Shown here: piece by piece, positions 1-64,000 of the stretch
Numbering within the stretch: position 1 is the stretch's first letter
Layout of the letters: each line of letters opens with the position of its first letter
Assembly: GCF_001652725.1 (NCBI RefSeq)
Contig: NZ_LWHJ01000029.1
Location: 186,001 to 250,000, forward strand
DNA from: Pedobacter psychrophilus
GTDB taxonomy: Bacteria; Bacteroidota; Bacteroidia; Sphingobacteriales; Sphingobacteriaceae
DNA: 64,000 nt
Direction: 5' to 3'
Position numbers and translations under genes: made by a program
Notes under the pieces: generated by a model
What the model was told of the DNA's origin: nothing
What the model saw: only the letters and a program-made list of their open reading frames with translations
The model's database searches: none

Positions 1-692
1 AAAAGTTGGATGAAGAGGTTGCAAAATGGAATAAAGCAGATACCGTAATAAAATCTATCCCGGCATTGCATTATATTGCTACCGTAGCAAGTGGAACTCC
101 CGGAAAAGACGGTTTATACATCAATAGAATGCCAGATAAGCAAATTGATTCTGTTTTGAAAATAGCTAAGATGTACAATCATGATGCTATTGTTTTTTTA
201 GATGTACAGGTTGCTTTGAGTAAATTAAAGGATGAGTTACCCCGGTTAGAAAAGTATTTAAAATTGCCAAATGTTCATTTAGGGATAGATCCAGAATTTT
301 CTATGAAAACTGGGGCAAGACCTGGAACTAAAATTGGAGTTTATGATGCTGCTGATATAAATTATGCTGCCGATTTTTTGGTGAAATTGGTAAAGGATAA
401 TAATTTACCTGCAAAAGTTTTAGTAGTACATCGTTTTACTCAAAAGATGGTTACTAATTATCAGAATATAAAACTTCACAAGGAAGTTCAAATGGTAATG
501 CACATGGATGGTTTTGGTCCGCCAGAATTAAAGAAAGGGACTTATCGCCATTATTTATATAGAGAACCTGTACAGTTTGTAGGTTTTAAATTGTTTTATA
601 TCAACGATATTGCAGCAGCTCCTAATCATTTAATGACTCCAACAGAATTATTGAAATTAACTCCTAAACCAGTTTATATTCAGTTTCAATAG
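1..692 (+). CDS. Conserved hypothetical protein, 5' end outside window
   Basis: The frame is open from the left edge, so the gene begins upstream; the TTG at 6 is only the first possible start inside the window. About 229 residues are visible. They alternate hydrophobic strands and helices (VHLGIDPEFSM, AKVLVVHRFTQKMV, VQMVMHMDGFG), which suggests a TIM-barrel-like fold. The stretch PGTKIGVYDAADIN resembles exported proteins of unknown function that I recall from Bacteroidota and Actinobacteria, but I cannot name the family with certainty. The gene stands alone and is followed within 25 nt by a good terminator. No catalytic assignment is possible from what is visible. Confidence 0.75.
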   Translation, partial: KLDEEVAKWNKADTVIKSIPALHYIATVASGTPGKDGLYINRMPDKQIDSVLKIAKMYNHDAIVFLDVQVALSKLKDELPRLEKYLKLPNVHLGIDPEFSMKTGARPGTKIGVYDAADINYAADFLVKLVKDNNLPAKVLVVHRFTQKMVTNYQNIKLHKEVQMVMHMDGFGPPELKKGTYRHYLYREPVQFVGFKLFYINDIAAAPNHLMTPTELLKLTPKPVYIQFQ

Positions 693-713
693 GATTTTAA
701 AAACAGAATAGTT

Positions 714-743
714 AAAAGAGTTGCTTAAAAGCAACTCTTTTTT
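714..743 (+). terminator. Rho-independent terminator
   Basis: A 13-bp stem (714-726 paired with 729-741, core AGAGTTGCTT / AAGCAACTCT) with a 2-nt loop ends in a T run. It lies 22 nt after the stop of the partial gene at the left edge. Confidence 0.85.
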
Positions 744-865
744 GTTTAATTAAAAAATATATTTTTTATCAAAAAAAATAAAGTCGGGATTTCCAAATAA
801 AATAAAATATTGAGTTATTTTTATCCGAGAACTGTAAATTGAAAATATCTGATTTAAATATAATT

Positions 866-1402
866 ATGTCTCATAATAATATACATCCTGATGAAATAGT
901 TATGAATAAAATTTATTTTATTCGAAATCAGAAAGTAATGCTTGATGATGATTTATCGGAATTGTACGGTGTAGAAACAAAGCGTTTAAATGAACAGGTA
1001 AAGAGGAATATTGATAGATTTCCTGAAGATTTTATGTTTCAATTAAATGATGAAGAATTTAACGACTTGAAGTCGCAAATTGCGACTTCAAGTTGGGGAG
1101 GAAGAAGAAAGCCGCCTTTTGCTTTTACAGAACATGGAGTTTTAATGTTATCGAGTGTATTAAACAGCAAATTAGCAATTTAGGTTAACATTTAAATAAT
1201 GCGCATATACACTAAAATCAGAGAAATGCTTTTGGCTCATAAAGACGTATTTATAAAAGTTGAACAAGTTGAAAGAAAACTATTAAAACAAGATGAAAAA
1301 ATAGAATTATTATTTACTTATCTAAGTTAATTTATAGAAAAAGACGAAACAGTTAGAGAACCGATTGGATTCAAAATAAATTCAAATTCTAAGAAAACGT
1401 GA
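866..1402 (+). pseudogene. ORF6N-domain DNA-binding protein, broken by three in-frame stops
   Basis: ORF6N (KilA-N-related) proteins occur in phages and as scattered chromosomal copies; they are thought to bind DNA. The N-terminal domain is intact: [34 protein letters not shown] and [15 protein letters not shown] are hallmark segments. The frame then meets TAG (1181-1183), TAA (1193-1195) and TAA (1328-1330), yet the sequence between and after the stops still reads as the family's C-terminal helix (IMRIYTKIREMLLAHKDVF, EPIGFK). At the first two stops the family usually has Gln (SERAIQVNIQIMRI), and the third is compatible with Gln, so each could be a single C-to-T change. The final stop is at 1400-1402. 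ATG at 866 is preferred; ATG 902 is also in frame. A truncated product of about 105 residues could still be made. Confidence 0.85.
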
Positions 1403-1415
1403 GATTTTAAAATTT

Positions 1416-2687
1416 TTATCCTATAAAATCAAAACCTGTAAACGGAATCAAACATTCAGGAACTTTAATTCCATCTGAGGTTTGAAAGTTTTCTAAAATT
1501 GCAGCTAAAATACGTGGCAAAGCCAAAGCACTTCCATTTAATGTATGTGGTAATTGTGTTTTTCCTTCTTTCCCTTTAAAACGTAATTTTAAACGGTTAC
1601 TTTGAAAAGTCTCGAAATTAGAAACAGAAGAAACTTCAAGCCAACGCTCTTGTGCTGCACTATAAACTTCCATATCATAAGTTAATGCTGATGTAAAACC
1701 CATATCGCCACCACACAATCTTAAAACTCGGTATTGTAACCCCAATTTTTGCAATAAACTTTGTACATGCAAACTCATTTGTTCTAAAACCTCATAAGAT
1801 TTATCAGGATGTACCACTTGCACAATCTCTACTTTATCAAACTGATGTAAACGGTTTAAACCACGAACGTGAGCGCCATAAGAACCCGCTTCACGACGGA
1901 AACAGGGTGTGTAACCACAATTTTTTATCGGTAATTCTTCTTCTTTTAAAATTACATCTCGGTAAAGATTAGTTACCGGAACTTCAGCAGTGGGAATCAA
2001 ATATAAATTATCTATGCCTACATGATACATTTGCCCTTCTTTATCGGGCAATTGTCCGGTTCCAAAGCCAGAAGCTTCGTTTACTAATAAAGGAACCATC
2101 ATTTCATCATAACCTGCTTTTTCAGCTTCTGTTAAAAAGAAATTGATTAATGCTCTTTGCATCTTTGCCCCTTTTCCTTTATAAACTGGAAAACCTGCAC
2201 CAGTAATTTTTACTCCTAATTCAAAATCTATGATATTATATTTTGCTGCCAATTCCCAGTGTGGCAATGGTTTTTCTGGTAATTGTGGCAATTCTCCATA
2301 GATTAAAACTACCTCATTTTCTTCTGGAGTTTTGCCTTTAGGAACGCTAGCATGTGGCAGGTTTGGTAATTGAACTAATTTCTGTTGTAAATTTTGTTCT
2401 ATTGTTGCAAGTTGTTCTTGCAAATTTTTAACTTCTTCTTTAGATTTTGTGGTTTCTGCTTTTATAGCCTCAGCTTCTTCTTTTTTGCCATTACGCATCA
2501 GCTCTCCAATTTGTTTTGCTGCCGCATTTCCCTTTGCTAAAAGTTCATCAGCTTGCGATTGAGTACTTTTACGCTCATCATCCAGACTAATAATTTCATT
2601 AACCAATTGTGGATGATTGAAATTCTTTACGCTTAATCGTTCTAAAACTTCCTCTTTATTTTCGCGGATATAACTAACTTGCAGCAT
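1416..2687 (-). CDS. serS: Seryl-tRNA synthetase
   Basis: Cytoplasmic class II aminoacyl-tRNA synthetase that charges tRNA-Ser (and tRNA-Sec where present). The 423-residue product has the usual N-terminal long antiparallel coiled coil (about 1-110, rich in Glu/Lys/Gln) that grips the tRNA variable arm. The catalytic domain follows, with motif 2 in FRREAGSYGAHVRGLNRLHQ and motif 3 in NGSALALPRILAAILENF. Length is normal for the family. A consensus -7 box lies 15 nt upstream. The gene is monocistronic and divergent from rsmI. Confidence 0.98.
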   Translation of the reverse strand: MLQVSYIRENKEEVLERLSVKNFNHPQLVNEIISLDDERKSTQSQADELLAKGNAAAKQIGELMRNGKKEEAEAIKAETTKSKEEVKNLQEQLATIEQNLQQKLVQLPNLPHASVPKGKTPEENEVVLIYGELPQLPEKPLPHWELAAKYNIIDFELGVKITGAGFPVYKGKGAKMQRALINFFLTEAEKAGYDEMMVPLLVNEASGFGTGQLPDKEGQMYHVGIDNLYLIPTAEVPVTNLYRDVILKEEELPIKNCGYTPCFRREAGSYGAHVRGLNRLHQFDKVEIVQVVHPDKSYEVLEQMSLHVQSLLQKLGLQYRVLRLCGGDMGFTSALTYDMEVYSAAQERWLEVSSVSNFETFQSNRLKLRFKGKEGKTQLPHTLNGSALALPRILAAILENFQTSDGIKVPECLIPFTGFDFIG

Positions 2688-2702
2688 CTTTTTAAATTTT
2701 TA

Positions 2703-2710
2703 CAAATATA
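2703..2710 (-). promoter_or_regulatory. -7 promoter box for serS
   Basis: On the minus strand this reads TATATTTG, an exact match to the Bacteroidota -7 consensus TAnnTTTG, 15 nt before the serS start. I do not see a convincing -33 TTTG. Confidence 0.5.
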
Positions 2711-2771
2711 GTATTGCGTATTAAGAATAGCGTATTGTGATAATTAGAATTTAAAAAATTAAATCAATTTA

Positions 2772-3485
2772 ATGAGCGGCAAACTTTATCTAGTCCCAAC
2801 GCCAATTGGCAACTTAGAAGATATTACTTTAAGAGCTTTGCGGATACTTAAAGAAGTTGATTTGATATTAGCAGAAGACACCAGAACTTCGGCACCAATG
2901 CTTAAACATTTTGATATCGATAAAAAAGTTTATGCCCATCATCAACATAATGAACATAAGGCTGTTGCCGAGATTATCAAATTTTTAAAAGAAGGGCAAA
3001 ACATTGCTCTAATTTCTGATGCAGGCACTCCTGCTATTTCTGACCCTGGTTTTTTGTTGGTTAGGGAAGTGATAAAAAATGAGATTGCTGTAGAATGTTT
3101 GCCTGGTGCAACCGCTTTTGTCCCTGCTTTGGTTAACTCTGGTTTACCAAATGATCGTTTTACTTTTGAAGGATTTCTGCCCGTAAAAAAAGGTCGACAA
3201 ACTCGTTTAAAGGAGTTGATTTACGAAAGCAGAACGATGATATTTTATGAATCTCCGCATCGTTTACTTAAAACCTTAGAAGAATTTATGGAATATTTTG
3301 GGGCCGAACGGCAAGCATCTATTTCCAGAGAATTAACCAAAATGTTTGAAGAAAATGTAAGGGGAACCATAACGGAATTAAAAACACATTTTGAAAACAA
3401 TATTTTAAAGGGCGAATTTGTAATTGTGATTGCCGGCAGCGAAGAAATAGCTCCAAAAAAAGACGATAAATATTATAAAAAATGA
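2772..3485 (+). CDS. rsmI: 16S rRNA (cytidine1402-2'-O)-methyltransferase
   Basis: RsmI methylates the 2'-OH of C1402 in the 16S rRNA decoding centre using S-adenosylmethionine. The 237-residue protein starts with the family signature LYLVPTPIGNLEDITLRAL and LAEDTRTS, then carries ISDAGTPAISDPG, the tetrapyrrole-methylase-fold SAM-binding loop. FYESPHRLLKTLEE is another family signature. It overlaps the start of lnt by 4 nt (ATGA), so the two are translationally coupled. Confidence 0.97.
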   Translation: MSGKLYLVPTPIGNLEDITLRALRILKEVDLILAEDTRTSAPMLKHFDIDKKVYAHHQHNEHKAVAEIIKFLKEGQNIALISDAGTPAISDPGFLLVREVIKNEIAVECLPGATAFVPALVNSGLPNDRFTFEGFLPVKKGRQTRLKELIYESRTMIFYESPHRLLKTLEEFMEYFGAERQASISRELTKMFEENVRGTITELKTHFENNILKGEFVIVIAGSEEIAPKKDDKYYKK

Positions 3486-5143
3486 AGCGACAAATTTGGT
3501 TAGCATTATTAACCGCATTTTTACTTTGGTTGGCCTGGCCGCCTATTCCATTTACTTCTCCAATTTTATTATTTGCTTTTTTACCCTTAATGATCGCTCT
3601 TCAAGAAATTGAAGAATCTACACTTCGTAAAAAAGGCTACAAAATATTTTACATCGCTGGTTTAGCTTTTTTAGTTTGGAATACCGCGTCTATTTATTGG
3701 GTTTTTAATTCACTAAACGCAGTTATGCCAACCTTTGCGGCATGTTTGCTTTCGCTGATTCCATTTGGTTTGGGCACAGTTTTAATGACTTTTAGTTTTT
3801 GGCTTTATCGTAAAGTTGCAAGAAATACAAAGCCGATTATCGCTGATATTAGTTTAATTGGTTTTTGGATAAGCTATGAATATTTACATCAAACCTGGGA
3901 CTTAAAATTCCCCTGGATGACATTAGGAAATGGTTTCGCAAATACACCACAACTCATTCAATGGTATGAATATACTGGCGTTTATGGCGGTACATTTTGG
4001 GTTTTAGTCTCTAATATTTTGCTGTTTAGGATTTGGATTCTTGTTAGAGAACAAGGAACAAAGAATAAAGAACAAAGAACTATTGTGATTAAAAAGACTT
4101 ATAAAAAAAGTTTAATTATTGCATTAGCTGTTTGGGTTATTGTGCCGATAAGTTTATCGGTGGTAGTCTACAGCACTTTTGAGGAGGAGATTAATCCTTC
4201 TAATATTGTTGTAGTACAACCAAATATTGATCCTTACGGTAAAAATCATTCTTACACAGAGCAAGAACAGTTAACTACTCTAATTAATTTAAGTAGGCAA
4301 AAAGCACAGGTAAATACCGAGTTTTTCATTTGGCCAGAAACTGCAATTACGGGTTATAAAGATGAAGAAGATTTTAGAAATACTGAATCATTCAGAACGA
4401 TAGGAACATTTTTAGATGGTTTTAAAAATGCAACATTGATAACTGGTGCTGAAACTTATTTAGCTTATCAAAATCAAAAAACTTTATCTGCCAGATTTGT
4501 TAAAGAGAATAACCTTTGGTATGATAGCTTTAATACCGCAGTTGCGATAGAAAACTCTCCTAAACTACAATTCTATCATAAATCTAAATTGGTTCCTGGA
4601 GTAGAAAAAATGCCTTTTCCAGAATTGCTTTCTTTTTTAAATCCACTATTTGAAAAATTTGGAGGTACAACTGGTGGTTATGGTGAGCAAGAAGAACCTA
4701 CTAATCTGTATGCTTCTAGCGGGATTGGAGTAGTATCGGCGATTTGCTATGAGTCTATTTGGGGAGATTGGGTTGCGAAATCTGTAAATAAAGGTGCACA
4801 GTTTATTGCAGTGATTACCAATGATGGTTGGTGGGGAAATACTTCTGGTAAAGATCAGCATTTAGATTATGCAAGATTAAGAGCAATTGAGAACCGAAGA
4901 TGGGTTGCTCGTTCTGCAAATACTGGGATTTCAGCTTTTATCAATCAGCGTGGCGATGTAGTTCAAAAAACGGAATGGTGGAAAGCTGCAGTTATTAAAC
5001 AAGATATTAATTTAAATACAGAAATTACTTTTTACACCGCACATCAAGATTGGATTGTTTTTCCTTTTCTTTTTATTGGAGCTTTTGGGTTTCTTTTTGT
5101 GATCGTTATGAAGTTTAAAAATAGAAAAAGTCAACTAGTTTAA
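3482..5143 (+). CDS. lnt: Apolipoprotein N-acyltransferase
   Basis: Lnt adds the third acyl chain to the N-terminal cysteine of lipoproteins in the inner membrane. The 553-residue protein has several N-terminal membrane helices (about 7-230) and then a nitrilase-fold periplasmic domain. The expected catalytic triad is visible: E286 in WPETAIT, K367 in YHKSKLVPGVE and C422 in AICYESIW. A last membrane helix is at about 530-548. It overlaps rsmI by 4 nt. A low-complexity insert (EQGTKNKEQRT, about 190-200), encoded by a simple GAACAAAGAA-type repeat, sits in the loop between two membrane helices. Confidence 0.95.
   Translation: MKRQIWLALLTAFLLWLAWPPIPFTSPILLFAFLPLMIALQEIEESTLRKKGYKIFYIAGLAFLVWNTASIYWVFNSLNAVMPTFAACLLSLIPFGLGTVLMTFSFWLYRKVARNTKPIIADISLIGFWISYEYLHQTWDLKFPWMTLGNGFANTPQLIQWYEYTGVYGGTFWVLVSNILLFRIWILVREQGTKNKEQRTIVIKKTYKKSLIIALAVWVIVPISLSVVVYSTFEEEINPSNIVVVQPNIDPYGKNHSYTEQEQLTTLINLSRQKAQVNTEFFIWPETAITGYKDEEDFRNTESFRTIGTFLDGFKNATLITGAETYLAYQNQKTLSARFVKENNLWYDSFNTAVAIENSPKLQFYHKSKLVPGVEKMPFPELLSFLNPLFEKFGGTTGGYGEQEEPTNLYASSGIGVVSAICYESIWGDWVAKSVNKGAQFIAVITNDGWWGNTSGKDQHLDYARLRAIENRRWVARSANTGISAFINQRGDVVQKTEWWKAAVIKQDINLNTEITFYTAHQDWIVFPFLFIGAFGFLFVIVMKFKNRKSQLV
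4048..4080 (+). repeat. Simple purine-rich repeat inside lnt
   Basis: Imperfect reiterations of GAACAAGGAACAAAG / AAAGAACAAAGAAC, inserted in frame in lnt and encoding EQGTKNKEQRT in a loop before the last membrane helix ahead of the catalytic domain. I recall similar words as frequent intergenic simple repeats in Sphingobacteriaceae. Confidence 0.6.
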
Positions 5144-5165
5144 ATCTGAGGACTTTTATAAAATT

Positions 5166-5285
5166 TTATAAGTTTTGCGTTAGGGATAGAAGTGGCAGCT
5201 TTTTTGTTTTTCACAAAAAACTACATCCGCCAGCTGGCGGACCGACCCTTCCGCTAGCTAGCTGATTGGGAAACGCCCAAATTAT
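5166..5285 (-). repeat. Dispersed palindromic intergenic repeat, family 1, copy A
   Basis: Fills most of the 218-bp gap between lnt and the convergent GNAT-nitrilase gene. On the plus strand it starts with TTGCGTTAGGGATAGAAG, continues GGCAGCTTTTTTG, contains the perfect 16-bp palindrome TCCGCCAGCTGGCGGA (5226-5241), and ends AAACGCCCAAATT. The same modules appear in inverse order at 37453-37545 and 44219-44313, and in degraded form at 51740-51836. Its GC-rich core contrasts with the AT-rich surroundings. Confidence 0.8.
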
Positions 5286-5361
5286 TGATTTAATTAAAAT
5301 TAAAAATCTATTTCAGCATTAAAATTTATACTTTCTGTTTTAACTTTAATAAGTAAAAAAC

Positions 5362-6900
5362 CTATTTCTTCTTCAACCTTAAATCGTAAAAATCTGTTCT
5401 TCTATCCTTAAGATTTTTAACGCTTCCATGTTCATGCAATTCTTTCAATAAATCTAAATTTACATCTGCAATTAAAATATTCTCATTATTTGGAGTAGTC
5501 TCTGCAACTATCGCATTTGATGGAAACGCGAAATCTGAAGGAGAGAAAATTGCTGATTGCGCATACTGTAAATCCATATTATTTACCTTAGGTAAATTAC
5601 CTACAGAACCCGTAATGGCCACGTAACATTCGTTTTCAATGGCTCTGGCTTGCGAACAAATTCTAACTCGGTTATATGCATTTTGAGTATCTGTCCAAAA
5701 CGGAACAAATAGAATATCCATTTTTTCTAAAGCTTGTAACCTCGCTAATTCAGGAAATTCAGCATCATAACAAATTAAAATTCCTATTCTACCGGCATCT
5801 GTATCAAAAACTTTTAAACTGTTGCCACCACTCATTCCCCATGAATTAATTTCTGAAGGTGTTGGGTGAATTTTTACCGCTCTGTCAAAAGTTCCGTCTC
5901 TTCTACATAGATAGGAAACGTTAAATAATTTATCGTTTTCTAATAAAGGCATACTGCCGGCAATGATATTTACATTGTAAGATACAGCTAATTCACAAAA
6001 CCTATTTCTTATATATTCGGTATGTTTCGCTAATTCTCTAATGGCTTTTGCCTCGCCCAAATGGTTATAATCTGCCATTAAGGGAGCGTTAAAAAACTCG
6101 GGAAAAACCACAAAATCAGACGAGTAATCGCTTACTGCATCAACAAAATACTCTGCACTTTCCATCATTTCTTTAACGTCTTTAAACAGACGCATTTGCC
6201 ACTGTACCAAGCCAATCCTGATGGTAGATTTTTTTAGCAAATTATCTTTGTGCTCATCAATATAATAGATATTGTTCCACTCTAAAAGGGTGGCAAATTC
6301 CATAGATTGCTGATCTTCTGGCAAATAATTTTTTAGGATTTTTCTTACGTGGAAATCGTTTGAGATTTGGAAAGTTAAAGTTGGATCGTAAATTTCCTTC
6401 ATTTTCACCTTATCTATATACTGGCGAGGTGTATTATCAGAAGAAAACTTTTCATAGTTAGGAATTCTACCTCCTAAAATGATAGATTTTAAATTTAGAT
6501 TCTCACAAAGCAGTTTTCTTGCATCATAAAGTCGCCTTGCTAACCTCATTCCACGATAATCCGGATGCACAAAAACTTCTATTCCATAAAGTACATCGCC
6601 ATCATAAGTATGAGTACTAAATGTATAATTCCCGACAGCCTGAGCGTAAGTATGTGTTTCGCCAAGTTTTGCATAATCAACAATGATACTTAAAGCCGTT
6701 GCTACAACCGCCCCATTTATTTCAATACAAAGTTGCCCTTCAGGAAATATTTCTATTAATTTATCGATGGATTTTTCTCTCCAATAACTTTCGCCCATGC
6801 CGGCATAAGCTGATATCATTGCAGATTTTAAATCTTTATAATCTTCTATTTTTAAAGTTCTTAACTCAACTGTTTCTATTTGAATTGTATTTGTTGCCAT
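5362..6900 (-). CDS. Fused GNAT acetyltransferase / carbon-nitrogen hydrolase
   Basis: Two-domain 512-residue protein. Residues about 10-190 are a GNAT-type N-acetyltransferase (acetyl-CoA region around VHPDYRGMRLARRLYD, 111-126). Residues about 225-500 are a nitrilase-superfamily amidase with a complete Glu-Lys-Cys triad: E268 in FPEFFNAP, K343 in AVKIHPT and C377 in LICYDAEFPE. This fusion is a recognised branch of the nitrilase superfamily, but its substrate is unknown to me; cytoplasmic, since no signal is visible. It stands alone, convergent with lnt across a dispersed repeat. Confidence 0.9.
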   Translation of the reverse strand: MATNTIQIETVELRTLKIEDYKDLKSAMISAYAGMGESYWREKSIDKLIEIFPEGQLCIEINGAVVATALSIIVDYAKLGETHTYAQAVGNYTFSTHTYDGDVLYGIEVFVHPDYRGMRLARRLYDARKLLCENLNLKSIILGGRIPNYEKFSSDNTPRQYIDKVKMKEIYDPTLTFQISNDFHVRKILKNYLPEDQQSMEFATLLEWNNIYYIDEHKDNLLKKSTIRIGLVQWQMRLFKDVKEMMESAEYFVDAVSDYSSDFVVFPEFFNAPLMADYNHLGEAKAIRELAKHTEYIRNRFCELAVSYNVNIIAGSMPLLENDKLFNVSYLCRRDGTFDRAVKIHPTPSEINSWGMSGGNSLKVFDTDAGRIGILICYDAEFPELARLQALEKMDILFVPFWTDTQNAYNRVRICSQARAIENECYVAITGSVGNLPKVNNMDLQYAQSAIFSPSDFAFPSNAIVAETTPNNENILIADVNLDLLKELHEHGSVKNLKDRRTDFYDLRLKKK

Positions 6901-6914
6901 ATTATGTATAAACT

Positions 6915-6944
6915 AAAAAACCCCGAAAGAAAATTTCAGGGTTT
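6915..6944 (-). terminator. Rho-independent terminator of the T9SS cargo gene
   Basis: An 11-bp stem with one mismatch (6918-6928 with 6934-6944). Read on the minus strand, AAACCCTGAAA and TTTCGGGGTTT are followed by a T run. It lies just after the stop of the gene at 6968-7759. Confidence 0.75.
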
Positions 6945-6967
6945 AATTTGATAAAATCTCTTTTTAT

Positions 6968-7759
6968 TTATTGAAGTATTAGCTTTCTTGTAGCAAATTT
7001 GCCGCCACTATTTACTCTCATGATATAAATTCCTCTATTTAACTCACTTAAATCTATTTCTTCGCTGCCTTTTAAATTTGATTTTTGTAACGATTTTCTC
7101 CCTGAAATATCAAAAAACTCCACATCAAATTTTTGAGCGAAGTCTACATGAATTGTTGATGTTACTGGATTTGGATAAAAAGTTAAGCCATCAAATTTAT
7201 TATCCTCTTTAATAGCAGTAAGAACATAATTAAAGGGATCTGAGAATATGCTGCAGCTAGCAGGAGCTGGACCCGTTACTTGCACTCTATACTGACCTGT
7301 TTGTGTTGGAGAAATAGTTTGCGAAGTTTGATTTGCTAATAGTGTGCTGCCTAAATACCATTGATAGGAATTTGAAGTGCTTGCAGCCAAAGTTTGACCA
7401 GTTTGAGCAATAGTAGGTTTATTAGGTGTAGAAGAAACATTTACTGAGTAAGTTATTGTTGTACCTGTACAACTTCCATTTGTTGGTGTTACAGAAATTA
7501 CAATATTACCAGGCCCATTAAAAACAACACTATACTGGGTATCTGTAATCTTATTAATTGTAGCCAGATTAACATTATTTACACTCCAATTATATCCTGT
7601 TGCATTGGTAACACCAGAAATATTATAAGTTCCTACTCTATCTACACAACCATTATTAAAACCTGTAATTGTCCCACCTGTTGGAGTAGTACAAGTTTGT
7701 GCATTTACAAATGTGATAAATAGTTGAAAAACAATAAGAAACGGTAATAATTTCTTCAT
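6968..7759 (-). CDS. Secreted protein with T9SS type A C-terminal sorting domain
   Basis: The 263-residue protein begins with a Sec signal peptide (about 1-20, cleaved after VNA). A PKD-like immunoglobulin fold follows (about 25-110; GYNWSVNNVN, GNIVISVTPTNGSC), then a second short Ig-like segment (SNSYQWYLGSTLL). The C-terminus is a classic T9SS sorting signal: FYPNPVTSTIHVDF, FDISGRKSLQ and LNRGIYIMRVNSGG, ending in KLILQ. The family is exported through the type IX machinery and usually anchored to or released from the cell surface. No enzyme domain is present, so an adhesive or structural role is only inference. PorX, a T9SS regulator, is encoded at 49657-51210. Confidence 0.92.
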   Translation of the reverse strand: MKKLLPFLIVFQLFITFVNAQTCTTPTGGTITGFNNGCVDRVGTYNISGVTNATGYNWSVNNVNLATINKITDTQYSVVFNGPGNIVISVTPTNGSCTGTTITYSVNVSSTPNKPTIAQTGQTLAASTSNSYQWYLGSTLLANQTSQTISPTQTGQYRVQVTGPAPASCSIFSDPFNYVLTAIKEDNKFDGLTFYPNPVTSTIHVDFAQKFDVEFFDISGRKSLQKSNLKGSEEIDLSELNRGIYIMRVNSGGKFATRKLILQ

Positions 7760-7858
7760 ATAGAATATTTTTTTTAAAGATAATTAAATTAATTTTTTAT
7801 TCAATATCATTTTTATCAATGTTATACCTGATTTTTAATAAATAGATACATAAATGTT

Positions 7859-7866
7859 TATTTTTG
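7859..7866 (+). promoter_or_regulatory. -7 promoter box directly before def
   Basis: TATTTTTG matches TAnnTTTG exactly and ends 4 nt before the def ATG at 7871, which would put transcription start at or beside the start codon. The same 4-nt spacing occurs at 37591 and 48271. Confidence 0.55.
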
Positions 7867-7870
7867 TACG

Positions 7871-8440
7871 ATGAAGTTACCAATAGTCGCTTACGGAGAT
7901 CCTGTACTTAAGAAGAAAGCCCAAGATATAGCAGATGATTACAATAAACTTGATGATCTGATATCAAATATGTTTGAAACAATGTATACTGCAAACGGAG
8001 TTGGTTTAGCTGCACCCCAAGTAGGTTTATCAATAAGACTTTTTATAATTGATGCATCTCCTTTTGAAGAAGATCAACCCGAACTAAAAGATTTTAAAAA
8101 GGTTTTTATCAATGCTAAAATAGTCGAAGAAAATGGCAAAAAGTGGAACTTTAACGAAGGCTGTTTAAGTATCCCGGAAATTAGGGAAGATGTTAGCAGA
8201 CATGAGAATGTACTGGTAAATTATTTTGATGAAAATTGGGTAAATCATGAAGAAAAATTTACTGGTTTAGCCGCTAGAGTTATACAACATGAATATGATC
8301 ACATTGAAGGGAAATTATTTACCGATAGAATAAACCCACTTAGAAAAACTATGCTGAAAAGTAAATTAGATGCGATAGCAAAAGGTATTGTGAAAGTAGA
8401 ATATAAAATGAAGTTTCCTTTATTAAAAAAAGGACGATAG
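7871..8440 (+). CDS. def: Peptide deformylase
   Basis: Metalloenzyme that removes the formyl group from the N-terminal methionine of new proteins. All three active-site motifs are present in the 189-residue protein: GVGLAAPQ (43-50), EGCLS with metal ligand C98, and HEYDH with ligands H140 and H144 and catalytic E141. The gene is monocistronic and its end is 4 nt from that of the convergent gene at 8445. The start is fixed by the LPIVAYGDPVLKK N-terminus typical of the family. Confidence 0.97.
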   Translation: MKLPIVAYGDPVLKKKAQDIADDYNKLDDLISNMFETMYTANGVGLAAPQVGLSIRLFIIDASPFEEDQPELKDFKKVFINAKIVEENGKKWNFNEGCLSIPEIREDVSRHENVLVNYFDENWVNHEEKFTGLAARVIQHEYDHIEGKLFTDRINPLRKTMLKSKLDAIAKGIVKVEYKMKFPLLKKGR

Positions 8441-8444
8441 ACTA

Positions 8445-9092
8445 TTAATCATCATTTTTCTTTCTTCCTTCTGAAATTTGTTTGATTAATGCTGCCCAAG
8501 CTAAAGGATTTAATAAGGGATTAGTCTGTACCATGTTTTTATTCCCTAATGCTTGATGAAGGTTGTTAAAACTCATGCCGCTATTTTCTTGACCGTCTCT
8601 AGGTAAATTTGCTGAAAGTTCTCTCAGGCTTTTTTTAGATAGATTTTTCATTGCTAGTTCCAAATCATCATCCGCAAATTTCATGGTTAAGAAATCCTTT
8701 TTAAAATCATCATAACTTGCCCAAGGAAAAACCCTTACCATAGGTAATTGAATATTATCTGTTTGGAGCTTGATAATTGCAGTGTATTTTCTATCTTTTA
8801 AATTAGATGGAATAACCATTTCTAATTTTTTATAGCCAATAGAGCTAAAAACTACTGTATCTCCTTCTTGTAAAACAAATGAAAAGTAACCTTTATAATT
8901 TGCAGCAAAAGCACTATTATGATTACTTACATTTTTAATAGCTACATATGGCACAACTGTATTACTATCCAAATCATAAATAACGCCACTAAATTGCACC
9001 AATGGTTTTTCGGTTTGCGAAAAAGCCGCAAATCCGATAATCATGAATAATATGGTAAATAGTTTTTTCAATGTTTCAAATTTAAACTTCAA
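8445..9092 (-). CDS. Exported protein with carboxypeptidase-like regulatory domain
   Basis: The 215-residue protein has an N-terminal signal peptide (about 1-25, ending AAFSQ). A CarboxypepD_reg-like beta-sandwich follows (about 32-105): FSGVIYDLDSNTVVPYVAI and GYFSFVLQEGDTVVFSSIGY are the typical plug-domain-like strands seen in Bacteroidota outer-membrane proteins. The C-terminal half (about 115-215) is helical and unassigned. Probably periplasmic or outer-membrane associated. Its stop is 4 nt from the def stop. Confidence 0.8.
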   Translation of the reverse strand: MKFKFETLKKLFTILFMIIGFAAFSQTEKPLVQFSGVIYDLDSNTVVPYVAIKNVSNHNSAFAANYKGYFSFVLQEGDTVVFSSIGYKKLEMVIPSNLKDRKYTAIIKLQTDNIQLPMVRVFPWASYDDFKKDFLTMKFADDDLELAMKNLSKKSLRELSANLPRDGQENSGMSFNNLHQALGNKNMVQTNPLLNPLAWAALIKQISEGRKKNDD

Positions 9093-9140
9093 AAAGAAGT
9101 TTTTTTGTTAAATAACGTTAAACGTATAATTAACCTTATG

Positions 9141-9431
9141 CTATCTTAATGTTTCTGGTAAAACAGCATTTGGATCATCTATTGGTGTAATATTAATTGC
9201 TTCTACTGATATAATTTCTGGAACAGCTTTTTTAACAGCTTGCTCTATACCTGCTTTTAATGTCATGATACTCATTGGGCAAGATTCACAAGACCCCAAT
9301 AATTTTATCTTTAAAACTTTTTCATCAGTAATTTCTATAATTGATACATTACCAGCATCTGCTAATAAGTAAGGTCTTATAGTATCCAAAGCCTCTTCTA
9401 CCCTTTGTAATAAATTTTCGTGATCACTCAT
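9141..9431 (-). CDS. NifU-like iron-sulfur scaffold protein
   Basis: A 96-residue stand-alone NifU C-terminal domain, which binds or transfers an Fe-S cluster through its CxxC motif: C48 and C51 in GSCESCPMS. DAGNVSIIEI near residue 25 is also typical. It lies 35 nt downstream of the mrp-type ATPase on the same strand, so the pair is probably one operon for Fe-S cluster delivery. Confidence 0.92.
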   Translation of the reverse strand: MSDHENLLQRVEEALDTIRPYLLADAGNVSIIEITDEKVLKIKLLGSCESCPMSIMTLKAGIEQAVKKAVPEIISVEAINITPIDDPNAVLPETLR

Positions 9432-9466
9432 AAACTGATTTTAATCCTAAAAATAAAGATTATTAA

Positions 9467-10540
9467 TTATTTCTTTGTATTGGCTTTATCATTTTGTATA
9501 GCCACTTGTTGTGCCACCTTTTGTGCTAACTGTAAAAAAGCAGTCGCACTAGGATTATTTTCTTGTAAAACAACCGGTATTCCAGCATCACCTGCCTCGC
9601 TAATACTTTGCACTAAAGGTAATTCTCCTAAAAATGGTGCGTTATACATTTCTGCCAATTCCTTTCCTCCGTTTTTGCCAAAAATGTAATATTTATGATC
9701 TGGCAGTTCTACTGGAGTAAAATAAGACATGTTCTCAATTATCCCTAGCAGGGGGATATTAATTGCTTCCATCCTAAACATTCCAATTCCTTTTTTAGCA
9801 TCTGCTAAAGCAACTTGTTGCGGAGTTGTGACAATAACCGCCCCAGAAATTGGGAAACTTTGAGCTACCGTTATATGAATGTCTCCAGTTCCTGGAGGTA
9901 AATCAACTACTAAATAATCTAATTCGCCCCAACTAGCATCGTTAAATAATTGTTTTACAGCAGTAGAAATCATTGGCCCACGCCATGGCACAGGTTGGTT
10001 TGGATCAGTAAAAAAACCTATCGATAATAATTTAATACCATATTTTTCTATAGGCTCTATACTTGTTTTTCCATTAATTTCGGTAGCTTTTGGTTTTGCA
10101 CCTTGTAAACCAAACATGATAGGAACCGATGGGCCATAAATATCTGCATCAATTAATCCTACTTTTGCACCGTTTAAATTTAAAGCTATTGCTAAGTTTG
10201 CTGCAACGGTAGATTTCCCAACCCCTCCTTTGCCAGAAGCAACTACAATGATATTTTTAATATTTCCCGTTAATTGGGTTGGCGTAGAAGTAACTCTACT
10301 CGTCATGTGGATATTTATTTCAGCTTCTTTACTCACAAAATGTTTAATGGCATTTCTACAAGCATTCTCCAGCATTTCTTTCATTGGGCAGGCTGGAGTG
10401 GTTAAAACAACAGAAAAGCTCACTTTATTTCCATCGATAGATAAGTTTTCTATCATGCCCAGCGTTACTAAATCTTTCTTTAAGTCGGGATCTTCTACGT
10501 TTTTTAAAGCGGCAAGTATATTCTCTTTTGTTATAGACAT
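9467..10540 (-). CDS. Mrp/NBP35-family ATP-binding Fe-S cluster carrier
   Basis: The 357-residue protein has an N-terminal MIP18/DUF59 domain (about 4-80, with TTPACPMKEML) fused to a P-loop ATPase of the Mrp/ApbC family (Walker A SGKGGVGKST near 102-111; VVDLPPGTGD). Such proteins carry Fe-S clusters to apo-enzymes. The CxxC pair that binds the bridging cluster in most Mrp proteins is absent here: after GIIENMSYF the sequence runs TPVELPDHKYYIFGKNGG with no cysteine. The gene precedes a NifU-type scaffold gene, which supports the Fe-S role. Confidence 0.93.
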   Translation of the reverse strand: MSITKENILAALKNVEDPDLKKDLVTLGMIENLSIDGNKVSFSVVLTTPACPMKEMLENACRNAIKHFVSKEAEINIHMTSRVTSTPTQLTGNIKNIIVVASGKGGVGKSTVAANLAIALNLNGAKVGLIDADIYGPSVPIMFGLQGAKPKATEINGKTSIEPIEKYGIKLLSIGFFTDPNQPVPWRGPMISTAVKQLFNDASWGELDYLVVDLPPGTGDIHITVAQSFPISGAVIVTTPQQVALADAKKGIGMFRMEAINIPLLGIIENMSYFTPVELPDHKYYIFGKNGGKELAEMYNAPFLGELPLVQSISEAGDAGIPVVLQENNPSATAFLQLAQKVAQQVAIQNDKANTKK

Positions 10541-10556
10541 TTTAAAAGTTTATCCT

Positions 10557-10564
10557 CAAAATTA
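10557..10564 (-). promoter_or_regulatory. -7 promoter box for mrp-nifU operon
   Basis: The minus strand reads TAATTTTG, an exact TAnnTTTG match, 16 nt upstream of the mrp start. No clear -33 element was seen. Confidence 0.45.
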
Positions 10565-10664
10565 CAAAAACTACCTCGATAACTTTTGTTTAGGCTTTGT
10601 TTTTGACTTAATTTAGAAAATTATTAGGCCTCGGTGGTAATTTTAAAGCCAGTTTAAATCATCT

Positions 10665-12809
10665 ATGAGAAAAAAATTTTTAGCCATAAAATTAGGAAAA
10701 TATAAAAAACCGCTCGTAATAACATTAATAAGCATTTTTATATTGTTTTTAATAGGAATTGCAATTGCCTTTAATAAAAGACAAAGTTTATTAGATGCTG
10801 CAATTGCAAAGGCCATAAAAAATGCAAAAACAGATTACAACCTAAACGTTAAAATTAATTCTTATGGTTTTAGTGGTTTAAGTAATGTTCGTTTTCAATC
10901 TGTATCTATCGTTCCTGATCAAAAAGATACTTTAGCCACCATAAAAGATTTGGAAGTTGGTGTTAAACTTCTTCCTTTAATTTTTGGAAGTGTAAAAATA
11001 GCTGAATTAGATATTCATGATGCCTTAGTTTCTTTAGTTAAAAAAGATAGCATCAGTAATTATGATTTCTTATTTAAAAAGAAGGCTAAAGATACATTAG
11101 ATAATAATTCTAAAGTAGATTTATCAGAGTTAGCAAATAAGCTTTTAAACCAGGCTTTAGATAAAATTCCTGATGATATGGATATTAAGAATTTTTTAAT
11201 TACTTATGATCAGGATACCACTCATTTTAGTTTACTTACAGAATCGGCAACTATTGCAAATGGCGATGTAAACTCTACTATTAAATACAATAAAAATCAA
11301 GCAATTTGGCATGTAGCAGGTACCGCGGATCCGTCTAATCAAAAATTAGATTTAAAGCTTTTCGCTGATAATCAGAAAGTAGAATTCCCATTTTTAGAAA
11401 GAAAATTTGGTCTAAAATTAAATTTTGATACCATTAGAACTGAAATGCGTAGTGCTGAAAAAGAAGGCGATAAATTTGAGATTGAAGGCAGCTGGTCTGT
11501 TACCAATTTGTTAATTAACCAACCCAGGATTGCAGCAAATGATGTGATTGTAAAGCATGGAGTTATAGATGCGAAAATTTTAATTGGTTCTAATTATATT
11601 GCCTTAGATAGTTCTTCTATTGTGTCTTTGGGTAGGGCTGAGTTTAGCCCTTATGTTAAGCTCACCCTTGGTAAAAATAAAATTTATGAATTAAAGGTAA
11701 ACGCTTATGATCAAAAAGCTCAAGATATTTTTGATGCTTTCCCAACCGGTCTGTTTGAATCTTTAGAAGGGATTAAAGTGCAAGGAAATTTACAATATGC
11801 CCTCAATTTTTATTTAGATAGCAGGCAACCTGATAAAGTTGTTTTCACTTCAGATTTAAACGGAAGCGATGATTTTAAGATCACAAGATTTGGAAAAACT
11901 AACTTTCAAAAGATAAATAACCCTTTTGTTTTTACCCCTTATGAAAAAGGGAAACCTGTTAGAGACATTATTGTTGGTCCCAGTAATCCAAATTATATTC
12001 CTTTTAATCAAATATCATCAAACATAAAAAATGCTTTATTAACTTCAGAAGACCCTTCATTTTTCTCTCATCATGGTTTTGTAGAGGAATCTATCAGGCA
12101 ATCAATTGCTACAAATTTTAAGGCAAAATCTTTTAAACGTGGCGGCAGTACCATTTCAATGCAGCTAGTAAAAAATGTTTATTTAAACCGTCAAAAAACT
12201 TTAGCCCGTAAAATTGAGGAAATTTTAATTGTTTGGTTGATAGAAAATAAACGTTTAACGAGTAAAGAAAGAATGTATGAAGTTTATCTGAACATCATTG
12301 AATGGGGCAGAAATGTTTATGGAATTGGCGAAGCGTCTCATTATTATTTTGGTAAAAATGCCAGCGAATTAACAGTAGGTGAATCTATTTATTTGGCACA
12401 TATTGTACCTAAACCTAAATCTTCATTATATTCCTGGGAGCCAGATGGAAGCTTAAAAAATTACCTCACCGGATATTTTAGAATGATTGGAGGTTTGATG
12501 GCAAGACGTGGTTACATTCAACAAGATAGCAGCTATTATGGATTTTACGGCGTAAGATTAAAAGAAAGTTTAAGACAACAAATTGCACCATCAGATTATG
12601 TTCCAGATAGTTTGATGAATGATGAAGATGAGAATAATGGGTTTTTTAACCTCAATATATTTAAAAGTAAAAAAGATACACTTGTAAAAAAAGAAAACTT
12701 TTTGAAAAATGTATTTGGTGGCGAACCTGAAAAGAAAGATACAACTACTAAGACCGCGAAGGAATTACGCCAGGAAAAACGTTTACAAAGACGTAAAGGA
12801 ACTAATTAA
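10665..12809 (+). CDS. Monofunctional peptidoglycan glycosyltransferase (GT51)
   Basis: GT51 enzymes polymerise lipid II into glycan strands at the outer face of the inner membrane. The 714-residue protein has one membrane anchor (about 18-38), then a long beta-rich region (about 45-430) resembling AsmA-like modules. The GT51 domain is at about 445-620. The catalytic Glu is E462 in SEDPSFFSHHGF, followed by RGGSTISMQLVKNVYL, KIEEILIVWLIE and IYLNIIEWG-like motifs (VYLNIIEWGRNVYGIGEAS). No penicillin-binding transpeptidase domain follows; the tail (640-714) is charged. This architecture recurs in Bacteroidota. The gene is monocistronic. Confidence 0.9.
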   Translation: MRKKFLAIKLGKYKKPLVITLISIFILFLIGIAIAFNKRQSLLDAAIAKAIKNAKTDYNLNVKINSYGFSGLSNVRFQSVSIVPDQKDTLATIKDLEVGVKLLPLIFGSVKIAELDIHDALVSLVKKDSISNYDFLFKKKAKDTLDNNSKVDLSELANKLLNQALDKIPDDMDIKNFLITYDQDTTHFSLLTESATIANGDVNSTIKYNKNQAIWHVAGTADPSNQKLDLKLFADNQKVEFPFLERKFGLKLNFDTIRTEMRSAEKEGDKFEIEGSWSVTNLLINQPRIAANDVIVKHGVIDAKILIGSNYIALDSSSIVSLGRAEFSPYVKLTLGKNKIYELKVNAYDQKAQDIFDAFPTGLFESLEGIKVQGNLQYALNFYLDSRQPDKVVFTSDLNGSDDFKITRFGKTNFQKINNPFVFTPYEKGKPVRDIIVGPSNPNYIPFNQISSNIKNALLTSEDPSFFSHHGFVEESIRQSIATNFKAKSFKRGGSTISMQLVKNVYLNRQKTLARKIEEILIVWLIENKRLTSKERMYEVYLNIIEWGRNVYGIGEASHYYFGKNASELTVGESIYLAHIVPKPKSSLYSWEPDGSLKNYLTGYFRMIGGLMARRGYIQQDSSYYGFYGVRLKESLRQQIAPSDYVPDSLMNDEDENNGFFNLNIFKSKKDTLVKKENFLKNVFGGEPEKKDTTTKTAKELRQEKRLQRRKGTN

Positions 12810-12895
12810 ATTTCTGCAACAAAAACTCAATTCTAACAGCCTTCTAAAATATTAGGTAACGTTTTTGCTTGATAGCAATTTTATAATATATAATT

Positions 12896-14695
12896 ATGTC
12901 GAGACACATTTACGAAACAGGAATAATTGGAAACTGCGCTTATATAGCCCATGTACATAAAAACACAAACATTAAATGGATGTGTTGGCCAAGATTTGAT
13001 AGTTCTTTTGTTTTTGGGGGATTATTAGATGAAAAAAAAGGCGGCGAATTTTCTATAAAACCTAGTGGTGATTTTACATCTGACCAATATTATCTGGAAA
13101 ACACAAATGTACTTTGTACCGAGATTACAACTGATACCGGTAAATATAAAGTCACCGATTTTGCGCCAAGGTTTGAACAATCTAAAAGATATTTTAGGCC
13201 TTTAATGCTGATCAGAAAAATTGAACCTTTAGAAGGAAATCCCCATATCAAAATTAAATGCGAACCGGTTTATGATTACGGTAAAACCGAGTTAAAAGCT
13301 ATAAGAGGGAGTAACCATATAGAATATTCTGGCAGCAATGATGCCATTAGATTAACCACAAATGCCACTATCGCTTACATTGTAGAAGATCAATATTTTA
13401 TTTTAAAAGAAACAAAATATGTGATTTTAACTTATGGCCAACCTATGGAAGCTGCTGTTGAAACCACAGCAGAAAGATTTTTGTTAGAAACAGTAGCTTA
13501 TTGGCGCACTTGGATTAAAAGATCTTCTATCGGAGATTTCTATCAAGAATACGTAATCCGATCTGCTTTGGCTTTAAAAATCCATCAATTTGAAGATACG
13601 GGGGCTATAATTGCAGCTAGTACAACTAGTTTGCCTGAATTTCCGGGAAGCGGAAGAAACTGGGATTACCGTTATTGCTGGTTAAGAGACACTTATTATG
13701 TGATTAATGCGCTACATCATATTGGGCATTTTGAAGAAACAGAACGCTATTTTGACTTTATAACCGATATTTCCTTTGAGGAAGGGTTGCGTTACCAACC
13801 ACTTTACAGCATCACCAGGCAAAAAGATTTAGTGGAAGAAATTGCTGATCATTTAGAAGGATACCGAGGAAACGGACCAGTTAGAATTGGCAATCAAGCT
13901 TATGAGCATATTCAAAATGATATTTACGGACAAGCATTAATTTCTCTTTTACCGCTTTATACGGATCATCGTTTTGTGTTTACAGAAAGAAAAGATTCTG
14001 CAGATTTAGTAAAAAGAGCTTTAGAAAGAATAGAAAACACCATTGATGAAAAAGATGCTGGAATTTGGGAATTTAGAAACAGTGAATATATGCACTGTTA
14101 CAGTAATTTATTTCAGTGGGCTGGATGTTGTGCCGCTTTAAAAATTGCAACTACCATTAAAGATGAAAAGCTGGAAAAGAAAGCGATAGAATTAAAAGAA
14201 AGAGCTGCCAAACATATTGAAGATTGTTATGACGAAGAACGTAAAGTTTATACACATGCAGTTGGCAGTCCGTATTTAGATGCAAGTACATTGCAACTGA
14301 TTATGATGAATTATTTAGACCCCAACTCGCAAAAAGCAAAAGATCATTTAATTGCATTAGAAAAAGAATTAAAAACAGAAGGAGGTCTTTTTTATAGGTA
14401 TTTGCATAGCGATGATTTTGGCAAGCCAGAAACTACGTTTTTAATTTGTGCTTTTTGGTACGTAGAAGCATTAGCCTGTGTAGGCAGAATTGATGATGCG
14501 ATTAGAGAATTTGAAAATTTAATGCCTTATGCCAACCATTTAATGCTTTTTAGTGAAGATGTGGATGAAAAAACTGGCGGAATGTGGGGTAATTTTCCAC
14601 AAGCTTATAGTCATGTTGGTTTAATGAATGCCGCCTATTGTATTTCTAACCGATTAAATAAACCACTTTATTTAACTACAGAAATGTTGAAGTAA
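12896..14695 (+). CDS. Glycoside hydrolase family 15 protein (glucoamylase or trehalase type)
   Basis: GH15 enzymes release glucose from alpha-glucans or, in some lineages, hydrolyse trehalose. The 599-residue protein has the N-terminal beta-sandwich (about 1-210) and an (alpha/alpha)6 barrel with the family signature GSGRNWDYRYCWLRDTYYV. It has no signal peptide and is therefore cytoplasmic. Its last 24 nt overlap the 3' end of the convergent otsA-otsB fusion, and an MscS channel gene follows. The context favours trehalose turnover, which is inference. Confidence 0.88.
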   Translation: MSRHIYETGIIGNCAYIAHVHKNTNIKWMCWPRFDSSFVFGGLLDEKKGGEFSIKPSGDFTSDQYYLENTNVLCTEITTDTGKYKVTDFAPRFEQSKRYFRPLMLIRKIEPLEGNPHIKIKCEPVYDYGKTELKAIRGSNHIEYSGSNDAIRLTTNATIAYIVEDQYFILKETKYVILTYGQPMEAAVETTAERFLLETVAYWRTWIKRSSIGDFYQEYVIRSALALKIHQFEDTGAIIAASTTSLPEFPGSGRNWDYRYCWLRDTYYVINALHHIGHFEETERYFDFITDISFEEGLRYQPLYSITRQKDLVEEIADHLEGYRGNGPVRIGNQAYEHIQNDIYGQALISLLPLYTDHRFVFTERKDSADLVKRALERIENTIDEKDAGIWEFRNSEYMHCYSNLFQWAGCCAALKIATTIKDEKLEKKAIELKERAAKHIEDCYDEERKVYTHAVGSPYLDASTLQLIMMNYLDPNSQKAKDHLIALEKELKTEGGLFYRYLHSDDFGKPETTFLICAFWYVEALACVGRIDDAIREFENLMPYANHLMLFSEDVDEKTGGMWGNFPQAYSHVGLMNAAYCISNRLNKPLYLTTEMLK

Positions 14696-16843
14696 AGCCC
14701 TTGCTTCTTCTACACTTCTTAAATAAAATTTTGCTTCAGATATGCTGCTACCCACTTTTATGGTAGTGGCACTATATGGCAAACTGGTAAAGATATCCTC
14801 ATCAGTATGGTCATCGCCCATGGCCAAAATAAAATCAAAATTTTTGCCGTAAATATATGATGCAGCTGCTTTACCCTTATTTATTTGTGAGTTTTTAATC
14901 TCAACAACTTTATTTCCTGGCAATAATTGCAAATCTTTTTCACGGATTAAATACCTCATATTGCTAATCAATTCATTTGCCCTTAAATCACCCAAGCCTT
15001 TTTCTACTTTTCGATAATGCCAGGCTAAAGAAAACCGTTTTTCTTCTATAAAGCTACCTGCAGTTCTATCAGAATAAGATTCTAACATTGGCATTACAGC
15101 TTGTTTCCATTTGTCAGAAAGGTTTGGTTCTTCTTGCCAATCTTTCCCTTCAAACTTTTTCCAAGCTCCGTGTTCTGCAATAAGATCAACTTTTAAATGC
15201 CCAAACCATTCTCCTAAAGTTTCATATTTTCTTCCGCTTATAATTACGATTTGGTTTCGATCATCGCTATTTAAATCATTTATAATTTGATACAATTCTT
15301 CATCTGGTTTCGCCTCTAGCGGATTTCCATTAAAATTTACCAATGTTCCATCATAATCTAAAAAGAAGACTCTTTTTTTTGATGCTTTAATGGCTTCTTT
15401 AAACTGATGTTTTAAATCCTGGTTCACATATTTTGCCATTCGTGATTTTTCTTCCTCTTTTACCTCTTCTAATTGATTCATAAATATTTTTACCCAATGG
15501 TTGATATCGAATTTCATTACTGTTTTTCTCAAGTTTTTCATCCTCGAGATTTTCTCTTCTTCTGGCATTTCTAAAGCCTCAACAATTGCTCTGTACATTT
15601 CTCCCAAATTATTAGGATTTACAATTATTGCCTCAATTAATTCTTTGGAAGCTCCCGCCATTTCACTCAAAATCAATACACCGGTCTCATCAGTTTTGCT
15701 GGCAATATATTCTTTACTTACTAAATTCATTCCGTCTCGCATTGGTGTAACTAAACAAATATCAGCTCTAGAATATAATGAGGAAAGTATTTCTATCGGA
15801 AATGATCGATAAAAATAATGGATTGGATGCCAGGCCGAAGTTCTATACCTGGAATTTATATTACCGACCAATTTATCAATATCATCCCTTAAATCCCTGT
15901 ATTGAGGAATGGTATCACGAGAAGGCACAACAATCATATGCATTGATATTTTCTCTAGATATTGAGGGTTGTCTGCTAAAACCTTATCAAAAGCCAAAAG
16001 CCTTTGTATGATTCCTTTACTATAATCTAAACGATCTATAGAAAGTATAATCTTGGTGTCGCCAATTATTTGATTGTAAATTTCTTTCTCTTCTAAAACT
16101 TCTTTAGTGAAAGTTAAGTCGTTAAACTTTTTAGAGTCTATTCCCATCGGGAAAGCATCGATAACAATGTTTCTATCATCTTTATGAATGATATTTGCGG
16201 TAGTTTGTACTGGTAAAACCCTGGTTGCCGAACTTGTAAAATGTCGCACATCATCATAAGTATGAAAGCCAATTAAATCTGCACCTAATATTCCATCTAA
16301 TAATTCTGCTCGCCAGGGGATTAACCTGAAAAGTTCGTAAGATGGGAAAGGAATGTGTTGGAAAAACCCAATTGTGGTATTTGGCAATTCCTCTCTAATC
16401 ATCTGCGGAAGCAATAATAGTTGATAATCGTGAATCCAAATGATATCGCCTGGTTTTGCAATTTTTAATACAACGTTTTTGAATTTCTCATTAACTAATC
16501 TGTAATAATCCCAATATTCTTGTTCGTATTGAGCGTATGTACTCATATAATGAAATATTGGCCATAACGTCTCATTAGAAAAACCTTCATAATAATTCTG
16601 GATTTCTTTTGGAGTTAAAAAGACTGGTAAAAGATTTTCCTGTTTAAGTTTATCAATAATTTCTTGTTCATCACTTTTAGGAACGTCTAAACCCGCCCAG
16701 CCAATCCAAATATTATCTCCTTCTTTGTATATCGAGCCTAAGCCTGTCGCTAGTCCTCCCTCACTCACTTTTAAGTGATATTCTTCGTTTTCTTTTGCGA
16801 TTTTGACTGGTAAACGGTTAGAAATAATAATGGTCTTCCTCAT
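14672..16843 (-). CDS. Bifunctional trehalose-6-phosphate synthase / trehalose-phosphatase
   Basis: Makes trehalose from UDP-glucose and glucose-6-phosphate in two steps. The N-terminal OtsA-type GT20 domain (about 1-470) shows SNRLPV, GGLATGL, WIHDYQLLLLPQMIRE, SIDRLDYSKGI and TPMRDGMNLVSKEY. The C-terminal OtsB domain (about 485-723) is a HAD phosphatase with nucleophile motif LDYDGTLV near 493-500 and GDDHTDEDIF near the end. OtsA-OtsB fusions are common in Bacteroidota. It converges on and overlaps the GH15 gene by 24 nt, so the two transcripts are antisense over their ends. Confidence 0.95.
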   Translation of the reverse strand: MRKTIIISNRLPVKIAKENEEYHLKVSEGGLATGLGSIYKEGDNIWIGWAGLDVPKSDEQEIIDKLKQENLLPVFLTPKEIQNYYEGFSNETLWPIFHYMSTYAQYEQEYWDYYRLVNEKFKNVVLKIAKPGDIIWIHDYQLLLLPQMIREELPNTTIGFFQHIPFPSYELFRLIPWRAELLDGILGADLIGFHTYDDVRHFTSSATRVLPVQTTANIIHKDDRNIVIDAFPMGIDSKKFNDLTFTKEVLEEKEIYNQIIGDTKIILSIDRLDYSKGIIQRLLAFDKVLADNPQYLEKISMHMIVVPSRDTIPQYRDLRDDIDKLVGNINSRYRTSAWHPIHYFYRSFPIEILSSLYSRADICLVTPMRDGMNLVSKEYIASKTDETGVLILSEMAGASKELIEAIIVNPNNLGEMYRAIVEALEMPEEEKISRMKNLRKTVMKFDINHWVKIFMNQLEEVKEEEKSRMAKYVNQDLKHQFKEAIKASKKRVFFLDYDGTLVNFNGNPLEAKPDEELYQIINDLNSDDRNQIVIISGRKYETLGEWFGHLKVDLIAEHGAWKKFEGKDWQEEPNLSDKWKQAVMPMLESYSDRTAGSFIEEKRFSLAWHYRKVEKGLGDLRANELISNMRYLIREKDLQLLPGNKVVEIKNSQINKGKAAASYIYGKNFDFILAMGDDHTDEDIFTSLPYSATTIKVGSSISEAKFYLRSVEEARALLQHFCS

Positions 16844-16999
16844 AACTTTTAAATAATATGACTGGTTTCACCAAAAATGAAGCAATAATGCTACCATCAA
16901 TTTATTTAAGCATTAATGTTTTAATAAAAAATATAAGTTATTAGTTTAATAAAGGCAAGAATTTTGATTGTTAATTATATAAATTTTAAAATTGATAGT

Positions 17000-18112
17000 A
17001 TGATGATGGTTCTCCAATTGAAAATAGATTCAGATATTTTTTCTTATTTAAGTCACCTTCCTAATTTTGTTTATAACCTCATTATTCTATTAATTTCTGT
17101 TGCTTTTGCATTTTTACTTAAAGCAATATTTTATAGCCTAACATCTTATTATAGAAAGCATGAGCATTTCAGTTTTTTAAGATCTATGGTTCTACATTTA
17201 AGTAAACCACTTAATTTTTTTCTGCCTTTAGTTTCCATCAATTCCTTCTCTAACCTTATGAAGCTTTCTAAAATTGAAAGTGACATTTTAGATAAAGCTA
17301 TAGAGATAGGTTTGATCATATCGTTTTCCTACATCTTAATTAATTTGATTAGGGTTATCCAGGATTTTTTTATTTCTACTTATGATTTAAAAAAAGAAAA
17401 TAACCTTAAGGAACGTAAAATAAGGACTCAACTACAGTTCTTAAAAAAGTTTTTAGTGGCCTTAATTTTAGTTTTAACAGTTGCAGCCATACTTTTTAGC
17501 TTTGATGGGATGAGAAAAATTGGTACCGGACTTTTAACAAGTGTTGGTATTGGTGGAATAATTATAGGTTTTGCCGCACAAAAATCTCTGGGAAATTTGC
17601 TAGCCGGTTTTCAGATTGCTTTTACGCAACCTATTCGTATAGATGATGTTTTAGTAGTAGAAGGCGAATGGGGAAAAGTAGAAGAAATCACTTTAACTTA
17701 TGTGGTGATTCAAATTTGGGATCAACGCAGATTAATTTTACCCATTACCTACTTTATAGAGAAACCCTTTCAAAACTGGACAAGAATTTCTGCAGAGATT
17801 TTGGGAACTGTTTTTTTATATGTTGATTATACTTTACCCTTGGCAGATTTAAGAAAAGAGTATGATAGATTAATAGATAATCATCCCCTTTGGGATAAAA
17901 AAGTAAAAGTGATACAAGTAACGGATAGTAAAGAAACAGTGATGGAAGTGCGGATATTATTGAGTGCAAATAATTCTTCTGACGCTTTTGATTTGCGTTG
18001 CGATATTAGAGAAGGGTTAATCACCTTTATCCAAAAAAACTATCCAAACAGTTTACCAAGAACCAGATCAGAGTTTATAGGAAATAAAGAAAATGGCTTT
18101 TTAAAATCATAA
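17000..18112 (+). CDS. MscS-family mechanosensitive ion channel
   Basis: Inner-membrane channel that opens under hypo-osmotic tension. About four membrane helices span residues 20-200; the pore-lining helix and MscS beta domain are recognisable in GTGLLTSVGIGGIIIGFAAQ and QPIRIDDVLVVEGEWGKVEEI. A cytoplasmic alpha/beta C-terminal domain follows. I prefer the ATG at 17000 (370 residues) over an in-frame TTG at 16964 because the first twelve codons from the TTG look non-coding; three ATGs occur at 17000, 17003 and 17006. It neighbours trehalose genes, consistent with osmotic adaptation. Confidence 0.9.
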   Translation: MMMVLQLKIDSDIFSYLSHLPNFVYNLIILLISVAFAFLLKAIFYSLTSYYRKHEHFSFLRSMVLHLSKPLNFFLPLVSINSFSNLMKLSKIESDILDKAIEIGLIISFSYILINLIRVIQDFFISTYDLKKENNLKERKIRTQLQFLKKFLVALILVLTVAAILFSFDGMRKIGTGLLTSVGIGGIIIGFAAQKSLGNLLAGFQIAFTQPIRIDDVLVVEGEWGKVEEITLTYVVIQIWDQRRLILPITYFIEKPFQNWTRISAEILGTVFLYVDYTLPLADLRKEYDRLIDNHPLWDKKVKVIQVTDSKETVMEVRILLSANNSSDAFDLRCDIREGLITFIQKNYPNSLPRTRSEFIGNKENGFLKS

Positions 18113-18158
18113 AACAGTCATATATTTTAGATGTAGAAAAATTATAAGTTTAAACATC

Positions 18159-18166
18159 TATTTTTG
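18159..18166 (+). promoter_or_regulatory. -7 promoter box for nitroreductase gene
   Basis: TATTTTTG, an exact TAnnTTTG match, 16 nt upstream of the ATG at 18183. Confidence 0.5.
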
Positions 18167-18182
18167 AAGAAAAAACTTAAAC

Positions 18183-18824
18183 ATGGAAAATAATAAAGAA
18201 ATTATAAGTGCGCTAAACTGGAGATATGCAACCAAAGGTTTTGATACCAGCAAAAAATTAAGTGAAGGTCAGTTGAATTTATTGTTAGATGCAGTTCAGC
18301 TTGCTCCAAGTTCTTACGGTTTACAGCCTTATCAAATTATTGTAGTAACTAATCAGGAAATAAAAGAAAAATTAAAAGCAGCAGCTTACGGTCAGCCACA
18401 ATTAACAGATGCATCTCATGTTTTTGTTTTCGCTATCAATAAAAATTACACTACACAACATGTAGATGATTATGCAAATAACATCGCAGCAACAAGAAAT
18501 ATAGAAGTTTCAGACATCCAGGGTTTTGTGGATACCATGAAAGGTACAGTTGAATCTCGTACACAAGAAGAATTAGCGGTTTGGAATGCCAAACAAGCTT
18601 ACATTGCTTTAGGTATTTTATTAGAAACTGCTGCGTTAGCAGAAATTGATGCTTGCCCAATGGAAGGTTTTAACAATGCACAATTTGATGAGATTTTAGG
18701 CTTAGCCGATAAAAACTTGACTTCTGTTGTTATTGCACCAACAGGTTTCAGATCAGCTGATGATGCTTACCAACATTTTGCTAAAGTGAGAAAATCCAAA
18801 GAAGATTTGTTTATACATATTTAA
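18183..18824 (+). CDS. NAD(P)H-dependent nitroreductase-family oxidoreductase
   Basis: The 213-residue protein belongs to the NfsB-like flavin (FMN) nitroreductases, which reduce quinones, nitro compounds or other electrophiles in the cytoplasm. LNWRYATKGFD at the N-terminus, LAPSSYGLQPYQIIVV (FMN-binding region), and WNAKQAYIALGILLETAALAEIDACPMEGF are family motifs. The gene has its own promoter box and a strong terminator downstream, so it is monocistronic. The physiological substrate cannot be told. Confidence 0.93.
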   Translation: MENNKEIISALNWRYATKGFDTSKKLSEGQLNLLLDAVQLAPSSYGLQPYQIIVVTNQEIKEKLKAAAYGQPQLTDASHVFVFAINKNYTTQHVDDYANNIAATRNIEVSDIQGFVDTMKGTVESRTQEELAVWNAKQAYIALGILLETAALAEIDACPMEGFNNAQFDEILGLADKNLTSVVIAPTGFRSADDAYQHFAKVRKSKEDLFIHI

Positions 18825-18847
18825 GAGGTTTTAATCTTTTTGAAATG

Positions 18848-18880
18848 AAAAAAGCCATCTCACATAAGATGGCTTTTTTT
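18848..18880. terminator. Bidirectional rho-independent terminator
   Basis: A 13-bp perfect stem (848-860 with 867-879 of the 18 kb block; core GCCATCT / AGATGGC) is flanked by an A run and a T run. It can stop the nitroreductase transcript and the convergent gene at 18905-19741. Confidence 0.9.
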
Positions 18881-18904
18881 GTTTTAAATTAGTTGTAAAC
18901 TTTA

Positions 18905-19741
18905 CTAAAATCCAAAATTTACATTAATCACTTTATTGTTTCCATTATCTAAAGAATTTCTTAAATCATAAGTGTCATTCTGCAAATTGATAATTGCTAA
19001 TTCTCTATTACTAATTTGCTGAGAACTTAAAGTTGGTCTTTGTGCCGTTAATTGTTGTTGAGAGTTTGTTAACTTACTGATTGCTAAAGCCAATAATTGT
19101 TCGCCAAGTGAAAGCGTTTCAGTCGTTTCTACGTATTGATTATAATAGTTATTTCTAGTTTCCCAGTAGGTATCACTATGCGGACTTCTATCCCAATCCT
19201 TACATTCTCCTAAATAATCGCCATGGTTTAAATGAGCTTGAACAGCATTTTCAGATACATTAATCATCACTGGATAATCAGAACCATTTGGTTTATGACA
19301 AATATTTACCTTTTTGCTGTTTTTAGGATATTTTGCATCATAATAATTTTCACCTGTAAACCATACAATTCCCGGATAGTAATTTTGATTTACCCATTTA
19401 TCCTTTTTATTGCCTTTTAATTTAGACATTCTGTAAGCAAAACGATCATCGTCCCATTTTCCATCTACCCACCTTTCTTCTTCTTTATATTTTTTGTTTG
19501 CCTCTTTTTCCCAGCTTTTATTTGACTTATCAATCTCTTTGCCTAACTTTTTGAAGTCTTTTTCTGGTTTACCTTTATCAAAATTTTTATTATTTCCCTT
19601 ATCCTCTTTTTGATGATTCTCAGAATGGTTTTTATCCTTAGGACCTTTATTTTTATCCTGTCCTTTACCCTGCTCAAAACTTGATGTAGTAATCATTATT
19701 AGTGGAACAATAGCTACAGTTATTAAATATCCTATTCTCAT
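18905..19741 (-). CDS. Exported Lys/Asp/Asn-rich protein with CH...AHLxHGD...C motif
   Basis: The 278-residue protein has a short N-terminal signal or anchor (about 3-20) and then a highly charged low-complexity region (22-90) of KDK/NKN/EKD repeats. Residues 144-180 carry a recognisable motif: VNICHKPNGSDYP, SENAVQAHLNHGDYLGEC, with C148, H149, H170, H173 and C180 as possible metal ligands. I recall this motif in many secreted Bacteroidota proteins, but no function is established to my knowledge. A Gln-rich tail (220-260) follows. A small lipoprotein gene lies 6 nt upstream on the same strand. Confidence 0.75.
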   Translation of the reverse strand: MRIGYLITVAIVPLIMITTSSFEQGKGQDKNKGPKDKNHSENHQKEDKGNNKNFDKGKPEKDFKKLGKEIDKSNKSWEKEANKKYKEEERWVDGKWDDDRFAYRMSKLKGNKKDKWVNQNYYPGIVWFTGENYYDAKYPKNSKKVNICHKPNGSDYPVMINVSENAVQAHLNHGDYLGECKDWDRSPHSDTYWETRNNYYNQYVETTETLSLGEQLLALAISKLTNSQQQLTAQRPTLSSQQISNRELAIINLQNDTYDLRNSLDNGNNKVINVNFGF

Positions 19742-19747
19742 TTCTTT

Positions 19748-19960
19748 TTAGTTTTTAGTTTCAAATTTATCATCCAAATCTTTCATAGATTTTTTAATTT
19801 TCTCTATATCCTCACTTACTTTTTTATCTGTTTGTTTCAGTGAGTCTTGTGTTACTTCCATTTCGGTAACTTCTGGTTCTTTTGGTTCAGAACTGCATGA
19901 CGTTATTATCATAGCATATAATAAGCAACCTAATAGACTGTAAATAGTGGATTTTTTCAT
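19748..19960 (-). CDS. Small predicted lipoprotein
   Basis: The 70-residue protein has a lipoprotein signal (MKKSTIYSLLG... IITSC, lipidated Cys at 22) and then a strongly charged helical tail (EKIKKSMKDLDDKFETKN) that could form a short coiled coil. No family recognised. It is the first gene of a two-gene unit with the exported protein at 18905-19741, 6 nt apart, and is divergent from the TonB receptor at 20189. Confidence 0.65.
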   Translation of the reverse strand: MKKSTIYSLLGCLLYAMIITSCSSEPKEPEVTEMEVTQDSLKQTDKKVSEDIEKIKKSMKDLDDKFETKN

Positions 19961-20110
19961 TTATTAAAATTTTTTATGAATAATTAAATATGTTTCTCTA
20001 AAAAATTGACATTTAACTTCAATTACAAAAATCTTGCCGCTTATTATAATGTTATCCTCGTGATATAACTATTTATATCCTAACCAAATTATAGTTGTTC
20101 AAACATAATA

Positions 20111-20126
20111 TTTAGACAAGTCTAAA
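20111..20126. promoter_or_regulatory. Perfect-arm palindrome, candidate metalloregulator operator
   Basis: TTTAGACAAGTCTAAA has 7-bp perfect arms around AA, 30 nt upstream of the -7 box of the TonB receptor gene at 20189 and in the divergent region with the lipoprotein gene. The size and TTTAG...CTAAA ends resemble DtxR/MntR-type operators; the assignment to a metal repressor is inference. Confidence 0.45.
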
Positions 20127-20155
20127 AATATATTTATAATATCAATATATTTAAT

Positions 20156-20163
20156 TAGTTTTG
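20156..20163 (+). promoter_or_regulatory. -7 promoter box for TonB receptor / redox cluster
   Basis: TAGTTTTG matches TAnnTTTG exactly, 25 nt upstream of the ATG at 20189. The -33 region is only TTTA-like. Confidence 0.45.
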
Positions 20164-20188
20164 TTTAAAAAAATATTTTAGTTGTTTT

Positions 20189-22651
20189 ATGAAAACATAT
20201 TTATTCTCTGCATTTCTAATATTGTTAGTTAATTCATGTTTAGGTCAAGATTTTTCAATTTCAGGGACAATTAGAGATAAAAGCAATAGTCAGCCCATTA
20301 GCTTTGGAAGGGTGGGAATTGTATCAAGTAATATTGGAGTAAAAACAGATTTAAACGGCAGGTTTAGTCTAAAAATCCCTCAAAACAAAACGGATTCATA
20401 CCTCATTGTTTCATGTGTAGGTTATCAATCGGATACACTTATCATAGTGAAAGGCAAATTAATCTACGCAATTGTTCTTGAACCTACCAATAGCAACTTA
20501 AACGAGGTGGTAGTAACTGGCGTTTCTAGGGCTACATTGGCAAGAGAAAACCCAATCCCCATTGTTAGTGTTTCGGCAAAAAAAATAGAGCAAACCATAG
20601 AAAGCAATTTGATAGATGCATTAGTGAAAAATGTTCCAGGTTTAAATGCAGTAAAAACCGGCCCAAATATCTCTAAACCTTTTATACGTGGTTTAGGATA
20701 TAACCGGGTATTAACACTTTATGATGGAATTAGACAAGAAGGACAGCAATGGGGAGATGAACATGGAATTGAGGTTGATCCTTACAATATTGAAAGGGCA
20801 GAAGTTGTTAAAGGCCCATCCAGTTTAATTTATGGTTCTGATGCTTTAGCCGGTGTGGTTGGTTTAATCCCTTCTTCTCCTAATCATACTGACGGTTTAG
20901 TAAAAGGGAAATTTACCTCAGAATATCAGGGAAATAATTCTTTGATAGGAAACGGACTGGGTTTAACCTATGGAAATGAGCACTGGAGTTATGCTTTGCG
21001 AGGCTCTTACCGAATGGCAAAAAATTATCAAAATAATATTGACGGCAGGGTTTATAATAGTGGATATAAAGAAGCAAGTGCTTCTGGAGCTATTAAATAC
21101 ATAAGCAACACGGGTTCAACAGCTTTAAATGCTACTCTATATAATAATTATCAGGGCATCCCCGATGGAAGTAGGGATTCTTTAAGTCGGAAATTTACCT
21201 ATCAAACAAATGAAGGTATTAATGATGATATTTTAAATAGGCCAATTGTATCTGATGATATTCTAAACTCATATCAACAAAGTTCTTTAAATCAACATAT
21301 CCAACATTATCGTGTTTACACAAAAGGTAATTACCAAATTGGTGCGATTGGTACAATAGATGCTTTGATTGCTTTTCAACAAAATATTAGAAAAGAATTT
21401 ACACACCCAATGTTTATAAAACAAGCTGGTTTATTTGTTAGATTAAATACGATTAATTATGGCGTAAACTATAATTTACCAACATTTTCGAATATAAATT
21501 TTTCTATAGGATTTAACGGAATGTATCAAAATAATAGGAATAAAGATGCTACAGATTTTCCTATTCCTAATTATAATCTATTTGACGCCGGTATTTATGG
21601 TTTTGCAAAATGGAAGCAGAAAAACTGGACGATTGGCGCTGGTGTAAGGTATGATCAAAGAAATATAAATAGCGATGATTTCTTCACACAAAAAAATCCT
21701 AAAACTGGTTTTGATAGAGAAGCTGAGAATGGAAGTTCTGCTGGATCATACCTACAATTTCCTTCATTTGATAAAGTTTTTAACGGCATTTCTCTAAGTT
21801 TTGGGAGTACTTATGCAATTAATAAATCTGTTAGCCTAAAAGCTAATGTTGCTAGAGGCTACAGAGCACCAAGCATTCCCGAGTTTTCCTCTAACGGACT
21901 TGATCCTGGTGCGCATATTATTTATCTTGGAAATAGAGATTTTAATCCAGAATTTTCTTTGCAACAGGATTTTGGTATTGACATTAACACCAAAAACTTT
22001 AATACCACTTTTAGTATTTTTAATAATAATATTTCAAATTATATTTTTCTTTCTCAATTAATAGATGTCAATAATAACCCGATAGTAGATGCGCAAGGAA
22101 ATAAAACATATCAATATCAGCAATCTAAAGCTCAAATTTATGGCTTAGAAGCTTCATTTGATTTACACCCAGAAACATGGAAAGGCTTTAGGATCTCTAA
22201 CTCGTTGGCATTAACTTATGGTTTTAATAAAAATAAAGCTTTTAATAATTTAGGCCTACAAGGAGAATATCTTCCGTTAATTCCTCCTTTGCATATAATT
22301 ACAAGTATAAGCCAGGAAATAAACCTAAATTCTGATGTTATAAAATCCTTTAATATAAGGTTAGAGGCAGATATAAATGGGTCACAAAGCCGGTATCTAA
22401 AACTAAATAATACAGAAACGTTTACTCCAGGCTATACTTTAATAGATTTTAGTACTAGCGTAAACGTTAGGTATGCCGAGAATAGACACTTATCATTACA
22501 GTTATCGATAAATAATTTATTTGATAAGACCTATCAATCTAACCTTAACAGATTAAAATATTTCGAGTATTACGAAGCTTCTCCTAGCGGTAATTTAGGG
22601 ATATTTAACATGGGGAGAAATCTCTGTTTAAAAGCTATTGTTCCTTTTTGA
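20189..22651 (+). CDS. TonB-dependent outer-membrane receptor
   Basis: 820-residue receptor with a signal peptide (about 1-19, SCLGQ), a carboxypeptidase-like regulatory domain (about 22-105; SISGTIRDKSNSQPISFG), and a plug domain (about 115-235; ESNLIDALVKNVPGLNAV, RGLGYNRVLTLYDGIRQEGQ, VVKGPSSLIYGSDALAGVVG). A C-terminal beta-barrel follows with the typical end NLFDKTYQSNLNRLKYFEYY. The plug sequence resembles the copper/zinc/heme-type receptor group more than siderophore receptors, but the ligand is not provable from sequence. It is the first gene of the cluster running to 26300 and is separated from the Rieske gene by 211 nt. Confidence 0.93.
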   Translation: MKTYLFSAFLILLVNSCLGQDFSISGTIRDKSNSQPISFGRVGIVSSNIGVKTDLNGRFSLKIPQNKTDSYLIVSCVGYQSDTLIIVKGKLIYAIVLEPTNSNLNEVVVTGVSRATLARENPIPIVSVSAKKIEQTIESNLIDALVKNVPGLNAVKTGPNISKPFIRGLGYNRVLTLYDGIRQEGQQWGDEHGIEVDPYNIERAEVVKGPSSLIYGSDALAGVVGLIPSSPNHTDGLVKGKFTSEYQGNNSLIGNGLGLTYGNEHWSYALRGSYRMAKNYQNNIDGRVYNSGYKEASASGAIKYISNTGSTALNATLYNNYQGIPDGSRDSLSRKFTYQTNEGINDDILNRPIVSDDILNSYQQSSLNQHIQHYRVYTKGNYQIGAIGTIDALIAFQQNIRKEFTHPMFIKQAGLFVRLNTINYGVNYNLPTFSNINFSIGFNGMYQNNRNKDATDFPIPNYNLFDAGIYGFAKWKQKNWTIGAGVRYDQRNINSDDFFTQKNPKTGFDREAENGSSAGSYLQFPSFDKVFNGISLSFGSTYAINKSVSLKANVARGYRAPSIPEFSSNGLDPGAHIIYLGNRDFNPEFSLQQDFGIDINTKNFNTTFSIFNNNISNYIFLSQLIDVNNNPIVDAQGNKTYQYQQSKAQIYGLEASFDLHPETWKGFRISNSLALTYGFNKNKAFNNLGLQGEYLPLIPPLHIITSISQEINLNSDVIKSFNIRLEADINGSQSRYLKLNNTETFTPGYTLIDFSTSVNVRYAENRHLSLQLSINNLFDKTYQSNLNRLKYFEYYEASPSGNLGIFNMGRNLCLKAIVPF

Positions 22652-22862
22652 TCATTTTACGATGATTTAAAAAACCAATTTTACTTATAACTTTAAAGAG
22701 ATTATCAATTTAAATATTTATGTTTTTGTTTGACAATCTGATTATATTTCCATAAAATTCTTCAGGAAATACTCAATATTAAATTGAATATTTAATCGTT
22801 AATAAAATCACAATTAGTATAGGGTAAAATCTATGATAATCGGTTTAGTTTAAATAGTTAAT

Positions 22863-23288
22863 ATGGACAGGAAAGAATTTTTAACTGCAATAGGTATGGG
22901 TGCTGCTTCTGTTGCGGTATTCAACTGTATAGGATGTTCCAAATCCTCAACAGAAGGAGGTCCATCTACACCAGCACCTACAAATGCTGATTTCACATTA
23001 GATTTATCATCATCTGCAAATTTAGTTTTAAATACCAATGGAGGTTATATTTATGCTAATGGTATTATTGTTGCCCGAACAACATCAGGCAATTATATCG
23101 CCGTTTCTCAAACTTGCCGACACGAAAATACAAATGTGATTTACAGGTCAACTCAAAATCAATTTTATTGTCAAAGGCATGGAGCAACTTATTCAGATAC
23201 GGGCGTCTCTTCAGGAATTGAAACTAATTTGCCATTAACAAAATACAACACACAATTAATTGGTACAAAACTTCGTATCTATTCTTAA
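22863..23288 (+). CDS. Rieske [2Fe-2S] lipoprotein
   Basis: The 141-residue protein starts MDRKEFLTAIGMGAAS, a hydrophobic export signal, with a probable lipidation Cys at 22 or 25 (FNCIGCSKSS). The Rieske cluster motifs are C85-x-H87 (TCRHEN) and C103-x2-H106 (FYCQRHGATYS), so a complete His/Cys ligand set is present. Expected to sit in the periplasm, anchored to a membrane, as a one-electron carrier. The next gene, a thioredoxin-like protein, starts 12 nt after it, and the ApbE, DUF4266 and DUF3570 genes follow on the same strand. Confidence 0.9.
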   Translation: MDRKEFLTAIGMGAASVAVFNCIGCSKSSTEGGPSTPAPTNADFTLDLSSSANLVLNTNGGYIYANGIIVARTTSGNYIAVSQTCRHENTNVIYRSTQNQFYCQRHGATYSDTGVSSGIETNLPLTKYNTQLIGTKLRIYS

Positions 23289-23300
23289 ACATTTAAAATT

Positions 23301-23729
23301 ATGAAACTTTTAAGCATCTTCTTTTTATCATTTTTCCTATCAGGTAATACTTGGGTTTTAGATATTAACCAGGCCGAATCTGTAGCAAAAGAAAATCACA
23401 AATATATTTTAATCAATTTTTCAGGCTCAGACTGGTGTGGGCCTTGTATCCGTACCCACAAAGAAATTTTTGAAAAGGAAGCTTTTGAGAATTATGCAGA
23501 TAAAAACCTGGTTTTGGTTAGGGCCGATTTTCCTAGATTAAAGAAAAATCAATTACCTACAGAGCAGTTGAAAAAAAATAACGAATTAGCGGTAAAATAT
23601 AATCCTGAAGGAGATTTCCCTTTAACAGTTTTAACGGATGAAGATGGAAAAGTGATAAAAGAGTGGAAAGGCTTTCCAAACTGCTCTTCAGAAGATTTTG
23701 TTAAACAGGTAACAGATGCCATCCGCTAA
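23301..23729 (+). CDS. Exported thioredoxin-family protein
   Basis: The 142-residue protein has an N-terminal export signal (about 1-15) and a thioredoxin fold with redox motif C46-G-P-C49 in SGSDWCGPCIRTHKEIF. The DWCGPC form with KYILINFSGS before it resembles the thiol:disulfide interchange (DsbD C-terminal/TlpA-like) group. It probably reduces a periplasmic or outer-membrane partner. It overlaps the next gene by 14 nt. Confidence 0.9.
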   Translation: MKLLSIFFLSFFLSGNTWVLDINQAESVAKENHKYILINFSGSDWCGPCIRTHKEIFEKEAFENYADKNLVLVRADFPRLKKNQLPTEQLKKNNELAVKYNPEGDFPLTVLTDEDGKVIKEWKGFPNCSSEDFVKQVTDAIR

Positions 23730-24690
23730 TTTAACTACTCAACAAGTATTTAAACAATCGATGAAACTGATGGGTAATCAGTTTGAGATTTCTGTTGTGG
23801 CAAATAATTTGGCTTTCGCCGATGAAAAAACACAATTGGCCGTTACAGAAATTAAAAGAATTGAACAATTACTCACCACTTTTAAACCAGATAGCCAGAC
23901 CAATAAAATCAATGAAAATGCAGGGATTGCTCCTGTAAAAGTTGATACAGAAGTTTTTCATTTAATCCAACGCTCCATACGTATATCAGAAATTAGCCAG
24001 GGTGCATTTGACATTACTTATGGTTCTTTAGATAAACGCTTTTGGAACTTTGATACTCAAATGGAAAGCCTTCCAGATAAAGAATCTGCAAAAAAATCAG
24101 TTTCATTAATCAATTATAAAAATGTGGTTTTAGATTTAAAGGCTCAAACTGTTTTTTTAAAAGAAAAGGGAATGAGAATTGGTTTTGGAGGAATTGGTAA
24201 AGGTTATGCAGCAGATAGGGCAAAGAGAATTTTACAAGAAGCAGGTGTGGAAAGCGGCATTGTAAATGCGTCTGGAGACTTAAGTACTTGGGGAACACAA
24301 CCTTCTGGCAAACCCTGGACAGTTGGAATTGCCGACCCAGAACATAAATCTAACCCATTTTCTTTTATGGATATCAGTAACATGGCTATTGCAACTTCCG
24401 GTAATTATGAAAAGTTTGCAGTGATTAACGGAAAGAAATATTCACACACTATTGATCCTCATACAGGTTTTCCGGTTTCAGGGATTAAAAGTGTAAGTAT
24501 TATTTGTCCGCAAGCAGAACTGGCTGATGCTTTAGCCACACCAGTAATGGTTATGGGTGTAGAAGTTGGTTTAAATTTAATTAATCAATTAAGTAATATT
24601 GCATGTATTATAATTGATGATTATAATCAATTACATACCTCAAAAAATATTAATATAAATCCAACAAAAGGCCAATTAAACTATGCCTAA
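23716..24690 (+). CDS. ApbE-family FAD:protein FMN transferase
   Basis: ApbE enzymes transfer FMN from FAD onto a Thr/Ser of extracytoplasmic proteins. The 324-residue protein has the family motifs GFGGIGKGYAADRAK, VNASGDLSTWG, TSGNYEKF, HTIDPHTGFPV and LADALATPVMVMG (metal and FAD-binding residues). No obvious signal peptide or lipobox is seen at its N-terminus (MPSANLTTQQVFKQS), which is unusual since target proteins are normally outside the cytoplasm. It overlaps the thioredoxin gene by 14 nt, so it is surely co-translated. Its likely target lies among its neighbours. Confidence 0.93.
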   Translation: MPSANLTTQQVFKQSMKLMGNQFEISVVANNLAFADEKTQLAVTEIKRIEQLLTTFKPDSQTNKINENAGIAPVKVDTEVFHLIQRSIRISEISQGAFDITYGSLDKRFWNFDTQMESLPDKESAKKSVSLINYKNVVLDLKAQTVFLKEKGMRIGFGGIGKGYAADRAKRILQEAGVESGIVNASGDLSTWGTQPSGKPWTVGIADPEHKSNPFSFMDISNMAIATSGNYEKFAVINGKKYSHTIDPHTGFPVSGIKSVSIICPQAELADALATPVMVMGVEVGLNLINQLSNIACIIIDDYNQLHTSKNININPTKGQLNYA

Positions 24691-24700
24691 AAATTATAAT

Positions 24701-24919
24701 ATGAAAAAGTTAACCCCTTACGCAATTTTGGCATTTTCGCTTTTGGCATTTAGCTCATGCAGTAGTGTAAAATCTTATGATAAGATTAAGTTGAAAGATG
24801 CAGAAATGGAATTAGGCGCAAGAAGAGCAGAGAAATTTGAACAAAATTCTCAACTTTATCGCGAGGGTTCTTCCGGAGCAAACGGAGGAAAAAGTGGTGG
24901 TGGTTGCGGATGTAATTAA
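24701..24919 (+). CDS. DUF4266 small lipoprotein with Gly/Cys-rich tail
   Basis: A 72-residue protein from the ATG at 24701, which begins directly with a lipoprotein signal (MKKLTPYAIL ... LLAFSSC, Cys at 20); an in-frame ATG at 24683 would only add MPKNYN. The mature part is a short charged helix (KIKLKDAEMELGARRAEKFE) and a C-terminal tail SSGANGGKSGGGCGCN. DUF4266 genes usually sit beside DUF3570 genes, as here. Function unknown. The SGA element recalls the flavinylation consensus but lacks the acceptor Thr/Ser at the last position. Confidence 0.85.
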   Translation: MKKLTPYAILAFSLLAFSSCSSVKSYDKIKLKDAEMELGARRAEKFEQNSQLYREGSSGANGGKSGGGCGCN

Positions 24920-24932
24920 TCCAAAAAGATCA

Positions 24933-25022
24933 TCATGTCGACGATATTGGAAATCTCACAAATAGGTTTTCAGTTTAAATAGATACTCTGCTATTGAGAT
25001 ATCTCGCTACCTTGACATGACG
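24933..25022. repeat. Dispersed hairpin repeat, family 2, copy D
   Basis: A region of about 90 bp between the DUF4266 and DUF3570 genes with imperfect terminal inverted repeats: TCATGTCGACGATATTGG at the left and the complement of CTACCTTGACATGACGG at the right, with inner arms AAATCTCAC and GAGATATCT. A full relative lies at 38797-38884 and a half copy at 38711-38775. Confidence 0.7.
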
Positions 25023-25100
25023 GATAGTAGATTAAAACGCCTAAATAATTATCATCATCTTCATTAATTTGAACGCTCAAATCAATTTTTAAATATTCAA

Positions 25101-26300
25101 ATGAAATACATTTCATTAACCATTGTAGCATTATATTTAGGTATAGTTGCAAGTTTTGCCCAAGTAATAAACAAGGATTCTGTTCCTTATGAAAAGCGCA
25201 AATTAAAATTTGAACAGGCTGATTTGGTAAACAGTTATTATCATCAGGATGGAAATAACTCTGCCGTTACTGGAGGTTTGGGCACTGAGAAATTAACGGA
25301 TTTTTCTAATACGTTTGACTTGCGACTATCTCGTTATGGTAAAACCGGTTTAAAGCATACCTATAATTTTGAACTTGGTGTTGATACTTACACATCTGCC
25401 TCTTCCGCCAATATAGAAATAAGTGCAACAAGCGGCCCTTCTTACTCTGATATAAGGGTTTATCCATCGTTAAGTTGGGATATAGCAAACGAACAGAAGG
25501 GTCGTAGTTTTGGTTTTGATGTTTCTGCCTCTGGCGAATTTGATTATACTTCTTTTGGTGGAGGATTACATTATTCAAAATCATCAAAAAATAAAAATAC
25601 TGATGTTGATATTAAGCTAAAAGCTTTTTTTGACACGTGGAAAGTGATTTTGCCTTATGAATTGAGGCCTGACAATAACAGTGGCCCCGGCTATCAACAA
25701 AACGATAGAGCACCAAGAAATTCTTTTAGTGGCTCATTTAGTTTATCGCAGATTTTTACTAAGAATTTTCAGGCGATGTTAATGATAGAACCTGCATTTC
25801 AACAAGGTTTATTAGCTACCCGTTATCAGCGAGTATATTTTACAAGCAATGCAGAACTTGCTGAATTTTTACCAGATAATAGGTTAAAATTACCCATTGG
25901 CGCCAGGTTGAATTATTTTTTAGGTGACAATTTAGTTTTCCGTTCTTTCTTTAGATATTATTCTGATAATTGGGGAATAAAATCCGAGACTGCCGAATTG
26001 GAAACTTCGATAAAGCTAAATCCTTTCTCATCTATAAGTCCGTTTTATAGGTATTATCAGCAAACCTCTGCAGATTATTTTGCTGCCTATGGTCAACATA
26101 AAATAAACGAGGAGTTTTATACAAGCGATTATGACTTATCTAAATTCCACAGTAATTTTTATGGAGCTGGGATAAGGTTTGCACCACCAACTGGTGTTTT
26201 GGGAATAAATAAATTAAAGATGATTGAGTTGAGATATGGGCATTACAACCGAAGCAATGGTTTAAATTCTAATATTGTAAGCATGAACCTAAGATTTTGA
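25101..26300 (+). CDS. DUF3570 predicted outer-membrane beta-barrel protein
   Basis: The 399-residue protein has a signal peptide (about 1-20, ASFAQ) and then repeated amphipathic beta strands, ending in SMNLRF with the terminal Phe expected of outer-membrane barrels. DUF3570 proteins are of unknown function and usually lie beside DUF4266, ApbE and thioredoxin genes. Near the N-terminus D95-TYTSAS-101 resembles the ApbE target consensus D-x-x-(S/T)-G-A-(S/T) with Gly replaced by Ser; a covalent FMN at S101 is a hypothesis. It follows the DUF4266 gene across a dispersed repeat. Confidence 0.85.
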   Translation: MKYISLTIVALYLGIVASFAQVINKDSVPYEKRKLKFEQADLVNSYYHQDGNNSAVTGGLGTEKLTDFSNTFDLRLSRYGKTGLKHTYNFELGVDTYTSASSANIEISATSGPSYSDIRVYPSLSWDIANEQKGRSFGFDVSASGEFDYTSFGGGLHYSKSSKNKNTDVDIKLKAFFDTWKVILPYELRPDNNSGPGYQQNDRAPRNSFSGSFSLSQIFTKNFQAMLMIEPAFQQGLLATRYQRVYFTSNAELAEFLPDNRLKLPIGARLNYFLGDNLVFRSFFRYYSDNWGIKSETAELETSIKLNPFSSISPFYRYYQQTSADYFAAYGQHKINEEFYTSDYDLSKFHSNFYGAGIRFAPPTGVLGINKLKMIELRYGHYNRSNGLNSNIVSMNLRF

Positions 26301-26402
26301 TGTTTAATACTTTTAAGTATTTTAATAAAATGTCTAATCTTAAAAATTTTAATAAATTTATTGATAAACTAAACTTTTTAATTTCTCTCTTGTTATTTAA
26401 CT

Positions 26403-26885
26403 ATGGCAAAAGCATCGTTATCAATTATCCAAGCTCTTAAAAAAACAGCTGCTAACTTAGAAAAAGGCTCTCAATACCAATGGGGACATATGGGTAGTTG
26501 TAATTGTGGTAATTTAGCTCAAGTTATAACCAATAAAGATAAAGCCGAAATCCATAAATCTGCTATGAGAAGACATGGAGATTGGAACGAACAATTAATA
26601 GATTATTGTCCAACTAGCGGTTTACCAATAGACCATATTATAGATGAAATGCTCGATTTTGGATTTACCAGAGCTGATTTATCACATCTGGAAAAACTAT
26701 CAGACCAAAACATTTTAAAAAATTTGCCTTTAGAAAAACGTCATTTAAAACATAACATTAAAAATGATGTGGTTTTATATCTTAGAATCTGGGCTACAAG
26801 TTTAGAAAATAGCTTGTTAAAAGATATCTCTATAGAAAACATTAATTTACCTGAAAAAGCTATTTCAGGTTTAGTTACCGTGTAA
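26403..26885 (+). CDS. Conserved hypothetical protein with CxC motif
   Basis: 160 residues, no signal peptide and no membrane segment, so presumably cytoplasmic. Possible metal ligands are C33 and C35 in GSCNCGNLAQ, H51 and H58, and C69. The middle part (HIIDEMLDFGFTRADLSHLEKLSD) is helical. I recall homologues in Bacteroidota but no function. The gene stands alone between the DUF3570 gene (102 nt upstream) and a DUF2911 gene (242 nt downstream). Confidence 0.75.
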   Translation: MAKASLSIIQALKKTAANLEKGSQYQWGHMGSCNCGNLAQVITNKDKAEIHKSAMRRHGDWNEQLIDYCPTSGLPIDHIIDEMLDFGFTRADLSHLEKLSDQNILKNLPLEKRHLKHNIKNDVVLYLRIWATSLENSLLKDISIENINLPEKAISGLVTV

Positions 26886-27127
26886 TTTATATTTCTAAAT
26901 TACAATTAGGGGGTTATTTGAATTAAATTGGATTTTAAATCCATAAATCCTATTACCTATCATTTACTTTTTTCCATTGTAACCATTTTAAAAGCTGTTC
27001 ATTGTTTTTTTGCTTTTGCAGCATGGTTATTCAAAAAAGAAACTCTATCAATCAATAATGCTTTATAATAATTATATTTAAACTTCACAATCAATCTTCT
27101 TTATTCTATAACTCTTTAAAATTAATC

Positions 27128-27970
27128 ATGAAAAAAACACTATCAAGCATAATAACATTTTTAGCAGTTCTAATATGTGTAGGTTCAGCTAAAGCACAAT
27201 CTTTAATTCCTAATCCTAGCAGCGGACAAACCATTATACAAGATTTCGGTTTAGGAAAAGTAACCTTAAATTACTATAGACCTAATGTAAAAGGGAGAAA
27301 AATTTTTGGTGGATTAGAATCTTATGGAGCAGTTTGGCGTACAGGCGCAAATAATGCTACTACTATTATGTTTACCGATGAAGTTGTTATTGCGGGTAAT
27401 AAAGTGTCAGCAGGTAAATATTCGCTATTTACTATTCCAGAAAAAGAGAGTTGGACAATCATTTTGAATAAAACTGCAGACCAATGGGGAGCATATGATT
27501 ATAAAAAAGAAGATGACCTTTTGCGTTTCACCTCTAAACCAATTATCACTAAAGAAAAAACGGAAACATTTACCATGCAATTTTCTGATGTTACATCTGG
27601 TAGCATGAATTTAAATTTAATGTGGGAAAATGTCGCAATCAGCATTCCAATGACGGTTGATTACGATTCTAAAGTGATGGAAAATATTGATAAAGCAATG
27701 ATGGGAGAAAAGAAACCATATTTTGCCGCCGCTCAATACTATTATTCTAATGGCAAAGACCTTAATAAAGCATTATCCTGGATTAATGAGGCAGAAAAAT
27801 CTGATACTAAAGCACCTTGGTTTAAATTATGGAAAGCAAGAATCCAATTAAAAATGGGTGATAAAAAAGCAGCAGCAGAAACTGCTAAAATGGGAATTGA
27901 AGCCGCAAAAGAAGCCAAGAACGATGAATACATTAAGTTAAACCAAAATGTATTAAATAGCATTAAATAA
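27128..27970 (+). CDS. DUF2911 exported protein
   Basis: The 280-residue protein has a signal peptide (about 1-23, GSAKAQ) and then the DUF2911 domain (about 25-170): NPSSGQTIIQDFGLGKVTLNY, GRKIFGGL, YGAVWRTGANNATTI and SAGKYSLFTIPEKESWTIIL are typical. The C-terminal part (about 185-280) is a short TPR-like helical region (ALSWINEAEKSDTKAPWFKLW). Function unknown; periplasmic. Monocistronic, with a hairpin terminator after it. Confidence 0.92.
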   Translation: MKKTLSSIITFLAVLICVGSAKAQSLIPNPSSGQTIIQDFGLGKVTLNYYRPNVKGRKIFGGLESYGAVWRTGANNATTIMFTDEVVIAGNKVSAGKYSLFTIPEKESWTIILNKTADQWGAYDYKKEDDLLRFTSKPIITKEKTETFTMQFSDVTSGSMNLNLMWENVAISIPMTVDYDSKVMENIDKAMMGEKKPYFAAAQYYYSNGKDLNKALSWINEAEKSDTKAPWFKLWKARIQLKMGDKKAAAETAKMGIEAAKEAKNDEYIKLNQNVLNSIK

Positions 27971-27988
27971 AAAAATCAAATTTTAAAG

Positions 27989-28026
27989 CAAATCCTTGGT
28001 CTTAATAGATTGAGGATTTTGTTTTT
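27989..28026 (+). terminator. Probable rho-independent terminator
   Basis: CAAATCCTT and TGAGGATTTTG form a 7-8 bp stem around a 15-nt loop, followed by TTTTT. It lies 20 nt after the DUF2911 stop. The next 230 nt up to the ATP-grasp gene are AT-rich and hold no feature I can name. Confidence 0.55.
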
Positions 28027-28259
28027 CATCAAATATCATTTAAATATGATATTTACATTAGACCTATTCATACATATTATGTAATTAAATGATTTACATA
28101 ATTTTAACCTCGACAAAATTTACTTTTAACAAAAATTACTGTTAAAAATTAAGAATTATCAATATAATTTATCATACTTATAAAAATTTGGTAATAATTT
28201 CTTTGTGATTTATCAAATTATATATACCTTTTGAAAAATTTAAATTAACTGCTCACAGA

Positions 28260-29708
28260 ATGGGTTCCTCTAAAATATTTAATGGTTATACATCCAGTAC
28301 AGAGTTTTATGACGAAATGTACAATGGGAAAAAAATCAGGGCGCCTTATCAAAAACTTTATGAGTTTTTAAAAAATTATCCTGCAGAAGAGTTAAACAAA
28401 AAAGAGGAAATGGCCAGGCGATTGTTTATGAGCCAAGGCGTAACCTTTACCGTTTACTCTGGAGATGAAGGCATAGAAAAAATATTTCCTTTTGATGTTG
28501 TGCCGCGTATTATAACTGCGGCAGAATGGGATTATATAGATAGTGGCATTAAACAAAGATTAAAAGCTTTAAATCTCTTTTTAAACGATATTTACTCCAA
28601 TCAATTTATCATAAAGGATAAAATTATCCCAATTGATATGATATATTCTTGCGAGCATTATTTAAGGGAAATGCACAACCTTAAAGTACCACATGATATT
28701 TTTGTCCATATATCTGGGATTGATATTATTAGGGATGCTGACGGAACTTTTTATGTGTTAGAAGATAACCTTCGAACACCTTCAGGAGTTTCTTACATGT
28801 TAGAAAACAGAGAAATTACCAAACGTATTTTCCCGGATTTACTTCCTCTAAATGCAGTTAGACCAGTAACAAACTATCCGCAATTACTTTATAAAAGTCT
28901 AGCAGCGTTATCACCAAGGCATAACTCAAATCCAAATATTGTAATGCTAACACCTGGTATTTACAATTCGGCGTATTTTGAACATTCTACCTTGGCAAGG
29001 TTAATGGGAATTGAGTTAGTAGAAGGGCGAGATTTAGTAGTAGATAACCATCGGGTTTTTATGAAAACTACTCAAGGTTTGCAAAGAGTGGATGTAATTT
29101 ACCGACGTGTAGATGATGAATATTTAGACCCATTGGTATTTAATTCTGGAAGTATGTTGGGCGTTGCCGGATTAATGTCGGCATATAGAAGAGGGCATGT
29201 AGCTATTGTTAACGCTCCGGGAAATGGAGTAGCTGATGATAAAGCTGTTTATATTTACGTTCCGGATATGATAAAATATTACCTGAACGAAGAGCCCATC
29301 CTAAAAAACGTTCCTACATTTAAAATGGATGATGTTTCTGAAAGAAAACATGTTTTTGAGAATATCGAAAATATGGTGATTAAAAAAACCAATGCTTCTG
29401 GAGGTTACGGAATGATTATAGGAAACGCTGCTACAGAGGTTGAAATAGAAGAATACAAGAAAGCAGTATTGCTAGATCCCAGGTCTTTTATAGCACAACC
29501 AATTATTAGTTTATCAGCTGCACCTTGTTACATCAATGGAAAATTACAGCCCCGAAGAATTGATCTTAGGCCTTTTGCGATTTTTGGCCCAAATGGAATT
29601 GAAATTGTACCTGGTGGATTAACAAGAGTTGCATTAAAAGAAGGATCTCTGGTAGTAAATTCATCACAAGGTGGTGGTAGTAAAGATACTTGGGTATTAA
29701 ATAGTTAA
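28260..29708 (+). CDS. Circularly permuted ATP-grasp type 2 protein
   Basis: 482 residues of the DUF404/DUF407 family, a permuted ATP-grasp amidoligase predicted to join amino acids or peptides using ATP. Visible motifs include IDIIRDADGTFYVLEDNLRTPSGVSY (metal and ATP site), GRDLVVDNHRVFMKTTQGLQRVDVIYRRVDDEYLDPL, and IKKTNASGGYGMIIG. It heads an operon with an alpha-E protein and a transglutaminase-like protein. Genomic surveys of amidoligases predicted this trio makes and processes a peptide tag or small peptide, but the product is not known to me. Confidence 0.93.
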   Translation: MGSSKIFNGYTSSTEFYDEMYNGKKIRAPYQKLYEFLKNYPAEELNKKEEMARRLFMSQGVTFTVYSGDEGIEKIFPFDVVPRIITAAEWDYIDSGIKQRLKALNLFLNDIYSNQFIIKDKIIPIDMIYSCEHYLREMHNLKVPHDIFVHISGIDIIRDADGTFYVLEDNLRTPSGVSYMLENREITKRIFPDLLPLNAVRPVTNYPQLLYKSLAALSPRHNSNPNIVMLTPGIYNSAYFEHSTLARLMGIELVEGRDLVVDNHRVFMKTTQGLQRVDVIYRRVDDEYLDPLVFNSGSMLGVAGLMSAYRRGHVAIVNAPGNGVADDKAVYIYVPDMIKYYLNEEPILKNVPTFKMDDVSERKHVFENIENMVIKKTNASGGYGMIIGNAATEVEIEEYKKAVLLDPRSFIAQPIISLSAAPCYINGKLQPRRIDLRPFAIFGPNGIEIVPGGLTRVALKEGSLVVNSSQGGGSKDTWVLNS

Positions 29709-29766
29709 TGGGTGATAGACAATAGTCTATAAGCAATAGACTAATAAAAAATATAAGATTTAAAAT

Positions 29767-30702
29767 ATGTTAAGTAGAGTAGCAAATTCTTTGTATTGGA
29801 TGTCTCGTTATATGGAGCGCTGTGATGGCATTTTAAGGTTGCTACGTGTAAACTATGCTTGCTCTCAAGACGAATTTGAACAATTTAGTTGGCGTCCGGT
29901 TCTCATGATTTTTTCTGATATGCTCCCTTTAACAGTAGAGAAAAACAAATTCAAAGGGCGCAAAGTTTTAGAGTTTATGGTAACCAATAAGCTTAATAAA
30001 AATTCTGTTTTTAGCTTGGTTAATAAATCTAGGGAAAACGCAAGGTCTGTACAGGATAATGTAACCAAAGAACTATGGCAATGCCTAAATGATTATTACC
30101 ATGTTACTAGAAATAAGGATTTAGTTACTGCATTAAAGTTAGACGATCCTGTTTCTGTTTTGGATGATCTGGTGAAACAAGGAATGCACTATTACGGAGT
30201 TTGTGAAATAACCATGGCCCGTGGAGAAGGATATTATTTCATGAATATTGGAAAATACTTAGAAAGAGCAATGCAATCAGTTGATATCTTAAACGTAAAA
30301 TTCAGCGAATTGGATTATTCTTTAGAAGAAAGATCAGATCCTACTTATTGGAAATATCTTTTGCTATCCATTTCTGGATACGAGATTTTTTTAAAAAGCT
30401 ATCGTTCTGCATTAGATTCTAGAAATATTCTACATCAGATTGTTTGGAATGAACATTTTCCTAGATCTATAATTTACTCTGTAAAGAGGTTAAAACAATC
30501 TTTTGAAACTTTAAAAACAGAAAGAAACAGTGAGGCGTACAAAGCGCTGAGCTTTATGATTGGCAAATTAGAAAGCCATATTAGATATTCTGATTTAAAA
30601 GATTTAGAAGAAAAAGGATTGAAAGAGTACCTTCATGAAATAAAACTAGAACTATTAGCAATTGGAAGTGCGTTTAATCATTATTACTTTGCATTTAACT
30701 AA
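29767..30702 (+). CDS. Alpha-E domain protein (DUF403)
   Basis: 311-residue all-helical cytoplasmic protein. The start MLSRVANSLYWMSRYMERCD is the hallmark of the family; GRTLRLLRVNYA-like sequence (GILRLLRVNYACS) and RGEGYYFMNIGKYLERA are also characteristic. The domain always accompanies the permuted ATP-grasp gene, 58 nt upstream here. Its biochemical role is unknown; it may present or hold the substrate. Confidence 0.92.
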   Translation: MLSRVANSLYWMSRYMERCDGILRLLRVNYACSQDEFEQFSWRPVLMIFSDMLPLTVEKNKFKGRKVLEFMVTNKLNKNSVFSLVNKSRENARSVQDNVTKELWQCLNDYYHVTRNKDLVTALKLDDPVSVLDDLVKQGMHYYGVCEITMARGEGYYFMNIGKYLERAMQSVDILNVKFSELDYSLEERSDPTYWKYLLLSISGYEIFLKSYRSALDSRNILHQIVWNEHFPRSIIYSVKRLKQSFETLKTERNSEAYKALSFMIGKLESHIRYSDLKDLEEKGLKEYLHEIKLELLAIGSAFNHYYFAFN

Positions 30703-30723
30703 ACAGTACAAAGCTTAAAACTA

Positions 30724-31674
30724 ATGCCAAAATTTACCATACATCATAGTACCTATTATTCTTACGAATCACCAGTTTATGATAGTGCAAACCAAATTAT
30801 GCTTTATCCGATAAAAGATAATCAGCAGGAAGTGGTAGAGCAACAATTAATGATTACCAGCAATCCTAAGATTGATGTTTATGACGATTATTATGGTAAC
30901 GAAGTTGGAACTTTTACCAATCCGGAAGCGCATAGACAGTTAAAGATAGAATCTATAATTATCGTTAACGTAAAGAAAAAGGTAATGCCTGAAGCTTCTA
31001 TGTTTAAAGATGATGAGTGGGAAAAACTTAAAAGTATTTCTCATCAATTACCTTACATCAATTTTCTAAAAAAAGAAATTGTTGAATCTCAGGAAGAAAT
31101 TTTTGCTGCCATTAAACCTTTTCAGGATAAAAAAAATTCGCCATTTGAAGTAGCTAAAAATCTTTGTACCTACGTTTATCAAAACTTTAAATATATAAAA
31201 GGGGTAACAACTGTAGAAACAACAGTTGAAGAAATCTGGAAAATCAAATCTGGGGTATGCCAAGATTTTGCACACATATTGTCTGTAATGTTAAGATATA
31301 TGCAAATTCCCGCTAGATATGTTAGTGGATATATTTGTCCTAATAAAAATGGAATGCGTGGCGAAGGCGCAACACATGCTTGGGTAGAAGCTTATTTACC
31401 TGATTATGGATGGTTAGGCTTAGACCCAACAAACAATTGCATTGTTGATGATACCCATGTTAGATTAGCGGTAGGGCGTAATTTTGTTGATTGTAGCCCC
31501 GTAAAAGGGACTTATAAAGGAACTTCTAAGCATAAATTAGAAGTAAAAGTTTCTGTTGCTTATGAAAACGATCCACTTCCATCATTAGACCAAACAGAAG
31601 CAGTTATGGGATTAGAGAACACTCCTATCAATTCTTATAGAAAATTTGTGGAAATGCAGCAACAACAGCAATAA
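30724..31674 (+). CDS. Transglutaminase-like cysteine peptidase family protein
   Basis: 316 residues with an N-terminal beta domain (about 1-100, starting FTIHHSTYYSYESPVYDS) and a transglutaminase core (about 140-245). The Cys-His-Asp triad is visible: KSGVCQDFAHI (Cys), GATHAWVEAYLP (His) and GWLGLDPTNN (Asp). Prokaryotic members are mostly peptidases. It is 21 nt after the alpha-E gene and completes the three-gene operon, where it probably hydrolyses or transfers a peptide bond formed by the ATP-grasp enzyme. Confidence 0.93.
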   Translation: MPKFTIHHSTYYSYESPVYDSANQIMLYPIKDNQQEVVEQQLMITSNPKIDVYDDYYGNEVGTFTNPEAHRQLKIESIIIVNVKKKVMPEASMFKDDEWEKLKSISHQLPYINFLKKEIVESQEEIFAAIKPFQDKKNSPFEVAKNLCTYVYQNFKYIKGVTTVETTVEEIWKIKSGVCQDFAHILSVMLRYMQIPARYVSGYICPNKNGMRGEGATHAWVEAYLPDYGWLGLDPTNNCIVDDTHVRLAVGRNFVDCSPVKGTYKGTSKHKLEVKVSVAYENDPLPSLDQTEAVMGLENTPINSYRKFVEMQQQQQ

Positions 31675-31743
31675 GATATTATTAATGATAATTCTTTACT
31701 GGCTGAAAAGTCTAATAAATTAGCTTATTACCAAGATGGCGTA

Positions 31744-31774
31744 ATAAAAAAAGGTTCGTGAAAACACAAACCTT
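31744..31774 (-). terminator. Rho-independent terminator of dxs
   Basis: On the minus strand AAGGTTTGTG pairs with CACGAACCTT (one mismatch) across a short loop and is followed by a T-rich run. It lies 28 nt past the dxs stop. Confidence 0.75.
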
Positions 31775-31802
31775 AATAATTATATTATTGAAGGATCAAC
31801 TA

Positions 31803-33734
31803 TTATCCAACCAAACTCTCGGTTACTCTTGGCATTGCCATTTTCTTTACTTCTTTAATTATTGAATTGCTATCATAACCACATTCTGCCCAAAGTTCTT
31901 TTTGCTCGCCGTGTTCAATAACCCGATCAGGAATACCTAAACGTACGATTTTTGAACTGTAATTGTTATCAGCCATAAATTCTAAAACAGCACTTCCCAT
32001 CCCACCTTGTACACAACCATCTTCAACGGTTATAACTTTATCAAACTTAGAAAATACTTCATGCAACATTTTTTGGTCTAACGGTTTTACAAATCTAAGG
32101 TCATAATGTGCAGGATGATAACCTTCCTGGTTTAATTCTAAACAAGCTTTAACAGCTTCGTTACCAATGCTTCCAAGTGTAATAATAGCGATATCTTCTC
32201 CATCACAAATCTTCCTCCCTTTACCAACTTCAATTTCTTTAAATGGTCTTTGCCAGTCAGTCATCACGCCATTTCCTCTTGGATAACGAATAGAAAAGGG
32301 ACCACCATGATTTTTAAGTTGTGCCGTATACATTAAGTTACGCAACTCTTCTTCATTCATTGGAGCAGAAACAATCATATTTGGAATACTCCTAAAAAAA
32401 GAAATATCATAAGCTCCATGATGGGTAGGACCATCGGCACCAGCCATACCTGCTCTATCCAAACAAAAAACTACGGGTAATTTTTGCAATGCCACATCAT
32501 GAACAACCTGGTCAAATGCCCTTTGCATAAAGCTAGAATAAATATTACAATAAGGAATTAAGCCCTGCGTAGCCAATCCCGCAGAAAATGTAACTGCATG
32601 CTGCTCTGCAATGCCTACATCAAATGCTCTATTAGGCATAGCCTTCATCATAATATTTAACGAACAACCTGATGGCATAGCGGGCGTAACACCCATAATT
32701 TTATCATTCTGCTGCGCCAATTCTACCATAGTATGTCCAAAAACATCCTGATATTTTGGAGGCTGCGGTTTATCTGAAACAGTTTTTTTAATTTCTCCCG
32801 TAATCTTATCAAACAAACCTGGAGCATGCCATTTGGTTTGATCTTTTTCTGCTAATGCAAATCCTTTACCCTTAACAGTTACACAATGCAATAATTTTGG
32901 TCCTGGGATATGTTTTAAATCTTCAATAACCTTTGCCAAATGCTCAACATCATGCCCATCAATTGGTCCAAAATATCTAAACTTTAAAGATTCAAAAAGG
33001 TTACTTTTTTTGAGTATGGTGCCTTTTATACTTTTTTCAATTTTCTTTACAACCTTATGAGCATCTGGTCCAAGTTCAGATATTTTGCTTAAAACTGCGG
33101 AAACATCATCCCTAAAACGATTATAAGATTTGCTAGTAGTGATGTCTGTTAAATAATCTTTTAAAGCCCCAACATTTGGATCGATAGACATACAGTTATC
33201 ATTTAAAATAACTAGTAGATTAGAATTTTCTATCCCAGCATGATTTAATGCTTCAAAAGCCATTCCCGCAGTCATAGAACCATCTCCAATTATGGCAACA
33301 TGTTGCCTGTCTGTTTCGCCCTTATATTGTGATGCAACCGCCATACCCAAAGCGGCTGAAATAGAAGTAGATGAGTGTCCTACTCCAAATGTATCAAATT
33401 CACTTTCGCTCCGTTTTGGAAAACCAGAAATACCTTTATAAACCCTGTTTGTATGAAAAACGCCTCTTCTACCTGTTAAGATTTTATGACCGTAAGCTTG
33501 ATGACCCACATCCCACACTAATTGATCATAAGGTGTATTTAAAACATAGTGAAGGGCAACAGTAAGTTCTACAACTCCTAAGTTTGCTGCAAAATGACCT
33601 CCGTTCACAGAAACCACATCAATTATATATTGCCTTAGTTCTCTACAAACTTCTTTTAACTCCTTTACATTCAGCTTTTTTAAGTCTGTAGGAGAATTTA
33701 TTTGTGATAATAGTGGCCCTGCCTGTACTTCCAT
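31803..33734 (-). CDS. dxs: 1-deoxy-D-xylulose-5-phosphate synthase
   Basis: First enzyme of the MEP isoprenoid pathway; condenses pyruvate and glyceraldehyde-3-phosphate with thiamine diphosphate. The 643-residue protein shows the ThDP motif IGDGSMTAGMAFEALNHAG with the NLLVILNDN continuation, then VKGKGFALAE, GIAEQHAVTFSAGLA, and DRAGMAGADGPTHHGAYDIS from the pyrimidine-binding domain. Length is normal. The gene is monocistronic and convergent with the transglutaminase gene. Confidence 0.98.
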   Translation of the reverse strand: MEVQAGPLLSQINSPTDLKKLNVKELKEVCRELRQYIIDVVSVNGGHFAANLGVVELTVALHYVLNTPYDQLVWDVGHQAYGHKILTGRRGVFHTNRVYKGISGFPKRSESEFDTFGVGHSSTSISAALGMAVASQYKGETDRQHVAIIGDGSMTAGMAFEALNHAGIENSNLLVILNDNCMSIDPNVGALKDYLTDITTSKSYNRFRDDVSAVLSKISELGPDAHKVVKKIEKSIKGTILKKSNLFESLKFRYFGPIDGHDVEHLAKVIEDLKHIPGPKLLHCVTVKGKGFALAEKDQTKWHAPGLFDKITGEIKKTVSDKPQPPKYQDVFGHTMVELAQQNDKIMGVTPAMPSGCSLNIMMKAMPNRAFDVGIAEQHAVTFSAGLATQGLIPYCNIYSSFMQRAFDQVVHDVALQKLPVVFCLDRAGMAGADGPTHHGAYDISFFRSIPNMIVSAPMNEEELRNLMYTAQLKNHGGPFSIRYPRGNGVMTDWQRPFKEIEVGKGRKICDGEDIAIITLGSIGNEAVKACLELNQEGYHPAHYDLRFVKPLDQKMLHEVFSKFDKVITVEDGCVQGGMGSAVLEFMADNNYSSKIVRLGIPDRVIEHGEQKELWAECGYDSNSIIKEVKKMAMPRVTESLVG

Positions 33735-33933
33735 TTTTACAATTAGGATTTTATTCTAGTTTACAAAGTAAGATATTCTTTGCTAATAATCATGACAATT
33801 TAGAGCAAATAATGTTTTTAAGATAAATTATATAATGTTTTTATTTAGAGTTTAATTGAAATTTAAATATTAGACTATTAAAATCTTTATATATTCATTA
33901 TCTATCATTTATACTCTTTCTGATAGTGTGTTT

Positions 33934-34128
33934 TTAAATTTGCTTTTTCTTTCCAAAAAAGAAATACGCTATAGCCCCTAATAAAGGGATCATTATTGCA
34001 ACTATAATCCAAATTAATTTAGCGTTATTGCTTAGATCTTTATTTTCAAAAATATCCTTGGCAGCAAGTACACTTACTATTAAGGGGAAAAAGAAGAGCC
34101 CAATTAAAGTTATTTTACTCATTTCCAA
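33934..34128 (-). CDS. Small membrane protein with PLDc_N domain
   Basis: 64 residues with two membrane helices (about 7-24 and 38-58) ending in FFFGKKKQI. The segment NAKLIWIIVAIMIPLLGAIAYF matches the N-terminal membrane domain found in cardiolipin-synthase-type proteins and as small stand-alone proteins. It is 11 nt upstream... that is, transcribed after no gene and before none in tight contact except the ABC exporter gene, whose stop lies beyond it at 34140. Function unknown. Confidence 0.75.
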   Translation of the reverse strand: MEMSKITLIGLFFFPLIVSVLAAKDIFENKDLSNNAKLIWIIVAIMIPLLGAIAYFFFGKKKQI

Positions 34129-34139
34129 AAAATAATTAT

Positions 34140-35906
34140 TTAAACCACTAGTGTAGTTTCCTGGTTAAATCTCTCTCCAATTTGCTGACGCCACATGGCA
34201 TAATATAGACCTTTTTCTTCTATTAGCTGCAAATGTTTTCCTTGCTCAACGATATTACCTTTCTCTAAAACAAAGATTCTATCGGCATGCATTATGGTAG
34301 ATAATCTGTGTGCTATCAAAATCGTAATCCTATCAGATTGATCCGAAACGTTTCTAATGGTTTCTGTAATTTCCTCCTCGGTAATAGAATCTAGTGCTGA
34401 TGTTGCTTCATCAAAAACCAAAATATTTGGTTTACGTAATAACGATCTCGCAATTGACAAACGTTGCTTTTCTCCCCCAGAAACTTTCACGCCTCCTTCT
34501 CCTATTACGGTATCTAAACCGTGGGATGCCCTTGCCAACAGAGAATCACAGGCTGCTCTTTTAAGCACTTGCATACACTCTTCATCAGTTGCAGAAGGGC
34601 GAACAAATAATAAATTTTCTCTAATGCTACCAGAAAACAACTGTGTGTCTTGGGTTACAAAACCAATTCGCTCTCTTAGTTCATCCAAATCTATGGCTAA
34701 ACTATCAACATCATTATATTTAATCTTTCCAAAAACTGGATTATAAAGTCCAACTAGTAATTTAACCAATGTAGTTTTACCAGATCCAGAAGGACCAACA
34801 AAAGCAATCGTTTCTCCATGCTTTACTTTAAAACTAATGCCATTTAAAGCGTTTCTAGTAGCAGAGATATGTTTGAAGCTTACTTTATCAAATATGAGTT
34901 CCTTAATGTTGCCAGTTGAAATTGGATTTTCAGGCTTCTTTTCAATAGGTATATTTAATATGGTTTGAAAATTATTTAGCGAAGCTTCTGCTTCTCTATA
35001 AGTTAATATGATGTTACCAAATTCCTGAAGGGGTCCAAACAAAAAGAAAGAATAAAATAAAAATGTAAAGTATTGACCTGCAGAAATATCATTTTTAAAA
35101 ATCAATAGCAATAAAATCACCACCATAGAACTTCTTACAAGATTAACTGTTGTGCCTTGTAAAAAACTCATACTACGTACGTATTTAACCTTTTTAAGCT
35201 CTAAGTCTAAAATTTTATAAGTAGTATTATTAAGTCTTTTAATTTCTTGATTGGCTAATCCTAAACTTTTTACCAACTCTATATTTCTTAAGGATTCTGT
35301 AGTAGAGCCAGCTAAAGAAGTGGTTGCGCCAACTATTTTCTTTTGTATGGTTTTAATTTTTTTGGATAGCGTCCAGCTAACTATAAATATCAGCGGAATA
35401 GCCGCAAAATAAACTAAGGTTACTTTATAGCTTATGGTTAAAGAATAGATGATTACAAATATCATCCCCACTAAACTTGTAAAAAGGATATTAATAAAAG
35501 CGATGATAAATTTTTCTGAATCTAATCTTACCTTTTGTAATATACCTAAGGTTTCTCCACTTCTTTGATCTTCAAAAGTTTGATAAGGTAATTTTAGAGA
35601 ATGTTCCAAACCATCGGCATACATGCTTGCACCTAATTTTTGTGTAATGATATTGGCAAAATAATCCTGAAAGTTTTTAGCAATTCTAGAAACCATTGCT
35701 GCTCCAACGCCTAAGCCCACTAACTTTAAAACACCAAAAGTAAACTCATGGCTAGTTAGTACATTTTTTTTCTCAATAAAATTATCAACTATTAATCCCG
35801 TAATATGTGGATCTATTAAAGAGAAACACTGATTAATGGCAGCAAACAGCAAAGCCAAACCAATTAAACCCTTATAATTTTTTAAATACCTTTTTAATAT
35901 TTTCAT
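34140..35906 (-). CDS. ABC exporter, fused membrane and ATPase domains
   Basis: The 588-residue half-transporter has six membrane helices (about 1-310) and a nucleotide-binding domain (about 335-575) with Walker A GPSGSGKTTLVKLL, signature VSGGEKQRLSIARSL and Walker B NILVFDEATSALD. This is the MsbA/lipid-and-drug exporter type and acts as a dimer in the inner membrane; the substrate cannot be inferred. The gene for a 64-residue membrane protein follows 11 nt downstream on the same strand, so they may be co-transcribed. Confidence 0.93.
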   Translation of the reverse strand: MKILKRYLKNYKGLIGLALLFAAINQCFSLIDPHITGLIVDNFIEKKNVLTSHEFTFGVLKLVGLGVGAAMVSRIAKNFQDYFANIITQKLGASMYADGLEHSLKLPYQTFEDQRSGETLGILQKVRLDSEKFIIAFINILFTSLVGMIFVIIYSLTISYKVTLVYFAAIPLIFIVSWTLSKKIKTIQKKIVGATTSLAGSTTESLRNIELVKSLGLANQEIKRLNNTTYKILDLELKKVKYVRSMSFLQGTTVNLVRSSMVVILLLLIFKNDISAGQYFTFLFYSFFLFGPLQEFGNIILTYREAEASLNNFQTILNIPIEKKPENPISTGNIKELIFDKVSFKHISATRNALNGISFKVKHGETIAFVGPSGSGKTTLVKLLVGLYNPVFGKIKYNDVDSLAIDLDELRERIGFVTQDTQLFSGSIRENLLFVRPSATDEECMQVLKRAACDSLLARASHGLDTVIGEGGVKVSGGEKQRLSIARSLLRKPNILVFDEATSALDSITEEEITETIRNVSDQSDRITILIAHRLSTIMHADRIFVLEKGNIVEQGKHLQLIEEKGLYYAMWRQQIGERFNQETTLVV

Positions 35907-35924
35907 CTAATTTTTTAAATCTCG

Positions 35925-35932
35925 CAAAAATA
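35925..35932 (-). promoter_or_regulatory. -7 promoter box for ABC exporter
   Basis: The minus strand reads TATTTTTG, an exact TAnnTTTG match, 18 nt before the start at 35906. Confidence 0.45.
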
Positions 35933-35935
35933 AGA

Positions 35936-35964
35936 AAGGGAATAGGTATTTAACCTATTCCCTT
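35936..35964 (-). terminator. Hairpin terminator of pyrH-frr operon
   Basis: A perfect 12-bp stem (AAGGGAATAGGT / ACCTATTCCCTT) around ATTTA, 22 nt past the frr stop. On the minus strand it is followed by TTTCTTATTTTT rather than a clean T run. Confidence 0.7.
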
Positions 35965-35986
35965 AATTTGTGATTATTGTTTGACG

Positions 35987-36550
35987 TTAAACCGTCATTA
36001 CGTCTTTTTCTTTTATTTCTGTTAGATGATCTACTTTGGCAATATAAACATCGGTTAATTTTTGAACCTCGCCTTCTCCAACCTTAATCTCATCTTCAGA
36101 TGCACCATCATTTTTTAATTTTTTGATGTTTTCATTGGTTGCTTTTCTAATATTACGAACCGTAATCTTACCTCTTTCAGCTTCCTCTTTTACTTTTTTT
36201 ACTAAATCTCTTCTACGTTCCTCTGTTAAAGGTGGTACATTTAAACGGATCAATTGACCATCATTTTGTGGGTTTAAACCGATATTTGCTTCCATTATTG
36301 CTTTCTCAATTGGGCTAATCATAGATTTTTCCCAAGGCTGTACAACAATGGTTCTGGCGTCTGGAGTGTTTACGTTTGCCACTTGTGCTAATGCAGTAGC
36401 TGCCCCGTAATAATCTACCATAATACCATCTAACATGGCCACACTCGCTTTTCCGGCCCTAATTTTTAAAAATTCACTTTCTGCATGTACTAAAGCTTTT
36501 TCCATTGCAGAAAGAGCTTCATCTAATTCCATTTTTATAAACTCATTCAT
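35987..36550 (-). CDS. frr: Ribosome recycling factor
   Basis: RRF splits post-termination ribosomes together with EF-G. The 187-residue protein shows RAGKASVAMLDGIMVDYYG, TPDARTIVVQPW, GLNPQNDGQLIRLNVPPLTEERR and RNIRKATNENIKKL, all standard. It lies 17 nt downstream of pyrH, the usual gene order. Confidence 0.98.
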   Translation of the reverse strand: MNEFIKMELDEALSAMEKALVHAESEFLKIRAGKASVAMLDGIMVDYYGAATALAQVANVNTPDARTIVVQPWEKSMISPIEKAIMEANIGLNPQNDGQLIRLNVPPLTEERRRDLVKKVKEEAERGKITVRNIRKATNENIKKLKNDGASEDEIKVGEGEVQKLTDVYIAKVDHLTEIKEKDVMTV

Positions 36551-36567
36551 GGTTTTAAATTGCTATA

Positions 36568-37272
36568 TTATTTTACTAATGTACCTATTGCTTCGCCTTG
36601 CATCAATTTCATTAAATTGTTTTCTTTATTCATATCAAAAACAATAATGGGCAATTTATTTTCATCGCATAAAGTAAAGGCCGTCATATCCATTACATTT
36701 AATTGTCTGTTATAAACCTCTTCAAATGTTACGGTATCAAATTTTGTAGCTGTTGGGTCTTTTTCAGGATCGGCGGTATAAATTCCATCAACCCTGGTTC
36801 CTTTTAAAACTACATCTGCTTTAATCTCTATAGCTCTTAACGCAGCTGCAGAATCTGTGGTAAAATAAGGATTTCCTGTACCAGCACCAAAAATTACAAC
36901 TCTACCTTTTTCTAAATGGCGCATTGCCCTTCTTCTTACATAAGGTTCGCAAATTTGTTCCATTTTAATTGCAGATAATAATCTTGAATATACTCCAACG
37001 GTTTCCAGAGCATTTTGTAAAGCCATAGCATTGATTACGGTAGCTAACATGCCCATATAATCTGCTTGTGCCCTATCCATTCCAGATTTTTCTGCACTTA
37101 ACCCTCTAAATATATTTCCACCACCAACAACAATCGCAACTTCTATCCCCAATTTTTGGATGGCTTTAATTTCTTCTGCATACTGTAATACCCTCGCATT
37201 ATCAATACCATAAGATTGCTCGCCCATTAAAGACTCGCCACTCAATTTTAAAAGGATTCTCTTATACTTCAT
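36568..37272 (-). CDS. pyrH: UMP kinase
   Basis: Phosphorylates UMP to UDP; hexameric amino-acid-kinase fold enzyme. The 234-residue protein has [16 protein letters not shown] at the N-terminus, [28 protein letters not shown] and [20 protein letters not shown]. It starts a two-gene operon with frr; a promoter box lies 95 nt upstream. Confidence 0.98.
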
Positions 37273-37366
37273 TTTTTAGAATATTATTGGAATGAAAAGA
37301 AATGCAGATTTCAGAGAAGTTTAAAAAAAATATTACCCTATTGCATTTCATTTTTGAGGATTTTGA

Positions 37367-37374
37367 CAAAAATA
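37367..37374 (-). promoter_or_regulatory. -7 promoter box upstream of pyrH
   Basis: The minus strand reads TATTTTTG, an exact TAnnTTTG match, about 95 nt before the pyrH start. A long leader would result; no -33 TTTG is evident. Confidence 0.35.
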
Positions 37375-37452
37375 TAAAAATCTGTTTGATAAAGCGATTT
37401 CATTTTAAATTTAGGTTAATAAAATTGAAAATATCAATTCTAAAATTTAATT

Positions 37453-37545
37453 ATTTGGGCATTTTAACACGCTATACACTCTATCTTTTTTTGTTGAAAA
37501 GTCAAAAAAAGGATGCCGCTCCTATCGTTAATGCACTTCCAAAGC
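37453..37545 (+). repeat. Dispersed palindromic intergenic repeat, family 1, copy G (diverged)
   Basis: Lies in the 330-bp gap between pyrH and the radical SAM gene, which holds no real gene. It reads TTATTTGGGCATTTT, then GCTATACACTCTATC, a TTTTTTTG/CAAAAAAAGG arm pair, then GATGCCGCTCCTATCGTTAA. These modules are in the same order as in copy B at 44219-44313, but the GC-rich CCGCCAGCTGGCGG centre is replaced by TTGAAAAGT. Confidence 0.6.
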
Positions 37546-37590
37546 TTCCATAAAATTTTGATTTTTAATCAAAAATGCTAAAAATATTAG

Positions 37591-37598
37591 TATTTTTG
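37591..37598 (+). promoter_or_regulatory. -7 promoter box directly before radical SAM gene
   Basis: TATTTTTG ends 4 nt before the GTG start at 37603, the same architecture as at def and lpxD. It supports the GTG start and predicts a leaderless mRNA. Confidence 0.5.
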
Positions 37599-37602
37599 AT
37601 TT

Positions 37603-38670
37603 GTGGAAGATTTAGAAAATGAGACCTATTTTAAGGGAAGAGGTTCGCAAAGTAACCCTAATAATAAATTTCATCGTCACCAATTTTCCACAGAAAATAT
37701 AGAGGGTTTAGATGAACCTTTTCTTGAAAATTCTTCCACTGAATTTATAAAAGAAAGTCCAAAGAAAATTATTAGTGTAAGTAATAGTCCGGATATTCCT
37801 TTTTTATATTCTATAAATCCTTATCAAGGTTGTGAACATGGTTGTATTTATTGTTATGCCAGAAATGCCCACGAATATTGGGGCTTTAGTGCGGGTTTGG
37901 ATTTTGAACGAAAAATAATCTTTAAACCTGATGCAGCTGAAATCTTAGAAAAACAAATCAACCATAAAAGCTATAAACCACAAGTTATTATGCTTTCTGG
38001 AAATACAGATTGCTATCAACCCGCAGAGCGAAAATTCAAGATTACTCGCTCTTTACTTGAAGTATTTTTAAAATATAAACATCCGGTGAGTATCATCACA
38101 AAAAACAATCTGATTTTAAGGGATTTAGATTTATTAGAAGAGTTAAATAAATTAGATTTAATTCATGTTAATGTGAGCGTAACTTCTTTAAATGAAGAAT
38201 TAAGACAAAAATTAGAACCAAGAACAGTTACCGGAAAAGGAAGAATTAAGGTAATTGAAAAACTCTCAGAAAAAAATATCCCCGTAAGGGTGATGGTTGC
38301 ACCAATTATTCCTGGTTTGAATAGTGATGAAATTCCTGAAATTATTAAAGCTGCCGCAAACGCCGGTGCAACCGATGCAAGTTTTACAATTGTTAGATTA
38401 AATGGGGCAATTGGGAATATTTTTGAAGACTGGATTTCTAAAGCCTATCCAGATAAAGCCCAAAAAGTACTGAACCAAATTGCAGCTTGCCATGGCGGAA
38501 ATTTAAATGATAGCAGGTGGGGAACAAGAATGAAAGGAGATGGAAAAGAAGCAGAAGCTATTCATCAGCTTTTTAAATTAGCTTTAAAAAAATATATGCC
38601 AAACCCTTCATTAAATCAATTGTCTTTAGCACATTTTCATAAAAAAGAGGAACAATTAAAGTTGTTTTGA
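37603..38670 (+). CDS. PA0069-family radical SAM protein
   Basis: The 355-residue protein binds a [4Fe-4S] cluster through C77, C81 and C84 in GCEHGCIYCYARNAHEYWG. This and DFERKIIFKPDAAEIL are the hallmarks of the PA0069 group, related to spore photoproduct lyase-like radical SAM enzymes; the reaction is unknown. The start is GTG, preceded by a consensus -7 box. The gene is monocistronic, and a tandem of hairpin repeats follows it. Confidence 0.9.
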   Translation: MEDLENETYFKGRGSQSNPNNKFHRHQFSTENIEGLDEPFLENSSTEFIKESPKKIISVSNSPDIPFLYSINPYQGCEHGCIYCYARNAHEYWGFSAGLDFERKIIFKPDAAEILEKQINHKSYKPQVIMLSGNTDCYQPAERKFKITRSLLEVFLKYKHPVSIITKNNLILRDLDLLEELNKLDLIHVNVSVTSLNEELRQKLEPRTVTGKGRIKVIEKLSEKNIPVRVMVAPIIPGLNSDEIPEIIKAAANAGATDASFTIVRLNGAIGNIFEDWISKAYPDKAQKVLNQIAACHGGNLNDSRWGTRMKGDGKEAEAIHQLFKLALKKYMPNPSLNQLSLAHFHKKEEQLKLF

Positions 38671-38710
38671 GCTTTCTATTATTGTATCAACTCTAGAAAA
38701 GACAAATTTT

Positions 38711-38775
38711 ATAAATAGGTTTGCAATTAGAATGACCAACTTGCTAATGAGATGTCTCGTTGCCTCGACATGACG
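38711..38775. repeat. Dispersed hairpin repeat, family 2, copy F (half copy)
   Basis: ATAAATAGGTTTGCAATTAG ... CTTGCTAATGAGATGTCTCG ... CCTCGACATGACG matches the right two thirds of copy E at 38797-38884; the left arm is missing. The two copies are in direct tandem, 22 nt apart. Confidence 0.75.
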
Positions 38776-38796
38776 AAATGGGAAATGAAAACACTG

Positions 38797-38884
38797 TTAT
38801 GTCGACGATAGGAGACATCTCACAACTAGGTTTGCAGCTAGAATGGTAACTTGCTAATGAGATGTCCCGCTGCCTCGACATGAC
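38797..38884. repeat. Dispersed hairpin repeat, family 2, copy E
   Basis: A full copy of about 88 bp. The left arm TATGTCGACGATAGGAGACA and the complement of the right arm (TGTCCCGCTGCCTCGACATG) pair imperfectly, with inner ATCTCAC / TGAGAT continuing the stem around AGGTTTGCAGCTAGAATGG. This resembles the abundant intergenic TCATxTCGA...GAAATCTC elements I recall from Bacteroidota. Confidence 0.75.
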
Positions 38885-38934
38885 GAGAACCAAAAAATTT
38901 ATAGAAATTAAAAAATATCATAAGATTAGAAATC

Positions 38935-39501
38935 TTATCCCAACCTCTTCATTAACAATCCTTCAACTTTATTGAACAGCTGTAATGGCTTTAATTGTCG
39001 CCAATTCATATCATCCAACTCACCACCAAAATTGATATAATAATCTATGTTGTTAGATTTAAACTCCTCAATAACATGTTCGCGAAAGTTTATACCGGCA
39101 ATCCAACCATCTTCTACTTCTTGAAACCATTCTTCATAATAGCAATCATCAGAAGAATGAAAGTTCAAAACGTTTTCTCCTATCAATATAAACTTATCAA
39201 TTCCTTCGCCAACAATCGACTCAATAATCTCTCGCTTTAAGAGCATAATATCATTATCTATGGCGTCATTCCACTCTCCAATTAATTCGATAATAGCATA
39301 GTTTAAATCATAATCAACAAAAATGATTTTAATGTATAGCGTATCAGACCCAAAATAATCCCATTGCGGATGGATTAGAAAATTATATATTTTTTTATCG
39401 AAGCTAAACTCATTATACTGAGTTTCATAAAATGGCGACTTATCATCTTCTGCAGCAATATAATCGTCTCTCCACTTATAATAAGGTTCTATTTCATGCA
39501 T
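38935..39501 (-). CDS. Hypothetical protein downstream of murQ
   Basis: 188 residues, acidic, with many aromatic residues (YYKWRDDYIAAEDDKSPFYE, HPQWDYFGSDTLYIKIIFVDY). No signal, membrane helix or known motif. The predicted alternation of strands and helices suggests an alpha/beta fold. Its ATG lies 3 nt after the murQ stop, so it is translationally coupled and may act in the same process (cell-wall recycling), but that is inference. Confidence 0.75.
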   Translation of the reverse strand: MHEIEPYYKWRDDYIAAEDDKSPFYETQYNEFSFDKKIYNFLIHPQWDYFGSDTLYIKIIFVDYDLNYAIIELIGEWNDAIDNDIMLLKREIIESIVGEGIDKFILIGENVLNFHSSDDCYYEEWFQEVEDGWIAGINFREHVIEEFKSNNIDYYINFGGELDDMNWRQLKPLQLFNKVEGLLMKRLG

Positions 39502-39504
39502 AAT

Positions 39505-40323
39505 TTATTGTAATGAGGCCATAAAATCTTCTACAGCTTTTCTTACACTTCCATGTTTTTGTAATAATTCGGCGGCTTTTTCTTCTTTTAAACCCGTCTC
39601 TTCCATTATCATGTGTGTACCTCTATTAACTAATTTATGATTGGTTAATTGCATATCTACCATTTTATTCCCCTTCACTTTTCCTAGCTTTATCATTACC
39701 GAAGTGCTAATCATATTTAAGATCAATTTTTGAGCAGTACCAGCTTTCATCCTTGTAGAACCCGTAACATACTCGGGTCCAACAATTACTTCCACAGGAA
39801 AGCTAGCGTTCTTAGCAACTTCACTATCTGCATTGCAAACTACACAACCAGTGATCATTCCTAATTCATTGGCTTTTTTTAATCCTCCAATTACGTAGGG
39901 TGTTCTTCCCGAAGCAGCAATCCCAATCAAAACATCATTTGGAGTAAGATTAAATGGTTGCAAATCTTTCCAGGCTTGTTGGTCGTTATCTTCGGCAAAT
40001 TCTACTGCTTTTCTAATTGCTCCGTCACCACCCGCAATTATACCAACTACTAAATCAAAAGGGACGCCAAATGTGGGAGGACATTCAGATGCATCAACCA
40101 CTCCCAATCTTCCGCTTGTGCCTGCGCCAATATAAAAAAGACGGCCGCCACTTGCCATTTTTTCTACAATGGCCAATACTAAAGTTTCTATTTTAGGAAT
40201 TATCTTCTCTACAGATTTAGCTACGGATTGATCTTCTTTATTAATGTTCTCTAAGATTTCGATAACAGATTTTTTTTCTAAATCATCGTATTCTGAATCC
40301 TGTTCTGTGGTTTGTTTAGACAT
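39505..40323 (-). CDS. murQ: N-acetylmuramic acid 6-phosphate etherase
   Basis: Cleaves the lactyl ether of MurNAc-6-phosphate to GlcNAc-6-phosphate during peptidoglycan recycling. The 272-residue protein is a SIS-domain enzyme: FYIGAGTSGRLGVVDASECPPTFG, IAGGDGAIRKAVEFAEDN, IGIAASGRTPYVIGGL and VGPEYVTGSTRMKAGTAQKLILN are exact family signatures. Followed 3 nt later by a hypothetical gene. Confidence 0.97.
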   Translation of the reverse strand: MSKQTTEQDSEYDDLEKKSVIEILENINKEDQSVAKSVEKIIPKIETLVLAIVEKMASGGRLFYIGAGTSGRLGVVDASECPPTFGVPFDLVVGIIAGGDGAIRKAVEFAEDNDQQAWKDLQPFNLTPNDVLIGIAASGRTPYVIGGLKKANELGMITGCVVCNADSEVAKNASFPVEVIVGPEYVTGSTRMKAGTAQKLILNMISTSVMIKLGKVKGNKMVDMQLTNHKLVNRGTHMIMEETGLKEEKAAELLQKHGSVRKAVEDFMASLQ

Positions 40324-40334
40324 TTTTTGATATT

Positions 40335-40730
40335 TTATTTTTCATGATAGATTTGTGTACTTACTGCCCAATAATTTTTAGCAAGATCGTAAAAAGAGCC
40401 TCTTTAATCAGAGTCGTTTTCCTTTTTTATAGGTTCCTCAATTATCTCACAACCTAATTCTTTCGCCTTTATAAAAGTTTCCATTACATCTGGCACATAA
40501 ATATGCAACATTGTTTGATGTGAAGGATATTCATCCAAACTATCACTAATCATTAATACAGAATCGTCAAATTTAAGTTCTAAATGAGCAATTTTACCAT
40601 TCTCTCTTTCCATTCTTCTTAACTCGGTACAATTGAAAATTGCCTTTAATTGAGTAATCAGCTTTTCGGCTTCATCTACAATCAAATAAGGCGATAGTGA
40701 ATTATAATTATTGGGTTTAAAATGTTCCAT
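40335..40730 (-). pseudogene. VOC-family protein interrupted by one stop codon
   Basis: VOC (glyoxalase/bleomycin-resistance fold) protein of the PhnB-like type: SLSPYLIVDEAEKLITQLKA, FDDSVLMISDS and HIYVPDVMETFIKAKELGCE are typical. The frame stops at TAA (40404-40406) after 108 residues (IKKENDSD), but the same frame continues with RGSFYDLAKNYWAVSTQIYH and stops at 40335, which is exactly the family's C-terminal strand (RGxFxDPxGNxWxIxTQ). The family expects Lys or Arg at the stop position. A single substitution (AAA or similar to TAA) explains it. The lost segment normally holds a metal ligand region, so the truncated product is probably inactive. Confidence 0.8.
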
Positions 40731-40864
40731 TAAATTTGATTTTAAGTAAAAATGATAAAATACGATACCAAAAAGAAATTAATTATAGATTTTGACGGAA
40801 ATCACATCAAATATTTTTAAAAACATCTCATTAACATTTAATTAATTAGTTATTTTGTATTTAA

Positions 40865-42508
40865 ATGTCCGGCTCGTCTAAAAACAACTTTCAAACTGCT
40901 TTAATTATCATCATCACCGTTTTAATTGGGATGATTTTAGGAGCTACATATCAGCAGAAAAAAAATGATGGAGATTTAAGAATTTTTCCATCCATATCGC
41001 TTCAGCCAAAAGAAAAATTAGACCGCATTTTAAAAGTTATTAAAAACAATTATGTAGATTCTGTGAACACGGATTCTTTACAAGAACTTGCCATTAATGA
41101 TATTTTAAATAGTTTAGATCCTCATACTATTTACCTGCCTCCAATACAAGCTAAAAATCAAAACGAAAGTTTAGAAGGAAATTTTGATGGTATCGGAATT
41201 GAGTACTATGTTTTGAACGATACTCTTTTTATTACGCATGTAAGAGAAAATGGTCCTTCTTATAAAGCGGGTTTAATTAGGGGAGATAAAATTACTGCTG
41301 TTAATAATGAGAAATTAAATGATAAATCTCTTTTAAGTGAAAACATAATTAATAAGTTAAGAGGAAAGAGCGGCAGTATTGTTAAGGTTACCGTAAAAAG
41401 AAAAGGAAACTTAAAGCCTTTATTTTTTGATATAACAAGGGATAAAATTATAGTAAGTAGTATTGATGTAGCATTTCTGATTAACAAAGAAACTGGATTT
41501 ATAAAAATCTCCCGATTCGGTGCAAATACCGAAGAAGACTTTTCTATGGCTTTAAGCAAATTAATGAAGAGCGGTATGAAAAGCTTAATTTTAGATTTAA
41601 GAGGCAATGGAGGCGGCTATTTAAATGCAGCAACTGCCTTGGCAGATCAATTTTTACCTGATGGAAAATTAATTGTTTACACTAAAGGACTTCATGAACC
41701 CCGAACTGATTATAACGCAACCAAAGATGGATTGTTTGAAAGAGGTAAAATGGTAGTTTTAATTGATGAGGGTACTGCATCTGCTAGTGAAATTTTAACA
41801 GGTGCGCTACAAGATTTGGATAGGGCAACAGTTATTGGGCGACGTTCTTTTGGTAAAGGATTAGTACAAGAACAATTTGGTTTTGATGATGGATCTGCAA
41901 TGAATTTAACGATTGCCAGGTATTTTACCCCATCAGGTAGGTCAATCCAAAAATCTTACAATAAAGGAAAAGATGTTTATAAAGATGAGATTAATAAAAG
42001 ATTTGAACATGGCGATTATACCTCGTTAGATAGTGCGCTGACTGATAGTACTTTTTTAACCAAACAAAAATATAAAACAAGTAAAGGAAAAACTGTTTAT
42101 GGTGGTGGTGGCATAATGCCCGATATTTTTGTCCCTTTAGATACTATCGATATTACGCCATTTTACCAGAAAATAAATACAAAAGGTTTAATTACTCAAT
42201 ATGTTTATAATGTTTTAGTGAATAGAATTGACCCGAAACAATTTGACAATGCGGCTAATTTCTCCTCTGAATTTAACATAAGTGAAAAAGAGTATCAAAA
42301 TTTCTTAAAATTTTGTATTGCCAACAAAGTAGAATTTATTACAAAGAACTCACAAACTTCCAAATCGCTAATTAATACCCAAATGAAAGCATTATTAGCT
42401 AGATTTTATTTTGATGAAGAAGGTTTTTATAGGGTTTTAAACCAACAAGATAATTTTGTTGATAAAGCATTATTACAACTAAAAAACACCTTAAGCTGGT
42501 TTTTTTAG
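40865..42508 (+). CDS. S41-family C-terminal processing peptidase
   Basis: 547-residue periplasmic serine protease anchored by an N-terminal helix (about 11-28). A PDZ domain (about 105-190; FDGIGIEYYVLNDTLFITHV, PSYKAGLIRGDKI) precedes the protease core. Catalytic Ser lies in GTASASEILTGALQD (about residue 307) and the Lys in RRSFGKGLVQ (about 332), as in CtpA/Prc. The C-terminal region (about 400-547) is helical. The family trims or degrades cell-envelope proteins. The gene is divergent from the broken VOC gene. Confidence 0.95.
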   Translation: MSGSSKNNFQTALIIIITVLIGMILGATYQQKKNDGDLRIFPSISLQPKEKLDRILKVIKNNYVDSVNTDSLQELAINDILNSLDPHTIYLPPIQAKNQNESLEGNFDGIGIEYYVLNDTLFITHVRENGPSYKAGLIRGDKITAVNNEKLNDKSLLSENIINKLRGKSGSIVKVTVKRKGNLKPLFFDITRDKIIVSSIDVAFLINKETGFIKISRFGANTEEDFSMALSKLMKSGMKSLILDLRGNGGGYLNAATALADQFLPDGKLIVYTKGLHEPRTDYNATKDGLFERGKMVVLIDEGTASASEILTGALQDLDRATVIGRRSFGKGLVQEQFGFDDGSAMNLTIARYFTPSGRSIQKSYNKGKDVYKDEINKRFEHGDYTSLDSALTDSTFLTKQKYKTSKGKTVYGGGGIMPDIFVPLDTIDITPFYQKINTKGLITQYVYNVLVNRIDPKQFDNAANFSSEFNISEKEYQNFLKFCIANKVEFITKNSQTSKSLINTQMKALLARFYFDEEGFYRVLNQQDNFVDKALLQLKNTLSWFF

Positions 42509-42526
42509 TTGTATCTTAATCTCCGC

Positions 42527-42736
42527 TTACTTATTGTTCTTCAAAGTATCAGCAACAAGCAAACTATCTGTTCTCACATTATCTACAGCAGTAGTATCTT
42601 CTAATGCCGCATTCAATAAAGAATCAGCAGCTTTTTGATTTAATGAATCTATTTCTTTTTCTGATTTAACATTGTTATTACAGGCTGCAAATCCTAAAGA
42701 AATTGCTATTAGAGTTAGTGTTAAAAATTTTTTCAT
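42527..42736 (-). CDS. Small predicted lipoprotein
   Basis: 69 residues with a lipoprotein signal peptide (MKKFLTLTLIAISLGFAAC, Cys at 19) and a short acidic Ser/Asp/Leu-rich tail (NQKAADSLLNAALEDTTAVD). No family recognised. It lies 64 nt upstream of the der stop region on the same strand's downstream side and 18 nt from the end of the convergent S41 gene. Confidence 0.65.
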   Translation of the reverse strand: MKKFLTLTLIAISLGFAACNNNVKSEKEIDSLNQKAADSLLNAALEDTTAVDNVRTDSLLVADTLKNNK

Positions 42737-42800
42737 TGTATTGTTTGTTAAATGGTTTAAGTCCGCCTACTCTTAACCTTGGTCTGCGAACTATTAAAAA

Positions 42801-44102
42801 TTATTTTTGTCTAAAAAATATCTGAATCGGCACACCTTCAAAATCAAAATGTTCCCTTAATTTATTTTCTATAAACCTTTTATAAGGATCTTTTATATAT
42901 TGAGGAAGATTACAAAAGAAAGCAAACATTGGCGACGTGGCATTAATTTGCGTAATGTATTTAATCTTAATGTGTTTCCCTTTAATTGATGGAGGAGGTG
43001 TTTTTTCTATAATTGGCAATAAAATATCGTTCAATTTAGAAGTCTGAATTTTCTTTATTTTATTGGTATAAACTTTAGCCGCAGCTTCAATAGTTTTAAA
43101 AATACGCTGCTTTTCCGTTACCGAAGTAAAGATGATAGGCACATCAACAAAAGGAGATAATTTTTCCTTGATTTTATCGATAAACTCTAAAGTAGTCTTG
43201 TGGTCTTTTTCAATTAAATCCCATTTATTAACCACAATTACAACGCCTTTCTTATTCTTTTCTGCTAAGTGAAAAATATTAATATCCTGAGATTCAATAC
43301 CATCAACGGCATCTATCATCAAAATAATAACATCTGCTTCTTCTAAAGCTTTAATCGTTCTCATTACCGAGTAAAACTCGATATTTTCATGAACCTTAGT
43401 TTTTTTTCTTAAACCTGCAGTATCAATCAGCATAAACTCATGTCCAAACTGATTGTAGTGGATATGGATAGAATCACGAGTGGTACCAGCAATTTCGGTA
43501 ACAATATTTCTGTCCTTACCAATCAAAGCATTAATCATAGAAGATTTACCCACATTTGGGCGACCAACTATTGCATAAACCGGAAGCTTATTTTCCTCTT
43601 CAGGAATTTCATCAAAGTTTTTGATTACCTCATCTAATAATTCGCCAGTCCCAGAACCACTCATAGACGAGATACAATAGATTTCCCCCAATCCTAAGCT
43701 ATAAAATTCTGTTGCGTCAGATTGTAACTGAAAGTTATCTACCTTATTTACAGCAACGTAAACAGGCTTTTTACTTTTTCTTAAAACTTGCGCAATACTG
43801 TCTTCTAAATCCGTAATTCCGGTGGTGACATCAACCATAAAAACAATTACGTTTGCTTCTTCAATAGCAATATGAACCTGCTCTCTAATTGCAGCTTCAA
43901 AAACATCTTCCGAGTTTACAACGTAACCCCCGGTATCAATTACAGTAAAATTTTTGTGTGTCCATTCTCCAATTCCGTAGTGCCTGTCACGGGTTACACC
44001 GCTTTGATCATCTACAATTGCCTTCCTGCTTTCCGTTAAACGGTTAAAGAGGGTACTTTTTCCTACGTTCGGTCTCCCGACGATCGCTAATATATTACTC
44101 AT
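42801..44102 (-). CDS. der: Ribosome biogenesis GTPase Der
   Basis: Essential GTPase with two tandem G domains, needed for 50S subunit maturation. The 433-residue protein has Walker [15 protein letters not shown] near residue 8 and a second [14 protein letters not shown] near 181; NKVDNF and NKWDLIEK are the G4 motifs. The C-terminal KH-like domain ends with [12 protein letters not shown], which is typical. A consensus -7 box lies 40 nt upstream. Confidence 0.98.
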
Positions 44103-44142
44103 AAGTTTTTCCCAGCCTTATCTTGCCGGCATAATTTTTTTG

Positions 44143-44150
44143 CAAAGGTA
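44143..44150 (-). promoter_or_regulatory. -7 promoter box for der
   Basis: The minus strand reads TACCTTTG, an exact TAnnTTTG match, 40 nt before the der start. Confidence 0.45.
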
Positions 44151-44218
44151 ATAAAATTATTATGTTTTTGATTTTGGAGTACAGATATGATTGATAATCA
44201 GTAGATTTTAAAGATGAT

Positions 44219-44313
44219 TTGGGCGTTCGGGCGGGCTTTACACTTTAGTTTTTGTCCGCCAGCTGGCGGACAAAAAAGCTGCCGTTTCAATCCCTAACGC
44301 AAAACTTATAAAA
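44219..44313 (+). repeat. Dispersed palindromic intergenic repeat, family 1, copy B
   Basis: The cleanest copy, in the 290-bp gap between der and the ABC ATPase gene. Order: TGGGCGTTCGGGCGGGCTTT, ACACTTTA, a perfect 28-bp palindrome (44249-44276; core GTCCGCCAGCTGGCGGAC), then AGCTGCCGTTTCAATCCCTA and ACGCAAAACTTATAAAA. It is the inverse of copy A at 5166-5285. A further common Bacteroidota word (TCTTGATTTTCAAGATTTTA) follows at about 44341. Confidence 0.85.
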
Positions 44314-44392
44314 TGGAAATTATGATGCTAATTGTCTGAATCTTGATTTTCAAGATTTTAGGATTGACAGGATTTTTCAAAATGGTGAATTA

Positions 44393-45013
44393 TCATTTAT
44401 AATCAGCAACCAAAATTTGCTCATCACAAAAAGAATATTCATGGGCTTGGTTAGAACAAACAATAACCAATCTATTATTACCTCCAAATGATTTAACTAA
44501 ATCCAAATACCAGTTAATTCCTTGTTCATCCAAATTTGCGGTAGGTTCATCCAATAAAAGTAACGGAGTATCAGAACAAAAAGCCAATAATAACTTTACT
44601 CTTTGTTTCATCCCAGAAGAGAAATATTTAAGCTGTTTATTTTTGCTTTTTTGCATATCAAGCAAATCCACCAGCTCATTATTATTTAAATTATTAATTC
44701 GTTTTTTAAAGTTGAAATGAAAGTCTAAAGTTTCTAAGAGTGTGAATTCTTCAATTAAATCCAGGTAAGGTGCCGCAAGACTAAAGTGTTTATAAACTTC
44801 CTCTACATCAATCTGTTTGTTTTCTAAAAGATAAGTAATATTACCAATGGAAGACGTTAAAGCACCAGAAATGACTTGTAATAATGTGGATTTTCCTGAA
44901 CCGTTTATTCCTAATATTGCATAAGATTTACCAGATTCGAATGTATAGTCAACATGCTTAAAAATCCATTCTCGGTTAAACCTTCTTCCTATTTGCTCCA
45001 GTAAAATCTTCAT
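44393..45013 (-). CDS. ABC transporter ATP-binding protein
   Basis: 206 residues; stand-alone nucleotide-binding subunit with Walker A GINGSGKSTLLQVI, signature YFSSGMKQRVKLLLAF and Walker B TPLLLLDEPTANLDEQ. It resembles the CcmA/drug-export ATPase type. No partner membrane subunit is encoded nearby. It begins 6 nt after the lpxA stop, so it is the last gene of the lipid A operon. Confidence 0.9.
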   Translation of the reverse strand: MKILLEQIGRRFNREWIFKHVDYTFESGKSYAILGINGSGKSTLLQVISGALTSSIGNITYLLENKQIDVEEVYKHFSLAAPYLDLIEEFTLLETLDFHFNFKKRINNLNNNELVDLLDMQKSKNKQLKYFSSGMKQRVKLLLAFCSDTPLLLLDEPTANLDEQGINWYLDLVKSFGGNNRLVIVCSNQAHEYSFCDEQILVADYK

Positions 45014-45019
45014 TAAGAA

Positions 45020-45802
45020 TTATCCATTACCAAAACTCTTCATCACTCCACGATTAGAGTTTCTGATAAAATTGATAATTTCATCACGCTCTTCTGTAGG
45101 TTTAAATTCTGCTTCTATAATATCCAATGCTTTGGTTACATTGTTATGCTTTACAAATAAAATGCGGTAAATTTCTTGAATTTCATTTATCTTTTCTGAA
45201 GTAAATCCTCTTCTTCTTAAGCCAACAGAATTGATACCAGCATAAGAAAGGGGTTCCCTTGCAACCTTTACATAAGGAGGGATATCTTTTCTGACCAGAG
45301 AACCGCCAGTTACAAAAGAATATGAACCTACTTTACAAAATTGGTGTATAGCTACGTTGCCGGCTAAAACAACATTATCCCCAATAGTGATATGACCAGC
45401 GAGTGTTGTATTATTAGAAAATATACAATTATCCCCCACCTCACAATCATGAGCTACGTGACAATAAGCCATTAAAAGACAATTTTTCCCAACTTTTGTC
45501 TCCCATTTGTCTGCAGTACCTCTATTTATAGTTACATATTCTCTAATTGTTGTATTGTCACCAATAACAGCAGTAGTTTCTTCTCCCGCATATTTTAAAT
45601 CTTGTGGAATGGCAGAAATAACTGCTCCAGGAAAAATACGGCAGTTTTTGCCAATCCTAGCGCCGTCCATTATTGTAACACTAGAGCCTATCCAAGTACC
45701 TTCTCCTATCACAACATCTTTATGAATTACAGCAAATGGATCTATAATTACGCTATTGGCGATTTTTGCTTGTGGGTGAATATAAGCTAGGGGTTGTATC
45801 AT
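45020..45802 (-). CDS. lpxA: Acyl-ACP--UDP-N-acetylglucosamine O-acyltransferase
   Basis: First step of lipid A synthesis. The 260-residue trimeric left-handed beta-helix enzyme shows hexapeptide repeats from IHPQAKIANSVIIDPFAVIH onward, with the catalytic His in AYCHVAHDCEVGDN. The C-terminal helical domain runs from about 195. Its start overlaps the lpxC-fabZ stop by 4 nt. Confidence 0.97.
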   Translation of the reverse strand: MIQPLAYIHPQAKIANSVIIDPFAVIHKDVVIGEGTWIGSSVTIMDGARIGKNCRIFPGAVISAIPQDLKYAGEETTAVIGDNTTIREYVTINRGTADKWETKVGKNCLLMAYCHVAHDCEVGDNCIFSNNTTLAGHITIGDNVVLAGNVAIHQFCKVGSYSFVTGGSLVRKDIPPYVKVAREPLSYAGINSVGLRRRGFTSEKINEIQEIYRILFVKHNNVTKALDIIEAEFKPTEERDEIINFIRNSNRGVMKSFGNG

Positions 45803-47211
45803 TCTGGTGTTTCGGTTTCTTTATATCTAGTTATTTGCGCCATCATTTCTGCTTCCATTACTACCTTATCTCCAACCATGCCAACGCCTTTCATTTGTGC
45901 AATTCCTCTTCTAATAGGTTCCATTAAATCACATCTAAAGATAATGGTATCTCCTGGTAAAACTTGTGCTCTAAAACGCACTTTATCAATTTTTAAAAAG
46001 TAAGTTAGGTAATTACTTGGGTCGGGTACGGTACTTAAAACCAAAACACCGCCCACTTGGGCCATTGCCTCAATTTGTATTACCCCAGGCATTACTGGTG
46101 CACCCGGAAAATGACCTTTAAAATATTCCTCGTTCATGGTAACGTTTTTAACTCCTACCACATAAGTTTTTGTTAACTCAAGAATCTTATCAATAAATAA
46201 AAATGGCTGCCTATGTGGCAAAATATTCATGATGCCAGCAATATCATAAAGAGGTTTTACTGTTGGGTCATAAAGATGTTGAACCTTTTTCTTTTTATCT
46301 TTTTTGATTGCTGCTTTAATTTTTCTAGCAAAAGCTACATTAGCAGCATGGCCTGGTCTTGCCGACATTACATGACCTTTTATAGGTGTGCCAATTAAAG
46401 CTAAATCCCCTATCATATCCAATAATTTATGTCGGGCAGGCTCATTTTGGAAACGTAATTCTATATTATTTAAAATTCCTTCTCTGGCTACTTTAATCTC
46501 TTCCCTGTTAAATGCTTTAGCAAGATCTTTTAATTCCTGGTCGTCAATTTCATGATCTACAATTACAATTGCATTATTAATATCGCCTCCTTTAATAAGG
46601 TTGTGCTTTAGCAGCATTTCTAATTCATGCAAAAAAACAAAAGTTCTACATGAGGCAATCTCATCCTTAAAATCACTAATTGAAGTAATTGTAGCATGCT
46701 GACTTCCTAAAACTGGCGAATTATAATCTACCATACAGGTAAATCTATAATCATCCAATGGCATAATCACCATTTCTACTTTCCGTTCTTCTTCAGAATA
46801 ATGAATGTTATGCTGAACAACATAATATTCTCTTTCAGCCTCTTGATCTTTATATCCGGTACTTTCTATTGCCTTAACAAATTCAATTGCGCTACCATCT
46901 AAAATTGGGACTTCAATGCCGTCTAACTCAATCATTACATTATCAACCTCGCATCCTACTAAAGCCGCCAATACATGTTCTGTTGTGCTTACACTAGCTC
47001 CATTTGCAGATAAAGTTGTACTTCTTGATGTATCTGAAACATTATCAACATCAGCATCAATTACTGGTTGGTTAGGTAAGTCTATTCTTTTAAATTTATA
47101 TCCGTGATTTTCTGGTGCGGGCTTAAAAGTTAAATTAACCTTGGCTCCTGTATGTAAACCAACTCCAGATACGCTTACCTCAGATTTTATTGTTCTTTGC
47201 CTAGGGTTCAT
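45799..47211 (-). CDS. Fused LpxC deacetylase / FabZ dehydratase
   Basis: 470-residue fusion typical of Bacteroidota. Residues about 1-305 are LpxC, the zinc UDP-3-O-acyl-GlcNAc deacetylase (KSEVSVSGVGLHTG, STTEHVLAALVGCEVDN, ASCRTFVFLHELEMLL, HKLLDMIGDLALIG). Residues about 320-465 are FabZ, the 3-hydroxyacyl-ACP dehydratase (ILPHRQPFLFIDKILE and HFPGAPVMPGVIQIEAMAQ). It joins lipid A and fatty acid synthesis. It lies 8 nt after lpxD and overlaps lpxA by 4 nt. Confidence 0.97.
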   Translation of the reverse strand: MNPRQRTIKSEVSVSGVGLHTGAKVNLTFKPAPENHGYKFKRIDLPNQPVIDADVDNVSDTSRSTTLSANGASVSTTEHVLAALVGCEVDNVMIELDGIEVPILDGSAIEFVKAIESTGYKDQEAEREYYVVQHNIHYSEEERKVEMVIMPLDDYRFTCMVDYNSPVLGSQHATITSISDFKDEIASCRTFVFLHELEMLLKHNLIKGGDINNAIVIVDHEIDDQELKDLAKAFNREEIKVAREGILNNIELRFQNEPARHKLLDMIGDLALIGTPIKGHVMSARPGHAANVAFARKIKAAIKKDKKKKVQHLYDPTVKPLYDIAGIMNILPHRQPFLFIDKILELTKTYVVGVKNVTMNEEYFKGHFPGAPVMPGVIQIEAMAQVGGVLVLSTVPDPSNYLTYFLKIDKVRFRAQVLPGDTIIFRCDLMEPIRRGIAQMKGVGMVGDKVVMEAEMMAQITRYKETETPE

Positions 47212-47219
47212 TTATGAAA

Positions 47220-48266
47220 TTATTTAGAAAGATTTTCTTGCAATTTGTTTACTAACTTTTGCAATTCGTCAATTTTACGCTCCATATCAGGTAATCTTTG
47301 AATGATTACTTGAGAACGCATATAGTTTTGATAAGTTTGTGCTGGTGCGCCACCAAACTTTTTGTTTTCTTCTTCTATTGATTTATTTATTCCAGATTTA
47401 GCTTGAATTTGTGTGCCTTTTGCTAGAGTAACATGACCAACTATACCAACTTGGCCACCAATAATGTTGCTTTCACCAATTTTAGCACTTCCAGAAATAC
47501 CTGTTTGAGATGCGATTACTGTGTTTTTGCCAATTTCTGCATTATGAGCTATTTGAATCAAGTTATCTAATTTAACCCCTTCTTTAATTAGGGTAGATCC
47601 CATTGTTGCCCTATCAATACAGGTATTAGCGCCAATTTCTACATTATCCTCTATAATTACGTTTCCAATCTGGCTTACTTTTACATAGGAACCATCTGGC
47701 TGCGGAGCAAAACCAAATCCATCACTACCAATTACAGTATTAGCATGTATATTAACTTTATTTCCAATAACACAGTCATGGTAGATCTTAGCCCCACTTT
47801 GTATTACCGAATCAGTACCAATTTTAACATCATCGCCAATAAAACATTGAGGATAAATTTTAGTGTTATCTCCAATAATTGCACCAGCAGAAATATAAGC
47901 AAAAGCACCTATATAAACGTCTTTACCTATTTTGGCTTTAGGGTGAATAAATGAATATTGTTCAATTCCTTTTTTGTCCTGTTTTAGGCTATTATATTTT
48001 TCTAAAAGGATAGAAAAACTGCTATAAGCATCCTTAACTTTAATTAATGTTGCTTTAACGGGCTTATCAATAACTAAATCTTCGTTTACAATTACCACAG
48101 AAGCATTGGTAGTGTAAAGGAAAGCCTCGTACTTTAGGTTGGCTAAAAAAGACAATGCCCCTTCTTGTGCTTCCTCTATTTTTGCTAACTGATTAACTTT
48201 AACATCTGGGTTACCTTTTAAAGTGCCATTGAGCAAGAAGTTAATCTCTTTTGCGGTAAATTGCAT
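47220..48266 (-). CDS. lpxD: UDP-3-O-(3-hydroxyacyl)glucosamine N-acyltransferase
   Basis: Third lipid A enzyme. The 348-residue protein has the N-terminal uridine-binding domain (about 1-100; NQLAKIEEAQEGALSFLANLKY) and a left-handed beta helix of hexapeptide repeats (about 105-310; GSDGFGFAPQPDG, IQIAHNAEIGKNTVIASQTG with the catalytic His). A C-terminal helix ends in ELQKLVNKLQENL. It is the first gene of lpxD-lpxC/fabZ-lpxA-ABC, with a full promoter immediately upstream. Confidence 0.97.
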   Translation of the reverse strand: MQFTAKEINFLLNGTLKGNPDVKVNQLAKIEEAQEGALSFLANLKYEAFLYTTNASVVIVNEDLVIDKPVKATLIKVKDAYSSFSILLEKYNSLKQDKKGIEQYSFIHPKAKIGKDVYIGAFAYISAGAIIGDNTKIYPQCFIGDDVKIGTDSVIQSGAKIYHDCVIGNKVNIHANTVIGSDGFGFAPQPDGSYVKVSQIGNVIIEDNVEIGANTCIDRATMGSTLIKEGVKLDNLIQIAHNAEIGKNTVIASQTGISGSAKIGESNIIGGQVGIVGHVTLAKGTQIQAKSGINKSIEEENKKFGGAPAQTYQNYMRSQVIIQRLPDMERKIDELQKLVNKLQENLSK

Positions 48267-48270
48267 GTGT

Positions 48271-48301
48271 CAAAATTAATTGATATTATTAAATGAACAA
48301 A
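48271..48301 (-). promoter_or_regulatory. Complete promoter of lpxD operon, predicted leaderless
   Basis: On the minus strand: TTTG (-33 box, 48301-48298), 19 nt, TAATTTTG (-7 box, 48278-48271), then 4 nt (ACAC) and the lpxD ATG. Both boxes match the Bacteroidota primary sigma consensus, and the spacing is as expected. Transcription would start at or beside the start codon. Confidence 0.7.
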
Positions 48302-48329
48302 TTGTTATTAAATTATTAATAATCTTTTG

Positions 48330-49571
48330 TTAAGTTCTTACATAACAAAAGATATTCTTGGTTACTATTTTGGATAATGCCTCTAAATTTGCATTATCAG
48401 AAACTACGGCTATGTCTTTTAAATCACCGTTTTTCATCAAAATATTGATGCTCCCGTTTCCTGTTTTATAAGCCATATTATTTATAGTTCCTGTAAATAC
48501 AAAATAATTCACTTCATCTTCTGATATGTTTAATTTTTCAATAACAGTTTTCTTTTTTTGGTTTAATCGTTCTTTATCTGGTAAATCACTGCTTATTTCT
48601 ACTTTAAAAAGCTTTCTGGTAATTAAATTAACACACAAAGTTTTTAGAATAAAATCATCATGTTTTTGCCAAACTTTAATTGATGTCATCACATCGTTAT
48701 CATCTAACAACGAAAAATTTTCTAAGTTATCGTTATTGCTTGAAAAGTTTTGAGCATTAATATTGTTATAAAGAAAATGTTTTAAAGCCGGAGTTGCAAA
48801 TAATTGCTCCCCACGTTGCGCAACTTCTCTTGCTCTTTCTAAAATTTTAACTAATAATTGCTCTGCTGCAACAACGGTTTTATGTAAATAAACCTGCCAA
48901 TACATCAATCTACGAGCAATTAGAAACTTTTCTATTGAGTAAATGCCTTTCTCCTCGACAACTAAATTATTATCTTTGATATTTAGAAGTTTTATAATCC
49001 TATCAGAACTAACCATTCCTTCGGTTACCCCACTAAAAAAACTATCCCTATTTAAATAATCCAATCTATCTAAATCAAGTTGCCCCGATATAAGTTGGCA
49101 GAAGAAGCTTTTGTGATATTTACAGTTAAATATTTCTAAAGCCAGATTTAAAGCTCCATTAAACTCTTTATTTAAATTATCCATCAGCATATTGCTGATA
49201 TTTTCATGAGAAACACCATTAACAATGGTATGTTCTAAAGCATGGGAAAAAGGTCCGTGACCAATGTCATGTAATAATATTGCTATACAAGCTGCCTCTT
49301 CTTCTTGCTTGGTTATTTCGTGACCGCGGCTTTGCAAATGTTCTATGGCCAATTGCATTAAATGCATGGCGCCCAGAGCATGATGAAAACGAGTATGCAA
49401 AGCCCCAGGATAAACCAAATGAGTCATTCCTAATTGTTTGATATACCTTAATCTTTGAAAATAAGGATGCTCAATCAAATCAAACAACAAAGGTGTTTTT
49501 ATACTAATAAATCCATAAACAGGATCATTTATAATTTTGTTCTTATTCAATACAATTAAATTATAAGGCAC
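48330..49571 (-). CDS. HD-domain phosphohydrolase
   Basis: 413 residues of the COG1078/dNTPase-like group. The metal site is visible in TRFHHALGAMHLMQLAIEHL and ACIAILLHDIGHGPFSHALEH (H...HD). SGQLDLDRLDYLNRDSFFSGV is the conserved downstream segment. Cytoplasmic; the substrate (nucleotide or otherwise) is unknown. The start codon is GTG. It is 63 nt upstream of lpxD on the same strand, but lpxD has its own promoter. Confidence 0.92.
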   Translation of the reverse strand: MPYNLIVLNKNKIINDPVYGFISIKTPLLFDLIEHPYFQRLRYIKQLGMTHLVYPGALHTRFHHALGAMHLMQLAIEHLQSRGHEITKQEEEAACIAILLHDIGHGPFSHALEHTIVNGVSHENISNMLMDNLNKEFNGALNLALEIFNCKYHKSFFCQLISGQLDLDRLDYLNRDSFFSGVTEGMVSSDRIIKLLNIKDNNLVVEEKGIYSIEKFLIARRLMYWQVYLHKTVVAAEQLLVKILERAREVAQRGEQLFATPALKHFLYNNINAQNFSSNNDNLENFSLLDDNDVMTSIKVWQKHDDFILKTLCVNLITRKLFKVEISSDLPDKERLNQKKKTVIEKLNISEDEVNYFVFTGTINNMAYKTGNGSINILMKNGDLKDIAVVSDNANLEALSKIVTKNIFCYVRT

Positions 49572-49656
49572 AAAAATTGCTAATTTAGAGGCTCGAGTTA
49601 ATTTCTAGCAAAGATTAAGAAATTAATAAGAAAATCATTCAATTAGAAAATTTTAT

Positions 49657-51210
49657 ATGCAACTAGCAAATATATTATGGGCCGATGATGAGATTGACCT
49701 TTTGAAACCACACATCCTTTTCCTTAACGAGAAAGGTTACCAAATTGATACAGCAACAAATGGAAGAGATGCTCTTGATATATTTAAGACTAAAGATTTT
49801 GACATTGTTTTTTTAGATGAAAATATGCCCGGCCTTACCGGATTGGAAACATTAAGTCAGATTAAAACCATTAATCCGGATGTACCAGTGGTAATGATAA
49901 CCAAAAGTGAGGAAGAATATTTAATGGAGGATGCAATTGGTTTTAAAATCGATGATTATTTAATTAAACCCGTAAATCCTAAACAGATATTATTGACTAT
50001 AAAGAAGTTAACCGATAATAAAAGATTGGTAAGTGAGAAAACTTCTATGGCTTATCAGCAAGATTTTAGGAATTTGGGGATGATTTTGAACGATAATCTA
50101 AACTACCAAGAATGGGTTGATGTTTATAAAAAATTGATTTTTTGGGAATTAGAATTGGAGAAATTAGAAGATGCAGGAATGCATGAAATTTTAACAATGC
50201 AAAAATCAGAAGCTAATTCTCAGTTTTGTAAATTTATAGAAAAATCTTATTTAGACTGGATTAAAGATCAGGATAAAGCGCCAATGCTTTCTCATCAATT
50301 ATTTAAGAAAAAGATTTTTCCATCCCTTAGCGAGCAAACGCCTACCTTTTTCATCTTAATTGATAATTTAAGGTATGATCAATGGAAAATTATTAATCCA
50401 ATAATATCAGAGTATTTTAGGCTAGAAGAGGAGGATACTTACTTTAGTATTTTACCTACTGCAACACAATATGCCAGAAATGCTATTTTTTCTGGATTGA
50501 TGCCTTCTGATATGGAAAAACGTTTCCCAGAAATGTGGCAAAATGATGAGGATGAAGGAGGCAAAAATTTATTTGAGGAGAAATTTTTAGAAGACCAAAT
50601 CAAACGTTCCGTTAAAAAAGATACTAAATTTTCTTATCATAAAATCCTTAATCAGGATCAAGGAAAAAGTCTAAATGAATCGCTATCAAATTTGATGGGA
50701 AACGAATTGAATGCGATTGTATATAATTTTGTTGATATGCTTTCTCATGCCCGTACGGATATGCAAATGATACGTGAATTGGCAAATGATGATGCCGCAT
50801 ACCGTTCTTTAACGCTTTCTTGGTTTGAGCATTCTCCCCTTTTAGATTTGATTAAAAAACTATCTCAAAAGAAAGTTAGGTTAATTATTACCACAGATCA
50901 TGGAACCATTAGAGTTAAACACCCAAGTAAAGTTATCGGAGATAAAAATACCAATTCTAATCTTAGATATAAACAAGGTAAAAACCTGAATTATGTTAAT
51001 AAAGATGTTTTTTTAGTTAAAAATCCTGCTGATGCCATGTTACCAAAATTACATGTAAGTTCTAGTTATATTTTTGCCAAAGAAGATTCCTATTTTGTTT
51101 ACCAAAACAATTATAACCAGTTTGTGAATTATTTTAACGAGACTTTTCAACATGGCGGAATTTCTTTAGAAGAAATGATCATTCCTATTGTTACCTATAA
51201 AAACAAATAA
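49657..51210 (+). CDS. porX: PorX-type response regulator with PglZ phosphatase-fold domain
   Basis: 517 residues: a CheY-like receiver (about 5-120, phospho-acceptor D54 in VFLDENMPG, acidic pocket WADDEID), a helical linker, and a PglZ/alkaline-phosphatase-like domain (about 210-500; IDNLRYDQWKIINP, VDMLSHARTDM, IITTDHGTIRVKHPS). This architecture is PorX, which with PorY controls T9SS genes. The T9SS cargo at 6968-7759 is a plausible downstream protein. tsaE follows 12 nt later. Confidence 0.93.
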   Translation: MQLANILWADDEIDLLKPHILFLNEKGYQIDTATNGRDALDIFKTKDFDIVFLDENMPGLTGLETLSQIKTINPDVPVVMITKSEEEYLMEDAIGFKIDDYLIKPVNPKQILLTIKKLTDNKRLVSEKTSMAYQQDFRNLGMILNDNLNYQEWVDVYKKLIFWELELEKLEDAGMHEILTMQKSEANSQFCKFIEKSYLDWIKDQDKAPMLSHQLFKKKIFPSLSEQTPTFFILIDNLRYDQWKIINPIISEYFRLEEEDTYFSILPTATQYARNAIFSGLMPSDMEKRFPEMWQNDEDEGGKNLFEEKFLEDQIKRSVKKDTKFSYHKILNQDQGKSLNESLSNLMGNELNAIVYNFVDMLSHARTDMQMIRELANDDAAYRSLTLSWFEHSPLLDLIKKLSQKKVRLIITTDHGTIRVKHPSKVIGDKNTNSNLRYKQGKNLNYVNKDVFLVKNPADAMLPKLHVSSSYIFAKEDSYFVYQNNYNQFVNYFNETFQHGGISLEEMIIPIVTYKNK

Positions 51211-51222
51211 TATTTTTATAGA

Positions 51223-51638
51223 ATGAAATTTGAAGTTGCCGGACTTGCCGAATTAGAATCAACTGCAAAAAAAATATTACAAGAAGCTAAAGAAGAAAAG
51301 ATATTTCTTTTTTACGGAGGTATGGGTGCAGGAAAAACCACATTGATAAATAAATTATGCGAGCTTTTGGGAACAAAAGATCATACAAGTAGTCCGACTT
51401 TTTCTATAGTTAATGAATATGAGTTAGAGGACGGAAGCATATATCATTTTGATTTTTATCGTTTAAAAAATCAAATGAAGCTTTTGATATGGGTTATGAA
51501 GATTATTTTTATTCTGGGAATTATTGTTTTGTAGAATGGCCAGAAAAAATTGCTGATTTACTGCCAGAGCATTATGTTAAAGTTGAGATTGAAGTTTTGA
51601 GTGAGACTGAAAGGGAGATTGAAGTTAATATTTTTTAA
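51223..51638 (+). pseudogene. tsaE: tRNA t6A biosynthesis ATPase TsaE, split by a -1 frameshift
   Basis: TsaE is the ATPase of the TsaBDE complex that makes t6A37 on ANN-decoding tRNAs; usually essential. The first 82 codons are normal TsaE: Walker A YGGMGAGKTTLINKL, SSPTFSIVNEYE and IYHFDFYRLK. The zero frame then leaves the family and stops at 51534 (103 residues). From 51468 the -1 frame resumes with SNEAFDMGYEDYF, SGNYCFVEWPEKIADLLPEH and ends at 51638, giving 138 residues. The switch is at T TTA AAA (51462-51468) in an A6 run. This is a sequencing error in a homopolymer, a real mutation, or programmed -1 frameshifting. Confidence 0.88.
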
Positions 51639-51694
51639 AATATTTTAACCGTAGAGCTAACAGAGATTTTTCACAAAGATCGCAGAGAGTAATC

Positions 51695-51728
51695 AGACTT
51701 ACGAAGTTTTCAAAAACTTCGTAAGTCT
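51695..51728 (+). terminator. Perfect 15-bp hairpin after tsaE
   Basis: AGACTTACGAAGTTT and its exact complement flank TCAA. No clean T run follows (TTAAAATC), so it is either a terminator for porX-tsaE or another intergenic repeat word; I recall ACTTACGAAGTTTT...CTTCGTAAGT as frequent in Bacteroidota. Confidence 0.55.
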
Positions 51729-51739
51729 TAAAATCAAAT

Positions 51740-51836
51740 ATTTGCGTTAAAGATTGAAGCGAAATCCCCGCCATTAGTCGGGCAAGCTTTTTTTCTTTTT
51801 TGAAAAAAGATATAGCGGAATCCGCCAGCTGGAGGA
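51740..51836 (-). repeat. Dispersed palindromic intergenic repeat, family 1, copy C (degraded)
   Basis: TTTGCGTTAAAGATTGAAGC, then ATCCCCGCCATTAGTCGGGC, an AAGCTTTTTT arm, GAAAAAAGATATAGCGGAA and TCCGCCAGCTGGAGG. Same orientation as copy A, with a broken central palindrome (GGAGG instead of GGCGG). It occupies the gap between tsaE and ald. Confidence 0.65.
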
Positions 51837-51868
51837 TAAAATACCTAAATTAAAATTGATAACAACGA

Positions 51869-53095
51869 ATGGATACAAAATTAATGGGCGGCTTTACGGA
51901 GGTTGCAAAACAGGCGATGATGCAAACGCAAGAAACTTTGGCTCCTACAAAATCCAAAAAGAATAGCTTGTATATCGGTATTCCTAAGGAGACTTCTTTT
52001 CAGGAAAATAGAATTGCTTTAACTCCGCTTTCTGTTGCTCTATTGGTTAATAATGGGCATGAAGTTGTGATTGAATCTGGTGCTGGTATGGGTTCTAATT
52101 TTGCTGATATTAAATACAGTGAACAAGGTGCTAAAATTGTTTACGATGTTAAAGAGGTTTATCAGGCTGATATCATTCTAAAAATTGCTCCGCCCACAAT
52201 GGATGAAGTAGACATGATGAAGCACCATCAAATCTTGTTCTCTACTTTACAAATGTCTACCATGAAGCCGGAATATGTACAGGCTTTAATCTCAAAAAAA
52301 ATCACTGCACTAGCATTGGAATATTTAAGAGATGAATTTAATATATTAACTGTTGTAAGGGCAATGAGCGAAATTGTTGGCTCTACTTCTGTTTTAATTG
52401 CTGCCGAATATGTGAGTAATGTTTTTGGCGGAAAAGGATTGATGTTAGGCGGTGTTACAGGTGTGCCACCTACAGAAATTGTAATTTTAGGTGCAGGAAC
52501 AGTTGGCGAATATGCCGCAAGAACTGCTATTGCATTAGGTGCAGAAGTTAAAGTTTTTGATACTTCTTTATTTAGATTAAGACGTTTACAGGATAATATT
52601 GGATGCAAGGTTTTCACCTCTGTAATGCAACCGATAGTTTTAGAAAAAGCACTGATAACTTGTGATGTTGTAATTGGGGCGGTTAGGGCAAATCACGGAA
52701 GAAGCCCTTGTTTGGTTACTGAAGAAACGGTTTCTAAAATGAAACCAGATTCTGTAATTATCGATGTAAGTATAGATCAAGGTGGTTGTTTTGAAACTTC
52801 TGAGGTTACAAATCATAAAAATCCTGTTTTTAGGAAACATGAAATCATTCATTATTGTGTACCGAATATTGCCAGCCGGGTTAGTAGAACGGCAACCTAT
52901 GCTTTGACAAATATTTTTACTCCTATTTTAATTGATATTGGCGAAATGGGAGGAATTATGGATTTAATTTGGGAGAAAACTGGCATAAGAAATGCAGTGT
53001 ACCTTTATCAAGGGGCTATGACAAATAAAGATTTAGCCCAAAGATTTAATTTGCCACATAAAGATCTTAATTTATTAGTGGTAAGTAACCGCTAG
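51869..53095 (+). CDS. ald: Alanine dehydrogenase
   Basis: Interconverts L-alanine and pyruvate with NAD. The 408-residue protein has an N-terminal extension of about 30 residues (MDTKLMGGFTEVAKQAMM...) before the family start YIGIPKETSFQENRIALTP. The Rossmann motif GAGTVGEYAARTAIALGAEVKVF and the catalytic-site segment VIDVSIDQGGCFETS follow; LMGGVTGVPP... is the usual nucleotide-domain boundary. The extension is seen in Bacteroidota homologues. It begins after a stretch of repeat debris and is 4 nt before the YihY gene. Confidence 0.93.
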   Translation: MDTKLMGGFTEVAKQAMMQTQETLAPTKSKKNSLYIGIPKETSFQENRIALTPLSVALLVNNGHEVVIESGAGMGSNFADIKYSEQGAKIVYDVKEVYQADIILKIAPPTMDEVDMMKHHQILFSTLQMSTMKPEYVQALISKKITALALEYLRDEFNILTVVRAMSEIVGSTSVLIAAEYVSNVFGGKGLMLGGVTGVPPTEIVILGAGTVGEYAARTAIALGAEVKVFDTSLFRLRRLQDNIGCKVFTSVMQPIVLEKALITCDVVIGAVRANHGRSPCLVTEETVSKMKPDSVIIDVSIDQGGCFETSEVTNHKNPVFRKHEIIHYCVPNIASRVSRTATYALTNIFTPILIDIGEMGGIMDLIWEKTGIRNAVYLYQGAMTNKDLAQRFNLPHKDLNLLVVSNR

Positions 53096-53099
53096 TTTT

Positions 53100-54038
53100 A
53101 TGGATATAAAAAAGACTTCTAAATATTATTTTGAAATTTTAAGCGAAACCTTCGACTCTTTTATGAGCGATAAAGGTTTAAAATTAAGTGCAGCACTAGC
53201 CTATTACACTATTTTTTCTTTAGCACCAATGATGATTGTTCTGATATCTATCGGAGGGATTTTTTATGGACAGGATGCATTACAAGGTAAAGTTTTTAGC
53301 CAAATTAATGATTTAATTGGAAGTGAAGCTGCTTTACAAATTCAAGATATCTTAAAAAAACTAGCACTTTCTGGTAAAGGTACAGTAGCTGCAGTACTTG
53401 GTGTAATTACTTTGATTATTGGTGCATCGGGTATTTTTATAGAGATTCAAGATTCTATAAATATGATTTGGCGAGTTAGGGCTGTACCTAAAAAAGGTTG
53501 GCTTAAGCTGATAATTAATAGGGTTTTATCTTTATCTATGATAGCAAGTTTAGGATTTATATTGATAGTTTCTTTGCTAATTAACAGCGTAATTGCCGCA
53601 TTTAGTAATATACTCATTAAATTTTTACCTGATTTTACTTTGATTTTTATAGATATTATTAATCTTGGGATTACTTTTGTGGTTTTAATGAGCCTCTTTG
53701 CCGTTATTTATAAAGTATTGCCAGACGTAGAAATTACCTGGAAACAAGTTAAGGCAGGTGCGTTTTTTACTGCTTTATTATTTATGCTTGGAAAATATTT
53801 AATTGGTTTATATGTACAATATGCTGCTGTAGGTGATATCTATGGAGCTGCAGGAACTACTATTGTAATTGCAGTTTGGGTTTATTATTCTGCAGCCATT
53901 CTATACTTTGGTGCCGAGTTTACTTGGGCTTATGCAAAAGTTAGAGGCGATTTAATAAAGCCTTCTAAACATGCGGTTGCTTTAAGAATTACCGAAACAG
54001 AGCTTGGAGGAGCAGAAAAAATTGATTTGCACCAATAA
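53100..54038 (+). CDS. YihY/BrkB-family inner-membrane protein
   Basis: 312 residues with about six membrane helices (first at 28-53, last at 250-275). Typical signatures: LKLSAALAYYTIFSLAPMMIVLI, GASGIFIEIQDSINMIWRV and VYYSAAILYFGAEFTWAYAK. Earlier annotated as ribonuclease BN in error; real function unknown, probably transport. It is 4 nt after ald, likely co-transcribed, and convergent with the PepSY gene. Confidence 0.93.
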   Translation: MDIKKTSKYYFEILSETFDSFMSDKGLKLSAALAYYTIFSLAPMMIVLISIGGIFYGQDALQGKVFSQINDLIGSEAALQIQDILKKLALSGKGTVAAVLGVITLIIGASGIFIEIQDSINMIWRVRAVPKKGWLKLIINRVLSLSMIASLGFILIVSLLINSVIAAFSNILIKFLPDFTLIFIDIINLGITFVVLMSLFAVIYKVLPDVEITWKQVKAGAFFTALLFMLGKYLIGLYVQYAAVGDIYGAAGTTIVIAVWVYYSAAILYFGAEFTWAYAKVRGDLIKPSKHAVALRITETELGGAEKIDLHQ

Positions 54039-54045
54039 ACTTATA

Positions 54046-55179
54046 CTATATTTTAACTGCTAATTTCTTTTTCTTTAATCGTTTTAACCACATTAAAACT
54101 CCTGTAATTGGGAAAGTTAAAGTTAACAGGCAAATTATAAAGTTTATGATTTTGGTTGTTAAACCATAAATCTCTCCAGTATGTATTGGCTTTACATAAG
54201 AGCGTATTTTCTGTCCTAAGCTTTTATCGGCGAAAGCCAGATTATTAATAACTGTACCTTTATATTGATCAATGTAAAAGGTAGAAAAATTATTTTCTGT
54301 CTGGCTATTTTCTAAAATGTTTAAGCTAAAAACATCATCTTTTTCTTTAGGAACTCTGATGCTGTAAAAATTAAAATCCTGGAAATTATTTATAATTATA
54401 TTTTCTAATCCTGTAAAATCTATAACAGAACTTCCTTCTAAATAATTAGATTTTGGAGGTTTAGGATTCTCTTTTTTAGAATTTGTTAAAGTAAAAATAC
54501 CGTTATTAATCCAATTGAAAGACATGGTTAAACCAGTCATCACAATAATGATTAAAAAAACAGAAGTGTAAAACCCAACGACTACATGTAAGTCATGTAT
54601 TAGGCGTTTGGTGTTTCCATCCCATTTAATTTTAAGTCTTTGCTTTAAAACCTTATTAGATTTTGGCCACCATAAAACTATTCCGGTTATCAAAATAAAA
54701 AGAAAAAAGGATGCTGAATAACTCATGATATAATGTCCAACTCCTTCCTTTTTGCTCAGTAAAAAACGATGGATCATCTCTACTTTTTTAAAGAATGATT
54801 CTCTTTTATTTTCTATGTTTAAGATTTTACCATTGTAAGGATTTACATAAACGGTATAACTTGGTTTACCTCTTCCTTCTTTCTTTTCTGGTTCACCGTT
54901 ATTAATCTCGGATAAACTTATTTCTGTACTTCTATCTGATTGTTGGTAAGCTTTAATTCCTGAAACTTCAAAACCTTTTTTAGAAAGCTCTGCATTTTTA
55001 ACCAAGGTATTTAATGGCAATCTTTCTTTTTGAACTTTTACAAAATACCTTTCCGAATGAAAAATATGATTGATTTCTTCTTCAAAAACCATTATTGAAC
55101 CTGTTAAACAAGCAATCATAATAAATATACCTGCGGCTAAACTGAGGTAGAGGTGAATGTTTCTAAAGATTTTTTTCAT
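54046..55179 (-). CDS. PepSY-associated membrane protein
   Basis: 377 residues with four membrane helices (about 9-31, 152-176, 198-222 and 342-365) and two extracytoplasmic PepSY-like regions. Typical: LYLSLAAGIFIMIACLTGS, VYVNPYNGKIL, IHRFLLSKKEGVGHYIM, LIHDLHVVVGFY and PIHTGEIYGL. Conserved His in the helices suggests heme or metal binding. Such proteins accompany siderophore receptors and are thought to reduce or process ferric siderophores. It lies 59 nt after the TonB receptor gene with a hairpin between. Confidence 0.9.
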   Translation of the reverse strand: MKKIFRNIHLYLSLAAGIFIMIACLTGSIMVFEEEINHIFHSERYFVKVQKERLPLNTLVKNAELSKKGFEVSGIKAYQQSDRSTEISLSEINNGEPEKKEGRGKPSYTVYVNPYNGKILNIENKRESFFKKVEMIHRFLLSKKEGVGHYIMSYSASFFLFILITGIVLWWPKSNKVLKQRLKIKWDGNTKRLIHDLHVVVGFYTSVFLIIIVMTGLTMSFNWINNGIFTLTNSKKENPKPPKSNYLEGSSVIDFTGLENIIINNFQDFNFYSIRVPKEKDDVFSLNILENSQTENNFSTFYIDQYKGTVINNLAFADKSLGQKIRSYVKPIHTGEIYGLTTKIINFIICLLTLTFPITGVLMWLKRLKKKKLAVKI

Positions 55180-55191
55180 CGTTATATTAAC

Positions 55192-55221
55192 AAAAAAGCA
55201 GAAACCATTTTGGAATCTGCT
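55192..55221 (-). terminator. Hairpin between siderophore receptor and PepSY genes
   Basis: On the minus strand AGCAGATTCC pairs with GGTTTCTGCT (two mismatches) and runs into TTTTTTG. It could be the receptor gene's terminator or an attenuator that lowers PepSY expression. Confidence 0.6.
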
Positions 55222-55238
55222 CTTGTTTGTTTTTTATA

Positions 55239-57641
55239 TTAGAATTTATAAGAAATTGTAGTTAAGAATTGTCTTGGTGCAATTGGGTTTACACTATAGT
55301 TTTCATGTACCACATAATTTAGCTCATCTGTGATATTCGAAATCTTCGCTAAAATAGAAATCTTTTTAAAGCTATAACCGGCCGAAAAATCAAAAGTTGT
55401 AAAGCCATCTAAGGGCAAAATCCTACTTTCAGTTTGTGACTGACCAACTTTATTATTCCAGCCGGCAAATCTATTGCCTGTATAAAAGCTAGAAGCACCA
55501 AATTTTAAGCCTTTAACTTTTCCATCTTTAAAGGTGTAAAACAAAGTTCCGTTTGCAGTATGAGGAACATTTCTTACAAATTCTTCTCCTAAAATTGGGC
55601 TATTTTTAGCAGTAGAAACATCTGTAAATCTCATAAAATTATAACTGTAGCCTGCTAAGAAGCTTAACTGACCCACGATTCTCCCGCTTAAATCAATTTC
55701 AAAACCATCACTAGTTGTTTCACCTAAAAATTCTTGGATTTTATTATCATTATTTATGGTTTTTCCATCTGCTAAAAACTCTGCTTGTTGTGTAGTGTTG
55801 CTATTAATGATCTTATAAATAGTAAAATTTGCGGAAAATTTACTCTGAAATAAATCTTTTTTTAAACCTAACTCAAATTGGTTGATTATTGATGGCGCTA
55901 GATTGTTGAAAGTAACATCCGTTCCTGTATTTACTTCAAAACTGTTTGCGTAGCTTCCAAAAAACGAAGTTGTTTTATTAGGTTGATAAACTAAACCCAA
56001 TCTAGGAGAAAAAGCATCGTCAGAACGATTTGATAGTGTATTGATTGAACTAGCTCCAGTTTTAACGTCTTTTATAGATTGATTATCAATCATTTGATAG
56101 CTATATCTTAAACCTGCTAATACTTTAAATTTTTCCGTTAAGCTGATTAAATCTTGAGCATAAACTCCAAAACGATAAGTAGGAGATTGTGTAATTGTTA
56201 ATAAATTAACAGTAGGCTCGTCAGTACGAGCGGTAAATTTATTAGCATCTAATGTGTTAATCTTATCATAAGTTGGTAATGAGGCATAACCGTTGTTGGT
56301 TGTTTTGTAGCTATCCGCATCCGTACCTAATAAAATTTGATGCTCTATCTTACCAACTTTGAGTTTTCCTGTTAAATTAAGTTGACCGTTAAAATAATTC
56401 TCGAAAGAGTTTGCCCTTGTCAAGTTTCTGCTCAAATCTCCATTTGCAGCAGCTTGAATTCGTTCTGTCGAGAAATAATTACGATCGTAATTTTGGTAAC
56501 CTGCAATAAAGTTTAAGTTCCAGTTATTCTGCAACTCTCTATCAACGATAATAGAAGTAGTAGTTTGATTTACTTTATTAAAGGCCCAAGGAGTATTAAA
56601 AGAACTTTCTCTATTGATAGTCGTTGGGATTTTACCATCTAATGTTCCAATACCAAAATCTGGCGTATTATCGTATTTCAAATAATCCGCTTGTAATAAA
56701 ACGTTTGTTTTTTCTCCAATTTTATAGTTTAAAGATGGGCTTACATATATTTTATCAGTTTTAACATTGTTTCTAAAACTAGCCGCGTTTTCATAAGTGC
56801 TTACCACCCTAAAAGCTAAATCTTTAGAAATCGGACCATAAACATCTACAATCGGTTTATAAGTATCATAACTTCCGGTTCGTAAAGAAACTTCGCCGCC
56901 AAATTCATATTTAGGTTTTTTTGTTACCATGTTTACTACCGCACCCGAACTTACATTACCATAAAGCAAAGCTGCACTACCTTTAAGCACTTCCACACTT
57001 TCTAATGTACTAGCTTCTGGCATCACAGAAGAACTTACGGCAGAACCATTTTTAAGTAAACTATTTCTCCCCAAACTATATCCACGAGAATAAAACGATT
57101 CCCCTGTTCCACCTCTAGCTGTCCCTAATGCAACACCGTTTACATTTTGTATCACATCGCTTAACTTGTTTACTTGTTGGTTCTCAATTATTTCATTATT
57201 TATAATACTTACACTTTGAGGTAAATCAAATCCCTTAATGGAACTTTTACCAACGGAAATTGGATTTTGATTGATTGTTTTATTAGATACAACCTTTACT
57301 TCATTCAATTTTTGGGCATCAAATTTAAAATCAAAATTTATAACATTTTGATTAAGGTTGATTTCCTTTTCTTGAAGATTGGCTCCAGTAACCTTCACAC
57401 TTATAATATAGTTACCTGCAACTAAATTATTAAAATTATAAACTCCATTTTCATTGGTATAAGCCACCTTTTGCTTAGGCTTTAATATGACCATTGCATC
57501 TTCTAGTGGTTTTCCGTTTTCCATCACAATCCCAGATATTTTAAATTTTTTTATATCCTGTGCTAATACATTTTGAATAGACGTGGCTAGCAGGAATATT
57601 AAAAGAACAATAATTTGGAGATTTGGGTATTTATTTTTCAT
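55239..57641 (-). CDS. TonB-dependent siderophore receptor
   Basis: 800 residues: signal peptide (about 1-27, NVLAQ), carboxypeptidase-like domain (about 33-115; FKISGIVMENGKPLEDAMVI), plug (about 130-240; PQSVSIINNEIIENQQVNKL, VLKGSAALLYGNVSSGAVVN) and a 22-stranded barrel that ends with FLTTISYKF. The plug sequence and SFYSRGY are characteristic of FpvA/FhuE-like receptors for ferric siderophores. A PepSY reductase-type gene is next in the same direction. Confidence 0.93.
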   Translation of the reverse strand: MKNKYPNLQIIVLLIFLLATSIQNVLAQDIKKFKISGIVMENGKPLEDAMVILKPKQKVAYTNENGVYNFNNLVAGNYIISVKVTGANLQEKEINLNQNVINFDFKFDAQKLNEVKVVSNKTINQNPISVGKSSIKGFDLPQSVSIINNEIIENQQVNKLSDVIQNVNGVALGTARGGTGESFYSRGYSLGRNSLLKNGSAVSSSVMPEASTLESVEVLKGSAALLYGNVSSGAVVNMVTKKPKYEFGGEVSLRTGSYDTYKPIVDVYGPISKDLAFRVVSTYENAASFRNNVKTDKIYVSPSLNYKIGEKTNVLLQADYLKYDNTPDFGIGTLDGKIPTTINRESSFNTPWAFNKVNQTTTSIIVDRELQNNWNLNFIAGYQNYDRNYFSTERIQAAANGDLSRNLTRANSFENYFNGQLNLTGKLKVGKIEHQILLGTDADSYKTTNNGYASLPTYDKINTLDANKFTARTDEPTVNLLTITQSPTYRFGVYAQDLISLTEKFKVLAGLRYSYQMIDNQSIKDVKTGASSINTLSNRSDDAFSPRLGLVYQPNKTTSFFGSYANSFEVNTGTDVTFNNLAPSIINQFELGLKKDLFQSKFSANFTIYKIINSNTTQQAEFLADGKTINNDNKIQEFLGETTSDGFEIDLSGRIVGQLSFLAGYSYNFMRFTDVSTAKNSPILGEEFVRNVPHTANGTLFYTFKDGKVKGLKFGASSFYTGNRFAGWNNKVGQSQTESRILPLDGFTTFDFSAGYSFKKISILAKISNITDELNYVVHENYSVNPIAPRQFLTTISYKF

Positions 57642-57742
57642 CGCTATTTTTATTAAGATTAATTCTAATTAACGAAACAAAGAAAAGAAACCTACTTCAA
57701 TTGTCCAAATTTTATTTAGAATAATTATAAATAATAAAGTAA

Positions 57743-58279
57743 TTAATTGATAGCGAGAATTTTATTTGAGGAGTGATGAGAAGCGCCATAGTGTTTTATG
57801 GAAGTTTTAACTTTTGCATCCTTTATTTTTAATTCAAAAATGAAATCGTAATCTTCATCAGTTAATTGATCTAACAGAATTTTTGCTCCTAAATCTTTTG
57901 CTAGTGGAATAATGGTGTTAGAGTGGCCAACAATTATTACGTTGCTATTAGCTGGTAAATTATTTAGGTTTTCTATAAATGCTTTGTCATTTACCTTATA
58001 ATCTTGGATAGCAATATTTCTTTCTTTTGATATGGGCAAAACTGTTTGCTGGGTACGTAGATAAGAGGTAGAAAATAAGTAATCAACTTTTTTCCCTTTT
58101 AATAATTTTCTTAAATCCTCTGCCCTTTCTAGTCCAATTTTAGATAAAGGTGGATTACTATTTTTGGTATCATCCATTTGTTTTTCTGCATGACGAACAA
58201 TCCATATTGTTTTGGTTTGCGCTTTAACAAAGTTCAACAAGCCAAAAAACGCGATGACAATTAGTATGCTTTTTTTCAT
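57743..58279 (-). CDS. Exported histidine phosphatase family protein
   Basis: 178 residues with a signal peptide (about 1-20, NFVKAQ) and a histidine phosphatase fold: phospho-His nucleophile H30 in IVRHAEKQ and the second His in VIVGHSNTIIP. RAEDLRKLLKGKKVDYLFST is also typical. SixA/phosphoglycerate-mutase-like, periplasmic here; substrate unknown. The gene is 101 nt upstream of the siderophore receptor on the same strand. Confidence 0.9.
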   Translation of the reverse strand: MKKSILIVIAFFGLLNFVKAQTKTIWIVRHAEKQMDDTKNSNPPLSKIGLERAEDLRKLLKGKKVDYLFSTSYLRTQQTVLPISKERNIAIQDYKVNDKAFIENLNNLPANSNVIIVGHSNTIIPLAKDLGAKILLDQLTDEDYDFIFELKIKDAKVKTSIKHYGASHHSSNKILAIN

Positions 58280-58523
58280 TTTTAAAATAATTTAAGATTG
58301 AAACTATGCAATTTCTTTATTTAATAATGACTTTGATTATTGTAAATCAAGATCTTGTTCATAAAAAATTATTTATTTGTATTATATTATGTGTTTTATA
58401 TTTAGCTATTGAAAACAAACCCGAAATATTAATTATAACATTTAAGTTTACTAAAATAAAATGATGATAAACGGTTTAAATAGTTGATAAATAACGGAGA
58501 ATTATTTAAAAAGGAAAAATAAC

Positions 58524-59582
58524 ATGAAGATAAGAAATCTAATTTTTACAGGTTTAATAGGTGCTATGGCAGTTACAGCATGTAACAATGAAAAAAATTC
58601 AGAATCAACAGCTAATGATAGTGATACCACTACTTATGCAATGGTTATCCATGGCGGTGCTGGTACAATTTTAAAAAGCAAAATGACGCCCGAGAAGGAA
58701 ATTGCCTATAAAGTTGCTTTAAAAGAGGCTTTAGAAGCTGGTTATAAAGTTTTACAAGAAGGCAAATCTAGTATAGATGCAGTTGAAGCAACCATTCATG
58801 TACTAGAAGATTGTCCGCTTTTTAACGCTGGGAAAGGTGCTGTTTTTACACATGATGGTAAAAATGAAATGGATGCTGCTATCATGAATGGAGAAAATTT
58901 AATGGCTGGTTCGGTTGCTGGAGTTGGAAATATTAAAAACCCGATTAGTGCAGCAAGGGCAGTAATGGAAAAATCAGAACATGTAATGATGGCGGGAAAA
59001 GGTGCTGAGGAGTTTGCAAATCAAGTAGGTTTAGAAATTGTCGACCCTTCTTATTTTTATACACAAGAACGATGGGACGGTTTAAAAGAAGCCATAAAAG
59101 AAGATTCTACAAAATCAGTTTTAGACCATAATCAAAAGGTATCCAAATTAGGAACAATAAATCACGATTATAAATTTGGAACAGTGGGCTGCGTAGCATT
59201 AGATAAAAAGGGAAACCTTGCTGCTGGAACCTCTACCGGTGGCATGACCAATAAAAAATTTGGAAGAATTGGGGATGCACCAATAATAGGTGCGGGTACT
59301 TATGCTAACAACAAAACCGTAGCTGTTTCTTGTACGGGTTGGGGTGAGTTTTACATCAGAAACGTAGTAGCCTATGATATTTCTGCACTAATAGAATATA
59401 AAGGTTTATCGGTAAAAGAAGCAACTCAAACCGTAATTGATAAAGTTGGAAAGATGGGTGGCGATGGCGGTTTAATTGCTTTGGATAAAAACGGCAAAAT
59501 GGCTATGCCTTTTAATACCGCAGGGATGTACCGAGCATCTATCACAAAAGATGGTAAAATTGAAATTTTGATCTACAAATAA
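58524..59582 (+). CDS. Lipoprotein isoaspartyl peptidase / L-asparaginase (Ntn hydrolase)
   Basis: The 352-residue precursor has a lipoprotein signal (Cys at 20 in MAVTACNNE). It self-cleaves at the Thr nucleophile T220 in KFGTVGCVALD, and shows IHGGAGT, GKGAVFTHDGKNEMDAAIMNG and GTYANNKTVAVSCTGWGE. The family hydrolyses beta-aspartyl dipeptides such as beta-Asp-Arg. Its stop and the ATG of the cyanophycinase gene share one base (TAATG), so the two act together. Periplasmic or membrane-anchored. A purine-rich ribosome-binding region (AAAAAGGAAAAA) precedes the ATG. Confidence 0.93.
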   Translation: MKIRNLIFTGLIGAMAVTACNNEKNSESTANDSDTTTYAMVIHGGAGTILKSKMTPEKEIAYKVALKEALEAGYKVLQEGKSSIDAVEATIHVLEDCPLFNAGKGAVFTHDGKNEMDAAIMNGENLMAGSVAGVGNIKNPISAARAVMEKSEHVMMAGKGAEEFANQVGLEIVDPSYFYTQERWDGLKEAIKEDSTKSVLDHNQKVSKLGTINHDYKFGTVGCVALDKKGNLAAGTSTGGMTNKKFGRIGDAPIIGAGTYANNKTVAVSCTGWGEFYIRNVVAYDISALIEYKGLSVKEATQTVIDKVGKMGGDGGLIALDKNGKMAMPFNTAGMYRASITKDGKIEILIYK

Positions 59583-60442
59583 TGACTTTGAAAAAAGCTT
59601 TTTCCTTTTTGGCCTTTTTTTCCATCTCCATTATTTCTTTTGATGGATATTCACAAAAGCAATCGCCAAAAGGCAGTTTGTTTATAATTGGCGGTGGTAT
59701 ACGTTCGCAAAAACTCATCAATAAAATGATTGAAACTGCCAACTTTTTGCCAAACGATTATATTGTGGTTTTACCTATGGCAACCCAAGAGCCTGATACC
59801 GCTTTTAAATACATTGATTTACAATTTAAAGCAGCAACAGATAAAAAAGTGATCAATTTAGATTTTGATAGTATTAGTGTAAACGATTCCCAAAAATTAA
59901 GTTTACTCTACTCTGCAAAGCTAATTTATATTCCTGGCGGCGATCAAAACCGGTTTATGAATGTTGTTTTAAACACTAAAGTTTATGACGCTATACATTT
60001 TGCCTATCAAAATGGAAGTACCATTGCTGGTACAAGTGCCGGAGCTGCCGTGATGAGTAAATACATGATTACGGGTAAACAATTACAGGGAGATACAACC
60101 TATAAAGAAACCTTTAATAAACTTTGGAAAAATAATACCGAATTTCAGGAAGGTTTAGGCTTACTGGATTCTGTAATCATTGATCAGCATTTTATAAAAA
60201 GAAGCAGATATAACCGTTTAATTTCTGCGCTAGAGGCAAAACCTAATTTTGATTGCATCGGAATTGATGAAAGTACTGCTTTAATAGTACACCAAAACAC
60301 AGCATCCATTTCCGGCGAAAGTCAGGTGATTAAATTCTCAAATATGGAAACTGACGGTTTAACAGGAGATGAAAAGCTCATCAAATTTAAAGATGTAAAA
60401 ATGAGCATTTACACCAATGGAGATAAATTTGTGATAAAGTAG
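59582..60442 (+). CDS. Exported cyanophycinase (S51 family)
   Basis: 286 residues with a signal peptide (about 1-24, DGYSQ). The nucleophile elbow is GTSAGA with S152; LFIIGGGIRS, IPGGDQNRF, LGLLDSVIIDQHF and GIGIDESTALIV-like (CIGIDESTALIV) match cyanophycinase. It splits cyanophycin (poly-Asp with Arg side groups) into beta-Asp-Arg. Export suggests it feeds on external polymer, like CphE enzymes. It overlaps the isoaspartyl peptidase gene by 1 nt. No cyanophycin synthetase is in the window. Confidence 0.92.
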   Translation: MTLKKAFSFLAFFSISIISFDGYSQKQSPKGSLFIIGGGIRSQKLINKMIETANFLPNDYIVVLPMATQEPDTAFKYIDLQFKAATDKKVINLDFDSISVNDSQKLSLLYSAKLIYIPGGDQNRFMNVVLNTKVYDAIHFAYQNGSTIAGTSAGAAVMSKYMITGKQLQGDTTYKETFNKLWKNNTEFQEGLGLLDSVIIDQHFIKRSRYNRLISALEAKPNFDCIGIDESTALIVHQNTASISGESQVIKFSNMETDGLTGDEKLIKFKDVKMSIYTNGDKFVIK

Positions 60443-60454
60443 AAATGAAAATAT

Positions 60455-60492
60455 AAAAACTAGCGCTAAATTTTTTATGCGCTAGTTTTTTT
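60455..60492. terminator. Bidirectional rho-independent terminator
   Basis: AAAAACTAGCGC and GCGCTAGTTTTT form a perfect 12-bp stem around a 12-nt AT-rich loop with A and T runs on both sides. It separates the cyanophycinase gene from the convergent gene at 60500. Confidence 0.9.
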
Positions 60493-60499
60493 GAACACA

Positions 60500-60853
60500 T
60501 TATTTATCAGCAACTTCATTTAGTTCATCCCAATATTCTACTGCTCTTCTATAATGAGGGATAACTATCGATCCACCAACTAAATTAGCAATCATAAAAA
60601 TTTCGTTCATTTCCTCGGTATTTACTCCCGCTTCATGGCATTTCCCTAAATGATATTTAATGCAATCATCACAACGCAAAACCATAGAAGCAACCAAACC
60701 TAACATTTCCTTTGTCTTCGTATTTAAAGCGCCATCTGCATAAGTAGTATTATCCAAAGCCAAAAAACGCTTCATATTGGTATTTGCCGTTTCAGAAATA
60801 CGGCTGTTCATTTTTGTACGATAGTTGTTAAACTCTTTAATTAATTTGCTCAT
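60500..60853 (-). CDS. Carboxymuconolactone decarboxylase-family protein
   Basis: 117 residues, all helical, with the AhpD-type redox motif C61-x2-C64...H68 in RCDDCIKYHLGKCHEAG. This group includes peroxidase-like thiol proteins rather than true decarboxylases. Cytoplasmic. Monocistronic. The 286 nt upstream (60854-61139) hold no gene I can support. Confidence 0.92.
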   Translation of the reverse strand: MSKLIKEFNNYRTKMNSRISETANTNMKRFLALDNTTYADGALNTKTKEMLGLVASMVLRCDDCIKYHLGKCHEAGVNTEEMNEIFMIANLVGGSIVIPHYRRAVEYWDELNEVADK

Positions 60854-61139
60854 AATAATTATCCAAATAAGTTTTTAAAGTTAAAGATTTGTTATTTATC
60901 CAAAAAATTAGCCATTCAAAAAATTAATATATTGGCTTTCGCCGATGATTATCAAATTGAAGAAAACAGACTAGCTATTTAAAAATCAATAAATTAACAT
61001 TAACTCATTTAATTGTGGATAAATAAATTGAGGGAGTTTTAATTTAAAATTATAATTTGAGAGTAATAATACGTTCAAAGGCGTCGGTCTTTTTAATATT
61101 GTGATTTAATAAACGTTCTTTTTAAAATCTATACCAAAC

Positions 61140-62543
61140 ATGGAAGATGACTTTGAATTTGAGTTTGCTGAAGACCCTAAACTATCAGTAGAGCGTTATG
61201 AAGAGATGATCCGTAATCAGGATCAGTACTTTTTTGATGCCTTGGCTTTTGAAAATATCGTTGATTACTACATCGATAAAAACGATCCTATAAAAGGTTT
61301 ACAGGTAATAGAATATGCAGTTTCTCAACATCCTTTTGCAGCAATTTTTCACATTAAAAAAGCTCAATTGTATGTTTTTACAAACGAGATAGATCTTGCT
61401 TTTGAATCTTTAGAAAAAGCAGAATTACTAGAACCTTCAGACGCAGATATTTACATGATTAAAGGCAACATATATGAAAGTATGGAGCGCCATGATGATG
61501 CATTAGAAAATCTGAAAAAGGCCTTAGAAATGGCAGAAATTAAAGATGAGGTTTTAATGCAGATTTCCTTTGTTTACCAAAACATGGGCGATTATGAAGA
61601 AGCCATTAAATATTTGAAACTTTGCCTGGAGAACAATATGGAAAATCAAGATGCCTTGTATGAAATGGCATTTTGTTATGATGTTTTAGACAAGCAAGAG
61701 GAAAGCATTCTATTTTATGAGCAATATATAGATAGCGAACCTTACTCCTTTGCTGCCTGGTATAATTTAGGAAACGCTTTTCATAAATTAAGTTTATTTG
61801 AAAAAGCAATTGATGCTTATGATTACGCCATTTTAATTAAAGAAAGTTTTGCTTCTGCGTATTTTAATAAAGGTAATGCCCTAGTTCAATTAGATCGTTT
61901 TAATGAAGCTATTGAAGTTTATCGCCAAACTTTTGAGTATGAACCGCCAAATGCAGATACTTATTGTGCCATGGGCGAGTGTTATGAAAAGCTAGAGAAA
62001 ATGGACGAAGCTCGTTCGTTTTATAAGAAAGCGGTGAAAATGGACACTAAAATGGCGGATGCGTGGTATGGAATTGGTGTAACCTTAGATTTTGAGGATC
62101 GCCATTTTGAATCACTTCATTTCTATAAAAAAGCACTAAATATCGATGATGAAAACCCAGACTACTGGTTTGCAATTGCAGATGCTCATTATAAATTGAA
62201 TAATTTAACAGAATCTGTTATTGCATATGAAAAAGTAATAGAGTTTAATCCTTTAGATGTTGAAGCTTGGTTAGATTACTCTTCCATCGTTTTTGAACAA
62301 AATGATTTAAAAAAATGTGTAGAGATCATCGCCGAAGGCATAAAGAATAATCCAGATTCTGCAGATTTATATTACCGTTTTGTGGCCTATCTTTTTGCAG
62401 ACGGACAGTACAATGAAGCATTAAATCAATTACAAATTGCTTTAAGTACAGATGTGGAAAAGCACTTTTTATTATTTGAGTATTTGCCACAATTACAATC
62501 TAATAAAGTGATAGTGGATATCATTAACAGCTATTCTAAATAG
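61140..62543 (+). CDS. Tetratricopeptide repeat protein
   Basis: 467 residues built of about twelve TPR units from residue 20 to the end (e.g. ADIYMIKGNIYESMERHDDALENLKKALEM, FAAWYNLGNAFHKLSLFEKA). The N-terminus is very acidic (MEDDFEFEFAEDPKLS). No signal peptide or catalytic domain, so a cytoplasmic protein-protein scaffold. It is widely conserved in Bacteroidota by my recollection; role unknown. Followed by a terminator and then comA. Confidence 0.92.
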   Translation: MEDDFEFEFAEDPKLSVERYEEMIRNQDQYFFDALAFENIVDYYIDKNDPIKGLQVIEYAVSQHPFAAIFHIKKAQLYVFTNEIDLAFESLEKAELLEPSDADIYMIKGNIYESMERHDDALENLKKALEMAEIKDEVLMQISFVYQNMGDYEEAIKYLKLCLENNMENQDALYEMAFCYDVLDKQEESILFYEQYIDSEPYSFAAWYNLGNAFHKLSLFEKAIDAYDYAILIKESFASAYFNKGNALVQLDRFNEAIEVYRQTFEYEPPNADTYCAMGECYEKLEKMDEARSFYKKAVKMDTKMADAWYGIGVTLDFEDRHFESLHFYKKALNIDDENPDYWFAIADAHYKLNNLTESVIAYEKVIEFNPLDVEAWLDYSSIVFEQNDLKKCVEIIAEGIKNNPDSADLYYRFVAYLFADGQYNEALNQLQIALSTDVEKHFLLFEYLPQLQSNKVIVDIINSYSK

Positions 62544-62571
62544 ATTTAATGTAAAATATATAGGTTAAAAC

Positions 62572-62604
62572 AATCCGGATATAAAATTTCGGATTTTTTT
62601 TTTG
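62572..62604 (+). terminator. Rho-independent terminator of TPR gene
   Basis: AATCCG and CGGATT form a short stem followed by a long T run (10 T), 28 nt after the TPR stop. Confidence 0.75.
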
Positions 62605-62621
62605 ACTTTTGACCCAGAAAT

Positions 62622-63386
62622 ATGAATTATAATTTAAACGACTTACCAGAACGTACAGTTAAACCAAGACAAAATGGTTTAACAATGGTAATGGATAAAG
62701 GCCTTAGCCTTAGACAAGTAGAAGATTTTTTAGAAGTTGCAGGTTCTCATACGGATATTGTAAAATTAGGCTGGACAACTTCTTATGTTACTCCTAATCT
62801 TAAGGAAAAACTGAAACTTTACAGAGATAACAACATTCCGGTTTATTTTGGCGGGACATTATTTGAAGCTTTTGTAATTAGAAATCAGTTTGAAGATTAC
62901 AGAAAAGTATTGGATGAATTTGACATGAAATTTGCAGAAGTTTCTGATGGCTCAATAGAAATTCCTCATGATGAAAAATGTGAATATATTCGCCAACTAA
63001 GCAGTCAGGTTACCGTAATTTCTGAAGTTGGATCTAAAGACGAAAAGAAAATTTTTGCGCCTTATAAATGGATAAAATTGATGAAAGCCGAAATTGAAGC
63101 CGGTTCCTGGAAGGTAATTGCCGAAGCAAGGGAAGGTGGAAATGTAGGGATTTATAGAGATTCTGGTGAAGTGCGTCAGGGTTTGGTAGATGAAATTTTA
63201 ACCCAAATACCAGAAGAAACCATTATTTGGGAAGCACCACAAAAGGCTCAACAAGTTTGGTTTATAGAATTAATTGGTTCTAATGTAAATTTAGGAAATA
63301 TTGCACCTGCAGAAGTTATTCCTTTAGAAACCATTCGCTTAGGATTGCGTGGAGATACGTTCAATCATTTTTTAAATATGAAATAA
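62622..63386 (+). CDS. Phosphosulfolactate synthase (ComA-like)
   Basis: 254 residues of the ComA TIM-barrel family, which adds sulfite to phosphoenolpyruvate to give (R)-phosphosulfolactate. The N-terminus (LPERTVKPRQNGLTMVMDKG), IVKLGWTTSYV, PVYFGGTLFEAFVIR, EVSDGSIEIP, VIAEAREGGNVGIY and IWEAPQKAQQVWFI are all family motifs. In methanogens this leads to coenzyme M; in Bacteroidota it may supply sulfonates, e.g. for sulfonolipids, but that is inference. The aroE gene follows after a terminator. Confidence 0.92.
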   Translation: MNYNLNDLPERTVKPRQNGLTMVMDKGLSLRQVEDFLEVAGSHTDIVKLGWTTSYVTPNLKEKLKLYRDNNIPVYFGGTLFEAFVIRNQFEDYRKVLDEFDMKFAEVSDGSIEIPHDEKCEYIRQLSSQVTVISEVGSKDEKKIFAPYKWIKLMKAEIEAGSWKVIAEAREGGNVGIYRDSGEVRQGLVDEILTQIPEETIIWEAPQKAQQVWFIELIGSNVNLGNIAPAEVIPLETIRLGLRGDTFNHFLNMK

Positions 63387-63389
63387 GAT

Positions 63390-63416
63390 AAAAAAGCGTT
63401 TAATAAACGCTTTTTT
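63390..63416 (+). terminator. Rho-independent terminator of comA-like gene
   Basis: AAAAAAGCGTTT and AAACGCTTTTTT form a perfect 12-bp stem around AAT, 4 nt after the stop. Confidence 0.9.
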
Positions 63417-63428
63417 GATTTAGTGACG

Positions 63429-64000
63429 ATGAAAAAATACGGCTTAATTGGGTTTCCCTTAACCCACTCCTTCTCTGAAAAATATTTTACAGAAAAATTT
63501 GAGAAAGAAAACATCGAGGAAACTTCTTATAGTTTAATAACGATGGAAAATATCAACGATTTTCCAAAATTGATTAAAGATAATCCTGATTTAAGAGGAA
63601 TAAATGTTACCATTCCGCATAAAATAAATGTTATTCTTTTTATAGATGAATTAAGCGATGAAGCAAAAGGCGTTGGGGCTGTAAATTGCATTAAAGTTTG
63701 TGCTGGGAAATGTGTTACTTCTTTAATGATGGGCGAATTATCAACGCTAAAAGGTAAAAAATTAATTGGTTACAATACCGATGCTTACGGGTTTGAGACC
63801 TCAATTAGTCCTTTTATTAAACCTCACCATAAACATGCTTTAATTTTAGGAAACGGTGGTGCTGCAAAAGCCATTCAATATGTATTTAAAAAATTAAACA
63901 TTCCATTTAAGTTAGTAAGTAGAAATGCTAATAAAGGAATTTTAAGTTATGATCAACTATCAAAAAAAACACTTGCAGAATATCAAATTATAGTGAACAC
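63429..64000 (+). CDS. aroE: Shikimate dehydrogenase, 3' end outside window
   Basis: The frame opens at ATG 63429 and is still open at the window edge (190 codons seen). The N-terminus KKYGLIGFPLTHSFSEKYF is the shikimate-binding signature, followed by GINVTIPHK (catalytic Lys), GAVNCIK, GYNTDAYGFE and the NADP-binding LILGNGGAAKAIQYV. It reduces 3-dehydroshikimate to shikimate in aromatic amino acid synthesis. Between GAVNCIK and GYNTDA there is an extra segment of about 20 residues (VCAGKCVTSLMMGELSTLKG) compared with the usual short turn. Confidence 0.93.
   Translation, partial: MKKYGLIGFPLTHSFSEKYFTEKFEKENIEETSYSLITMENINDFPKLIKDNPDLRGINVTIPHKINVILFIDELSDEAKGVGAVNCIKVCAGKCVTSLMMGELSTLKGKKLIGYNTDAYGFETSISPFIKPHHKHALILGNGGAAKAIQYVFKKLNIPFKLVSRNANKGILSYDQLSKKTLAEYQIIVN

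Follow-up and report, generated by a model that had tools for sequence, protein, structure and literature searches.

A candidate Sphingobacteriaceae version of the DUF3570/DUF4266 flavinylation module that includes a Rieske lipoprotein and an ApbE in which a signal peptide is not evident

Five of six same-strand genes in a 64,000-nt window of Pedobacter psychrophilus DNA, all but a TonB receptor gene at the upstream end, make up a recently described module that appears to attach flavin covalently to an outer-membrane barrel. The core of thioredoxin (Trx), ApbE, DUF4266, and DUF3570 is an already published flavinylation module, and the Rieske gene is a frequent partner of it. New here are a clade of leaderless ApbEs, barrel models with a flavin loop, the CGCN tail of DUF4266, and recurrent neighbors in relatives. 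With confidence about evenly divided, the system of the window is best explained, from sequences and models taken together, as a Sphingobacteriaceae version of this module with an added Rieske lipoprotein, in which flavin attachment would be cytosolic and would be followed by Sec export, a thiol relay, and electron transfer to a metal acceptor.

All six open reading frames (ORFs) listed by an earlier, sequence-only reading of this DNA were recovered at their positions on the plus strand, and each product scores above the Pfam cutoff of the family assigned to it. The Rieske ligands, the thioredoxin CGPC motif, and the C-terminal Phe of the barrel are exactly as had been claimed (Table 1). The close spacing described for five of the six genes also holds, since the coordinates place 211 nt between receptor and Rieske gene, followed by four junctions of 12, −14, −8, and 181 nt, all below 200 nt. 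Starts are throughout those of the longest ORF; a later start at 23761 is possible for ApbE, and the true start of DUF4266 is likely 24701. The intergenic stretch from 24920 to 25100 was tested as a structured RNA and is unsupported as such (z, −0.55). The order Rieske-Trx-ApbE-DUF4266-DUF3570 recurs in other genera, which argues that the adjacency of the five genes is more than chance. The 145 distinct block loci compared here were picked by a DUF4266 or DUF3570 match, so these two families are present in them by construction; 70 loci were read wide, including the 12 f16 matches to which the wide reading of f16 was confined.

Table 1. Features of the redox block and its upstream neighbor, in window coordinates
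Feature	Position	Strand	Evidence
TonB receptor, upstream neighbor, judged outside the system	20189-22651	+	Pfam TonB barrel 122.5 bits, Plug 84.7
Rieske [2Fe-2S] lipoprotein, 141 aa	22863-23288	+	Pfam 34.2 bits, cutoff 20.3; ligands C85/H87/C103/H106
Exported thioredoxin-like protein, CGPC at residue 46	23301-23729	+	Pfam Thioredoxin_7 41.3 bits
ApbE FMN transferase, signal peptide not evident	23716-24690	+	Pfam 283.7 bits
DUF4266 small lipoprotein, C terminus GGGCGCN	24683-24919	+	Pfam 61.5 bits
DUF3570, predicted 16-strand outer-membrane barrel, putative flavin carrier	25101-26300	+	Pfam 90.5 bits; AlphaFold2
Flavinylation-like site 1, DTYTSAS, residues 95-101, predicted barrel loop 2	25383-25403	+	Motif pattern, model position
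Degenerate site 2, TSGPS, residues 110-114, Pro for Ala	25428-25442	+	Genus comparison

The sequence-only reading had made the receptor a working part of a TonB-linked system, perhaps one in which an imported metal complex is reduced in the periplasm. The receptor does lie on the same strand at the short distance given above, and it resembles heme and siderophore receptors, at scores below every curated cutoff. However, a receptor homologue is found beside the block in only 2 of the 145 distinct loci, and the seven other block-bearing genomes of the genus lack it there. Furthermore, an orthologue with 80% identity persists in a genome (G335) from which the block is mostly deleted. The receptor is thus not conserved with the redox genes and is rejected as a part of the system, and the TonB-linked model retains very little probability.

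The description of the system as uncharacterized is not supported, as the available part of Méheust 2021 (PMC8238504) describes the ApbE-DUF3570-Trx-DUF4266 cluster as a flavinylation module. The statement that DUF3570 and DUF4266 have no assigned function is likewise unsupported, as one DUF3570 is demonstrated there to be an ApbE substrate; it was flavinylated in Escherichia coli, with a mostly insoluble construct that, according to its description, was prepared in the same way as the signal-peptide-truncated one. Like that DUF3570/DUF4266 “DsbD” system, the window contains ApbE, DUF3570, a PF13899 thioredoxin, and a CxC-tailed DUF4266 in one place, as judged by Pfam. It differs in its additional Rieske lipoprotein, in an ApbE leader that is not evident, in a degenerate second site, and, among relatives, in cytochrome b561, RND, and two-component neighbors. 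The Rieske partner, the leaderless ApbE, and these neighbors go unmentioned in the available part of the PMC8238504 main text. What stands from the sequence-only reading is an envelope redox module of flavin, thiol, and iron-sulfur groups built on an outer-membrane barrel.

Two AlphaFold models present DUF3570 as a 16-strand barrel (AlphaFold2 pLDDT, 87.6; pTM, 0.81), and the model has barrel matches in the PDB. A hydrophobic leader precedes DUF3570 in 142 of the 145 loci, and the site 1 pattern is present in 136 of the 145 distinct DUF3570 proteins. Relative to the published [ST]GA[ST] pair, the TSAS of site 1 in the window fits only the relaxed form [ST][SG]A[ST], which is common to most relatives, and site 2 reads SGPS; within the genus, site 2 has Pro in five of eight genomes and TSAS in the other three. 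From its position in the model, the flavin motif probably lies in an outward-facing loop of the barrel, a loop that is of poor model quality.

Flavinylation of envelope proteins by ApbE is generally placed outside the cytosol, which requires export of FAD. No hydrophobic segment was found ahead of the ApbE domain in the window when the longest ORF was read with our own hydrophobicity script, and by this rule (not SignalP) the protein has neither a signal peptide nor a lipobox. All three catalytic patterns, GGxxKG, HxxDPxTG, and DAxxT, are present. The tree places this ApbE within a leaderless clade (support, 100/100) among signal-bearing ApbEs, with three state changes. The N-terminus comparison spanned the 39 genomes apart from G331 and took 11 of 12 non-block matches as controls, with the context of L140 outside the examination. 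These sequences suggest that the export signal of ApbE was lost in this lineage and that the enzyme probably acts in the cytosol, ahead of barrel export.

Alternatively, ApbE may reach the periplasm without a recognizable signal peptide and flavinylate the barrel there, as the usual model has it. This order works where ApbEs with a signal serve the same block, as is the case for 13 of the 148 compared; against it, the ApbE of the window has no hydrophobic segment ahead of its domain, and leader loss is common to the whole clade. We know of no export route for a leaderless ApbE-like protein, and periplasmic attachment is regarded as distinctly improbable here. A programmed frameshift that would yield an exported Trx-ApbE fusion was rejected, because the gaps between the two genes within genus g3 (+5 in L113, +8 in L109, +4 in L110, +8 in L114, +7 in L118, and +1 in L106) put ApbE in two different frames.

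A leaderless ApbE could also modify a cytosolic protein, its link with DUF3570 being indirect. Leaderless paralogues do occur outside the block, and in Klebsiella pneumoniae (review PMC12052999, available part) flavinylation of cytosolic proteins by ApbEs without a leader is known. The Klebsiella enzyme is alike in lacking a signal peptide, whereas its substrate is a soluble cytosolic fumarate reductase and the likely substrate here is a barrel that carries a signal peptide. Against a separate cytosolic substrate, ApbE (at least 60% identical) and DUF4266 coincide exactly, in the same 39 of 151 family genomes, and the search of the P. psychrophilus genome for other known ApbE substrates gave no match to FMN_bind, NqrB/RnfD, or DUF2271, the searched set being without Flavodoxin_4 and FMN reductase types. 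An indirect link is judged improbable. One ApbE was found in that genome. DUF2271 is present in G295 and G305, each time near a signal-bearing ApbE.

Ten Mucilaginibacter ApbE paralogues outside the block (L254 to L263) look leaderless too; at the threshold of 1.9, nine of them pass as leaderless and L256 scores 2.14. They adjoin another barrel, in which no conserved [ST][SG]A[ST] motif was found, and none of seven selected paralogues matches GGxxKG or HxxDPxTG. For these two reasons they were left uncounted as support, and from their sequences they are apparently degenerate. All three catalytic patterns are present in 106 of the 114 leaderless block ApbEs outside f16. The f16 ApbEs (n = 10) are diverged, with Gly in place of the Asp of DAxxT, and little weight was therefore placed on f16. 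Three further ApbEs elsewhere (L264 to L266) have a leader.

DUF4266 has a Gly-rich CGCN tail, and a C-terminal CxC is present in all 126 distinct DUF4266 proteins. A thioredoxin match occurs in 134 of the 145 distinct loci. DsbD is absent from beside the cluster, and the genome has a DsbD_TM match, in a DsbD-family protein on another contig (C30). Since the available part of PMC8238504 counts 316 such clusters without a neighboring DsbD, its presence beside the cluster is not required. The Rieske profile matches in 42 of the 145 distinct loci, two of these matches being unrelated to the block and one truncated. The Rieske protein of the window lacks the extra Cys pair (in CxHxxC...CxCH) of high-potential bc1/b6f-type proteins. 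Fewer than two extra Cys are likewise found in 39 of the 41 motif-bearing matches, and the other two (L138 and L152) are not block genes.

In the proposed mechanism, ApbE would work in the cytosol, with FAD at hand, and attach FMN to DUF3570 while this precursor is still unfolded; the flavin-bearing chain would then pass through Sec and insert as a barrel, with FMN displayed on the cell surface or close to it. DsbD, whose gene lies elsewhere in the genome, would hand electrons to thioredoxin, from which they would reach FMN by way of the CGC tail of DUF4266 as a swinging arm. A second route, starting at the quinone pool, would run through the Rieske protein, joined in relatives by cytochrome b561. 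The acceptor, which is the weakest step, would most likely be a metal ion beyond the inner membrane, with metal stress as the controlling condition. The full scheme, in which the barrel precursor receives FMN in the cytosol and the flavin-bearing chain is threaded through Sec and the barrel-assembly machinery, to give a surface flavin, a thiol arm, and a heme-free route across the outer membrane used under metal stress, is offered tentatively, at a little below even confidence. According to the available part of a review (PMC6028853), SecYEG may open to 2.4 nm.

Counted for the best explanation were the published flavinylation of DUF3570, the leaderless clade, the 39-of-151 match, the one ApbE found in the genome and the lack of a match there to FMN_bind, NqrB/RnfD, or DUF2271, the DUF3570 leader (142/145), the barrel models, the CxC (126/126), the DsbD-family protein of the same genome, the frame variation that speaks against a fusion, the nearness of VIT1 and b561, and the SecYEG opening. 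Counted against it were the dependence of leader absence on a hydrophobicity rule and on longest-ORF starts, the leaderless non-block paralogues, the poorly modeled flavin loop, the degenerate site 2, a block in the window without metal-linked neighbors, the lack of a b561 in the genome, and the 80 of 145 loci with none of the recurrent neighbors listed below.

Porin-cytochrome conduits use a barrel for bringing electrons to the outer face. Here there is no multiheme cytochrome among the Pfam-named block genes, and a covalent flavin and a thiol tail would serve instead, so that any relation would be in function only. Mammalian thioredoxin reductase has a C-terminal redox arm, the Gly/Cys end of which is flexible and could pass electrons from one partner to another; DUF4266 is in contrast a small lipoprotein, and the likeness is offered as an analogy, not as homology. 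That an ApbE with no evident leader accompanies an exported barrel in one genome after another suggests that a large cofactor can be joined covalently to a protein ahead of its export. A flavin on an outward-facing loop, if true, would take electrons across the outer membrane without heme.

Next to the block, relatives repeatedly have VIT1, one subfamily of cytochrome b561, RND efflux of the metal type, an adaptor, and two-component genes; RND and adaptor were counted with profiles of a recurrent cluster, and one RND member was typed as CusA/CzcA. Neither these neighbors nor the absence of an evident ApbE signal peptide figured in the sequence-only reading. The VIT1 and b561 searches covered 41 genomes with DUF4266, of which 37 are among the 39 of the family and 4 belong to other families; 6 rows out of 47 were removed for VIT1 and 6 out of 54 for b561, as fragments or as below the cutoff. 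VIT1 lies within 12 kb of DUF4266 in 12 of 41 places, and the b561 subfamily does so in 18 of 26, compared with 0 of 22 for other b561, the two b561 groups being divided at an E value of <1e-20 chosen after the list was seen and the P values taking no account of shared ancestry. Of the 145 loci, 80 showed none of the RND, adaptor, VIT1, b561, and histidine kinase genes, the block in the window has no metal-linked neighbors, and no b561 was found in its genome. The available part of PMC8238504 calls the function of the system uncertain and, on the basis of 25 clusters that contain VIT1, suggests iron assimilation. Disulfide chemistry would also fit a relay of thioredoxin and CxC, and the module may accordingly serve iron assimilation or surface disulfide reduction rather than metal stress. 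This is rather unlikely, however, as a CusA/CzcA-type exporter (typed in one member), an adaptor, and two-component genes are repeatedly found next to the block together with VIT1, whose bacterial relatives are often exporters. The neighbors seen in relatives, namely efflux, VIT1, b561, and two-component genes, provide concrete conditions under which the function of the module can be sought.

All six same-strand open reading frames read from the sequence alone were found in place, each with its claimed domain, and the Rieske ligands C85/H87/C103/H106, the CGPC thioredoxin motif and the C-terminal Phe of the barrel were exact. The Rieske, thioredoxin, ApbE, DUF4266 and DUF3570 genes are tightly packed (successive distances of 12, −14, −8, and 181 nt), and the TonB-dependent receptor lies upstream of this block, separated from it by 211 nt. 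The idea that the system is uncharacterised, with no assigned function for DUF3570 or DUF4266, needs correction: the core is a member of a published module, for which Méheust et al. (2021, PMC8238504) describe clusters of ApbE, DUF3570, PF13899 thioredoxin and DUF4266 (316 without an adjoining DsbD) and a Chlorobium luteolum DUF3570 with two [ST]GA[ST] sites that is flavinylated by its ApbE. Function is termed uncertain there, and a role in iron is proposed from 25 clusters with VIT1. The terms Rieske, efflux, copper, b561 and "cytosolic ApbE" do not occur in its main text (supplements aside), the examined parts of Huang et al. (2024, PMC11334425) contain no DUF3570 model, and nothing in the portions seen of the literature on leaderless ApbE, flavinylated barrels or a metal link was recognised as this system. 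The block is a known module in a new form, and its notable feature is an apparently leaderless ApbE tied to an exported barrel.

DUF4266 was detected in 54 of 198 genomes sampled across the phylum. Within the family, DUF4266 and ApbEs at least 60% identical to that of the window occupy the same 39 of 151 genomes. Loci were compared using 70 wide loci and 80 named loci from a DUF3570-alignment search (145 of the 150 distinct), all of which contain DUF4266 and DUF3570 by construction of the sample. Among the 145, ApbE was matched in 138, thioredoxin in 134, and Rieske in 42 (two being unrelated genes and one truncated), mostly immediately 5′ of the thioredoxin gene. In loci L128 to L139, of a distant family (f16), thioredoxin, DUF4266 and DUF3570 occur together, often with a leaderless ApbE as a gene of its own, plus a thioredoxin protein of DsbD size downstream; Gly replaces the Asp of DAxxT in 10/10 ApbEs of this family.

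The domain of the window ApbE starts about 19 residues past the first possible start of a 325-amino-acid open frame, and the hydrophobicity rule finds no strongly hydrophobic segment before it, leaving the protein with no evident export signal. Applied to 148 distinct ApbEs, this rule finds no leader in 124; the other 24 comprise 13 block ApbEs of other lineages and 11/11 from nonblock loci, some of the latter of the same genus. Of the 114 leaderless block ApbEs outside f16, 106 carry all three catalytic patterns. A carefully built tree of 65 sequences places the window ApbE in a clade of 30 rows, none with a leader, which is supported at 100/100 and nested among signal-bearing ApbEs, with three leader gains or losses overall; a quick tree of 148 sequences also gives three changes, versus 22.7 after shuffling. 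There is no clean rule equating leaderless with block, since ten Mucilaginibacter-type paralogues outside the block (L254 to L263) also appear leaderless, with one exceeding the leader threshold; three further nonblock ApbEs do have a leader. The catalytic patterns are absent from 7/7 of these paralogues checked. They are flanked by what we take to be a prfA-like gene on one side and by a small basic protein, a barrel and a two-component pair on the other. A frameshifted thioredoxin-ApbE fusion was ruled against by the differing frames of the two genes within one genus.

A single ApbE was matched in the window genome, and FMN_bind, NqrB/RnfD and DUF2271 gave no match there. Across the 145 loci, DUF3570 starts with a hydrophobic leader in 142 and carries the relaxed site 1 pattern [ST][SG]A[ST] in 136. 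In PMC8238504, the strategy for the C. luteolum DUF3570 construct is termed similar to that for a construct truncated of its signal peptide, and most of the protein was pelleted, yet flavinylated; an unfolded chain thus seems acceptable to ApbE as a substrate. The SecYEG lumen may widen to 2.4 nm, according to a review (PMC6028853, citing Bonardi 2011). Cytosolic attachment ahead of export is therefore possible, and in what we infer to be the simplest reading, ApbE in the cytosol would place FMN on DUF3570 and the flavin-bearing chain would then be exported.

AlphaFold2 models of the window DUF3570 (68 rows; pLDDT 87.6, pTM 0.81) and of a distant f16 DUF3570 (38 rows; pLDDT 85.2, pTM 0.81) each have 16 strands, counted from the strand list for the window protein, and porins and other barrels head the list of PDB matches, at TM-scores of ∼0.3 to 0.5. 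Both models place the flavin motif in the loop joining strands 3 and 4. Outer-membrane barrels usually have both termini in the periplasm, in which case this loop is predicted to face the cell exterior; the lengths of the loops are broadly in line with this. Model quality is low in the loop itself, so that the flavin could be either surface-exposed or tucked inside the barrel lumen. At site 2, Ala is replaced by Pro in 5/8 genomes of the window genus, perhaps giving a one-flavin DUF3570. A C-terminal CxC occurs in 126/126 distinct DUF4266 proteins (GGCGCN in 122), preceded by a Gly-rich stretch, and this tail may be a swinging arm carrying electrons from thioredoxin to flavin. The Rieske ligand motif is present in 41 of 43 distinct matches, and unlike bc1-type proteins, 39 of the 41 have fewer than two extra cysteines inside it. 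This difference from the bc1 type suggests a lower potential.

The proposed TonB-linked machine is not supported, as only 2 of the 145 distinct loci have a homologue of the receptor. Among 17 further genomes of the genus that were searched, one (G335) has an orthologue, 80% identical, and DUF4266 was not found in that genome. At its locus (L267, contig C400), the receptor and flanking genes match and thioredoxin is retained, Rieske, DUF4266 and DUF3570 have no match, and ApbE is reduced to a 38-residue match, in what is a single weak case from an assembly 77% complete. Here the receptor outlasts a decaying block, and the Rieske gene is absent jointly with the flavin genes. The receptor is judged to be a neighbour only.

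Other neighbours recur in relatives. Pedobacter-type loci such as L114 have a response regulator, a PorY-family histidine kinase, cytochrome b561 and VIT1, then Rieske, thioredoxin, ApbE, DUF4266 and DUF3570, and several Chryseobacterium loci run RND, adaptor, a 127- to 130-amino-acid unknown protein, thioredoxin, ApbE, DUF4266, DUF3570 and VIT1. The RND of L106 is typed as a CusA/CzcA heavy-metal pump (1171 bits versus a cutoff of 701). RND is present in 29 of 145 distinct loci, adaptor in 22, VIT1 in 32, b561 in 30 and histidine kinase in 26; one or more of the five occur in 65 loci, and none in the other 80. Across 41 DUF4266-positive genomes, 12/41 VIT1 places, 18/26 places of one b561 subfamily and 0/22 of other b561 lie within 12 kb of DUF4266, against a chance expectation of ∼0.5%, uncorrected for ancestry. 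These neighbours are absent from the window block and b561 has no match in the window genome, so the metal link comes from relatives only. The 127- to 130-amino-acid protein has no Pfam or NCBIfam match; it recurs in 23 of 145 distinct loci, next to a metal-type RND and to the block.

The gap between DUF4266 and DUF3570, short in most relatives versus that in the window, contains a repeat with two diverged copies (77 to 80% identity) elsewhere. Two matches to Flavo-1 RNA exceed the Rfam gathering score.

Coordinates of features in the window and in two related loci
Feature	Sequence	Positions	Strand
Six open reading frames	window	20189-26300	
TonB-dependent receptor	window	20189-22651	
Interval compared with G335	window	15001-26848	
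DUF4266-DUF3570 gap with repeat	window	24920-25100	
Diverged repeat copy	window	38704-38775	
Diverged repeat copy	window	38799-38885	
Flavo-1 RNA	window	37461-37536	minus
Flavo-1 RNA	window	44225-44305	minus
127- to 130-amino-acid protein	L106	336-719	
127- to 130-amino-acid protein	L063	6886-7278
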